Part shown: in pieces, positions 1 to 64,000 of the stretch
How the letters are laid out: each line of letters opens with the position of its first letter
Numbering within the stretch: the stretch's first letter is position 1
Assembly (NCBI GenBank): GCA_029378245.1
Contig: JARKIF010000009.1
Span: 1,054,001 to 1,118,000 of the forward strand
Reading direction: 5' to 3'
Origin: Roridomyces roridus
Taxonomy: Eukaryota > Basidiomycota > Agaricomycetes > Agaricales > Mycenaceae
Length of the DNA stretch: 64,000 bases
Translations under genes and position numbers: made by a program
The notes under the pieces: model-generated
Seen by the model: the letters and a program-made list of their open reading frames with translations, nothing else
What the model was told of the DNA's origin: nothing
The model's database searches: none

Positions 1-2077
1 ACCTGGCCTAGGTTGGTGCGCCCGACTATCTGTGAAACTGACTTATAACGATTTGCCAAGGTTTCTTGTATTCCGGATTAGCACGCAGGAAAAGTGCACG
101 TTAGTGTTCAGTGCCAACCTTGCCCCACAGATTCTATATTTTCGTCCAGTGTCTCTCATCTGGGCAGTGTCTGGAGCGAACGCTGTAACAGTTTTTCAAT
201 GGTTCATTCCACTTCTTGCCCAACTCTCGCTGGATCTGATTGTTTGCAGGTTCTTTTGGGGCTACTCTCTTGCATTCTCCTCCACCGGAAGTTCTTTCAT
301 CGGTGACCTCAGGCATTTTGGACTCAGAAAGGTAGGTTGTGTGCGCTGGCTTCAATATCCGTGCCATTAATTGGTTTATCAAGGTTCTGGGAGACCCTGC
401 GCCCGGCTCTCCGGTCCGTTATACTTGACTTGCTGCATGATCTTCTCATTTCTACCAGTTGATCCCTGAACTCTTGTACTCCTTGTTTCAAATGGAGTTT
501 GCCTGTGTGACTACCGGTGCGTATTCTCTACCGTCCCTGTAGACTCGTACTTCATAGCTTCGTGCAGGTATCTTGATGGGTGGGATCGCCGAGCGTGGAA
601 AATTATTTCCTGCCATGGTCTTCACGTTCCTGTGGCTTACGCTCGGTCAGTGAAAGACGCATCATCATCGTTACTCAGACTCTCAAACACTGTCCAGTTT
701 ACTGTCCGGGTACGATTTATTCTGCAATTGCCCACTCGGTGCTCACAAGTTAGTGCTTAGTTGCTGCATGGTGGGTGAATAACTTCAGCAGTTCCCATTA
801 ATGCTGGAACTACGCAGGGTTTGGAGTATAAACGGGTGGGCTTTCAAATGGGGGATCTTGGACTTTGCCGGGGGCGGGCCGGTTGAGTTGGGTTCGGGCG
901 TGAGTGGCCTGGCTCTAGCCTGGGTGATGGGCCGCAGGGGTCAAAACGAACTCTTGAATTTCCGGCCGCACAATGTTTCCATGGTCAATCTCGGTCAGTC
1001 GACTTCCAGCCTGGGATGCAAATACTAATAAGTATTCAGGGACCTTTATCTTGTGGTTTGGGTGGCTCGGTTTCAATGGGGGTTCCGCGTTCGGAGCCAA
1101 TTTACGAGCTGTGATGGGTCCGTTTGCTCGGGTCTCCCAAAAATTACATTGACATCCTCCCAGCAATCTGGAATTCCATGCTTGCCGCATCATTTGGAGG
1201 CCTGATTTGGGTTCTTCTCGATTATCGTCTCGAGCGTCGGTGGAGCATGGTCGGGTAATCAAAAGAACAATCTCCCTCAACGTTGGCTTACAGTGGCCAG
1301 ATTTTGTTCCGGTACTATCGCCGGCCTCGTAGCAGCAACACCATCCAGCGGCTTTATTCCACCTTGGGCGAGCATTATTGTCGGCACCTTTTCCGGTGCA
1401 CTGTGCAATTTTGCCACCAAAAGTATGTCTGTTATGCTTCGCAAATGGTTCCTGATATCTTGGCAGTAAAATTCATGATGGGCATCGACGACGCCCTCGA
1501 CTTGTTTGCTGAACATGCTGTTTGTTATCCAACTTTCCCTGAACTACGCTCATTCGGATTTAGGTCGGGGGCTTTGTAGGTTTGATGGCCAACGGGCTTT
1601 TTGCAACAAAAGACGTGATTTCCTTGGACGGAGTGAATACGTCCGTTCTCGGAGGATTCCTGGACCACAACTGGAAGCAACTGTACAAACAGTTTGCCTA
1701 CATTGTGGCAGTGACGTCCTACACCTTCGTGGTCACCGCAGTGCTAGCCAAAGGCTTGGACGTGGCTGGCTTGAAATTGCGCATTACTCCAGAAGAAGAG
1801 CGGTTGGGAATGGATGAGGTTGAGGTGAGGCTGCTGGATTCTTTTGCGACGAGGTTGCAACTCACACTTTCAGGTTGGCGAATTTGCCAACGATTATATC
1901 GAAATTAGGCGCGACTTTATGGACGGTTTCGACATGTCGCGTGCGAATGGCCCGCCAGAGGTCGCTGGAGACCGACACGGCCTGCCGGACATTGACGAAG
2001 CTGGTGAAGGCCGAGAAGTCGAGATGCGAGAAAAGAATGTCTCAGACACGAGCAGCAGCATACCCGAACAAGTGTGA
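1..2077 (+). CDS. MEP/AMT-type ammonium transporter (5' end missing)
   Basis: Integral membrane ammonium transporter of the fungal MEP/AMT family, which moves ammonium across the plasma membrane. The start lies left of the window. I place exons at 1-11, 61-99, 150-201, 250-331, 384-413, 459-516, 568-645, 698-about 708, 818-993, 1040-1117, 1164-1254, 1301-1422, 1467-1519, 1564-1824 and 1874-2077. Joined, they give family blocks in order: FLYSGLARRKSALSLIW, QWFFWGYSLAFS, LLYSLFQMEFACVT, GIAERGKLFPAMVF, NGWAFKWGILDFAGGGPVE, LLNFRPHNVS, GTFILWFGWLGFNGGSAFGA, LDYRLERRWSMVGFCSGTI, IDDALDLFAEHAVGGFVGL and LDHNWKQLYKQ. The acidic, hydrophilic tail is the usual cytosolic C-terminus. The join between the exon at 698 and that at 818 does not work with an ordinary GT-AG intron (see findings). 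Family assignment is very secure. Confidence 0.93.
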
Positions 2078-2113
2078 CCCAAGCAAATGTTTAAATATCG
2101 TCCGAAGTATCGA

Positions 2114-4107
2114 TTAACAGTCCCACCCATACACGTAGTCCTCCACAGCTTCACCGCTGAGTTCTGCAGAGCCACAAATTCCAGATTGGAGTTCCTCCTT
2201 CAGGAGAAGATCGACGACATTGCGAGAAGCCAGGGTCTCTGTCTCCATCGTGCTGATGAATCTGGAAGCAGGTCAATATGAACCACGCCGCACAAAAAAC
2301 GACACATACGGCTCGAAAGCGTTGACGTAGTAGAACCCAGGGGCAAGCTTCACATCAGGGAATGTGGTCGTTGGTGGAAGGACGGGATATGCGTCCCACT
2401 TTGAACACGTAAGTACCTGGTAATAAAGTACTGCGCTGCACTTACCTCCTTCCGGTGCACCCAGCCAACTTGGCCCTCGAACATTTTTGACAGCCAAGCA
2501 TCCTCGATTCTGCTCTCAGAGAATATTTTGACAACAAACTCGCCTTCTCGTATAGCACCGTGGTACGATAACGAGTTGAACTCGGGTCTTGTCCCGCCAT
2601 TCCGTGCTCCATCGAACGTAGTTAGTAACATGGCGGGGATTTTGGTCGAAGCCGGGAGAGAGAATGACTGCGCCGGAACGCTCGGCAAAGTCGTGCTAAG
2701 GAGTGTAACATGGAGGTGAACATACGGCTGAGCAGGAATTCGTGAAGAAATGTCCGCGGGCAGTTCAATATTCGTCGAGTGCCAAGGCGCAGCAAGGATT
2801 ACGGCCATGTATGTTTCTGAGCCTCGATCACTTGTAATCTGCCATTGGCCAGATGCCGAACGGCTGATGGATTTCACCTGGGTATGGTCAACAAGGCTTT
2901 CCTGCATGGCAACAAAACTTACAAGGGTTTCCAGATAAACATTGGCTTTCGAATGGTTCAAGAACTGCTCAAAGACTTGGAAGTTTCCCCCTTCCACAGC
3001 GCTTGGCTGTATGAGTAATTTAATGGAGCGGACGGGAATGCTCACCTAGCTCCTGTTGGAGCCAAAGAGACCGCGCCGGCCAAGGCATGCATTCCGTCTG
3101 CGTTCTATCTTTGTTGGGTTCCATGTAGCTGACGGAGGGGCGAGATCGTACCTGGCCGTAATTGACGCGGGTGGACGCTTCGACCAACTCGTATATGAAT
3201 TGGTTCGATACACCTTCAGAGGCCAAATAGTCTGAGGTCGATTGGGTGAGCAATTCAGTCCATTCCAACGCGGAAGACAGGTCTAGACCACGTTATTGGG
3301 TGGGTCGCATACACGAGCAAAACATACGAGTGATATTGTCCCACTTGGGTGTTTCGACAGAGTAGAGAGTCAAGAATTTGCCGATCATCTTGAGCCGTTA
3401 AATTGGCGAAAATTCGCTCGTGGTTGAGTTGAACACACCTTGTCAACAAACTGCTGTGTCTTTCGCGGAGAGTGGAATCCATAGCGAAGAAGGATTTTGA
3501 CAGAATCCCATATACCCCACCAGCCGCCCATGGCCTGATGGTTCAGACTCGACATGCATAGTATGAGAACGAAATGCTCACGGTGAAAACAAGGGATTCT
3601 CCATTCCAGATGCCCATTCCGCTGGAATCTTCGCGAAAGTCGCGACGGGTCAAGTTGAACTCATCCACTGCCCTCCACATGTTCTTGTTGGCCTTGACGA
3701 ATATACTTGCGCCAAGTTCCACGGGAGGCAAACTCGTGTTCTAGAATGTTCTGCACGTGGTCCTGGAAGGAACGGAAACCGCACCTCATATGGGTAGACC
3801 ACGGTGCTCCCTGTAGCTCGTTACAACAACTGTCCAACGGGGCTTGCATGGGTGACGCACTTCCACCAACATAAGTATTCTTCTCGTAGATGTCGACTTC
3901 GACGTCGAGACCGAATCTCTCCTGGGCTTTTCCAAGCCAGAACGCAGCGCTGGAACCGCCAGCGCCAGCCCCGATGATGGCAATTCTTCGAGAGGGTACT
4001 GGCGGCAGGGGCTCTTGGGTGATGGGCTGATTGAAGAAGGGCAATTGGAAGGGCAGCTGGAAGCCGGAGACGATTGGAAACGCGACGAGAAGGTGATATA
4101 AGCGCAT
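2114..4107 (-). CDS. prenylcysteine oxidase (prenylcysteine lyase)
   Basis: FAD-dependent thioether oxidase that frees cysteine from farnesyl- or geranylgeranyl-cysteine left after breakdown of prenylated proteins, in the lysosome/vacuole or secretory route. The ATG at 4107 opens a hydrophobic signal peptide (MRLYHLLVAFPIVSG). It is followed by the Rossmann FAD motif RIAIIGAGAGGSSAAFWLG and the second-strand acidic block DIYEKNTYVGG. After a short intron come TSLPPVELGASIFVKANKNM and GIWNGESLVF, typical of the PCYOX family. The long middle exon (about 2350-3045) carries the substrate-domain part. The last exon reads FYYVNAFEPYVS then TMETETLASRNVVDLLL and stops at 2114-2116. The stop faces the ammonium transporter stop across 36 bp. 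It shares a 102-bp promoter with the F-box gene. Confidence 0.88.
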
Positions 4108-4209
4108 GTCGGGAGAGAGAGCGCGTCAACCAGTGGCCGTGCACTTCCACGGAGCTGATATGATGCCCGATCGCTCCTCGGAATTCGGACAACTCTTCCT
4201 CCTACGGCC
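4108..4209. promoter_or_regulatory. shared divergent promoter, prenylcysteine oxidase / F-box gene
   Basis: Only 102 bp separate the two divergent start codons, so both core promoters and both 5' leaders must fit here. I see no clear TATA box. The assignment rests on gene geometry alone. Confidence 0.5.
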
Positions 4210-5938
4210 ATGGACGACACTCCTCCTGCGCTCTTCATGCTCCCACACGAGCTCCTTGAGTTCATCCTCCTCTTCTGCCACCCCCGAGACATCGCACATT
4301 TTGCGATGACTTGCCGCTCAGCGGAAACACTCGTGTATGGCTCTGTCGATCTCTACTTCTGGCGTCAATTGTTTCTCAACTACTTCGACGACCCCCGGCT
4401 GCAGCTTCCTCACCCTGTAGATGGCGCTTTTGACTGGAAGGGCCAATTAATTCGCCGAATGAAGGCGGAGAGAGTGGTATTCACTGGTGGCGATCGCCAG
4501 TCAGCCCTGGAAACCCTACTCTCCATCGCAGGCGAGGCCCTTCCCAGCTCGATTGTCATTCAACGCAGTCGCAATGTTGACTGGTTGCATCATGTATTGA
4601 GCACTTCGGCTGTTCTCGACGCGTCATTCGCTCCGAATGAAGCCCGGTTCGGCGACCGACTCAAGGCTTATATGGGCTTGTCGCTCACGCCAGATACCGA
4701 GGACAATCTCGAGCAACTGAGGACTACGCGTACTCACTCTAGGTGTGCCGTCTACGATCTGTGAAATTACCATCGAGGGATCTCGAGCAACTGAGGACTA
4801 CGCGTACTCGCTCTAGGTGTGCCGTCTACGATCTGCGAAATTACCATCGAGGGAACCGTTGGGGACCTTATATGACCGATGGTAGCATCAATTGGTCGCG
4901 GGTGGAACAGCTGATTAATGTTGTCGAAACCAATTTACGAGAACAGCAAATTGAACATCCCAGCATTCCCTTTCCCAGACCTCCGGTTGGTTTGCAGGCT
5001 ATCCGGCCTCATTCTGCCCCGGGGGATTTTTCTGGTGCGGATTGGGCTGGAGTTGAAGGTAATTTATCCTCCAATAATACCTCCCAGAAATTCTAAGCGC
5101 CGAACAGGAACCTGGCGGCGATATGTATGCTTCATGGATTATCGGTAGGCTATTTTCCCAGCTTATGAGGCTTCTGCTGAGTCTGCTTCACACAGTGATC
5201 TCTTTGGTCAGTAAAGTTGACTATGCACAAAACAACCTATTCATCCACATATCTACAGCATTCAATGTCAGCTCGTTCACTTCGTTTGGTTCTCGTCTAA
5301 CAGCGACCAGTTCTCTGATGCCGTTGGGGGCGCTCGAGACCCGTCTTTCTTTGACGACATCGAATTCCACGAAGCGACACGCCTCATCGAGCTTCAACTT
5401 CACCTGATACCTCGGGAGAAGATGCGGATCAAATTTCCGACGGGCGATCCCCCAGCTAACCCGCACAAGGACTATCCCACCTTGTACATATCTGGTACGT
5501 CCCGTGGTGCGTCCACCCAGGAAGCCATGGTCCAGGGCTTCGTATATATGGGAGAGGATTTTGTACCCCGGTGGCGGTTTGTGAGTACCCACGTCCAGTG
5601 TCTCTAAAAACGCGACTCATGTTATGGGAGACTTCTATCCACGACGGGCATCCGCAGTGGAGGTACTTTTTTTGTCCCTTTCTTTGGAACAAAAATAACG
5701 TTGTTTTGCAGTTCCGAAGGAGTTCAGATTGGCGGCATCGGGAGTGCGATGGGAGTATCCGGCACCTGGAGCGCATTTCATCACGGCGAAGGTAAGTCTG
5801 ATCTCTCTATCACTTGCAAATCACTAATTGCGAAGACGAAGGCGATCCTGTCGGGTAAGGTCATATTTACCTCTTCTTGCGTCTGTACTAAGACTTTCTC
5901 GTAGACCATATTGGTTGTGGAAAGTTGCTGCTCTGTAA
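4210..5938 (+). CDS. F-box protein with a newly arisen intron
   Basis: Putative substrate receptor of an SCF ubiquitin ligase. The ATG at 4210 starts the protein and an F-box follows within the first 60 residues (MLPHELLEFILLFCHPRDIA, then CRSAETLVYGSVDLYFWRQL). I resolve ten exons: 4210-4742, 4817-5058, 5108-5144, 5196-5206, 5259-5266, 5311-5580, 5631-5662, 5712-5791, 5842-5854 and 5905-5938. They sum to 1260 nt, a whole number of codons (419 residues). Downstream blocks are WRRYVCFMDYRDLFAFNFSD, DPSFFDDIEFHEATRLIELQ, GFVYMGEDFVPRWRF, SSEGVQIGGIGSAMGVSGTW and the end DPVGPYWLWKVAAL. This C-terminal part resembles a domain I recall from other Agaricomycete F-box proteins; its ligand is unknown. 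Intron 1 arises from a 74-bp tandem duplication. Read without splicing it there, the frame hits TGA in copy 1. Confidence 0.85.
4708..4855 (+). repeat. 74-bp tandem duplication inside the F-box coding sequence
   Basis: Copy 1 (4708-4781) and copy 2 (4782-4855) are direct tandem copies. Apart from the boundary base they differ at two positions: an A/G change before the CTCTAG, and a T/C change that makes TGA in copy 1 where copy 2 has CGA. Each copy contains CTCTAGGTGTGCC, an AG-GT protosplice site. The unit length is not a multiple of three. Confidence 0.97.
4743..4816 (+). other. inferred 74-nt intron created by the tandem duplication
   Basis: The donor is the GTGTGC of copy 1, after AG at 4741-4742. 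The acceptor is the CGCTCTAG of copy 2, ending at 4816. Removing it restores one uninterrupted copy of the coding segment and a divisible-by-three coding length. It is longer than the gene's other eight introns, which are 44-52 nt. Confidence 0.75.
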
Positions 5939-6001
5939 ATATGGACGGAATCTTTGTTTCATTTACAACTTGTTGTACAAATACACCTATGGTTACATTT
6001 C

Positions 6002-7019
6002 TTACAGCGTTTTGCTGAAAAATTCAGCAAGCCTAGTGTACAAGTCTTGGAATTCTTCCTTGTTGTCCTGGACGTTCAAATCAGCCCGAGCAGCAGCCTG
6101 GGTTGTACATCAGGACACGGAACACCGGATATTCGAGAATTACCCATCCGTGGAACCTGAGAACAGACATGTTAATAATGGTAGGCATTCTATGATTGGA
6201 GGGACTTGCATGTTGGAATAATACTTGTTGTCGTTCTTGGTTGCGAATGGCTTCTTTGCGATGACCTCGAGGATCTTGATGTACTCTTCAGTGGACTCGT
6301 CTTTGGAGATGTAAATTCCGAGGGGAACAGTCAATTTCCTGGCGTCTTCAACAGAAAGCATCCTGGGATAGTGTCATGGTACGAATGTTTATTGAACGGA
6401 TTGACTTGCGCGGGATGGACAATCGAGACGGCTTCGAAAGGAGTCGACTCTCCCGCAGCTGCAAGTGTGACTTTCCCCCCTGGTCAAATACAATGAGTCC
6501 GCGTTAGTTCTGAACGATCGAAACAGACCGACCCCAGCAGAATCCGTACGCGCCAACTTTCTTGGCACCCCCAGACTTGAGGTAGTTGGCAAAGGCGCCC
6601 AACTTTGCGACAGCGGCTGCAGGGTTAGCAGTACCCCCAAAGAACTGCTGCAACGCCTGCTTCCCCTCATCGGTCGTGGGTGGGAAGTTTTCAGCAGGGA
6701 ACGGGGCGTTGTCGAAGAAGTCTGGCATATACACGACGGTCTTGAGCGTCGAGGCAATGATATCCGCGCCTGCGGGACGGTTGTTTCAGATCGAGGTCCA
6801 CCCCATCTCGAATACTAGACCTTGCTGCGTCTGTGGGAAGTAGCCAAAGATGTCATAGACACAGACGATCGCGTTCTCGCTGGGTCCGCCTGTTACATAG
6901 ACCTTTTTGAAGTCTCCGACGGATTTGAAGGTGCCTTTAGGAGAGTAGTCTGATACAATGGGAGGGATGGAGCAACAGGCGGCGTTGGTGTTGTGGATAA
7001 TGTGAGATGCGGTGGACAT
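6002..7019 (-). CDS. dienelactone hydrolase family protein
   Basis: Cytosolic alpha/beta hydrolase of the dienelactone hydrolase family. The natural substrate in fungi is usually unknown; bacterial members open dienelactones in aromatic breakdown. The ATG at 7019 gives MSTASHIIHNTNAACCSIPP. Then come VYVTGGPSENAIVCVYDIFG, FPQTQQGADIIAS, the nucleophile elbow GAYGFCWGG (catalytic Cys) and NMFHGWAAARADL (catalytic His). It ends RLAEFFSKTL with TAA at 6002-6004. Introns join QQG to ADII and WG to GKVTL in frame. The FHGW exon is joined through a GC-AG intron. An in-frame ATG-less extension upstream of 7019 was not used because family members start near this Met. The stop faces the F-box gene stop across 63 bp. 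Confidence 0.88.
6157..6209 (-). other. GC-AG intron in the dienelactone hydrolase gene
   Basis: On the minus strand the exon ends AACAT, the donor is GCAAGT and the acceptor is TCTCAG. Joining gives SNM-FHGW in frame and places the catalytic His. No GT donor nearby keeps the frame. Confidence 0.75.
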
Positions 7020-7469
7020 TTTTGCGTGATTCAGATGGTGAGCGAGACCACGGAGTCTGCCTGTTGCAAAGGTCAGTCTGGATGTGCAGTCTAAGCTGCT
7101 CACTCACTTAGCATCAAGTGGTGGGAAGAGCAGGAGCGTGAATGAGGTCATCGCGTCGAGAATATTTGTGACTGTTTGGCGCGGTGCTACAAAAACGTGA
7201 CCACCATCAAATTTTCTTCTCACTGTTGACCACGATCTCGTTTTTCATGGCGAGATAACTCTCCACGATTTCTCTTCGCGGACGGTATGCTGGCTCACTG
7301 GAGATCATCAGAGGCTCAATTAAGCCGGAGCATCTTTCATTCATGCTTGTCTTGACAGGGAAGAAGCTTGACTATGCGGCCTCGACATTCCTTCACTGTT
7401 TTTGTATAGTTGCTCATTTCCATTGAATAGATATCCTACGCTACAAAGTACTTGACATAATCATATAAC
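7020..7469. other. intergenic region, nothing recognised
   Basis: This 450-bp stretch lies upstream of the dienelactone hydrolase and downstream of the next minus-strand gene. It should hold the former's promoter and the latter's 3' end. I see no conserved reading frame or RNA gene. Confidence 0.5.
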
Positions 7470-8558
7470 TCAGTGCCTTCTACGTCGCATGTCCATGAGA
7501 ACCGTGCTCGACAGCATATATCCAACAGCGACGATCCACTCGCATACCACCCCGAGAACCAAAAACAATATCCATCTCCCTGTGACGGGCTGAAACATGG
7601 CCAATGTCGCGTTGGACGACGGCTCCAGTCCAGAGAGATCCGTTGAAGAAAAAGCTGCGAGGACTTCGTAGACGACCCGTGCAGCCAGGAACGGGAGGAG
7701 GCAAACAACACCGTAGAGAAGCTGGCGGCAAGATTCAGGGTCGTACGCAGGTAAGCACACAAATCAACGCACCCGTCTCCGGTAAGACCTTAGCTCGTAG
7801 CGGTCGGCCAAGCATCGAATGTGAATTACGACCAGGCCGAGAAATAGTGCGGCATACAGACATGAGGCGACCTTTCGCAGGATGTCCCCGACGTGCCCTT
7901 GCGTGGGTGCAATATGCGTTCCGAGGATCCCACCTGCGATGGAGAGTGCCATGGCTACTACGATGAAGACGGCGACGGTTCTAAAGAAATTGGGTCAAGC
8001 GTGTGTCCTGGAATTACTGCTCCTGCCAACCTCTGTGATAACATGTCAAGTGAAGATTTCGGAAACGGCAAGAGTTACATACGAACAGCCTCGTCGTGTG
8101 GATGTATTCGCTGTATGTGTGTTGACCGCTGAAATACCAAGTCAGAAGATTTCACAAGCCCTGGCATGTACACGCACGCTAGGCCCAGGAAACCCAAAGT
8201 GGACATCATGAGGAATGCCAGTCCCGCGTGAAACATAATATAAGCCGCGATAAAGAGATCGGGGCTTGGATTTTTCGTTAGTTCGCCCGCGACGATTAAA
8301 GCGCCACCAGCAATTCGTGCTGAGGGTCCATGAGGCTGAGGACTTGATCGAGGAAGAAATTGACAAACTCAATGAGAAAATCAGGATGAATAGCCAACCG
8401 GCATCCCTTCGTAAAGCATAGCGAATGACAAGCACGAGAGAAACCACGGCGATCGGGAAGTAACCTCCCAGTTGCGCTGCAGCAATATCGCCTGCCAAAC
8501 TCAGACGACGGATTTGATGTGTAGGAAGGGAAATACCTCTTATATCGAGGGAAGGCAT
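7470..8558 (-). CDS. multi-pass membrane protein (DUF7702-like)
   Basis: Polytopic membrane protein of unknown function, probably about seven transmembrane helices. The ATG at 8558 gives MPSLDIRG, then a short intron (donor GTATTT, exon edge at 8537). This joins to DIAAAQLGGYFPIAVVSLVL and VIRYALRRDAGWLFILIFSL, a hallmark of the fungal DUF7702 group. Further hydrophobic segments are KVASCLYAALFLGLVVIHI, GVVCLLPFLAARVVYEVLAA and RWILFLVLGVVCEWIVAVGY. The C-terminus is short and basic (MDMRRRRH) with TGA at 7470-7472. A different last splice could move the stop to 7436. The family name rests on remembered sequence style and should be checked with a profile. It shares a 140-bp promoter with LAS1. 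Confidence 0.7.
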
Positions 8559-8698
8559 ACAAGTCGTAAAGGACGTGAAGATTCTGAAGAAGGTAGCGCG
8601 GAGGAAAGCGAACCAACCTCAGCCGAGCTCGTGATCTGCATACACAGTAACTCCATTTGGCACACGCGAAAAAGGATCAGCGCTTGCTTTGCACGCTG
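8559..8698. promoter_or_regulatory. shared divergent promoter, DUF7702-like gene / LAS1
   Basis: There are 140 bp between the divergent start codons. No specific element is recognised. Confidence 0.45.
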
Positions 8699-10350
8699 AT
8701 GGGATTACCTCGTAAAGTGCCATGGACATCCATTGCAGAACTCGACCAACTCTGCTCCTGGATCTACACAGACGAGCATGACGAAGACGCGAAAATCAGA
8801 GCAATCAACCGCGTCAGTTCCAGTCGTGCGCCTTTGATTTTTCTGCTAAATTTTCCCAGTTGTCCGCATGGAAAGCCATAACGCCTCTCCCCCACTCGCT
8901 CGAATCCATCTTGGCCCTTCTTTCGGCCCTAGTCCAAGATGCCGCCCCTTCCCAGCCGTCGTCTCATCTTTCACTGAGGCACAGTTACGCCGCGGCCATA
9001 ATAAGATTGGTCAACGGCTTAGTCGATCCTCTCCAACTGGGAGCATACGCCCGATCCATCGCCTCCATAGCAAATCAACTGGGTCTTCCTCCTTGGCTCG
9101 TCGAGCTGCGCCATGCCGCCACACACGAAGACCTTCCAAGTTTGGAGCTACTTCGACAAGCGGCTCGGGAGGTGAGTGACCACGTCTCCGCCTTGACTCG
9201 TACACCAACCATTCCAGTCCATGACATGGCTCCTGCACAACTACTTTATTCCTACACTGAACCCCTCGATCGCGGCTCCGCAACAGGCGGCACCGTTACG
9301 ACCACTCGCACCCATCTTGAAACAATACAAATTCTTGCAAAAAGTGATCGCCCGTGATGTTTCTGTGCGTTTGCAGTACAAGCAAGAGGTTAAGGGAATT
9401 CTCAGGGGTGTGGAGCGCTGGATCGCAGAGGCGACCATTGCGGCTAACGTCGCAGCGGGTGAGCTAGCCTGGGATATTGGCGACGAAAGCGTCAAGGAAA
9501 GATGGGCGCTGGAAAAACTGTGCGATTCTCTCATGGAGAAGGGCGTACTCGTCCCACTTTCCAAAAAGTCGGGATTTTGCACTTTTTTTCTCTACGCGTC
9601 TGACAAATCAATTATCTAGAAAACGCGTCTTCCCCGCGGACTCTTTCTCCCCTCCAAAATTCTCAGTCGATCTATGGTCGCCCTTACTCGCAGACATACA
9701 TGCTCTACATCCAGACTTTCCCTCCGTCCTATCGAACGCGATCGTCTCGTGTTTGCTGGCCGAGGCCTCACAGCTCGAGGTTGTCTCGATCGCAGTAGAC
9801 ACCACATACGACTCATGTCTGGCTCGCTGGGCGATGTGGACCGTTTGCAGCCTGAAGACAGCCGATTCCGACGCTGATCTCAAGAAAGATCTGGTTATTT
9901 CCCTCATCACAGGTCTAGGGCCTGGCTCCAGCTCCGAGGCTGTAGCGTAAGAGTTGGCGTTTGGAAGAATTTTCCGTTTTTCATTCTTTCTTGCAGAGCC
10001 ACGACACTTCTTCAAGCGTTGTGCGCAGGGGATCCTGAAATAGAAGCTGCTATCTCTGTTTTACGCCGCCCACAGACAGAGACACTTTCGAGACGGGTAT
10101 GCCCTTGTGCGTTTCTCGAACACTGCACCATCTTACCGACTTCAAGGAATGGAATTCGGACGATATTTCCGTCATGGATCAGCGATTAGCTACCTTGTTG
10201 GCCGTGCCAGACTCCACCAAGCAAGTTGAGCTGGCCAAGCAGGAGGTAAGACCTGCATTGGCACCAGCTCCTGCCTTGGGGCCAGGTTGGCGTTTACTCG
10301 ATCCCGAGTCCGGTTGGAAACCAAGTCCCATTGGTGTTTATCCCTCGTAG
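8699..10350 (+). CDS. LAS1: LAS1, pre-rRNA ITS2 endoribonuclease
   Basis: Las1 is the HEPN-family nuclease that, with the polynucleotide kinase Grc3, cuts ITS2 at site C2 during large-subunit rRNA maturation in the nucleus. The ATG at 8699 gives MGLPRKVPWTSIAELDQLCS. After an intron follow LSAWKAITPLPHSLE and AAIIRLVNGLVDPLQLGAYA. Then comes the catalytic HEPN signature LRHAATHEDLPSLELLR, with the RHxxTH residues intact. The next exon begins SMTWLLHNYFIPTLNP. The C-terminal end GWRLLDPESGWKPSPIGVY is the conserved Las1 tail thought to bind Grc3, and the stop is at 10350. Length and domain order are normal. It faces the next gene across 70 bp. Confidence 0.92.
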
Positions 10351-10420
10351 AGTGTGGGTATATACAATATTATACAGTGTATACCATAAGATGCGAAAGG
10401 TCCGGTGAATAAGAATAATG

Positions 10421-12111
10421 TTATGGCTTGGCTGGCCTATTTGGCAGTCGCCGGGGTGCAATGAGCTCTTGTGCCGATTGCGGTGTCAGAGAGCCACCAG
10501 GGCTACTCCGTCGGGCGGTAGAGTCCGGTCTCGCCCGATCCGTTGCTGGTGTTGCGTATCGCGGCGGCAACTCCACAACCGCCGTTCCTTCCTGGTGGTA
10601 AACCGTCACAGGCGGCCGTCCACCGTCCTGATGCACCACGTAAACGTTGCCCCCGCCGCCACCGCTGGTCGAGGCAGTGTCACTACTGGCCGAGGGTTGT
10701 CGTGGCCTCTCCGTAGGTTCAACCTGATACCCGCTGCTCTCACGTTGCATCCGGTGGAGAGCGATGTCGCCTGAAAAGGGGGAATGACTAGTCGAAGACG
10801 GTTCCTTGGTATTGCCCAAAGGAAGCGCCTCGTACGCGTGTGAAGGGCCGTAAACATTATACGGATTTGCTTCCAGTCCGTAGGACGAATTCAGCAATGG
10901 GGTTTCTCCGAATCGCCTTCGGCGAAAACGGAAAAAGAGGTAAGTAGCGACTCCTCCAATTATGAGTCCCAGAAGCAGACCGCCAAATCCAGATGCTGCG
11001 GCAACACCGGGGGATAATTCCTTGGAAGCCCTATTCAGATTATTAGGAGTTGCGGAGAATGGGGGGTCGAATTTACCTCGAGGTGCCTGAAAGACAAGAC
11101 AAGTCCCCTGAACCTTGCCCTGAATGCAGAGGACCAAACGACCAAAAATTCATGTCCGCATCAACAACACTGAGTTGCATCAGAAAAATGCGAGTATAAA
11201 AATCAAACAATGAACCTGATGAAAAATACGGATCCCCATGATAAATTGACCGTCCAGTTCATGGGACTCTGGTCCTTGCCCGTCGTGTTATGTGGCGGGT
11301 GCAACGCTGGTGCAACCTGGGAAACCGTTGAGAAGTCAATATTGAGATTCATCGAAGCGACTTGCCGTAAATGTGTATGGTGGTGTCCCGTTTTTCGGGG
11401 TGACTTGGATGTCGGTGCACTCGTCGATCCAGGCATATTGAGATAAAGGGCCGATGTTAACCGCGCCCTCGACATCAAGAGGGCCCAGGGGAAAAGTCGC
11501 GTTTGTACATGACGGTGTCGCGGACGTGTTGGCTATGACCGTATACACGTTTCGCAGCCGCCGGAATTCCCGTTGGAATCGAACTTTGAGGCGGATGAAT
11601 AGACACGAAGGTAACGGCGATTTGCAACACACCATGCATATTTGGTACTGCAGGGACGAGGTCAATGAATGCTGCGCTGCAGTTTAAAGGAACGCACCAG
11701 CGTTCCAGGTCCAAACGGTACCTCCCAATCCTGTTTCTGTTAGACGGACGACTTGAATCAGGGATAGTCAGACGCACGAAGCTGAGACCATTTCCCGCGG
11801 GAACAACGAAGGGGAACACAAAGGCCGAAGTATATATCTGCAGGTAATATGGGGCGACAGGACTGGCACCCACACCTTGGCCACGCTGCCAGCTAATTCT
11901 TATAGTGTCGCATTGAGCTAGGTAAAAACCGGTCAATGATGGATAGATGCAAAGATGAATGAGATCTCTCACTTGTTACTGGGACCTGAACGGCCCGGTT
12001 GGGGTCATCGTAGCTGAAATAAAAGGTCTGATCCAGGAAACCGAGAGAATCTGTGGCCCGGGCTAGGTTGGCTGCGAGGCATAGAGCCAGGAGAGCCCAG
12101 GACCGAGACAT
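10421..12111 (-). CDS. secreted-type single-pass membrane protein, function unknown
   Basis: The ATG at 12111 opens a signal peptide (MSRSWALLALCLAANLARA). The ectodomain that follows begins FLDQTFYFSYDDPN and contains CDTIRISWQRGQGVGASPVA and ILQIAVTF-like strands, with several cysteines. Near the end is one transmembrane helix (FGGLLLGLIIGGVATYLFF) followed by the basic stop-transfer FRRRRF. A Pro/Ser/Tyr-rich cytosolic tail of roughly 150 residues ends LPNRPAKP with TAA at 10421-10423. This layout is common among uncharacterised Agaricomycete surface proteins. I recognise no catalytic domain; a wall or surface sensor role is possible but unsupported. It shares a 112-bp promoter with the Ysc84-like gene. 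Confidence 0.75.
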
Positions 12112-12223
12112 AAAGCGACGAAGGATCTTCCAAGAAGAGAAGCGATTTGGTGGCGGTGCTTTCGGCTGTCAAAGACCATTTGATCCGGCTCTCCGAGTTC
12201 GACCCACTCCTGCTTCCACATCC
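12112..12223. promoter_or_regulatory. shared divergent promoter, membrane protein / Ysc84-like gene
   Basis: There are 112 bp between divergent start codons. An in-frame ORF runs upstream of 12224 on the plus strand, but family members begin at the Met chosen here. Confidence 0.4.
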
Positions 12224-13867
12224 AATGAAGTTCAATAGCCCTCTTCCGCAACCTCTCCCCGCAGAGTGCGCCAAAGCAGCCAAAATCTTCAAATCCTTTG
12301 TGGATTCCGGCAACAATGGCCTCGACGGTGTCATTCCCCGATCAGTCCTTGAACAGGCCAAGGGATTCGCAATCTTCACTATAGCTAAGATGGGTTTCCT
12401 GTTCTCCGGTAAGACTTGCCAAGGGCTTGCTCCGGTCTTGCTATAGTTCAGAATCCATCGAAATCCTAACGCTCAGTTCTAGCGCGTGCGGGGACAGGCC
12501 TCGTCATTGCCAAGCTTGCCGATGGTACCTGGTCAGCTCCTTCTGCCATCGGGACCGCTGGATTGGGGTTTGGCGGTCAGCTGGGGGCAGAGGTGACTGA
12601 CTTCTTGGTCGTGCTTAATTCCCGTTCAGCTGTGGCAAGTGGCATTGCACTCGCATCGATGCGTTCTGAGAGTCCCTGCAGAAATCCTTTATGGCAAGCG
12701 GGAGTTTGACGCTTGGCGGGAATATGAGCATCGCTCTCGGCCCCTTGGGCCGCAACGGCGAAGCGCTCGGATCTTTGAATACGAGCGGCAAGGTCGCCTG
12801 CCATGTCGGTGCATTCTGTTCACCAGATCTGGTCTCGATTGATTTCCTCTCAGGTACAGCTACTCAAAAACGAGAGGCCTATTTGGCGGACTTTCTGTTG
12901 AGGGCTCCGTTATTGTGGAGCGAGAGGACGCCAATGTGCAAGCGTACGGTCAGAAAGTTACGGCCAAGCTTCTCCTCGGAGGCGCCGTGGATCCGCCCAG
13001 CTGGGCCTCGAATTTGACCAAGACTCTGGATGCCTGCACAGGTCTTCGGGGCACGAATCGATGGGTCTCGGAACCGGGGCCTGACCAAGGATATGCATTT
13101 GCTACTCCGACGACTGAAGTGCCGCCGAGTCAGTTACGCAAGAAACGTAAAGGCGATAAATCAGACTTTCCGCCCGCGTCTTGGGGAGAACAACGGGAAT
13201 CCGGATCGTTCTTCAGCGAGCAAGTTGACAACGCGTCTCTTCGTGCTACACCGGAGTGGAACTGGGACGCGGACACAGAGCTCCCAGCGTCCACCACTTC
13301 CCGGTTCCCGACCAGGTTTGATTCGGACTTTGCCTCTTCGTCTCGCCATTCGCGAAGCGTGTCCCATACACCCACTGCGTATGATCTACTCGATCCGACG
13401 CCGATGGACTCACCGTTCGGGGATGACAATAGGATCGCCCACACTCGTTCCGCGAGTGCTGCATACTTTAACAAACCTCCGATCACGGAGACTAGCTTTA
13501 CCTCCGCGGGTGAACGGCGGCGATCAAGCCAGTCCCCGCTCATCAAGCCCAAACCGGAGCTCAACAGACCTTTCATGCCCAACGAAGGGGTAGGAAGGGC
13601 TATTGCATTGTACGACTTTCAAGCTGCTCAGGTGTGTCCAATTGCCCCAAACTTTGGCGCATTCACTAATGTCTCTCACAGCCTGGAGACCTTTCATTTA
13701 ACAAGGGAGATATAATTACAATCACCAAGAAATCTGATAGTACTGACGACTGGTGAGTCCTCCTCTCGCCTTGCCTGAATCATCGGCTCAGATGACGCAC
13801 AAGGTGGACGGGAACGCTTGAAGGCAGGAAGGGTATCTTTCCTGCCAATTTTATAGAAGTTGTATGA
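12224..13867 (+). CDS. Ysc84/Lsb3-type SYLF and SH3 domain protein (possible frameshift)
   Basis: Actin-patch endocytosis protein. The SYLF domain binds phosphoinositides and actin, and the SH3 domain binds Las17/WASP-type proline motifs. The ATG at 12224 gives MKFNSPLPQPL. The SYLF core follows: KGFAIFTIAKMGFLFS, ARAGTGLVIAKLADGTWSAP, GFGGQLGAEVTDFLVVLNSR, KSFMASGSLTLGGN, YSYSKTRGLFGGLSVEGSVI. A long Ser/Pro-rich linker leads to the C-terminal SH3 with GRAIALYDFQAAQPGDLSF, DDWWTGTLEGRKGIFPANF and IEVV, with TGA at 13865-13867. One intron (12635-12681) is GC-AG. Between VA and MYSYSK the frame fails by one base: T at 12799 is extra relative to the family. That is either a sequence error or a damaging mutation. 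Confidence 0.87.
12635..12681 (+). other. GC-AG intron in the Ysc84-like gene
   Basis: After the codon GTG the donor reads GCAAGT and the acceptor reads CCTGCAG. Splicing gives SRSAV-KSFMASGS in frame, matching the SYLF family, while reading through does not. Confidence 0.75.
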
Positions 13868-13936
13868 CTGAACGTGTAGCCGAACTGTACTGATCCCTGT
13901 CTGTATTAAAAAATTGCTGTCCAATAGAATATCTAA

Positions 13937-16107
13937 TCACACATAATATGCGTCCATGGCTACATCCAAGTCCATGAAATCATCCTCTTCATTGGCCTCA
14001 AGGTTCTTGATCTGCCCATTCATCTTGCCATTCAAGAACCCGCGGATGAGCCATGACCCTGTTGGTTTCGTCGATGACCAGTCAATTGGAGAGAGTAAAG
14101 CGCACTTGGACGGTTCGAAATTGAGGATCTGGAGAGAATTCATGTTCGTGGCACGCGAAACCGCGACGTAAGCTAGATATGATGTAGTGTTGCTCAAGCA
14201 GACGGCAAAAGTACCCACCTTGGCCGTACTCGAAAGTTCGTTTCATATCCACCTGAAGCGCTTGTTGAGTCCAATTCGACTAGCCTACTGAACACTTACT
14301 TTGATCCGCTCAATGGTTTGTCCTTGCGACTAGGAGCAATAAGAAAGGATCTCTAAAAAGGATAAGCTTACCTTGTGAACACTGAGCGCCCAGGCGAGAA
14401 TCAGCGGCACCTGATCACGGCGCGCCTCCATCCCACCATCCGCATTATTCACCGTAAATTCTTCCGGCGTCACAAGCACCTCATTCCCATTGCTAAATCG
14501 CACCAGCGGCCATAGCTTGTCTTTGTCGTTGCCCGCAGGCGGTAATCTCGGCTTTCCATCCGTTTCCATCACTTTGGCAAACTCGAGGTGTCGTTGGATA
14601 GCTTCAACGGAACTGAAGAACGCGATGACCTGGCCGACGGAACCGTTCACCAGACGGCCCTGGACCAAGTTCTGCGGAATGTCAATGAATGGGGGGATTA
14701 CATGGGTTCCATGAAATATTCAACCTTGACCAGCATGACTTGGGCGCCGACCTAATTGAAATTAGCTGGGAATCAAAGAAAGTAGGGGAAACATGCCTTC
14801 AGGGGAATCCTTTGTGGTACAACCAGACGATCCAAAAGCTTTGACATTTGCTCTGGACCGACTCTGTCGCCATTAGAGTTCACCCCGGCGTACTCTTTCG
14901 CGACATAGATCTGACAATCGCCAGGTAGTTTACCAAGACGCGAGGTATTGACCCGCTCCACTTCGGCCCTGGTGGATAGGCTTGAACGAGGTGAGAGAAG
15001 AAGCCGTTAAGTTGGTGTTGACCGGGACGCACAGCTCTGTTGGCTCTATACCATCGGCATACTTGACTTCGCGTGATAGGGACCGGAACACATCGGCTTT
15101 TTTCATGTTTCCGAAACGCATGTCGTTCAAGATATCCACGAAAGCTGTGATGGTCAGCGCGTCAAATAGGGAGCTCGACAGACTCCATGCCTTGGTCTTT
15201 CTGGCGGAAGACATGTGTGAGGGTGACTGGCCTGCCGACGCAAGAGTCCCATGTCTTTGCATCAAATGCAAAGGTCGGCTTTATGATTAAGTCGCCGACT
15301 CGATTGGGAACGGGAGGCAGCTGGAAGAAGTCTCCGGATAGTACGAGCTGGAACAAGTTGGGGACGCTACTGGATTATGGCGAAAGAAATACCTGAATGC
15401 CGCCGAAAGGCCGCTCGTCTCTACGCACGATGCGGGCGATCTCCTCCAGTTTGTCAAACAATGCACCATCCACCATCGAGATCTCGTCGATGATGAGGGT
15501 TTGCACGCTTCGCCAACGTTCCAGCACTTTGGCGCATTTAGGTTGCCCGAGGAACTGGGATTCAATGGTAAACTTTGAAAACAGGCCTTGAAATGGCAGA
15601 GAGACCTTTCCAGCAAGCTTCTTGGCTGTTTCATTGCCAATACCAATCCCAGCCCACGAGTGCAATGTACAGCCGTTGATATTGACACCCGCAATGCCTG
15701 TGCTGGCAGTGATCCCGACTCGGCGACCGGCAAGTTGGTCGATTATTGCGCGCAGTAAGACTGACTTGCCCGTTCCTGCGGAGCCAGAAAAGAAGACGTT
15801 TTCTCCACGAGTGACGCGGGCGAGAACGGCGCGTTGTTGGTCTGAAAGACAGATCTCGGGGGAGCCGGACGGAACATGGCCTGGGATGGGCGGTACCTCT
15901 TTCGGACGACTCGACTGGAGCACCACTGGCCGTGGTGGAGGCTGGAGAGAAAGAGTGGCAGCCAACCAGGTTTCAGCTTGAGCAATGGACTTGAAGCCTT
16001 TATATCTCGCGTCGGGGAAAGCGATTGACCATCTCCTTGCACTTGTTCCACTCGTGGTAGATCTTGGGGCCTTCTCTGCCGCGTGCAACAGCGTAAACTT
16101 TGGACAT
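13937..16107 (-). CDS. PIF1-family DNA helicase with RNase H1-like N-terminal domain
   Basis: 5'-to-3' DNA helicase of the Pif1 family, acting in mitochondrial and nuclear genome maintenance. The ATG at 16107 gives MSKVYAVARGREGPKIYHEW then a KCKEMVNRFP segment and ARYKGFKSIAQAETWL. This is the RNase H1 N-terminal (viroplasmin-like) hybrid-binding fold. The helicase core follows: LSDQQRAVLARV (Q motif), FFSGSAGTGKSVLLRAI (Walker A), GITASTGIAGVNINGCTLHS, TLIIDEISMVDGALFDKLEE (Walker B), LVLSGDFFQLPPV, and near the end YLAYVAVSRATNMNSLQIL. A 51-nt in-frame stretch inside the core (after KKLAGK) is probably an intron. An extra C in the CCCC run at 16014-16017 breaks the frame between the two halves of the N-terminal domain. 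TGA is at 13937-13939. Confidence 0.85.
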
Positions 16108-16345
16108 GGCGGTAGAGGGTCAAGTTACACGGTCACGGGGCCACACGCGTCGCGTTGATTGCCGACCGGAAGACGCAAGATACAAGGATTACGACCGGCT
16201 TATACTACAAGAACAAGAAAATATAGAAGTGTACCTATCAACCACCTAATCCACATGAAAAAAGCAAGGAAATAATACATCGGTCCATAGCAAGTCAGTC
16301 ATCAAGGTAAGGATACAATGGGTGAATGTCCTGTCTGCGGCACAG

Positions 16346-19038
16346 TTACCGCTCTGCAAGGGGAGTTACAGATGGATTCGGAGAGGGGGGTATCGTCTGA
16401 AGGGATTGCCGCGCAGACCTTGGTTGAGAAGCTTCACTCAAGCTCTCAAGATCCAACGACGTGCGCAACGAAGTTTCCGTATCCAATGTCGTCGTCGACT
16501 GGGCGGGCGACGAGGGCACTTCATTGCTGGGGCGCGGGGGTATTGGCGTCCGATCCTTGATTGGCGACGGTGGTGGGTTTGCACGGGCGGAGGGATGGAT
16601 GCTGTTGGGTGGTCGCGGTGGTAGACGCGGCGTAAAGTCCTGAGGAGAGGCCGTAGCAGCACGATTCGGCGGGGACGCAGGTGGGACGGTTGCCACGTGC
16701 GTTCTTTTCGACCCGTAGACAACGAGTTCGGGTACCGCGCCCGCAGGAGTGGCGGGAAGCGGCGGGGATTGGTTGATGGCATCGTCATGTAAGATGATGT
16801 GCGAATGGGTTATCAGATCTTCCATCAACGTGTCTTTCCATGTCTGCATCGTGAGGAGATCGCCGTTTGGTATCTCGTCCTCGCCGAAAATGACCCCACC
16901 GAACACGATGGCCAGGTTCTTGGCATCCATTTTGTTCTTTTCGCACAACGCCACGACACGGGAAAGATGCTCGAGGAGCGCCTTGAGCGTCGCCTGGTGG
17001 ACAGGAGGCAGTCTCCGTATCTTGGATCTCAGCAGCATGAAATTGTTCGACTGGTGGTCGGCTGCAAACAAGTCAGCGTTCAACCGTTGTATTCAAGCCG
17101 ATGCGCTTACCCAAGTCCTCCGTGTGCGCCATTCGATCTTGTAACGAGAATCTGAACAGTTTTTCGGGAAGCTCCCGGAGATATAGCTAGAAAACAGTCG
17201 GCAACCAGATGATGGAAAGACAAATAATTGACCTTGAGGAGCGAAGCTACGGCAAAAATGTCGTCCTTTTGCTTGAACTCGAACTTGGATTCATCTCGCT
17301 CGATTTCATGGAGCAGCTGCCAAATACAGTCAAACACGTTCCTTGAACCGGAAAGAGGACAACGAACCGACTGTACAACAGCATGTCGGCCTGATACACG
17401 GTATATTCCTTCTGATTCCAGTCCCCTTTGATCGATCTCTTTGATGCAAATGGCGACGATTTTTGGGACCTCCCCGTCGGCCAGATTATGCGACACGGCA
17501 TAGTCAGCCAGACTGAACCCAAATATAAGATCTTCGCATTCCCCTACGGCCGCATTCTCGTATAGAATGCGCTCGGGGATTGCCGAAGCCAGAGAACGGG
17601 GAATAAGTGAAGCGAGCTTCGAGACATCGATCTCAGGCGAAATTTTGTCCACGATGCTACGAGCATGAGTGGCCAGTTGAGCTTGTGTCGTGCTTGTTGC
17701 CGTCATGTTATCGGTGTACTTCTCCAAGACCTTCTTGACCGTGGTCGACATCTCCTCGACAAGTGTCTCCAAGCTCTGAAATAATGTCACAGATCGAAAA
17801 TGTCAACTAGATTGGAACAGTACCCTGTAACCGCTCTCCTAGTGTCTTGATACGCCTTAGGCGAAGTGTTTCCAGCCAGTGCACACCGTTGCGGTACTCC
17901 TTGTCTACTGAAGATCAGCGAAACAACAGATCATTCCGATTTTGACTTGCCAGCTTCGTCCGCATCCCTCTTTGCGCGAACAGCCTTTAATGCGTGGGTC
18001 TCCCTTCCAGCTTCCTTGACGGTTCCGCTCTTCTCGAGAAGGCCCCGCAGCTGGTTCAACTGCCTCTTACCTTGATGGGCCAAATCGGAGAAAGCGGTGG
18101 AAGACGACGGCGAGCGGTTTCGACCACTCGGGGCGCTTCCCGAAGGACGGCGTTCCAGTGCACGGAGGGGCTGTGGCGACGTGACTCGTATGGGTGCACC
18201 GGGCAAGTGTGTGCTTCGGATTGGCGAGATCCAGACCAGCGGCGACGGGCGATAGGGGAGGAGCTGCCGCAGCAGCCCGCTTGCTCTCCTACAAACGTCA
18301 AGTTTGGTTCGATGGCTAGACACGCCCACACACCTCGACCTCGGCGAATTTCTTTAGATACTTCGATTTCAGTTTGGGCAGGCCATTCTCCGCGTAATCG
18401 TTATACGCGCTGCCAGACTCTTTGAGATCGTCCTTGATACGTTTCCGTATCCTTTCCTGAGCGCGTTGGGTAATGGTCGTTGGGCAACTAGAGATCCTCG
18501 CACCTGTGTTTCCTAAGGGCCAGTCAGCATTTGAGAGGGACGAGAAATAAAGGAGAGTACCCGCAGCTGGGTGAGAGGATTGATGACGTCGACGGTGAGC
18601 GAAGATAGGAACGCCTGTCTCGTCTGAGCATCTGGAAGCGTGTCGGAGCATGCAAGGGACGTGGCAGAGTACACACCTCGGTCAATGTTGTCGCGCACCT
18701 CGCTCCAGGCCACACGCATTGTGGCAAGGTCCGTCCGGTCGTCGAGATACGCGTCTATGGATTTGATTTTCTTGTGGAGCTTTCCAAGAGACTCGACACT
18801 GGCTTTCGTCTGAGCACATGAATGGTTGGAGTTGACGAGAAACGCACTAGGACTCTTCGATCCGTTTCCTATTGGAAATTGGATAAGTATGTAACATGTA
18901 CCAAAGCATCACGACCTACCGCTCCTGGAAGAAGGCGAGGACGGATTCGCTCAATGTGCGTATATTGTGTTCAAAGAGAGGCAAAGGACCGTTGGCCGGA
19001 GAGATATCCGAGGTTGAAGAGCGTCTGGGTTCTGACAT
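16346..19038 (-). CDS. F-BAR and RhoGAP domain protein (Rgd1-like)
   Basis: GTPase-activating protein for Rho-type GTPases with a membrane-bending F-BAR module, acting in polarity and cytokinesis. The ATG at 19038 gives MSEPRRSSTSDISPANGPLP then FEHNIRTLSESVLAFFQER. Helical F-BAR segments follow across 17950-18800 (KRIKDDLKESGSAYNDYAE, LPKLKSKYLKKFAEVE, VRDNIDR). The RhoGAP domain has EVPKIVAICIKEIDQRGLES, GIYRVSG with the arginine finger, FKQKDDIFAVASLLK, HQATLKALLEHLSRVV and KMDAKNLAIVFGGVIFGED. The C-terminal 170 or so residues are Pro/Ser-rich and likely disordered. TAA is at 16346-16348. Exons in the F-BAR part are short and I did not fix every boundary. It shares a 113-bp promoter with the ABC transporter gene. 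Confidence 0.83.
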
Positions 19039-19151
19039 GATCAGCGTCGGAGCCAAGCGTAAGTTTCGGATTTGTCCTTCCGTCGACCATACGTCCATCA
19101 AACAGTTTAATTTCGGAACCGTCTTGGTCTGACTCTGTCTTTTCTTCTACC
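19039..19151. promoter_or_regulatory. shared divergent promoter, RhoGAP gene / ABC transporter
   Basis: There are 113 bp between divergent start codons. No specific site is recognised. Confidence 0.4.
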
Positions 19152-25606
<6,455 letters not shown>

Positions 25607-25709
25607 GTAAAATAGACGAGTATTCAATATTCAATATGGACAGAAAGACAGTGAGTATCGAGCTGGTGTAAAGTAAGTACTGGTTTGATTTTGAGTCAGC
25701 ATAGTCATT

Positions 25710-27474
25710 TCACGGCCGCCTGTAAGCATCCGGGGCTGCGTCACGACCATTGCGTGCAGGCTGGGCGGGGTAGTCCCGAGAAGATCTGGCAGCACCGCCT
25801 CCAGTATAGCCGTTGCCAGGATAGCCAGCCGCAGATCCAGTGCTGGGGTACCCTTGTTCGTATGTTCCTCCGGATGAGCGCGGAGGGGGACTCTCTGAGC
25901 GGCGCCTGGAGTGATGGTGTTATGGTGGATATTATTATGACGAGAGTAACGAAGTACCTGTATCTAGGAGCCCCAGCGTCTGCGGGCCCACCTCGAGAAT
26001 AGTCGTTGGCGTAACGCGACGGGGGAGGCGAGGGCGGCCGACCACGGTAATCGGCATAGTCCCTAGTCCGAATGAGAGACGAGAAGGCGACAAGATAGTG
26101 GTGCATACCTAGGCGGGGGAGCTCTGTCGTAGTCGTCACGAACCCGAGGAGGGGTCCGAGCTCGACCACTAGGCGGCGGAGGATAAGCAGGGTATCGTTC
26201 ATTGGCTCTCTTGTCATAGCGATCGTACTGAGCAGGGGGAGGTGCAGGAGGGCCGCCGTAGCCACGGTAGGGGTCTGACGCAGGAGGATAACGGCCCCCT
26301 CCTCCTCGATAGTCTGTGGGCGGCGGCGGGGCAGCATAACGATCGCGGTCAGCACGTCTGTAGTCATCGTGGTCTCTGCGAGGTGGCGGGGGAGGGTAGT
26401 CACGATAGTCCCGAGGCGGCGAAGGAGCTCTTCTGTAGTCTCGAGACGCAGGTTGGGCAAAGTCACGAGGGGGCAAGTCGCGCGGGGGCGCAGGAAGACC
26501 ACGATCCATTGGCAAGTCATTCATGCGGCGCGGAGGACTCCTGCGGGGGAAATGTCAGTTGCAAGGCCGAGAAAGAGAAAGAGCACGCACATGACCGAAT
26601 TGGGGCATTCGCTGTTGGGGTGGTGAGTGAGGGAAACGGAGTAGGGGAGGGCGACGCACCGAGCCCAATGGCCCATATTGCCACACTTGAAACAAGCACC
26701 AGGGTCGCCAGTGTATTTTGCGGTCCTACCGCCGCCGTGGGAAAGCTCAACACGGATTTTGTTGCCCATAAAGTGGCCCTCATGATACTTGGCGACGCTT
26801 TCTTCGGCAGCTTGGCGGGTGTCGAACTCCTGCAGACAGACCAAGACGTTGGGTACAGCTCGGCGGGAAACAAGACCCAACATACCACAAAGCCGTATCC
26901 GATTCTAGAGGTCATCCATTCAGAGAGAGAGCAGACCGCAGCCACGAGAAAGACATACTTTAGCTCGATGTTTACGATATTTCCTATCTGGCCAAAGCAG
27001 CTCTGCAAGTCCTCTTGGCGAGTGTGTTCGGGGAGACCACCGATATAGACTTTGTTCGGCTGGACAGCAGAAGAAAGTAAACAGCGTGTTGGGAGACATG
27101 TGGAAAGACAAGAGGCGAGGACAAGCCCGAGCCAAAAGCACAGCCTCGCGACAGAAACAAGTAAGGCGTCAGAGGCAGCGGACAGAAACATTGCTTTTTC
27201 TCCCTCGTCTCTAGAGAGGATGGCAAGGAATAGACAGAAAGGACCGAATAAGCACCTTGACTTGCTTTTCCCGGAAATTGTCGGTTTTGGGGAGAGAGAC
27301 GGTGCCTACGCTAGAGCCGCGAGGAAAGTCTACGGTTGGGTCCTGAGCGCGATCGTCGCCAGGAAGGGGATCTCCGTTGGCAGGCTCGTCACTGCGGCGG
27401 CCCAAGGCAGCATCATCAGAGGGACCCCAGTTGTCCTGCACCTCGTCGCCGGCGCTAGGAGATGCAGCAGCCAT
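25710..27474 (-). CDS. RRM plus zinc-knuckle, Arg-rich RNA-binding protein (SR-like)
   Basis: RNA-binding protein built like SRSF7/9G8-type splicing factors. The ATG at 27474 gives MAAASPSAGDEVQDNW and an acidic leader of about 70 residues. The RRM follows: NKVYIGGLPEHTRQEDLQ (RNP2), FGQIGNIVNIELK, GYGFV-EFDTRQAAEESVA (RNP1) and GNKIRVELSHGGG. Then comes one CCHC zinc knuckle, CFKCGNMGHWARECPN, split by an intron after WAR. The C-terminal half is a low-complexity RD/RY/P-rich tail (for example PPRDYRDYPPPPPRRDHDDY) ending AAPDAYRRP with TGA at 25710-25712. A role in mRNA splicing or export is inferred from the architecture. The stop faces the ABC transporter stop across about 100 bp. Confidence 0.83.
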
Positions 27475-27976
27475 TTTTTCAGCAGAGATGGTAGAGGTCA
27501 AAGGACGTAAGCAAACCACAACAATGATCAATACCTGTTTCGGGTTGGTCCGTGCGTTAATCGGTCCCAACTCTGGAGCTCCTTGTGCAATGAGAAAGGA
27601 ATGTTGCGGAAATAAGAAGATGGGTGAAGAAGGCGAAAAAGAATTCAAATAGAAGGAGGGTCACTGCGGGGATCGAACGAGGGCAACCAAAGAGATACCG
27701 CCAATGCGCCAAGTTAAACAGAGTTAAACATAGGAGATGTCTCAGACTCTCAGCGCAGCAATCCAGATCGTTCATACCAGCTCAACTCGAATTCCATGTT
27801 ACTATACATTCCTCTCTCCTTCTCTCGCCGCACCTCTTGTGTGTGGCGATAATTTGAATTTCGATCAGGGAGGCCGCGTTGTTGCCGTCCGGTCTGTGTT
27901 GGCCGTAAAAGATTGATGGGAACACAGCCCTGCGCATCTTGACCCAGACTACCACCTTATACACTCGACCAGCACC
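27475..27976. promoter_or_regulatory. divergent intergenic region with a tRNA-like fragment
   Basis: This 502-bp region lies between the RRM gene and the C2H2 gene. It carries pyrimidine-rich leader sequence next to the C2H2 start (about 27800-27840). On the minus strand at about 27660-27715 there are A-box-like and B-box-like Pol III motifs without a foldable cloverleaf (see findings). No coding frame looks real. Confidence 0.5.
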
Positions 27977-29086
27977 ATGTCCGCCTCGCAGACCACGCAG
28001 TATCCGCCCGGAAATCCATTTGACGAGTTTACCGCGGACTACAACAAGGGCTTCGTCTCGTTTCAGACCAACCAATTGGATGATCCAGGTCTGTTCGACC
28101 CGGACCTGTTCGAGCTCGAAGTAGACACCAGTCTTGCTGGTTTCGACGACGACCAGCTGCAGCTCCTCACAATCGACTCGCACGATGCATACAGCTTCTT
28201 TCGATCGGACACACCCACTCGCGGGCCACCCTCCAATATAACAGCTTCCTCGGAATCAGCCTATGATTCCCTCTCCTCCTACTCCGAGTCCTTCTACAAC
28301 TACCCCCACTCTCCGCAGCCCCCCTCCAACTACTCCTTCCCCTTGGACCTAGAAATGGATTTTAACAGAATCCGGGTCGATGCTGCCACATCAGAATACG
28401 CAGCACCTCAGACGAGCTCTGATGCCGCAGCAGCAGATCGTATTTCTTTCGGTGCTGCCGCGGCGCCTGACGCAACCCGCAGCAAGGCCTATAAAGCGTA
28501 CGGCTCGCGTACCACTTTCTCAGACTACGGTCCTTCCACAACCAGACGCCCATCAGTCCCCGTTGACTTGTATAGCCAACTCAACTTTGAGCAGCCCACT
28601 GTGCCCACTGTTTCGCCCTCCCACATCTCTGCCCAACTACCCACCATTCCATCCGCTCAGATGGCACAGGTCCCGGAGGAAGACGACTTGAAAGGCGGCG
28701 ACGCGCGCAAAAAGTACAGATGCTCCGCGTGCCCACGAGGTCAATCGCTTTCCTCCCTGACGCGTTTTCAGCCACTCACTGTTCATTTAGCTTTCGCCAG
28801 AGCGTATAACCTCAAAACCCACATGGCTACGCACGACCCCAACAGGCTGAAGCCTCACGTCTGCCCCCACCGGTCGTGTGGCCGCTCGTTCAGTCGCAAA
28901 CATGACCTCGGACGGCACCTGATCAGCATCCACCGCGATGAATCTCAGCGCGAGGAAAGCGTATGTTCTTCGCACCACTCTGTTGGGTCCAAGAAATCCA
29001 TTGGCGTGGAACAAGGCACGCGTCGTTGGTGCGACCGCTGCGGAAAAGGCCTCATCGGTACCGCAGTCGATTGTGACTGTACCTAG
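27977..29086 (+). CDS. C2H2 zinc-finger transcription factor
   Basis: Probable sequence-specific nuclear regulator; target genes unknown. The ATG at 27977 begins a long acidic, Ser/Tyr-rich region of roughly 240 residues that could activate transcription. Two adjacent C2H2 fingers follow. Finger 1 is CSACPRAFARAYNLKTHMATH (C-x2-C-x12-H-x3-H), restored by splicing out an intron of about 50 nt at 28740. Finger 2 is CPHRSCGRSFSRKHDLGRH then LISIH (C-x4-C-x12-H-x4-H). After the fingers a Ser/His/Lys stretch leads to RRWCDRCGKGLIG and a final CDCT, a cysteine-rich tail that I cannot name. The spacing resembles fungal calcineurin/stress-type two-finger regulators, but that comparison is only suggestive. 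The intron read through is open, so retention would insert residues in finger 1. Confidence 0.82.
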   Translation: MSASQTTQYPPGNPFDEFTADYNKGFVSFQTNQLDDPGLFDPDLFELEVDTSLAGFDDDQLQLLTIDSHDAYSFFRSDTPTRGPPSNITASSESAYDSLSSYSESFYNYPHSPQPPSNYSFPLDLEMDFNRIRVDAATSEYAAPQTSSDAAAADRISFGAAAAPDATRSKAYKAYGSRTTFSDYGPSTTRRPSVPVDLYSQLNFEQPTVPTVSPSHISAQLPTIPSAQMAQVPEEDDLKGGDARKKYRCSACPRGQSLSSLTRFQPLTVHLAFARAYNLKTHMATHDPNRLKPHVCPHRSCGRSFSRKHDLGRHLISIHRDESQREESVCSSHHSVGSKKSIGVEQGTRRWCDRCGKGLIGTAVDCDCT

Positions 29087-29375
29087 ATCAACGGTCTTGT
29101 GAGATTTCGTCTACTTACTTGCACCTCCGCAGTTGAACTGACGCGCCCGCAGGCTTACGTCAAACTTATCTTACCGGCTCCGCAGTTTTCTGGTGCATGT
29201 TCACCGGAATCTGTTTCCCTCCCCGCGTCATTCGATGTATCACGTATCGTACCGCCACGTCTTGTGCTTGGCCCCGCGACGGACGTGATCTCGAGATGAA
29301 TTTCTCTCGCTACTTATCGGCCTTTTCTTTATTTACCGTCTGTACCAATATTAAGTAATCACTTATTCTTCCACC

Positions 29376-30438
29376 ATGGACGTCAGTGACCTGCACCCCG
29401 CCGACGACTACAGCCATCGCTTTTTCATCTGGCATGAGTGGATCCAGGCGAATGGGCCGCTCAACACGGAGAACGTCTTTGAATACTTTGCGACATCCAT
29501 GTTCTACGACAAGCAGAGCAACAACCAAGTACTACGCATGCAGACCATGCATACAGGCACCGCCATTGCCAACGAAGCCGAGGAACTCAGGCATGCCCCT
29601 CAGCACCGACTCGGTTAAGCAGCTAAAGTGGCGGCCCAGACGGTTCACTGGCGTGGAATTTGCGGTCGTTCATGCTCAACCTCCCTCCATGTTTGTCATT
29701 CACAAACGCGAGCGACTGTCCCCAGACGAAGGTGTGTCCGACGCGTCCTTTGCTTCCTTTCTCACATTGCGACGAATAGTCCGACCACTGGCTGCCTATT
29801 TCATTATGAACAACAGGATTTACCAGTCTCCGGACGTGTATACGGTCCTCTCGAATCGACTGTTGACCTCGCTTTGCTCATTGCAGTCCTCGTTGGATAT
29901 TCTGCGGAGTCGACGACCCGACTATATTCCCCGCACGGGGTTCGTTTGGCCCATAGTGGACCCGGCGACCCAACAGGACGATCTCAAGAAGAAAACGACG
30001 GCAGAGGAAGGCGACAACCAGAGCGTGACCGATGTCCCCGAAAGCAAACCCAAAGTGCCTCAAAGGTGCGCGCTCATTCCTCCAGTGAGATTTCGCCTCA
30101 ATGTACTCTAAGACAACAAAACAATCTCCTCTTGATGAACGCTATGCGTGCCACGGCATTGCATTCCAAAACCGCGTTCTCAGCGAGTGTTTCCGAAGCT
30201 ACCAACGCCGCGGAACCCGAGCCTGCCACTCCTGCAACACAAGGGCCACGGAATTCAGCCACTCCTGCTCCTACTCCGGCAGCAAAAACTCCCTCCGCGA
30301 TTCCAGTAATCCAAGAGCCTTCTTCTCGGGGCCCTGCAGGCGCTGGCAAGAAAAAACGAAAACGTATGCCAATGTCATGTTGCTCGCTGCTGGACTGATT
30401 TGCGACCTTCAGGCACTCTGCCCGCCCCGACTGCTTGA
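29376..30438 (+). CDS. MED6: Mediator subunit MED6
   Basis: Head-module subunit of the Mediator complex, bridging activators and RNA polymerase II. The ATG at 29376 gives MDVSDLHPADDYSHRFFIWH, then NVFEYFATSMFYDKQSNNQV and LRMQTMHTG. Spliced exons continue RFTGVEFAVVHAQPPSMFVI, HKRERLSPDE and VRPLAAYFIMNNRIYQSPDV, then YTVLSNRLLTSLCSLQSSLD, all typical Med6 blocks. The C-terminal third is an Ala/Pro/Ser-rich tail ending with a basic KKKRKR. The last intron (donor GTATGC after AAAAC, acceptor CTTCAG) adds TLPAPTA and the TGA at 30436-30438. Other ends are possible, since the bases after this stop stay open for another 180 nt in a different frame. Confidence 0.85.
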
Positions 30439-30642
30439 AACACTTGTATTTCATATCGCTCTACCTCCCGTTATCTTGCCCGTCAACCAACCCAATGGTG
30501 ACTTGAGCGATCCTCCGCGGGCTCCGGCACCACCGACGCCAATCCCTAGCGACAGCGGGTTGGCAGATGCAAACGATTCTTTGCGCAACTTGGCTGCTAA
30601 TTGGACTGCCGTGGTTTAGATGTGGATTTTGAGGTTGTAAAA

Positions 30643-31240
30643 TTATTGTAACACACCGGAATTGTCAATCTCTTCCACATTAGTTTCCAAAACCAGCCCT
30701 CCTTGTATTATTTCCGCGAGGATGTGGTGTACCTTGGAGAGGTCAGAGTCGAATCTCCAATCGAGTGACCATGACATGCCTCGTCAAATTGGAATACGAG
30801 GTCCAGTTCGCACACATTCTCGAAAGCCCGATCCAGAGATTCCACAAAGACCTAGGGAAAGTTCAGTCGGCCAAAAGAGCCTCATGAATAACGCACCTGG
30901 ATCAGGTCTAGGATACCCAGCTCACTCTCGGCGCCGTCCACAACGAATACAAAATACAGGGTTGCGTAGCTGCGGTAGACCACCCGCCAGCGCTCGTCCT
31001 GCTCTCCCTTGGGACCAATGAACGCCTCGAGCTCAGGTGCATCAAGGAAGTTACACAGAGTTGCTGGCCGCGAGCAGACGAGAGAGAAGATCTTTGGTAT
31101 GAGTGTTTGCGACGGTTGGTGGAGAGGAGTGTAGAACTTGGTGAGTCGTGCGACCCCAGACGTGTTGACTGAGAAATCGTTCAATGTCGCATAAAGACAC
31201 GAGATACATGGCGTTTACAGATGAGGACGGCGTGGATCAT
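30643..31240 (-). CDS. APS3: AP-3 adaptor complex small (sigma) subunit
   Basis: Small chain of the clathrin-type AP-3 adaptor, which carries cargo from the Golgi or endosomes to the vacuole. The ATG at 31240 gives MIHAVLICK, then after a short intron RLTKFYTPLHQPSQTLIPKI. Further blocks are VCSRPATLCNFLDAPELEAF, WRVVYRSYATLYFVFVVDGA, ESELGILDLIQ and the end LAEIIQGGLVLETNVEEIDN, with TAA at 30643-30645. The VVDGAESELGILDLIQ motif is characteristic of AP-3 sigma rather than AP-1 or AP-2. The first intron seems very short (about 40 nt) and its exact donor is uncertain. The start lies only 42 bp from the stop of the next minus-strand gene, so its promoter probably overlaps that gene's 3' end. 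Confidence 0.88.
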
Positions 31241-31282
31241 GGCAAGGAGCAAGAGGTTACATAAATTGATGGCATGGATATG

Positions 31283-34205
31283 CTACTTGGAAGACTCGTC
31301 TCTCGGGAGTTGCCAGCCAGGCTGCAGTCTGCCGGCCAAGCTACTAACAGGGCCCGACAATCCCGCCTGACTCTTGAAACTTTCCAAAAAGTTTTTAATC
31401 AGGTTGTAGTCCATCGGCGCCTCAGTTTCGTCGTCTCCATCGTCTTCCCGCTCCAAAGCAGCACGCAGCTCAGCATCCATAGCCATGTCAATGTCCTCCT
31501 CCTCGTCTTCTTCGACAATGGTAGCCGCTTTGCCCTTGCCCTTGTTCGGTAACGGGGCATTTCCAGAGGTCGGCTTTTTCTGTGTACTCGTCCGGGAGCG
31601 CGCCAGCTGCTCGTCCATTGCAAGCATGACAGCCTCGAATGAGTCAAGGTTGGGGTTCACGTTTGGCCGTGGTCCAGATTCGGGAACCCGGGGAACCGGC
31701 GCTGCCTCTGGCTTGGGTGGTGCGTTTTTCTTGGCTGAGGGAGCGGGTACAGTCAGACCAGCAGGAACGAAGGCTACGAAAATGTTGGCATCTTGACTGA
31801 AAACAGATGGTTTGCAGGGCTTACCTCCTCGGCTCTTGCGGTCTCGCAGGATTTCACCCCATTGATCGTCAGTGATACCGAGTGCTTGGCGAGAAAATTC
31901 AAGGAATTCGTCTTCTTCTTCGCCCATGTCAACCTCGACGTCTCCAACCACCTGAGGACGATCTTCTTCCTCCTCTTCCTCTTCATCCATCAGATCATCA
32001 TCCGTCTCATCATCTGAATCAACACCGTCGTACTTGTCCCGGGGAATAATTGGCTGACGGATAGGTTTAGTCCGCGACTCGGAGGGGTTGCTGGCCTCTT
32101 CCACAACATCGGTGGCGATGGTTGTGGGTGCGACCTTTTGTGAGTTGCCGTGGAAAGAAGCAGGCATTTTTCCGTACTCGGCTGGTTCCAGTCCTGGAAC
32201 CAATTTATCCAGAGCAGCTTGTCGTGCCGTGGGGTCTTCCATTTCCGAGTCGTCCGAGTCGGCCATATCGTCATCACTAAACTCTTCGGCGTCAGACGCA
32301 TCTTCACTAGATCAGGGCATGAGAAAACGGAGCCAATAAGGGAAACAAACAAACTCTTCAAATCTGGCCCCTTCCAAGTCGCCCTCTCCTTCGACAAAAG
32401 CCTCGACCTGGTCCGCTAGATTACGCAACCTGGAGGCTTGGTCCGAAGCCAAACGATCTTCAGCAGATTCGTCTTGTGAAGGATCGACATCCATGGCGTC
32501 TTGTTTCTGCGAACGACCTTTCGTTGTCGCCTCCAACATGGCTTCGAAACCATCGGCGTCGACGTTGAGCCAATCGTCGCTATCCTCATAAACGTTGCTG
32601 GACGAGATGGCACTCTCAGGCGTTTTCGAGACCGCGGCAGTGACTAGAGAGGCGAATGAGGGCCGGTTTGCATCGCTTTTACAGTCGTTAGAGTTAACTT
32701 GTACAATCAAAGAGCCCACTTACTCTTCTCGTAGTGCGGCCAAAAACGTCGCTGATGCTTTGTCTTCTAACATGGTCCAGAGTTGTGAACCTTGGAGTTC
32801 TCCTCGAAAGTAGCCAGCCGAAACCAAGTTTTCAATATACTTGCTGTAATCTGGGTTCCTTCCAAGTGCATCTTTTTTGGCTTGGACCTAAATAATGGTC
32901 AGCCCGAGCCAATAGAAGTAACGTGGGCTTACAGATGTGTCGAGCGCATCAGAGCTATTGCTCGAGGGGTCTATTCGGCCCTTGCTTTCTCGAAACAACA
33001 TTTCAAAGCCGACGCTCTGAAAAGCCCATGAGTGCCCATGAATCGCCACCCAAGATGAGAAACGTACTATTTTCATACCAACATCCCGCCATCTCCATTC
33101 ATCTGATCCTTCACTGGCTTTCCACTGTCCAAAAACCTTTGGAGGAAAGAACTTTTGGCCCACGAGTTGCGCGTAGGCTGTCCTCGTCATTTTAACAGTG
33201 GCAAGGGCAGAAGGCTCCGGAGGAAAGCGCGCCATGCGATGCGCGGCCTGAAGAAATCAGTGCGAAAACAAAAGTGGCGAGAAAAGTCTTACACGAAGCT
33301 GTATGGCATCTCTAGTGTAGAACGTCTCGACTGGTTTCTGAATCAAGGAGGGGTCGGAGGCTAGCGCTCTTGCAATATCAACAGGAAGATACGCATTTGT
33401 TGCGTGAACGTGATTTTTTGCAGCAGCGGGATATCTAAAGGACGCGGTTAGAGTTGGAAACAGTCCGTAATCCCTGAGGCTTGCCCTTTAGTCCGGCTCC
33501 ATAGAGCGTTCTGAGCTGCAACGGAGGCAAGAGTATTCACGGATTCATCGCGAAGAAGCTTCAATGCGTCTTCGACTGTTATAAAATCCTCTGAATCATC
33601 CTCGCCTTCGTCGTCGCTCTCGGCTTTGCCGGGTAATTTACGCCGCTGTCGTTTTCTAGACGGCGGAGAGACGTGTGAGAGCGGTATAATATGGAGTTGG
33701 GAGCTGTAGATCCAGACCTGAGATGATGTGAATAGCGAACACTCTTCAAGTAGTGGGTGGGCGCACCCTGTTCTCAGCGTTAGTGGGGGTTATCCATGCC
33801 GGCAACGCGTCTGCGGCTTCAATCAGCAGAAATTCGCCGTCTGAATCGAACACGCTATTTTTGCTTAGCCGGGAACTTGAATGGGGGCACAGGCGCATAC
33901 CTGATTGCCATGTCCCATTGTGAGCTAACTTGCTGCAGCAGCCAGACAGCACACCACTCGTCGTCGACACAATCCCCGACCCGCATCCTTCCCTCGAGGA
34001 AATATTCTGGAGAGTCGGGACGCGAAGATACTTTGAGCTCGAATGCATCGCGATGCCAGAGAAAGTCGGGCAACAGCGCGTCGACATGGGCAGAAATACA
34101 GGCCGCAAAAGATGTCACGGAAGACTTGTCTGTCGAGGCAGGGGGCGGGTAGAGGAAATATTGGAGGGTGTCCTCCGAGATGGTAGGCGTCCTGAACAGG
34201 TCCAT
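31283..34205 (-). CDS. Ecdysoneless/SGT1-type regulatory protein
   Basis: Member of the ECD/SGT1 family (human ECD, fungal glycolysis-gene regulator Sgt1), linked to splicing, cell cycle and transcription; it is not the Hsp90 co-chaperone SGT1. The ATG at 34205 gives MDLFRTPTISEDTLQYFLYP. The ORF can be extended by three codons only through a TTG. Next come LLPDFLWHRDAFELKVSSR, DDEWCAVWLLQQVSSQWDMA and EFLLIEAADALPAWITPTNA, typical of the family's N-terminal domain. The last large exon (to 31283) is acidic, with a run of DDD and EEEEEEE, FLEFSRQALGITDDQWGEIL and a C-terminal GPVSSLAGRLQPGWQLPRDE. Middle exons around 32300-33750 fit but I did not fix each boundary. TAG is at 31283-31285. Confidence 0.83.
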
Positions 34206-34228
34206 TTTCGGCAAACTCCGTGCTGATT
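34206..34228. promoter_or_regulatory. 23-bp gap between divergent start codons
   Basis: This is the whole space between the start codons of the Ecd/SGT1-like gene and the V-ATPase subunit F gene. Promoter elements and 5' leaders of each gene must overlap the other's coding sequence. Confidence 0.6.
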
Positions 34229-34777
34229 ATGACCACATCCTTCAAGAACCGGAATCTGCTCGCAGTCATCGGCGACGAGGTACTGCCATAGCCGTGTCTC
34301 CTACACTTGTTTCTAATTGCCCAAGGACTCGATTACCGGTCTCCTCCTCGCGGGCATCGGGCACATCAATGAGAACCAGAAGAAGAACTTTCTGGTTGTG
34401 GACTCGAGTCAGCCATATTCTCCTCTCCCCCATCGTTTTGGTCCAACATTTCTCAGAAACGCAGGTGTCTGCAATAGAGGCAGCTTTCCAGGAGCTCACG
34501 GAGCGTAAGGATATCGCCATTCTACTCATCAACCAGCATGTGCGTTTGTCTACTAGACCCGACCCTGACTTGCTCACACTCCGGCTCAGGTTGCGGAGAA
34601 GATCAGGCCCACCGTCGACCGCTACCAACAGCCGTTTCCTGCGCTACTCGAGATTCCCTCAAAAGACCATCCTTACGGTGTGTAGCCGCCTAACCCCTGT
34701 TTATAGTTTGCTCAAATATCGAGGTAGACCCAGAGAAGGACAGCGTTCTCAAACGAGTGCAGAAACTCTCCTCTTAG
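34229..34777 (+). CDS. VMA7: V-type ATPase subunit F
   Basis: Subunit F of the V1 sector, part of the central rotor stalk of the vacuolar proton pump. The ATG at 34229 gives [17 protein letters not shown], and a GT donor follows. The next exons read [87 protein letters not shown] and [11 protein letters not shown], with TAG at 34775-34777. The spliced protein is about 120 residues, the normal size. GLLLAGIG and [10 protein letters not shown] are diagnostic of the subunit. Its start is only 24 nt from the opposite gene's start. The stop faces the TIM21 stop across 72 bp. Confidence 0.92.
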
Positions 34778-34849
34778 CCCTGTACGATTCATTAGACGCG
34801 GTTTTATTTGTACTACTAGTAATATTACAACCCGATTAATCGAGTTTGT

Positions 34850-36005
34850 TCATGAATTCCAGCGCATTACGGGCTCATTGTCCCGAACACCTGTATCCCT
34901 TTGAACAAAGACGCGAGCTTTCCGTGCGCGTGAATTCGGAAGGTCGACGATAATATATCGAGGCACAAAGTCCCCTTGGTTATTCTGCCACAATGAGCTT
35001 GACTGTTGCCGACACGGTAGATGATACGTACTTTGACGAAATTCGCGTGGACTTCTCCTTCTGAAAAGACTCGTCCGTCTGCTTCTGTCGGAGACTCTGC
35101 CGACGCTCGCGGTCCTCGCAGCGATGAGAACATTCCTAGGAACCCGCCTCGGGATTCCTCCTTCTTTTCCGCAATCTCGATATGACTCGTTGAGGTTTCT
35201 TGTGAGGGCGAAGACGGGGCGCCACTTAGAAACTTGAAGATATCCTTTGACCGATCCCATGCACTTGCAGCAGACTCTTGTGTCCAGGCGACCAGGTCGT
35301 CAAGAGACATGTCGCCCAACACGGAGAATTGATCCTGCGTCCATTGGGAGAAAGATTCGGTGAACGATGCTTTCTTTGGCTCGCTCTGGATGTAAAAGTT
35401 TAAAAACATGTGTTCCCGTCCGTTGGCATCGACGCGTATGGAAGAGGAGACATGTCGGTTGCGATGCCTGGGCCTCACAGCCGCCGGTGGGTCAAGATGA
35501 AAGCGTGGCGTCCCGTCCAGATATTTGGCTAGCTATAAAAGTTTGTCAAGACCAAGGTCGGTGAATACATGAATCACGAACCCGTGCTGATGCTTTCAGT
35601 CGGTCGCAGGTATCGTCATATAGACTCGATGGCGAGTTTTTTGAGAAGAGTTCCGAAGTCAGGCAGTAAATGAGGACACCAGACAGCCCCGCTCCCAACA
35701 GGATCACTGTGAGGTTAGTTGTTCTTGCGGTTGTCCGTTTTACTGAGAAAGTGGTGAAATGGAAGAAGGGTGTCTGCGAGAGTAGAAGAGTTACGCTTTC
35801 CTGCAGTGCTGAGTTCAGACCATTTGGGTATTTTCTCTCCAGACTGGATCGTGGGTTGACCGAGACCCAGTCCTAGCTGAAAAGGCCCCTTATCTTGCCT
35901 GGGATGGAAGGAGTCGGATAGCAGCGACGAGGTGGAATTTAATTTTTGGGACGCGTATCTGCGGACGAGGCGCGGCGAATGGGTGCGTAGAAGAGCTGCA
36001 AGCAT
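34850..36005 (-). CDS. TIM21: mitochondrial import protein TIM21
   Basis: Subunit of the TIM23 presequence translocase in the inner mitochondrial membrane, linking TIM23 to TOM and to respiratory complexes. I chose the ATG at 36005 because it opens a typical presequence (MLAALLRTHSPRLVRRYASQ). An in-frame upstream ATG at 36101 would hide it behind an atypical leader. After the intron comes the transmembrane segment LTVILLGAGLSGVLIYCLTS. The intermembrane-space domain follows: LFSKNSPSSLYDDTCDRLKA, RPRHRNRHVSSS, GREHMFLNFYIQSEP. The last exon reads NNQGDFVPRYIIVDLPNSRA then RVFVQRDTGVRDNEPVMRW, with TGA at 34850-34852. Between them lies a less conserved Ser-rich insert. It shares a 128-bp promoter with the MSB1-like gene. 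Confidence 0.88.
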
Positions 36006-36133
36006 GATTGACGGTGGCGGTGCACACAGACTGACGTTGAAAGCATACCACCGCTCCGAGAAGTCAGAGTAGAGGCTCGTCAGTACGTTTACTGGCTCCA
36101 TATCTTCCAGAACTCATTTCTTCGCAGCCAGAG

Positions 36134-39100
36134 ATGCCCTCGTTTCTCTCAAGGTTATTTAATCGGAAGCCTTCTTCAGAGGAACGCTCGCCACGCCCTC
36201 CTTCCACTTCCGATGCGTCCCCGTCCCCGCCGTCCCCGCCGTCCCCGTCCCTGCTTGATGGGAAGTTTCAAATTCCCACCCCCACAATTCCTGCATTCGA
36301 TATCCCGTCGCCGCCTGAGAAGGACGGGCTTGGTCTCTTCAAGTCAAAATCCATCACCCGGTCGTCCCGCGCCACTACTCCTGGCCGAACCAGCAAGGAT
36401 CTCGACTGGCAGCTGTCGCTGAAGCTCCCCGGTCCAGCGGAAGAGTCCTCCCGTGCGCTCGGCGTCGTTTTTGAAGCAGACCCTGATGCTCAGATTTTGG
36501 TCGCCGAGTCGGTGATCGGAGAGCGGAGGTTGAGTCCATTGGAGACGTTTCTGCTTGTTCAGGCATGTGGACAGGCAATCAAGGAAAGAGGTGCGTACAC
36601 TACTCGCCGAGTTGTTTCGATGCCTGATTTTTGTAGGACTGGAGACGCTCGGAATTTTTGTTCCACACTTTTATTCATCCTCGCCCTCCGTACAGCGGAA
36701 ACTTATTTCGCTCTTTATCCAATCGTTGGCCCTGAAGAGTCCAATCACCACACTCTCTCCCACCGCTTCCTCCCCCGTATCCGCCTTCGAGTCCGAGATC
36801 GGTTTCACCCGTCCCCACGATGTTGCCGCGGTCTTGAGATGGGGTCTGCGCCATTTGCAACTCGATAATTTCGGCAACGATGATCAATGGTACACCCAGT
36901 TCTTAACAGCCGAAAAGTCATCGAATTATCCGGCACGGGCATTCACTCAAGAATTGATTCCTCTTCTGCCACCTGCGCATTTGCACCTGCTTACCGCTGC
37001 CCTGGATATATTCTCTAGTCTTGCCGCTCACGCGGAGGCAAATGGCATCTCCGGAAGCAAAATCAGCAAAATGCTCGGTTTATGGCTCTTAGCAGCCCCG
37101 CGTGTAACGGAAGGCGATGATTTTTCACACTTCTACGCGACCTGGGAGAGATGGGGTCGTGTTTTGGAGCATTTGTTCTTGGCAAAGATCAGGTCCGTCA
37201 TCTGTTTCTGCACTGAGACAGAACCATTCATATTTTGCTCTTTAGAGACGAGGCAGCGGACCACCGGATGCCTGCGCGACTGACGGAGCTCGTGAAGCAA
37301 TATCCTTACCTCAAATCGCCGTCACCTGACACTCACACGACCTCCTTGTCTCCGCCTCCTTTTTCTACGAGGCGTTTCGATGCACTGCTCGTTCGTATCG
37401 AAACCGAGGTCCCTTCTTCAGGGTCCAAGAGAGACAAAAACCATCCTCTTCGGCTCATTGCCGATGCACTAAAGGCATCGCTCAAGACGGCTCCCGAGGG
37501 CACCTCTGCTACACCTGAGCTCGACCTATGGGAGTCTCTAAAAAAGCATGTCTCGATCGCAGATGCCAATTCCGAGACGTACCCCGGGCTGAGTAACTTA
37601 TTCGCCGAGGAGACCGTTCGTTTCCTATCGCTCATTCCCTCCTCGTACACCAAGGCCGATGACTCTCCTCCATTCACGCTCTTTATACCCTCTGCGAAAA
37701 TAGGACGTCGGCGAAGCATATCCTTGGGTGCTCGCGACAAGGCTGTGGCTACGGTAGCTGCGGCACATGTTAAAGCTGCCTCAGCCGCTTCCACAGCCGC
37801 CCCCGGTCCCAGCACAAGTCCTGCCGATTCTATTGGAATTGATTGGACTCAATTCTCGACCTCCGGTTTCTTTGAAAACGGCAGTGGATCAAAGCTTGCA
37901 TCGACTCTTCTTGATAACAAGGATGTCGAGGTGACTCTCCCACGAAACCCCAGTACGAGGCGTAAGCTTCCGCCGGCCTTGATCCCGCTGCCCCCCTCTC
38001 ACTCGCGAGGCAAAAGTCTTGACCTGCCTGCTTCTCAAAAGCAAGAGGACAAACAAGTCAAACAAGGCAAATCCAAAGCTGTCAAGCTGGAAATCGTTCA
38101 GCTAGACGAGGCCTTTATGGATTTCTGGAGCGACGGATTATTGGATCCCATCTCCTCGAATTGGCCCAGCTTTGTGGTTTGCAAGATCAAATCCTCTGTT
38201 CCATCCCAAAAGGACGGCAAGCGAGTTGACTGGTTGGTCCTCGAGCAGCAGTTCGTCACACCTCGGCCTCCCCCTCCTCCAATCGTCACCACGCCTGAGA
38301 AGGAGACTTTCTCGGCTGCACGACCCCGTCCGAATTCGCCCAGGCCGTCCTTCGGGTCGGACTCCAAGAGTACGAAGAAGAAGAGGTTCAGCTTCTTCAC
38401 TTCCTTGAGCAGTTCCTCGATTTCTTCGTCCTCAACTTCCGGGACCAAGGCCAAGAAAGCTGCAAAGGGAGCCAAGATCGGTGAAATGGGCGAAATTCTC
38501 AAGGAGGAGGAGGAGCCCAGTCCGTTGACTGCCCAGACGAATGGCACAGACGCTTCAGTTTCTTCAACACAAGTGGCAGCTGCTGCGACTGCAGCCGCCG
38601 CTCTTGGTGCCGCCGCCGCCGCCACGGCTGTGGACGTGGCGAAGAAGGACGAGCCAGCTCCGACGCTCGTTGAGGATGCAGCCAATGTTCAAGTACCTTC
38701 CGCTGAACCCGAGTCGCAGCCTGTCCCTGCCGTCGACGAGAAGCCTAGTCTCGTAGAGGATGTTGATAATGCTCAGGTACTGTTTCTTTAGTCTACCAAG
38801 TGCGCAAGGCTGAATTTGTTAATCAGATCGAAAGCGCCGCTCCTGAAAGCGTGGAGGTCGCAAAATCAGCTCCAATCACCGCCGAGGCCACCATTCCTTC
38901 TGAACTCGAAGCTCAGCTCGTCCAACCAGAGCAGAAAGAGTTGCTCGATCCACAGGCTACCCCCGTTCTCGCTAAGGATGTTGATATTGCTCAGGTGCGT
39001 AGCGTTTCTTCTTTATATGCGAGAAATTGATCTTCTTGTCAAGAGTGACAACAGTGCCCCCAAAGCTGCGGAAGCTGCTGTCGAATCTGAAGAGGAATCA

Positions 39101-41941
39101 ACTCGGAAACGAGAGGCTGAAGAAGCTGCCCGTCTCGCAGAGGCTCAGAAGATCGCAGCCGAGGAAGCTGAGCGCGCACGTCTCGAGGAGCAAGAGCGCT
39201 CGCGGGTGGAGGAGGAGCGTATCGCTGAGGAGCGTCGGATTCAGGCCGAAAAGGAGGCAGAGGAAGCTGCTGCGGCTCTGCTTGCTAAGCAGAAATTCGA
39301 AGCCGCCGAACGCGAGAGGCTCGAACTTGAACGTTTGGAGGAAGAGCGCCGGGTTCAGGCGGAGCGGGAAAGGGTGGCGGCCGAAGCTGAGGCTGCTGAA
39401 GCTGCTCGTGTCAAAGCTGAGGAGGCGGAGGCTGCCAGGGTAGCCGCAGAGAAGGCTCAGCAAGAAGCTGAAGCTGAAGCCGCTCGACTCGCCGAGGAAG
39501 AGCGCCTGGCCGCTGAGGCTGAAGCCTCTCGTCTTAAAGCTGAGGAGGAAGCCCGAGTTGCAGCTGAAGCAGAGGCCGCTCGTCTCAAGGCTGAGGAGGA
39601 GGAAGCTGCGAGGGTAGCCGCGGAGAAGGAACGGATCGCGGCGGAAGAGGCTGAGAAGGCGAGGTTGGCAGAGGCGGCTGAGAAAGCCAGGTTGGAAGCC
39701 GAAGCTGAGGCTGCTCGGCTGGCCGCCGAAGAGGCAGCCCGAGTTGCAGCTGAAGCTGAAGCCGCTCGACTCGCCCAAGAGGAGGCGCAGCGGATCGCGG
39801 CGGAAGAGGCTGAGAAGGTGAGGTTGGCAGAGGAGGCTGAGAAAGCAAGATTGGAGGCCGAAGCCGAGGCTGCACGACTCGCCGCCGAGGAGGAGGCCCG
39901 ACTTGCAGCGGAGAAGGAGCGAATCGCGGCGGAAGAGGCTGAGAAGGCGAGGTTGGCGGAAGAGGCTGAGAAGGCAAGGTTGGAAGCCGAAGCTGAGGCT
40001 GCTCGACTCGCCGCCGAAGAGGAAGCCCGAGTTGCAGCTGAAGCTGAAGCCGCTCGACTCGCCCAAGAGGAGGCCCAGCGGATCGCGGCTGAAGCGGCTG
40101 AGAAGGCGAGGTTGGCAGAGGAAGCCGAGAAAGCAAGGCTGGAAGCCGAAGCAGAGGCTGCTCGTCTCAAAGCGGAGGAGGAGGCGGCCAGGGTAGCGGC
40201 TGAAGCTGAAGCTGCTCGACTTGCCGAAGAAGAGGCCCAACGCATCGCTGCCGAAGCAGAGGCTGCTCGTCTCAAAGCGGAGGAGGAGGCCCGAGTTGCA
40301 GCCGAAGCCGCTCGTCTCAAAGCTGAGGAGGAGGCCAGGGTAGCGGCTGAGGCTGAAGCCGCGCGTCTCAAAGCGGAGGAGGAAGCCAGAGCCGCAGCTG
40401 AAGCTGAAGCTGCTCGTCTCAAGGCCGAGGAAGAGGAACGCGCCAGGGTAGCAGCTGAAGAGGAGGCTGCTCGTCTCAAAGCTGAAGAAGAGGAGCGCGC
40501 TAGGGTAGCGGCTGAAGAGGAGGCCGCTCGTCTCAAGGCCGAGGAGGAAGCTGCTCGTCTCAAGGCTGAGGAAGAGGAGGCTGCTCGTCTCAAGGCTGAG
40601 GAAGAGGAGGCTGCTCGTCTCAAAGCTGAAGAAGAGGAGCGCGCTGGGGTAGCGGCTGAGGAGGAGGCCGCTCGTCTCAAGGCTGAGGAGGAGGAGCGCG
40701 CTAGGGTAGCGGCTGAGGAGGAGGCCGCTCGTCTCAAGGCTGAGGAGGAGGAGCGCGCCAGGGTAGCAGCTGAAGAGGAGGCTGCTCGTGTCAAGGCTGA
40801 GGAGGAAGCACGAGTTGCAGCAGAAGCAGAAGCCGCTCGTCTCAAAGCCGAGGAGGAGGCTGCAAGGGTAGCGGCTGAAGAGGAGGCTGCTCGTCTCAAA
40901 GCTGAGGAGGAGGAGCGCGCCAGGATAGCGGCTGAAGAGGAGGCCGCTCGTGTCAAGGCCGAGGAGGAAGCCCGAGTTGCAGCAGAGGCAGAAGCCGCTC
41001 GTCTCAAAGCCGAGGAGGAGGAGGCTGCCAGGATAGCGGCGGAGAAGGAGCGGATAGCGGCGGAAGAGGCTGAGAAGGCGAGGTTGGCAGAGGAGGCTGA
41101 GAAAGCAAGGTTGGAAGCCGAAGCCGAGGCTGCTCGGCTGGCCGCCGAAGAGGCAGCTCGAGTTGCAGCTGAAGCTGAAGCCGCTCGACTCGCTCAAGAG
41201 GAGACCCAGCGGATCGCGGCTGAAGAGGCTGAGAAAGCAAGGTTGGCAGAGGAGGCCGAGAAAGCAAGGTTGGAGGCCGAAGCAGAGGCTGCACGACTCG
41301 CGGCCGAAGCTGAAGCCGCCCGTCTCCAAGCTGAGGAGGAGGAGAGAGCCCGGGTTTTGGCAGAGGAGGCTGCGGCGAAAGCGCGGCAAGAGGCTGAAGC
41401 TGAAGCTGCTCGTCTCAAAGCCGAGGAGGAGGAGGAGGCCAGGGTAGCCGCGGAGCAGGCCGAGAAAGAGCGCCTAGCACAGCTTGCCGCCGAGCAAGAA
41501 GCTGCCGAGCAGGCCGAAGCCGCGACTGATGCAGCCGAGAAAGCCGAGGTGCGTGACTGACAATCTGAATACTTGAGCCATTCCGTCCAATGTCTCTCAG
41601 CCTACCACTGCGATGGACCCCACTGCAAATGAACACGTCGAGGCGCTGCGAGAGCCAGCAGCAGAAAATGACAAGCATGTCGATCTGCCGGCGGTGCCAG
41701 TCGTGGAAGCGAGGCCTGGATTAGATCGTGGATCTACCGTGATATCGCACCTCGAACTGACGCCCAACGATGATATTCCTGGTGGAGAGACGCCTGGTCC
41801 TCAGGTCGCTCTAGATGTTCCTGCCGAAGAGAGTGGCCCTGCCAATGGTTAGTTTTGGTTTTCATCGCTGTACAATATACTCATGATACAACAGGCAACG
41901 GTGTTCACGAGGTAGAGGACGCCAGCGACAAGGCTGAATAA
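36134..41941 (+). CDS. MSB1/Mug8-domain polarity protein with giant Ala-Glu-Arg repeat tail
   Basis: Probable Rho-pathway polarity protein. The ATG at 36134 gives MPSFLSRLFNRKPSSEE and a Pro/Ser-rich lead. The Msb1/Mug8 domain (RhoGAP-like fold) spans roughly residues 90-420, with LDWQLSLKLPGPAEESSRAL, LVAESVIGERRLSPLETFLL, GLETLGIFVPHFYSSSPSVQ, HDVAAVLRWGLRHLQLDNFG, KMLGLWLLAAPRV and FYATWERWGRVLEHLFLAKI. A second conserved part follows (EAFMDFWSDGLLDPISSNWP, VDWLVLEQQFVT), then basic/Ser-rich linkers. From 39090 to about 41560 some 820 codons are an uninterrupted repeat of AEEEARLKA-type units. Two small exons end the protein (LELTPNDDIPGGE; NGVHEVEDASDKAE), with TAA at 41939-41941. Long antisense ORFs over the repeat are composition artefacts. 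Confidence 0.85.
39090..41560 (+). repeat. coding repeat rich in Ala, Glu, Arg and Lys
   Basis: Diverged units of about 8-20 codons (EEEARVAAEAEAARLKA, EKARLAEEAEKARLEAEAEA, EEERARVAAEEEAARLKA) repeat without a break. The pattern of E/K/R spaced 3-4 residues apart predicts a very long charged alpha-helix (single alpha-helix or coiled coil). At DNA level the commonest unit is GCTCGTCTCAAGGCTGAGGA. Confidence 0.95.
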
Positions 41942-42520
41942 TTGACTCGCTCTTTTTCATCTCTATACCCTAATACCCTCAGGATCTACCGCCCATGTTT
42001 GCTTCGGGCCATACTGACGCAATATTCCTTCATTTACTTACATACAATCTTGGTCTACGATACCCACTCAAGGAAGGACATAGCATTACATCCATGTCTT
42101 TTGCTGCACACATTCATTCCACATTCTAGTCACTATTTTGTCTCGAAGGATATTGATCATCTATAGCGGCACAAGCTCTGAGCGCGGCGTTGTGTGGGCA
42201 ACTCGCTCGGATCATTTTGGAATTACTTACGGCTGATGTCCACAGCGTCACCGAGGAGAGGCATCACTGGTATCTGCGGATTCGAAGTGGATCACCACAA
42301 GCAACGATTCTGATCGATTCATCATGATCGAACAATCAGCAAATACGAGACTATCCTGCGCGAGGCACGAGCGTAGGGTCAGCGGAAGATCAGCTAGTTA
42401 GTGAGAGCGGGCATGTACCTCCTCGTTTTCTTGCTGAGTTCGGAGGATCATTGTTTGCCGAGGATGCCGTGATCAGACTCGGTCTGATCCCGACCATCCT
42501 TTTCCTTCCAAACATCATCC
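41942..42520. other. intergenic region, nothing recognised
   Basis: These 579 bp lie between two plus-strand genes and hold the MSB1-like 3' end and the promoter of the next gene. I see no real reading frame, repeat or RNA gene. Confidence 0.5.
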
Positions 42521-43335
42521 ATGAACTCTCTTGCACTCCGACGGTCCAGGCGGTTAGCACTCGCGGGTGTCGGGTTATATGCGCTGCTTCCCCGGATACA
42601 TTCGGACAGCGCCAGCGACGTCGTCGACGTAGACACCGGCATAGCTTTCCCGCGAAGCGTCCGGGTTCCAAGCCAATTCAAGTCGACGCCGCTCGAATTA
42701 GTCGGCGTTGGGGTGAGGACAGTTTCGTTTCTCGGGATTCACGTATACTCTATCGCCTTCTACGCCGACCTTTCGTCTCCATCGCTGGCAATTCCCCTCA
42801 GTATGTCGCCCGACGACAAGATTGAGCAGATTGTTCGCAATTCTGCATGTCTGCTCCGAATCGTGCCCACTCGAAGTACCTCCTATACTCATTTGGTTCG
42901 TATTTTGGCGTCCGTGCCCATAATCAGACTGTCCTTATCTCTTTCAAGTAGCGCGACGCGTTTCTACGTGCATTACAAGGAAGACTTGCCTTGGGCCAGA
43001 AAAATGGGACTCTTTCGCAAGAGGATGCACTGGCTGTCGCGGCTCCGATGCGATCCCTCAAAACTGTGTTTCCCAACAGCCCTCTTGCCAAACACGCATC
43101 GCTGGACCTATACGTCCCCGCGCCTGTCCCCGGTCAGCCGCGCCCCCTCATCTTCCGCGACCTTGGGGCGGTTCAAAATAGCTGGGTTGCAACCGAGCTG
43201 CTGTTATACTATTTTGCAGGGAACGGTGCGAGCCCCGCGGTTTGTCTGGTCATTGCTTCTCCTTGAGTGAAGAATAACATGTTCATGCAGCTCAAGAAGT
43301 CAACTGTTGCGCGACTAGAGACGTTCGAGGCTTGA
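42521..43335 (+). CDS. AIM18/AIM46-like mitochondrial chalcone-isomerase fold protein
   Basis: Member of the fungal altered-inheritance-of-mitochondria 18/46 family. It has a chalcone isomerase fold but is not expected to make flavonoids; in other fungi it is mitochondrial and linked to haem binding or lipid traits. The ATG at 42521 gives MNSLALRRSRRLALAGVGLY, a plausible mitochondrial presequence with hydrophobic segment. The CHI domain follows: PLELVGVGVRTVSFLGIHVY, SIAFYADLSS, IVRNSACLLRIVPTRSTSYT, HASLDLYVPAPVPGQPRPLI, FRDLGAVQNSWVATELLLYY and FAGNGASPA. A final exon adds LKKSTVARLETFEA, with TGA at 43333-43335. Introns fall near 42895-42955 and after 43225. Confidence 0.85.
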
Positions 43336-43692
43336 GCCGATGTCTCAGCCACCGAGAGGGCATTTTCCATGTCTGGGTTGACTAGATATTACTGGAACTG
43401 TATTGAGGAATAATATTGCTGCTAGAGAAGGCTGCAAGTCGGGATCAAAATTACGGATCAGTGATGCGCTCTCTGTGCTCTGTCTTTCGCTGCAACCTGT
43501 ACGCGTCCGCGTCGACGTCTCTCTCGCTCCCACACATAAGCTATTGCTTATCTCCCGCTCAAAGGGGTTGCAATCCGTCTGGGCAACTTTCGGAACAAAC
43601 ATCGGAGGTGACGCGTCGGTCGACTTGAACGCGCAATCCCTCAAGTAAGCAGAGGAAACCCAACTCTCCCTTTCACCAACCCTTCACCAGCC
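43336..43692. other. intergenic region, nothing recognised
   Basis: These 357 bp are the 3' end of the AIM18-like gene plus the BLM10 promoter. A short open frame at 43403-43648 has no family resemblance. Confidence 0.45.
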
Positions 43693-46600
43693 ATGGATGT
43701 CGACGAAATAGAACTCGACATTGAAGATTCGGACCAGGCGTCGATGCAGTCATACTTCGACTCTGTGCCTTACGCCTGCGAGGCTCCCGACGAGGTGCTC
43801 GCGAAACTGGAGCAGATTATCGCAAAGATGCACGTGTGCATAGCGGCCAAGAACTGGCACGTCCTGTCCACTTGGGACGGACTTTTGGAGTGTTGGTTAT
43901 TAGCTGCCAAAGGATATCCGCTCTCCAAACCGATCCGCGCAAAGCTGACGCGGCTCTATTATGAGCTTATCCTTCTGCCTGGTATCGACCCTCGCACATG
44001 CCGCAATTGGGTACATATGTTTAATCGCGTGTTGGGCAACAAGCCTGGCCGCCGCAAACTCGAGCCTAGTGATCTTACACTAGACTGGAAACCTCTCTGG
44101 CGACTCCTCAAAAAGGAACTCTGGCCATCGACTCGCAAACGCAGCAGCGATCTTGGGTACGCCGTCGCTACAGCGCCAGGATTTATCACTTACTCTTCTC
44201 CAGCTCCCGTAATATGCTCAATTTGCTGCTATTCACCGCAGAACACGCCAGACCGTATTATCCTGCCAATGAAATCCCCGAAATGCTAGCCACCTTTTTA
44301 CCGCTGGTTACCAGATCGGTATGCTTCTTTTAAATTTGTTCTATCCCGTGTACTCACCCCAATACAAGACGATGGTCGGAATGTTTCCCGTCCTAACCTC
44401 TTTTCTTCCCCAACATTCGCATGTCCATCTTTATCTGCCGACATTGCTCGCTTTGTCCAGGTACGGACGGTCCTCAGTCGTTATCCACGCTTACACTGTA
44501 TTCTCAGGGCGAACAACTCAACGATCGTCGATGAGCGTGTGCTGGAGCTTGCGGGCGACCTGTCCGAGGAACACGTCGCTGGTTTGGCCGGTCCTGCGGG
44601 CTCCGAGGGTGCCAAGTGGAAGGAAATCGGCATCTGGTCCGAGGCTGACTGGAACTTGCTGGTTGGGAAGGGCTTGACATCAATGGGTTGGGTCCCCTTC
44701 ATATCACCGCACGTGCCTTACTTATGTTTTCCCAGATGTCCCAGTGGGAACGAATCGAGTATGTGAAACTACCTCTGCATTTCAGCCCTCCTAACATCTC
44801 CTGCAGAACGCTTCTACGACCGCGTCTCATGCCGACAACCAGTCGAAATGGGCTACGAGGATCAAGAAGACGATCAGCCGGCAACGTCAGCTGTTTTCCC
44901 TGCTCCTGAGTTTAATTGACGACCTCGTCAGAATCCCTTGCCAAGATACTTGTTTATTCCATGTCGGTAGATTCGCCTGTTCGTGACAGTGCCACGGCCA
45001 CGCCTCCCACCAGAGACGGCAAGATTCTGCAGCCAACCGGATACCTTGCCGGTTCAAAGGCGTTAGATACCCTCGACCGCCTGATTACCAGCACTGAATC
45101 ATTCTTTCACCCATCCAATTCTGGGCCGTATACCATAGCTGTATGATCTTTCTCTCTCTCGATATTCATGTTGCCAATGACAACTCTGCAGCTGACGTCG
45201 TTCCTCCAATATCTCTCTGCCGTACGTTTTAATCTGGATGTTCATTCTTGGTACTGAGGCATATTCCAGTTTTTCTGTCAGCGGATACGTGAGGAGGAAC
45301 AAGAATCCTGTGTGACACCCGCTGTATGTCGATCTTCTCCTCATTTATTATCTTACTCAGGCGCTATCCAGGCCCAGCGGTTGACCCCTTCCATCCGACG
45401 TGCATTCGTGGCTATTTTGCGTACTCCTGCCTTGCTCGCCATGTTCTCCAAGGACCCCCTATCCATGGGTTGTGCTCAAGCCACACTACGAGTACTATCA
45501 ATGCTCGAGCCCAGCCTCATAATGCCCGAGCTTCTGGACCGAGCGTACGGTGGACTGGAAGTCGTCAACGAGACGCACCGCACCACTGCCGTGCTAACAA
45601 TGCTCAATGCCATCTCGCGCACCTTGGTAACAGAAAAAATATGGTTTGGTGGACAGAAACATCTCGTTCCGTTGCTCGAGTTGACTGTTCCGGGCATCGA
45701 CCTCAACGATCCAGTCAAGACCAGCTGCGCCACGACATTCATTGTGGCCGTCGTTCAGCATATACGGATCGGAGATTTGTCAACTCATATGTCGGGCCTG
45801 CCTGCGTTCGACGAAATGATGGACGTGGATCAGAGCGACACCACTCCCTTTCCAACTGGCACGGAACTCGGTGATACTCCAGTACTGAGCAAGGAAGAAG
45901 AGCGCGCACTAGTGCGCGACAGCACCGCTGGCTTTGCCGGTGCGTTTCAATTTATTTTCACGAGTGCAATGGCTAAGATTTGTTCAGATTGGGTTACTTC
46001 TCTCTTCAGGCGTGTACTGGCGCTGTATGAAAATTTACCCGAGGAGGGCGGACGTCGGAATACTACCGGTGGGAAGCAGGAAGAAAGCGTGCTTTCATCT
46101 GTAAAATCGATGATTGACATCGTGTGCCTTCATCTCTCGGACTCCCTGTTCGACCTTGTGCTTCGACTTGTGTACGAGTACGGCACAACCAACGCCAAAT
46201 CCAACTCGGTCAGGGCCTTTGGCCAGCTTGTCGGCTGTTTGGCCCGGGTGCGTCCCGAGGAAACGCTTGCCAAATTCCTGCCTTTCTGCATCGCCCAAGT
46301 AGAAGAAGAGTTGAAGCATGGAGCGTCAAGCGTTCGGACGACCTCGCAGAATGCCGCAGTGCCTTCGGACACGACGCTGCATTGGAGTGAGCTTTCCCTT
46401 TTTGTTCTCCCATGTTTGGCTGTTTACGTTATTTGCAGATATCGCCATTCTCCGTGGATGCTTGGGCTATGGTGGCGATGGCGTGCTCAAGTATCGCGAG
46501 CAAGTTCTTGGTCTCCTCTCGCTCCTCGTTGACAAGACCAAGGGCGAGCGGGGCTATAGTGGAACCGGGAGACTGCTTGGCCGCATTCTTCACAATGTCG

Positions 46601-49600
46601 CCGGGACTTATCCGCTCAATTCGCGTTTTGGTGAGTCCCTTCGGAATGAGAACTACTTGAAGCTCATCTTTGGCAAAGTAAACCACAGTGAATGGGTGGA
46701 CCCAGGTTTGTCCTACTTTGATCATCTGATCTTGCTTTGATCCGGCGATGCACAGCTTTTGAGAAGGATCATAATGCACAGTGGGGTCGATTTTACGAAG
46801 CGAAAGATGTCGTTGTCGAATGGCATGGTCAGATAACATAGGTTGCGGTCACTACCGTATGCTGATCGTCTATTTCCAGTTCCTTCCGCAGACGAGCTCG
46901 AATTCGTTATGGACATTCTCGATCGGATTGGGAAACCAGCGTTGGACAAGGTTGAGGAACTCTTGAGCAAGACATCGGACTGGGATGCTGCTGACCGCAA
47001 TGATTTCTGTCGATACTTGAATGCTTGTCGGTCAATCTGGTGTGTCTATCTGTCGCATCGCGGCTTTTTGATCTAAATGCAGCGATCCAGGTCCGGTCTC
47101 CCGACCATTTACCAGGAACAACGGAAAGATGTCGTGGAACCCATGATCAGGGAAGATGTAGAGATTCCTGCCCTAATTGTGCAACATCTCCATGTCGAAG
47201 CAGGATTCGCTCTGAAAGACCCCTCTGATCCTCGGTATCAGAAAGTCGTTGCCCATCGGCTACGCTTCGGCGATGTTCTGCAGCGGGCTGCATCTGCGCT
47301 GCGTCAGAACACAGGCGGCGAAGACCACATCGATGCTGTAATGGGCGTCGCAAGGTCGATAGATGTATATTTGCTCAGTTATGCCATGGCGCGTAACACG
47401 ATAGACGGTTTGCACAAGAATTATATGCAAGCACGAGAGTAAGTCATTCGCTCCTTCTTGTCAATTGGCTCTCAACTCTATTCAGTACGAATCGGATATG
47501 GTCGCAGCAGAAGGACAACTCGCGGCTTGTTTTCGTCAAGGTGAAGCTTCTTGTACCTCTAGTGCATCTACTTCAATAAATGGAAATTAATAAATGGAAA
47601 TTCCACAGCGGGCTCAGCTGTTCCACTGCAATCGTTTCTACATGCACAGTCTCTACCGAGAAAGGAGCGCCCTCGATGACAAGCTCATCACGGAACTTGT
47701 CCAACTTTCGCTGTCGCCGTACACGAAACTGCGAAAGTACGCAAATTGTAATTTTTTACATCAGATAACTGATCTCCTTCAAGACAAGCGCAAAGCGTCT
47801 TTCACAATGTCTCGGGGGTGAGCACAATCGTCTCTGTCCCTGCTTTCCCTGATCAGCCTGCCAGTACTATTTGAGGTCAACTCGATACGCTCTCCCAATT
47901 TTATTCCAGGCGGTGAGCAAGGGCAACGACCCGGATCGGATGAAAGGCGCGCTGTATATTTTGGGAAACAAGGGAATCAGTACGACTGTCTTTTACTTGC
48001 ATTCACGCCGCTAACTGGGACTCTAGTCGCGTATACGCTTGCCGGTATGTCGGCCTGGTCATTACGATCGATCATGGACCTAAATATTCCAGATCTACTG
48101 TACCAGGAGCAGTTGTTTGTGTCCTTGTTAGAATGTCAGCATGAGGAGAAGGTCGGTGGCACACTGGTTTCTCGATTATCGTGCTTACTGTTATCAGCCT
48201 TCCATACAAAAACTGGTCAACACAGTCGCGTCCGATTGCGCTGGACACATACGGCAAGAATGGGCGCATACTGAAGCGTACTCTCTGGATACCACGCGCT
48301 TGAATGAAGCACTTGTAGATTTAGAACGGGAATTCCCTTCTCTCGTCGTAGACCAGAAGCTCGTCGACGAAGCATCGGCCAAGACTCTTGTCCGTACAGC
48401 TCGACGCAGCGAGAGATATGATATCATGGCAAGTTTCTCATTTTCCCGCTGCGACTTGTCTAATGCCTGCTTTCAGATGGCCTCGATTTTGGAAATCGGA
48501 TCGCGTCCGAATACGCATGTACGACACTGTCCTCCACCAGCGTACCTTGCTGATAGTCTTTGGTTCCAGTGGAGATATGTCCAAATAGCCTCACGATTCC
48601 TTTCCGCTTTGCTTCGCCGCGAGGTACCTTCAGTTGCCGGTGTTGCTCAATTTTTTCTCCGAAACTCGATTAGCCCGCAGCCGACGATCCGAGTAATTGC
48701 TCAGCAGTATGTTTTTGCCCGCGTTCCTTCCCCGATTCGCTCACTATTTCAGAGCGATCACCAAATTGACCACGTTCATCAAAATGAGAACGTATGCCAA
48801 GTCAGCGGAAGAACTCTGGCTGGATGAGTGGTACAATCCTCTGGCCAAAGCTGTCCCCGTCGAGGACGGCCCGGCTTTCCTCAAAGGCTTAGAGGATACA
48901 GAACGGTACGACGAGCTCATTGATCAAAGCTGCTTACTAACCATCACCAGCGTTGTCTATATCGACAAATTGAACACGGGATTCCTTCTCTGGGCCTCGT
49001 CTGTCAAGGGTTATGATGTCCCTGAGGGCCCAATCTCATGGGAATCCGATTCGGAACCTACTCTACAGGCTATGCGCGAATTGCTGTCAAAGGACGGGTA
49101 TGTTGCCAAGCTTGCCTCACTTTGGAGCCAAGAAACTGGCAAAAGCGGCAACATCGATTTGAGAGCCGAAAACGTTTGTTTCATCAAAACTCTCGGTGCG
49201 TTTCCCTTTCCTCTTGACTCTTTTGCCTGATTTCTTCCAGCCAAAATGTTTGAACATGAAATCTTGGAGGAGATCTTGACAACAATTGATCCGTTGTTAT
49301 CTGATTCTGATAAATTCAAGCAACGCGCTGGAGGTGTGTTGGTCCCGTTTCTGCTGCTTTCCTGTACTCAGCCTTGTAGCGGAATTCCTATCCGGACTTT
49401 GGCGAGGTAATACATCTTATCCACAAGTGCCCAGTTGTCCACAACTTTTCCAGGATCCAAACATTGGCCGAAACCGTTATCAGAGCGACTTTGGACATGG
49501 AGTATCTCGCAGTTGGACGCGGTCTTCCTACAGCTCAAGCCTGATACGTTCACGTTGTGGCAGAGCGTCGTTTCTGTTAGCCCAGACCCACCCGCGTCTT

Positions 49601-51504
49601 CATTCAATTGATGTTTTTTGCAGGCTCAACTGCAAGACCGTGATCCCCGCCGGAATCGGCCATTGCTCGCTTGGATTACGGCACTACCCCTGGATCTGAA
49701 CGGAGACTCCGCTTTCGAGAGTGAGTTCAACGAGTACGCTCGTGTTCTGATCCTTATATTTTCGTAGTGAGCAAGTCTTTGTATTTGTTTGGACTCGTGC
49801 TCGACTGCCTTGGAATTCGCTTCCCATCCAAGGACAAAACGGCGAAAATGATGTTTGACAATGCCAACAATGGTTACAATGAGGTACGTTTCAAAACCTC
49901 TTTGAACTTGCTCCGTTCACACCAGTCCAGATCCGGGCGCACATATCAGCGTACATCCATGTCATCATGAGGGACCAATGGCAACCGACTTTTGCATCCT
50001 TGGAAGCACTACTTTCCGCATGCGAGAGCTCCAAGGATCCCTTCAAACTGAAGTTTGCTTTCCAATCGCCCTTGTATATCTTGGTCTGATAATTTGGCCA
50101 GTGTTGCCAAGTACGGCGAGCATGTCAACGAAATCACGAGCAGGCTACCAAGTCTGAAGGAGGAGCGACTTCCGCCTCCTCGCGTGAGCCAGTCCGAGGT
50201 ATGCCAGGGTCTTCATTGAGTCTGTGCGGTACTGATCAGGATTTAGTATGACAAAATTGGGTTGACTTGTATGTTTGCATTTCTACTGAGGGGATATAAA
50301 CAAACTTTCGACAGTGCTACAATGGATCTGGATATCTGCGTACAGCTCCCACGCTGCGTTGGTATTCCCTTATGCTGTCCCCATGATGTCCGTACATTCC
50401 ACCAGTCATCTTGTCCTACTTCTTATCGCAGCACAGGCCAGAGATCCTCCGCATGTCAGAACTCAACGACAGCTCGGACTTGCAGGTGTACAGCTCCGCC
50501 GTCCTATATGTGCTATCTGCAGTGCAAGTCCCCGATATATACGTTGGAGAAATTTTGATGGTTTGTCTCATTGCTCGATTCCTCGCACAGTGTCTGACCC
50601 GTGAACCGCAGAACTTTGTTAACGCCATCAAGTCATCAACTGTATCGCAGTTTTTCTTTTCAGGTTGTTCATGTTACTGACCATTATTTAGTCGTGGCGT
50701 ATCAGGCTTCATGCCCTGCCCGCCCTCGTCGTGTTCTTTTACCGTAACCTCTTGTCGATATCGACCAGTGGCGTGACCACGGTGATGGACCTCTTGCTAG
50801 ATTGCCTTGCAGATGAGAATGTAGAGGTGAGGGCGATGAGTGCCCGGGCGTTGTCCGGAGTCGTCAGATGCTCGCAGCGGGGGAGCATCGTTCCACTCAA
50901 GGTACGCAAATTAACCTCGGCGGTCCATTCTCGCTCATCTTCCATTCCCAGAACCGCTTCCTTGCCTTGGCCCGAAAGACGGTGCTACCTGAGCGACGGG
51001 ACCCCGCGTACGCGGACTCACTGCGGTCGCTGCACTCGGCCATCCTGGGGTTATGCGCGCTGATAGAAAGTTTCCCTTACTCTGTCGAGCCGTGGATGCC
51101 TGCCCTCACCGACGGTAGATGGTTTTATCATCGGTATCAAGCGTTGACTGAAAGCAAAATGTGCCCAGTTCTGGCTGCTCACGCCTCGGATCCACCACCT
51201 ATCTCCACCACGATCCGAAACTGTGCTTCCGAGTTCAAAAAGGTACATTCGAGAAATTTCAAGGGGGCTACTGACTCACAGGCGACTTCTTGCATTCCAG
51301 ACTCATCAAGTACGTATCATTCCGTCTGTTGATCGTTGCGCAGGGAATTGACCCGGGCTGCAGGACACTTGGCATAAAGACCAGCTGCTATTCGACGAAG
51401 AACAGCTTCAGAGTCTGTCCACGATGCTCGTTGGAACATCCTACTGTAAGCTTTTTGCTTTTATGAAAGAAGTTTTGCTAATTCCGATCCATCCAGATGC
51501 TTGA
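43693..51504 (+). CDS. BLM10: proteasome activator BLM10/PA200
   Basis: Very large HEAT-repeat protein that caps the 20S proteasome and opens its gate without ATP. The ATG at 43693 gives MDVDEIELDIEDSDQASMQS, then LEPSDLTLDWKPLWRLLKKE, a signature of the family's N-terminus. Downstream blocks include QAQRLTPSIRRAFVAILRTP, GGLEVVNETHRTTAVLTMLN, LVPLLELTVPGIDLNDPVKT, GERGYSGTGRLLGRILHNVA, ALDKVEELLSKTSDWDAADR and GYVAKLASLWSQETGKSGNI. More than twenty short introns interrupt it. The last intron (51446-51496) leaves an 8-nt final exon, so the protein ends GTSYYA with TGA at 51502-51504. This Y-Y-A is the HbYX motif that docks in the 20S alpha ring. The spliced size of roughly 1900-2000 residues is normal. 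The joins I checked are in frame. Confidence 0.9.
47575..47602 (+). repeat. 14-bp tandem repeat in a BLM10 intron
   Basis: AATAAATGGAAATT occurs twice head to tail just before the acceptor TTCCACAG of a BLM10 intron (donor GTGAAG after GTCAAG). It does not touch coding sequence. Confidence 0.9.
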
Positions 51505-52279
51505 ATAAATGTAACATAATAATATTGTGAACGTATTCCAACTACATGAGGACGATTATCGGTGTGAAGAATGTGAACAATTGAGGGCCAGATGTCACTG
51601 ATCTTAAAAGCGCCGGGAAGTAGGTTGGTTCTCTCGAGGATCGAGGGCACCAGAGAGGTGGGTGACGAGTGATCAGTGGCTTGAAAGACCCAGAAGGGCT
51701 GCCAGCGCCCCATGGCATTGAGGCGATTGTATATCGGGCTTGTGGAACAAGTGGACATTGGTGCAGGAGATGTGCGCCCGGGAAGGAGACACGAGGCGTC
51801 ATTGGACATACTAGTGATAGCCGGGACGGATGTAAATTAACGGGCCTCCTCGACGAGCAGCAGAACGGGCTGCGGAGAGAGGGGATTGTGGAAGCATCGG
51901 GCGCAAGGGCGGGAAATGGGAGAGGAATAATATTTATCGGGTCTGGATTTCTAGCAGGCAGGGCCGTGTAGATCAATTGCAACTTAGCGCGGCCAACACG
52001 TTGTTTTAGGCCCTGCTGTCTACCGCCCTTCAAGAAGCCTTTCTCTTCTCAACTCCACGCCCATTCTTCCCCCTCATCCTCTGGGCAAAGAGCATCCGTC
52101 TTCCTCACGACCCGCACGCCATATAGTAGTATACCGCTGCCCAGCCCACTCCTGCTATCTAAACCATTATTCCCTCCTCGCCTCGGTTCCACGCCATCGG
52201 AAGGGTTTTCTTTATAATTAACAGGCAAGTGTCCTCTCCAGCCCCACATCCGCAGCTGAGGCCAAACTCTAGTTTTTAA
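51505..52279. promoter_or_regulatory. long upstream region of the CCCH gene
   Basis: These 775 bp contain the BLM10 3' end and a long promoter/leader. The part at about 52020-52240 is pyrimidine-rich (CT tracts), as often seen in fungal core promoters. Reading frames here have no family resemblance. Confidence 0.45.
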
Positions 52280-54966
52280 ATGCCTGCAGCATTAACGACC
52301 TCGACTAGCCCAGTCACCCTCACGAACGGACAGGCAGACGCTTGGCCCCAGACCCACGACCACGACGGGGAGACTCCTTTAGAGGTACGTCGTCCAAAGC
52401 CTCGTGTTTCCGACCTGCCCGCTTATTCAATCACTACGTACACCGCAGAATTGGCACCTAAACGACTCGCCCTCTAATTTCCAACCCATACGCCGCCCGC
52501 CTCCAGGCCTCCAAAAACTATCTTTTCCGTCCACCATGTCCTCCCTCACCGACTCGCCTTCTGCTAACCCCGACGTTGCCGCGGGCACCAGTCGTTGGCG
52601 TTTCAACACCAACGGCCAGCTCGTCGACTCCGAGTCAGAGTCGGCCGAGTGGGATCTCGCGGATGAAATCGTTCGTCTCAAGATCGGGGAAGTGTCGGGT
52701 GACGCTAACGACGACATCCCAATCCGGACCCCACCAAAGTCCAAGCTCGCTTCTGCTCAGCTCGCCGAGACGAGTCCGCTCGATACCGCATCTAATCCGA
52801 GCGTCAATTCTTCGCCGCTTGCTTCCGACCATATCGGGGCTTCTCATTCTCGCGGGTCGTCGACCGACACCACTCTTTCTAGTTCTCGCGATTCTGTCGC
52901 GAGCAACACCATGGTCGCGCCTGGTCCCGTCACAGATGCCAAGGAACGCACGCAGGAACGCCCTCACTCGTTCAGCGGCGGCCTTTCAAGCGCCGATTTA
53001 CGCCGTCTGCAGCAAGTAGGCGACGCCAATGGCACCGACGCCCAGGAAACCCCGTTCCAACAGCAATGGGCCTCGATCCAGTTCGGAGACAAGCAGTTCG
53101 CTCCCGAGCAGCCAGCGTACCCTTCGCTTGCAAACCAAGGTGCTCCGATTCATCGCCCCCAACCCCAACTCTACGACTACCGCACGGGTGCACCCCAGAA
53201 TGCCCCGAATCGCGATGACCTCCAGATAGACTACAATATTCAGCAAAGAAATTTCAACCCTCTGCCGCAGGGAGCGAATGTTGCTGCTCCACCCTTCATC
53301 CCCGGCCGGCCGAATAATGTGCCAGGAATGCCTTACCGGCAACCTCCCCCTCGCGGCTTCCCTCAACAGGGACTTTTGCCCAGTCCTACTGCGTTGGGCT
53401 ACCCGGGCGCGCACGCCCCTCACCTCTCTCTCGGCAACTCGCAGCAGTTGTATGAGATGATGTTACCAGGCCACGAAAATCACCACCCCGCTGTATCACG
53501 TGTGCAACAACAGCACAACGCTTTCCGGGGGGCGCACCACCATTCAACCTCGGATCCCTCTGCTCTTCGGGACGCGGCAACCTTGGCGTTGCTGAACAGC
53601 AACATGCAGGCTTTTGCTGGCAACATGTTCCCGCAAGGCATGGCCCCGCCACCGGCCGCTATGCCGATGTACGCCAACCAGTTCTATGCACCCCAGGAGG
53701 CTTATGGGCGACCAGACGTCGCCACCGCGCAAGCGATGGCCGCGCGGCTCCAGGCGCAATATACTGGCCCATATGGCGCCGTCATGGCGCCGCCCTCGAT
53801 GGGAATGACGGACGGGAGCCTGAGCCCGAGCAGCACAAACGGACAAGGGCCGAGCGCCAACAACCGAAAATTGGGGCTGTACAAGACTGAATTGTGTCGG
53901 AGTTGGGAAGAGAAAGGGACTTGTCGGTACGCGGGGAAATGTCAGTTTGCGCATGGCGAGGACGAGTTGCGCAACGTTTCCCGACACCCCAAGGTGAGTG
54001 CTCGTCCGCCGAAACAAATCCAGAAACTAATGACGTATTCCCGTAGTACAAGACAGAGATCTGCAGGGTTCGTTCTTCCTTTGAGTGATCTTCTCTCGAC
54101 TCAGTTTCATTATTTTCAGACTTTCTGGGTATCGGGCTCATGTCCGTATGGAAAACGCTGCTGCTTCATCCACACCGAGCTTCCGCCTTCTGGAGCTGCT
54201 GGCGAAGCGGTACCTCCGCCTCCTCGTTCCGATGGGCGGGAGCGTTCTTTGAGCACCAACAGCGACCCCAATGAAGGATCCGTCTCTCTCCTGGCGCGCA
54301 TCGCGAAGCGGGAGCCCTCTAACATGGGCACACCGACTCCGACCGAGGCGACTCCCACGACCCCCTTCCAATTCACTCGTCCGCCCACTGGGTCACTGCG
54401 GGTCGATACTTCTGTCGAAGGCTCGTCTCTGAAGCAAAACAAGTCGGCCTACCCCTCGTTTGCCAGCAATGGCATGCTCATCCATCCGCCTGACCGTCTC
54501 GCGGCCAAATCACCCGCTCCAGTTACGGCAGGTCCTGACCTTGGGCGCCATAATAATGCCGCCCGCTTGGAGATTGTCGGTTATAGCCAGGCAAGTATCC
54601 CTCTTTCGTCATTAAACTCTAGTCGACTTATTTTATCTCCAGCGGAACTCAAAGGCATCTACTCCCTCGAATTCAAGGCATTCCTTGAATGGATCGGAGG
54701 GTGAAGCCTTTAGCCCGACTCCTCCCCCCGCCGGCCACTCTCCGTTCACTCTGCCAGCAGGAGACAGCACGTCCAACGCCGGTCGTACAAATGGACATGT
54801 CAGGGCCGGGAGCGCTGGGAATTGGGGCAGCTTCTCGCGTAGTAGCCATCTCACGTCGGCTTACGGACAGTCGAGCCCATCCACCGAAACGGCGGTGAAT
54901 TCTCCGTGGTCTACGACGGAGCTGGCGGTTGGCTCGTCGCGGCTGCATGAGAAGGCGTGGGCTTGA
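52280..54966 (+). CDS. CCCH tandem zinc-finger mRNA-decay factor (TTP/Cth2/Zfs1 type)
   Basis: Probable RNA-binding protein that promotes decay of AU-rich-element mRNAs, like yeast Cth2, fission-yeast Zfs1 or animal TTP. The ATG at 52280 is followed by an intron at 52385-52448, and the join [17 protein letters not shown] is in frame. A start at 52534 is the alternative. A long Gln/Pro/Asn-rich region precedes the fingers. Finger 1 is [20 protein letters not shown] and finger 2 is [20 protein letters not shown], both C-x8-C-x5-C-x3-H, each with its lead-in (LYKTEL; YKTEI). A 21-nt microexon (54047-54067) encodes the second lead-in and first Cys. After a GC-AG intron (54591-54642) comes [17 protein letters not shown] and a Ser-rich end, with TGA at 54964-54966. 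Confidence 0.88.
54591..54642 (+). other. GC-AG intron in the CCCH gene
   Basis: After CAG the donor reads GCAAGT and the acceptor reads TCTCCAG. Splicing gives [11 protein letters not shown] in frame and avoids the early stop reached by reading through. Confidence 0.75.
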
Positions 54967-55267
54967 ACAAAACCGGGCGGTAAAAGAAGACCTGCGAGAT
55001 ATGGTTTCTCATCTTTTCCCTTCTCATCTGCTATTTTTGAACGGTCTTCTTGAATAACGCTCACCGCCTCGGTCGGTCGGACAATGTCACCACCGTTGTT
55101 TACACCTTAGTCCGCTACTCACCTCTCTCTGTCTCGCTCTATCTCTTGGCCTACTTTATCTCCTCCCCTGTTCGCATGCAATTTTATCGTCAACAGCATC
55201 ATGTTTTTATTCCTCAATCAATGTCGTTCTTGCCTGAAAAAGTAGAATAAATTTGTAAAGGCTACGG
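54967..55267. other. region between convergent genes, nothing recognised
   Basis: These 301 bp hold the 3' ends of the CCCH gene and the choline kinase gene. T-rich and CT-rich stretches are consistent with untranslated sequence. Confidence 0.45.
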
Positions 55268-56720
55268 TTACAGTCCAAGCTCGTGTAGTTCCCTACGGAA
55301 TCCTTCCAACCGGCACAACGCATAGCCAATGTAATCAAACTCGGGTTCTTGGACGGCGTTCTCGAGATCGTCGCGTGCCTGAACGACGCCCCAGATGGCC
55401 CACATCGCATGGGATGCCGGGCTCCAAGCTCTGACCTGGTCATCGAGGTCCGGTAGCAATCGTTCAAGCTCCGTTGCGGACAACGGAGAGCAAGTCGAGT
55501 GCTGGAGATAGGCGCGATAGAAATTGTATCGCTCTTGTGTGGTTGGGTAGCGCGTTGGGTCTAGAATGTGGGGGCGTTCGCCGTGATAGTTGGCCGTCCA
55601 TTCATGGAAATGGTTGGCAATATCGAAAGCCGCCGGCGCTGGAGCACCGTATTCAAAGTCGACAACGATTAGCTGGGCGAATTAATTAGTGTGGTACCCA
55701 AGAGTCTAGTGAATGGGCGTACCTGGCGATGCTCTGGAACCTTGTCGTTACGCTTGCTTAAGAGTAGTAGATTGCCGTACTGGGCGTCGTTATGAGCGTA
55801 AACTCTGCGGCTGCCTCTGTCAGGATCATCGACAGTGGCGAGCCACTGCATGTATTTATCCCAGTCCTTCTTGAAGCCATCGAGGTCAAAGTCTCGGCGG
55901 AGGGTGCCCGGCACGTTGGGGAGAGCGAGAACTTGTCGCGCAGGTGGCAACCAGGCTTGAACATTCTTTTTAGCGCTGATCTCCCAATCAGAGGAGCTTT
56001 CTACGGCGTCTATGTCGACAGAATGGAGCTCGGCCATTCGGGCACCGATCCATCGACTGATCTTGGGCTGGCGGATGTCAGAAGCGGTGAGGGTGGTTGA
56101 CTCGAAATACTCTTCGATGCGACCATTCTCGAAAGTTCCATAGACACGAGGCCCTATATGATACTGGGAGGACAGTATGTGTAATGTATGGAGCTCCCGA
56201 GGACGGGATATGAGATTCCCGCTGGAAGGCCCGTATACGCGGAGGAGTACGGTACGTGGCTCCGATAAGGACGAGGAAACGAAAAAAAACGGCATTCGTC
56301 ATGGACCCAGAAACTTTATGGATTCTGATGTCCTGCGGTTTAATGTCTGCTTTGGTCCATGTGGGCACCTTGAGGGAGCGTAGACAGTACAGCAAACTGG
56401 ATGCAAAGGATGCCTGCTTGTAGTGCCTGTGATGGAAGAAAAATATATTTCAGTACGATGCAAAGGGGAACCCGACGACATGAAGCAGTCTGGTTTGTCT
56501 GTCAGCTCGGCCGGGTGGCTTGACTTGAGCACAACAGCGAGGAGAGAATGTCTCACCTGGCTTCGAGGCTTACGTCGGCATGACGCAGCCCCTGCTCTGT
56601 GACGACCTCTACATCGCCGTCTGGGAAGAAGATGGAGGAGGAGGAGGAGGATGCGGAGGATGCAATGAGAATGCTCGACTGGCGGGGCGGTATGGGGATT
56701 TGGACTGGAGCAGCGTTCAT
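55268..56720 (-). CDS. choline/ethanolamine kinase
   Basis: Kinase of the first step of the Kennedy pathway, making phosphocholine or phosphoethanolamine for membrane phospholipids. The ATG at 56720 gives MNAAPVQIPIPPRQSS, then a serine run and IFFPDGDVEVVTEQGLRHAD. Further exons read TWTKADIKPQDIRIHKVSGS, MTNAVFF and VLLRVYGPSSGNLISRPREL (nucleotide-binding lobe), then GPRVYGTFENGRIEEYFES and RWIGARMAELHSVDI. The catalytic Brenner motif is VYAHNDAQYGNLLLL (HxDxxxxN), and the metal-binding block is LIVVDFEYGAPAPAAFDIAN. It ends CRLEGFRRELHELGL, TAA at 55268-55270. Substrate preference between choline and ethanolamine cannot be read from this. Confidence 0.9.
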
Positions 56721-57358
56721 GGTTTGCGATAAAGTGGTCGTGTGCCGTGAGTTGATTGTGACGTAGCACGTGTTTGATGCTCCGAAGGCCCTTTGGCGTC
56801 ATGGCGTCTCGGACCGCACTCCGCCCGGTCTACATATCTACTCGCCTATCGATTACCGATATGTACACTAACTCGAAGGAGACAGATCCAGGGGCTGTAC
56901 GCATCTAGGGTCCTCCTTACCATTTTCTTTTGGTTTGCTTGCCAAAAAATCAGTCCTCTGGTCTAGAAGAGCCCACGGACGCACATGAGACCAACTCATG
57001 TCTTCCGTGCTTCTCGGTCTCCGCAGACGCCGTTTCGCACTGCTGCAGTTGAACGCCATTCGGGCTCGGAATGAATCGGTTCTGATATTGGGAAACCTTT
57101 TGCCAGATTTAGACAAGTCCAAGTACCGCCTAGCTGCCTCGCTCCCCGATTGTTCGTGGGTCGTCCACCGGCTGCTAATTTTGATTATCCGAAGCACTAA
57201 TCCTATTCAAGGTTACTGCGGCGACACGCAACTTAAGTCCGGATTGAACCAAAACAACAAGGTGTTCTATCCCCGCGCTCGGCCGAAGACGTCAGCGACA
57301 TATCCCACTCAATTAAATGTACGTTAATGCTAATAGTACAGGAACCATTAAGTATCTA
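56721..57358. other. intergenic region, nothing recognised
   Basis: These 638 bp lie upstream of the choline kinase and downstream of the MFS gene, both on the minus strand. The plus-strand frame at 56998-57327 shows no family resemblance and no supporting neighbours. Confidence 0.45.
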
Positions 57359-59819
57359 TCAAAAAGTCGTGTCATTCAAGGTAGTCTCGTTCTCTGCTTT
57401 CTCGTTATCTTGGGTCATGCTTTGTGCCGCTGGGCGAAGGAGCACCAGTGAGAGGAGGAAGGAAAGCCCCAGGCATGGTGCACAAACGGTCCAAACAGTC
57501 TGCACGTCCAAATATCAGCTTGGACTTGCCCGCGTAATAATATCCTCACTTGTATTGATGTGGCCAAAATATGCAGCACTTGTTGCTGGAGTTCGGGGGG
57601 CTGAAGATTCCGCAGTCGAAGGAAGTCGATGGATGCGCCACCATTTAGTACCAGCGCGGGAGGCATTCGGCTATATGCCCGAGCGTCGAAAACAGCTCCA
57701 GCAACGGCCTGGCGCGGAGATCAGATGGAAAACCAACGAAATTGGTCTGAAATTCACCAATCCAACTGTGGCGCCAGTAAATCGGACGAGGAAGAAGGCG
57801 CTGGTACCGGCGGCTAAATCTCGCTGTGCCAGTGTCCGTATAAAGACTTGATACGGCGCGTGGAATAGCATTCCCAAACCAATGCCTGCGATGAGCGGGA
57901 ACAATTCTGCGGTGATGGATGATCTCTGGTTTAGCATGTTCAGTAAGCCTGTCAGAAAGATTTAAGCCGTGTGATCGCTCAAGACGGAGAAAACGCACCG
58001 AATCCCAGAGTGGCGATCAGCAGACCAATTGAGATGATCCAATTTTGGCCACCAGTGTTGTTCGTGTGTCGCTGCCAGTAGTTCATGAACCAAGCAGCTG
58101 GCATCGAGGCCAGCGACGATCCCAACGAATATGGTAGCGATTTGAGGCCAGCTTGTAGTGGTGTTGACCCGTTCACGGTCTGGCCACGAGTGAGCCAAGA
58201 TCCGGTGATGTGGTGGACACAAACCTGGTAAAACAGGGCGAGGTAAAACGTACCCGCATTGAACGCCACATTGTGGAAAAAGGTAATGGCAAGGATGACC
58301 ACTAGAAGAAGATCTCAGGAATCGGGTGGCATGAGAAGAAAGACGACCCCACTGGTTCTGCGATCACGGAAGGTCGCCGCAGGAAACAGACATTCTCGCT
58401 TGGTCCGCGTCTCGTATACGCCACCACCGAGTAAGATCGCAGTACCGAAACAGATGAGCAACAGAGTCGATGCGGCGGTCCCTGGACCATGGAGTTGAAG
58501 AAGCAAGGCAAGGGCGCGTGATGCAGTACTTACAGCCGTTTTGTGACGCGAGGCTGAATCCCACAACGATAAATCCGCTTCCTGTCATGAACAAGAATCT
58601 TCAAAATATCATCATGAGGACCAACGGCAAATAAAGAAATCGCTTACAGTCCTCCGAAGTCAAACGTTTGTATAAACGAGCGCCAAGAGGCGTTGGAAGC
58701 CTTGCCCAATTGTACGTCACGAAGAGATGCGAAAAGTACCACGAATGCCACAAAACCGACGGGTAGATTGAGAAAGACTGGCAGGTTTTAATTGAGTCAA
58801 TTGCATCCTAGAGACTCGGGAACTCACATCCATATCTCCAACTGACGTTGCCAGACCCATGACTGCCTGCAAGCGGTCAACTAGGAGCAGCGGCTATAGA
58901 ACAGTGATGCTCACCGCTGAAGAGGCCACCAAAGACGGGGCCCGCAATAGCTGAGCAACTCCAGGTGATACTGAGTGCTTGTGACCATTTCGCGCGGTGT
59001 CGGACTTCGACGAGCTCCGCAGTGATGACCCAGACGCATCCAACTATGCCTCCTGCACCTATGCCAGCAATAGCACGACCGGCGAGAAGCCTAGCCGAAC
59101 GGTGAGTCAAGTATACAGCGGAACAAACAGACTTACATGGAAATATTCTACAATTGGGAGGTCAAGAATCAATGGATGTCGTACAAGAGAGACACACACA
59201 AACCTGGGCTAGACCACAGATCAAGGACCCCAGGGAGAAAATCAACATGCTCCAGAACAACACCACCTACACGCACCATCAATTAACCGTCAACTGAATG
59301 GATTGGGACCCACCTTGCGGCCCACAAGATCTGAAATTCGCCCGTACAGAGGCTGCAGTGCCGTTTGGGTCAACATGTACGCGATTCCAACCCAACTGTA
59401 TTCGTTCTTGGTCATATTAAGGTCACTTGCGATGGTCGGAAGACTGGTCGAAACAATCGTCTGCGGTAGTTTAAGATCTCTGTTGTGAGGCAGGGACGGA
59501 CCGTACCGCATCCGTTGTAGCCAGGAACAAGGTCAGAGCCGCGCTACTCACAAGTGGAAGACTAAGAGATTACGATAACAAGAAGCACTATATGTACGCA
59601 CCCGATATGGGTTGCAACTAGCCGTGCCGTGGATAGTTGAGGGCAAGCTTCAGAAAATTGATGGAGGGTGGCCGACGATGCAGTTAATATCGACGAGGGT
59701 GGTGCCTCAAGATCCGTAGAAGCGGGGCGCGACGTCTGGACAGAGAGCGAGTCCTTTGCTTCATCGCGAGCAGCAACAGCAAGAGTTTCAATCGAAGAAT
59801 CAGAGTCGCGTTTCGTCAT
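57359..59819 (-). CDS. MFS transporter, DHA2 (14-helix drug:H+ antiporter) type
   Basis: Proton-coupled exporter of the major facilitator superfamily; substrate unknown. The ATG at 59819 gives MTKRDSDSSIETLAVAARDE, a hydrophilic N-tail of about 60 residues. Then come TIVSTSLPTIASDLNMTKNE, YSWVGIAYMLTQTALQPLYG and motif A GRISDLVGRK. LAGRAIAGIGAGGIVGCVWV and WSCSAIAGPVFGGLFS are typical of DHA2 efflux pumps. Late blocks are LIAGIGLGMLFHAPYQVFIR and TSAFFLVRFTGATVGL. Splicing then gives AVAGAVFDARAYSRMPPALV, ELQQQVLHILATSIQ and TVWTVCAPCLGLSFLLSLVL, with TGA at 57359-57361. Many introns of about 50 nt interrupt it and not all boundaries were fixed. Confidence 0.85.
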
Positions 59820-60457
59820 TTGGCGGGGGAAGCGAGGGAAGCGAGGGACGGAGAGACTGGTAGAGGGAGGGGAGTTGTTTTATAGATTTGTGGAACTTTC
59901 ATCTCGATTTGCAGATAGAGTAGAGTACGATGGATCTCATAGAGTCGGGGTTTTGTTTGTGATGCAAGATTGACGAGATTGTTCTTGACAAAAGTAGGTA
60001 TTCGGTAGATTTGGAAAGAGCAGCAGGAGGGTGAGGTAAGGTCGCCTCGTTGCATGTCATCAATCTGGTCATGTTGCCTCAGTACACGGCGGGACGGGTC
60101 CGGTGGTGTGTGCGGCGATATCTGCAGGTCCACCGTTTGTAAAATGGCCTGGTCGGGTGTGAGGCCTTGAGGCATGTTTGTAAGTGATGTGTTGATCAGC
60201 CGGCAGGGTCTTCACTTTTGCGCTTCAACAACCCGCGAATAGATCAGGTACTAGTGAGCTGGATGCTTTGGGAATGTAAATTAATGTATTCTATGCCGTG
60301 GCCCTCCGCTTCTTGTCGTTCTCCTTCTTTACATCACTGAGTAGGCGCGCCCTTGTCCTCCCCGCGCGTCGGCTGATTCTTGTCGGGCACTAGCAGGAAA
60401 TTAAGCCACAAGGAACGTTGGCGATGACAACAGACATGCCCAGAGGGGAAAATTCAA
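59820..60457. promoter_or_regulatory. MFS promoter region and MDJ1 3' end
   Basis: These 638 bp lie between two minus-strand genes. I recognise no element, repeat or RNA gene. Confidence 0.4.
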
Positions 60458-62056
60458 TTAAATCCCAATGAGCTCTCGGAATCGGTTCCAAGACCATCGT
60501 CCCGGTGGCGTTGAAGAATGGGAAGAAGAAGCCGTACCATTATCACTGCCCGATGCAGCTCCATTTGAGTCTTCGCCAGAACGGCCCTCGATGTCGTCGG
60601 CGTATTTTTGAAGAAGCTCGCGTTGTCGCCTAGTAAGAGACCTGCCGGGCCGGGGTTAGTATGTGGAACAAGGGTGCTGGATCGCCGCTGCCAACCTGGG
60701 AAGCTGTACGGAAAACGATACGAATAGATCTCCGCTATCGCCACCATGGGGTGACGGTACGCCGCGGCTCTTCAACACCATTTCCTCGTCTTGCTGTGTG
60801 CCCGACGGCACACGAACGTCAACGTCTCCATCTAGCGTTGGGACTCTGACTTTGCCACCGAGAAGCGCGACATGCATGGGGATGCGTGTTTTGTGGTAAA
60901 GGTTGCTTCCTTGTCGGGTAAAGTCCTTGGACCCGGCTACATGTAACCTCACCAATAAATCACCGGGACTTCCTTTGCCAGAAATCGGAGCATCGCCCTG
61001 TTTAGGCATTCGCAACGTCATCCCGTCCTCGACACCTAGGACATGAAATAAGAACACGCCCGTGGAAATGAAAAACAGGTAAGCGCTTACCTGCAACTAT
61101 ATTCACATCCACCGTCGTTTTCGACCGGACCTTGCCAATACCACCACAGTGAGAACATTCAGCGTTCCGAGGCACCGTGCTGCCCGTGCCCGAACAGGCA
61201 TTACAGGTACTGGCCATTTGGAAGCCACTATCTATAACAAAAGTCCGTGTCCCAGTACCCTTGCATGAAGAGCACGGCGACCGTTTCGCGCCGGGTTTCA
61301 ACCCAGTAGCTGAACAAGGTTCGCAGTCGACAACGGGGGTAATGCTGACTTTGCGTGATGTTCCTTTGCAAGCTTCAATGAAAGAAATTCGAAGAGACAC
61401 CTCGAGATCGCTGCCTCGAGATGATTGCTGAGCGCGGTTGCCTCCAAGCCCTTGGAAAAGTTGGCTGAAGAGGTCGCCGTCGGCTTTACCAAACGCAGAG
61501 CCGAAACCGTGGAATCCCGAGAAGTTGCCGCCACCAAATCCAGAGAAGGCGTTGGGGTCGAAACCAGGTTCCTGAGACGCGGCTCCGTACTGGTCGTAGG
61601 CTTGACGCTTCTTCTCGTCCTTGAGGACGTCGTATGCGGTTTGGATTTCGACAAATTTATCCTGGGCACCTTTGTCCTTGTTGGTGTCGGGGTGGTATTT
61701 ACGCGCGAGCTACGGCAGCATGAGGGCACGAGAGAGGACCAGCTGAAAACATTCTGACCGAAAAGTAGGCTTTTTTAATTTCAGCGGCGGTTGCGCTTCG
61801 GTCTACTCCAAGCATTTTGTATGGATCCTTTTGGGCTCGGAGAGGAGCAGAGGCGTGTATGGAACGCTAGGTCGGGTGAGTGGGACTCGCGAAAAGAAAT
61901 GCGGCGTACCTTGTAGCCGAGAGCCTTAGGAGGGGTGTTATGGAGGCATTTGGGGCGGTAGCCCGAAAAGGCGCGGGCTCGCGGCGGAGCCTGGCGACAG
62001 GCGCAAGAGTAAAAGGCAAGAAAAGAGGAAAAGCCTTTGGCTAGGCGCGGGTGCAT
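60458..62056 (-). CDS. MDJ1: mitochondrial DnaJ/Hsp40 chaperone MDJ1
   Basis: Type I J-protein of the mitochondrial matrix, partner of Hsp70 Ssc1 in protein folding. The ATG at 62056 opens a long presequence ([20 protein letters not shown], then Arg-rich). The J domain has [12 protein letters not shown] and the HPD loop in [20 protein letters not shown] Gly/Phe-rich region follows ([20 protein letters not shown]). Four zinc-finger repeats are present: [24 protein letters not shown] and CSHCGGIG. The C-terminal substrate domain has [36 protein letters not shown] and [21 protein letters not shown] Ser/Gly-rich end finishes RFRELIGI with TAA at 60458-60460. Only 50 bp separate its start from the stop of the upstream SET gene. 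Confidence 0.9.
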
Positions 62057-62106
62057 GAATGAGAGAACGCCAAAAATTTGTGATCGATCAAACACGTGCA
62101 TACACA

Positions 62107-62669
62107 CTACCTCGCCTGCCACCAGCCTTTTCCATAGGACACAGTTATCTCTTCGCCCTTTTTGATCAATCTACTGCTCTTCACTTCCATCCGGAGCTCC
62201 CCAGAAGGCGCTCTGGTGTCCACGAACATCGCGTTTGGTTTTTCGTGAATGCCGCGGTAGTCGTTGATGAATCGACCTTCGTTCCCCCTCACACTCGCGT
62301 CTATGCCAACGTTAATCTCTCCGCCGCGCCAAAGCGACAAGTCATAGTCCGAATCGTCTCGCTCGTCGCAGTGGATCTCCCCAATGTAATCCAAAAGATG
62401 CTCGTTCGCAAGTATCTTTCTACTTGCCCGTCAGTTCCACTTCACAATGCTCTCTCACGTTCGAACCTCGCGGCGAAGAGACCGAACTGACCACAGGCCG
62501 GATGGTCGGAGGAAGAAATGCGTCGGATAGTCACCACCGTTGGTTTCTGGGTCGAGATGGACTTTGATCCTCCATCAAGGAATGCACGAGTCTCGTTTGA
62601 GACGGATGAGTGATAGACGCAAGCGGAGAGGTACGCGACATGGTCAGGCCAGTTGGGTGGTGGTGGCAT
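62107..62669 (-). CDS. small SET-domain protein (putative methyltransferase)
   Basis: Putative lysine methyltransferase of about 170 residues consisting of little more than a SET domain; substrate unknown. I chose the ATG at 62669 (MPPPPNWPDHVAYLSACVYH). The longer frame upstream opens with a TTG. Blocks follow: SSDHPACGQFGLFAAR, then across an intron KILANEHLLDYIGEIHCDE, SDYDLSLWRGGEINVGIDAS, GNEGRFINDYRGIHEKPNAM, LRMEVKSSRLIKKGEEITVS and YGKGWWQAR, with TAG at 62107-62109. INDY replaces the usual NHxC/NHS of histone SET enzymes. The terminal VSYGKGWW is the SET C-flank. No pre-SET or post-SET cysteine clusters are seen. Confidence 0.83.
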
Positions 62670-62821
62670 GAGTAGGTCGTAACACAGCCATCCCATGTAT
62701 CCTAGTGCTCGTGACTCCAAAAGACTTCCTCCTGAGTTCGAGAGAGACAGGCATTTTTTCTATAAAGTATTTACACGGACAGGTGGAAAGCAAGGATCGA
62801 ATACAGAGAGACAAACGTAAA

Positions 62822-64000
62822 TTATCCAGACGAAGAATCACTTTCTCCTTCATTCGTGGCCGCACTCCGAATAGGATCTAGATGAAGATCAGCAAAATAG
62901 TGACATGGCCCAATGAGGACATACCAAAGTAGCCTTGGGCTTGGGCCTCTCTAGCAGTGAGGCGCTCCTGGTGGTCGTACCGCAATAGCTTGTCCAACAG
63001 GTCAATCGCTTCATTGGAAATGTACCGCTGATTCTCAGACGTGATAAAACGTGTCCACGGCTTGCGAGGGTATCTTGAAATACGCGCATGTCAGCGTGGA
63101 CGACATATGTAGCCCGTGACTTTACCTGCCCAGCAGTTCATCGTATTGCGCATCCAGGCGGATGTTGTACTTGTCAATGTACGCATATAGTTCGTCCGTG
63201 CCGAGGACCTTGGTTATTTTCACCAGTTGGTCGTAGTTGTCATGTCCGTGGAAGAAAGGTTCCTTTCGGAAGATCTATAAAGTGTGTTCATTTCGCGTTC
63301 AAGTACCACGGAAACCAGACACACCATGGAGGCAAACATGCAACCAAAACTCCACAAATCCAAACTATAATCATACTCTTGGAAATCGACAAGCAGCTCG
63401 GGACCCTTGAAGTAGCGGGAAGCCACGCGGACATTGTATTCTGTTTTGGGGTGGTAGAATTCGGCCAGACCCCAATCGATCAAACGCAGCTGTGCGGAGG
63501 AATATGAGCCAAAGGTTGACACTATTAGACATGGACACGCCTTGCGGTGCTCGTGGTCTATCATAACATTGTGCGGTTTAACGTCTCGGTGCATGATTCC
63601 CTTGGAATGGCAATAGTCCAAAGCCTGTAGAATTGGTGAGGGAATGGTTTAGAAAGGGCAGGCGGCGTACTTTGAGCAACTCGAACATGTAGAATCGGAC
63701 GTCCATATCGGTGAAACGGGGATACAGCAGCTTGAACTCGACATTGTGGACATATTCGGTGATCAAGCTCGGAATTTTGGATGCAGGGTCGCGAACGACA
63801 TCCAAAAGTGCTACAACATTGGGGCCGCCGGCGAGGTTTTGTAGGATTTTTATTTCCCTCTTGATCTTCTTTTTCTTCACTGGCTTGAGGACCTTGATGA
63901 TGCACTTTTCCTCCGTCACGATATTGACGCCCTCGAAGACCTGCAGCGAGATGATTCCCTCGACCAGGACGCGATACGGAGAACGCACCTCGGAGTACTT
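62822..64000 (-). CDS. CKA1: casein kinase II catalytic subunit alpha (5' end missing)
   Basis: Constitutively active Ser/Thr kinase. The start lies beyond the right edge; the first visible exon ends KYSE, then a GTGCGT intron leads to [20 protein letters not shown]. The CK2-specific basic stretch [15 protein letters not shown] is present. Further blocks are [20 protein letters not shown] (catalytic loop), [20 protein letters not shown] with DWG in place of DFG as in all CK2 alpha, [53 protein letters not shown] and [20 protein letters not shown]. The C-terminus is an acidic ESDSSSG with TAA at 62822-62824. Only the 5' coding part is missing. Confidence 0.94.

Follow-up and report, generated by a model that had tools for sequence, protein, structure and literature searches.

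An unusually fresh candidate intron traced to tandem duplication of an exon segment in an F-box gene of Roridomyces roridus

An F-box gene of the Mycenaceae mushroom Roridomyces roridus contains a 74-bp coding segment that is repeated head to tail, and we judge it probable (roughly 75%) that this repeat created a very young intron by the AGGT tandem-duplication route of intron birth (Rogers, 1989). By this route, the 74-bp exon segment would already have held an AG/GT (within TAGGTGTGC) resembling both a donor and an acceptor, together with a CTGA that resembles a branch site and a tract of CTCT. Following its tandem duplication in the R. roridus lineage, the upstream AG/GT would act as the 5′ splice site and the downstream AG/GT as the 3′ splice site, so that the spliceosome would remove exactly one unit length and leave the mRNA and the protein unchanged. 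The duplication origin of the proposed intron is directly visible in the sequence, and its reading as an intron is well supported by splice signals, reading frame, the proteins of relatives and a public gene model. We infer that splicing does occur, efficiently and on a fixed allele, and that unspliced RNA is subject to nonsense-mediated decay. The locus would be an unusually fresh case of a known intron-gain mechanism.

The duplicated segment and the reading frame

Positions refer to the window, i.e., the whole 64,000-nt stretch of DNA that was analysed. The features discussed below are as follows.

4210-5938, plus strand: F-box gene, ten exons (1260 nt, 419 aa)
4210-4742, 4817-5058, 5108-5144, 5196-5206, 5259-5266, 5311-5580, 5631-5662, 5712-5791, 5842-5854, 5905-5938, plus strand: exons of the F-box gene in the model with the 74-nt intron
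4706-4779, plus strand: copy 1 of the 74-bp unit; first 37 nt, end of exon 1; last 37 nt, 5′ half of the proposed intron
4780-4853, plus strand: copy 2 of the 74-bp unit; first 37 nt, 3′ half of the proposed intron; last 37 nt, start of exon 2
4743-4816, plus strand: proposed newborn intron, 74 nt (donor TAG/GTGTGC, acceptor CTCTAG/GTG)
4762-4764, plus strand: in-frame TGA in copy 1, inside the proposed intron; CGA (Arg) in copy 2
4790-4795, plus strand: ACTGAG, the best candidate branch site, with its A (4794) 22 nt upstream of the intron's 3′ end (a consensus match only)

Direct comparison of the two units showed them to be identical at 72 of 74 positions, in agreement with Tandem Repeats Finder, which reported an array of period 74 at 4706-4854. 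The head-to-tail duplication with two substitutions described in the original prediction was thus borne out, although its outer limits (4705-4857) were a few bases too wide for a unit pair spanning 4706-4853. AGGT occurs at 4741-4744 and 4815-4818, the same place in either copy as had been claimed, and the TAGGTGTGC that contains it is present in both. The copies differ at unit offset 30 (A at 4736, G at 4810) and at offset 56 (T at 4762, C at 4836); both differences are compatible with CpG transitions in which copy 1 holds the changed state. The CpG observed/expected ratio over 254 kb was 0.996, which argues against genome-wide CpG decay. By eye, the matching ends at the duplication junction amount to one base at most. 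The predicted RNA fold across the duplicated region was weaker than that of shuffled sequences (z 1.82) and so gives no argument from structure.

Excision of 4743-4816 (GTGTGC...CTCTAG) removes exactly one unit and restores the reading frame, as originally proposed. When this segment is retained the frame meets in-frame TGA codons at 4762 and 4792. The stop at 4792 would end translation even before the base change that created the TGA at 4762, and the latter change lies inside the proposed intron and would hence have been free there. At 74 nt the proposed intron is longer than the other eight introns of the gene, whose range of 44-52 nt matched the earlier figure. Twenty-six different 74-nt excisions yield the public protein over residues 1-255, and only that of 4743-4816 has GT-AG ends. 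In the scanned span, 91 GT/GC-AG pairs, this one included, leave the frame open through 5058. The nearby GT-AG pairs 4647/4693 and 4647/4742 score slightly above 4743/4816, and 4817/4910 scores equally; none of these three is among the junctions that keep the frame open.

The ten-exon model has a Pfam F-box match at residues 9-42 (22.5 bits, cut-off 20.5). Its coding sequence totals the predicted 1260 nt when intron 8 ends at 5841, an acceptor chosen to follow a GDPVGP-like motif of the relatives. The alternative acceptor at 5835 (intron of 44 nt, coding sequence of 1266 nt) was rejected as poorer, the motif requiring the 50-nt intron. No other disabling change was found in the rest of the model, and conservation is higher downstream of the junction (72-79% identity to five relatives) than upstream of it (53-63%). 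The gene, with its duplicated pair, matched one place in the 90.8-Mb assembly. Searches of the assembly with 251 and 1741 bases of DNA produced no paralogue or second allele among the best-scoring candidates, and a protein search returned four matches, all of them pieces of this F-box gene.

Relatives and the age of the duplication

Of 228 related proteins found, 120 were listed; the best 40 of these were aligned, and 39 were counted after leaving out P0001, the protein of R. roridus itself. Residues 172-186 are free of insertions and deletions in all 39, where the duplicated segment is coding, although introns are invisible in such protein comparisons. The protein rebuilt by the splice needs no indel at the junction relative to any of them. 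At the codon now read as TGA in copy 1, 37 of the 39 have Arg; the other differing codon is variable (Arg in 22, His in one). Since the proposed intron is a copy of its flanking exon, the gene was presumably continuous over the unit before the duplication.

The divergence between the copies is 2.7% (95% interval 0.3-9.4%), and the nearest relative's protein, among the matches listed, is 72% identical. These values place the duplication long after the split from every one of the sampled species. The original prediction had left a choice between a very young intron and a recent null allele rescued by splicing. The young duplication stood, and the two descriptions refer to one event at different times, which our data do not separate.

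A public protein of R. roridus, the hypothetical protein FB45DRAFT_915944, was the best protein match and is the same as the product of the ten-exon model over the entire duplicated region. It reads straight through; copy 1 supplies its His176 and copy 2 its Arg185, and the public model uses the 4742/4817 junction. The public protein lacks the LFAFN and DPVG segments (window 5145-5303 and 5792-5904) present in the ten-exon model. LFAFN occurs in 32 of the 39 relatives and DPVGP or DPAGP in 34, and the public protein thus seems to be mis-modelled at these two places, where its gene model was likely computed. Because it departs from the relatives at two segments, it does not amount to transcript proof across the duplication. 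No R. roridus genome paper was found among the matches listed; passages on the genome of a relative, Favolaschia claudopus, mention long reads, RNA-seq and the JGI pipeline and are silent on R. roridus (PMC10905254).

Splice signals and expectation by chance

A crude self-trained gene finder run on 254 kb gave 620 predicted introns, those of the F-box gene left out of the count, with a median length of 49 nt. The second run was used; its introns are themselves predictions, and its matrices began from the same fixed consensus, drawn up from general knowledge of fungal introns, that also served as the second scoring matrix. The first settings were abandoned as they ran into a few giant genes, and a training set of introns taken from ORFs only was rejected because decoy dinucleotides yielded about as many candidates as GT-AG. 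The predicted introns show GTRNGT-like donors and CTNAY-like branch signals. Among them, the proposed intron ranks at the 63rd percentile for its donor, the 38th for its acceptor and the 27th in total; the ACTGAG branch match is weak (12th percentile). Within the gene, its splice score exceeds those of five of the other eight introns with the trained and the fixed matrix alike. Introns of at least 70 nt make up 17 of the 620 predictions, so that 74 nt is long for this genome, although the length prior of that set is self-reinforcing. The gene finder accepted the 74-nt intron in iterations 0-4; in iterations 5-7, with the length prior tightening, it was dropped and the gene was split. Of the other eight introns of the gene the program found only two, which makes it a crude guide for or against the 74-nt intron.

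Simulated duplications were used to gauge how readily such sites arise. AG-GT fell at matching places in 11.6-20.1% of simulated 50-100 bp duplications in predicted coding sequence. For 74-bp duplications the figure was 16% both in predicted coding sequence and in long ORFs, and 23% when raw sequence was used. Scores at least as high as that of the target were reached in predicted coding sequence by 122 (trained matrix) and 22 (fixed matrix) of 15,000 duplications (0.15-0.8%; 0.9% in a separate run). Because this simulation carries a bias against splice-like sites, further runs were made in long ORFs, where 383 (trained) and 41 (fixed) of 20,000 reached that score (0.2-1.9%), and in raw sequence, with 663 and 185 of 20,000, respectively (0.9-3.3%). 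The rarity of target-level scores suggests that most such duplications would break a gene and that this one belongs to the few expected to splice. In the gene's own coding sequence, 79 of 986 74-bp windows hold AG-GT, and 60 (trained) or 42 (fixed) score as well as the target; a site would thus be ready in about 4-6% of this gene's windows.

Alternative explanations

An alternative that we regard as improbable is that of a fresh null allele, in which the duplication broke the gene by frameshift and TGA, splicing is inefficient, and either the gene is being lost or its allele still segregates. A unit of 74 bp is not a multiple of 3, its retention brings in both stops, and the TGA at 4762, at a codon so consistently Arg in the relatives, fits a change in copy 1 after the duplication. 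The assembly holds no second gene to fill in, a point that could count either way. The otherwise intact ten-exon model speaks against a null allele, although weakly, since a recent null would not yet show damage. Also against it are the splice score, on par with those of the gene's other introns and within the top 0.15-3.3% of simulated duplications, and the public annotation, which splices out the 74-nt segment.

Less probable still is an assembly artefact, by which two haplotypes or reads were joined into a false tandem copy of a gene that is really single-copy and intronless here. Assemblies are known to be error-prone at short, near-identical tandem copies, and a single copy would give the same protein. 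However, the copies differ at two sites, and copy 1, if taken as a haplotype, would carry a stop at the conserved Arg codon. The contig also spans 2,441,334 bases (2.44 Mb), which suggests, without proving, long reads.

Splicing through other sites, such as 4743-4795 (53 nt, adding 7 aa), is very improbable: open-frame pairs are plentiful and this one is more typical in length, but it needs a GAG acceptor (G at -3 has a frequency of 0.01 among the predicted introns) and falls outside the 12 best pairs, whereas 4743-4816 keeps the protein as it is in the relatives.

The young-intron reading has a more demanding form, which we consider rather doubtful. It holds that the intron is near its birth, having been fully functional from the duplication onward because every signal was already present in the exon, that it keeps the exon-born branch-like element and CTCT, and that it may be segregating with a single-copy allele in wild R. 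roridus. If this were true, the fitness and the efficiency of a newborn intron would be measurable in nature.

Comparison with known intron gains

The AGGT model had been cited in the original prediction as proposed and experimentally reproduced, which holds; its statement on the rarity of natural cases should be toned down. A table in a 2012 review counts 188 gains by tandem duplication, many of which are imprecise, across seven named groups with Cryptococcus among them; it is silent on how many are near-identical and precise (PMC3443670). Recent gains with a known source sequence are described as few (PMC4974935). At the present locus donor, branch-like element, acceptor and parent exon are readable base by base, which opens to direct test the question of how much information has to be present in an exon before it can turn into an intron. 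In the titles and abstract openings of the matches listed, we found no report of this locus and none of a nuclear tandem-duplication intron in a mushroom.

The closest parallel is an intron of vertebrate ATP2A1 (Hellsten et al., 2011; described in PMC4974935). There, too, an exonic segment with AGGT was duplicated head to tail, the copies supplied GT and AG, the branch site and pyrimidines lay inside the duplicated exon, and the protein was unchanged. By the same account that gain was reproduced in the laboratory. It is presumably also the vertebrate gain, nearly 500 million years old and with the gene unnamed, of which the review speaks (PMC3443670), whereas the R. roridus copies are still 97% identical and their splicing is predicted. 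Among fungi, SPOG_01682 and SOCG_00815 of fission yeasts have introns made of tandem exon repeats whose copies are likewise not quite identical, in their case with ESTs; they differ in having 24-nt units, several of which the intron spans, in place of one 74-nt duplication with AGGT (PMC3629103). Their sites are given as AGGC in PMC3629103 and as AGGT in PMC4974935. The potato RdRp intron is also a recent tandem-duplication gain, but there the duplicated unit runs across a pre-existing intron-exon border and the old intron passed on most of the signals (PMC4974935), while the R. roridus unit is wholly exonic.

Introners and introner-like elements resemble the present case as recent intron gains known in fungi but are many-copy elements (PMC9860276, PMC4457414). 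An introner would need many similar copies in the introns of other genes, and this explanation was rejected on the single DNA match in the 90.8-Mb assembly (best-scoring candidates). New introns of Drosophila reportedly tend towards weaker sites and often hold premature stops, unspliced RNA being degraded as a back-up (PMC2809761); by analogy, the stop codons in the proposed R. roridus intron would fit this picture.

Tandem arrays in the surrounding sequence

A tandem scan (period 20-400, at least 85% identity, smallest period kept where arrays overlap) found six arrays in the window, namely this one and five at 39.9-41.3 kb with periods that are multiples of 3. With a further 196 kb of the same contig the number was 11, three of them with a period not divisible by 3: the 74-bp pair, an array of period 20 (L016) and one of period 32 (L017). 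Neither of the latter has AGGT in its printed unit. The proposed intron is 97% identical to its joined flanking exon ends. Among the 620 predicted introns no older footprint of tandem duplication was found, the best reaching 54% vs. 52% in 1860 mismatched controls. Within the 0.3% of the genome examined, the duplication is one event and not a habit.

The 32-bp repeat lies at L017:2208-2285 and is about 91% identical. At 39494-41326 of the window, a long array with units such as 27, 30, 51 and 57 bp encodes, by eye, an Ala-Glu-Arg-rich repeat. Tandem 228-bp units at L013:1867-2358 read MQIFVKTLTGKT by eye, which we take to point to a polyubiquitin gene. Divergent from the F-box gene, on the minus strand at 2350-4107, lie pieces with hits to Prenylcys_lyase (68 bits) and to an NAD-binding N-terminal model; they presumably form one gene.
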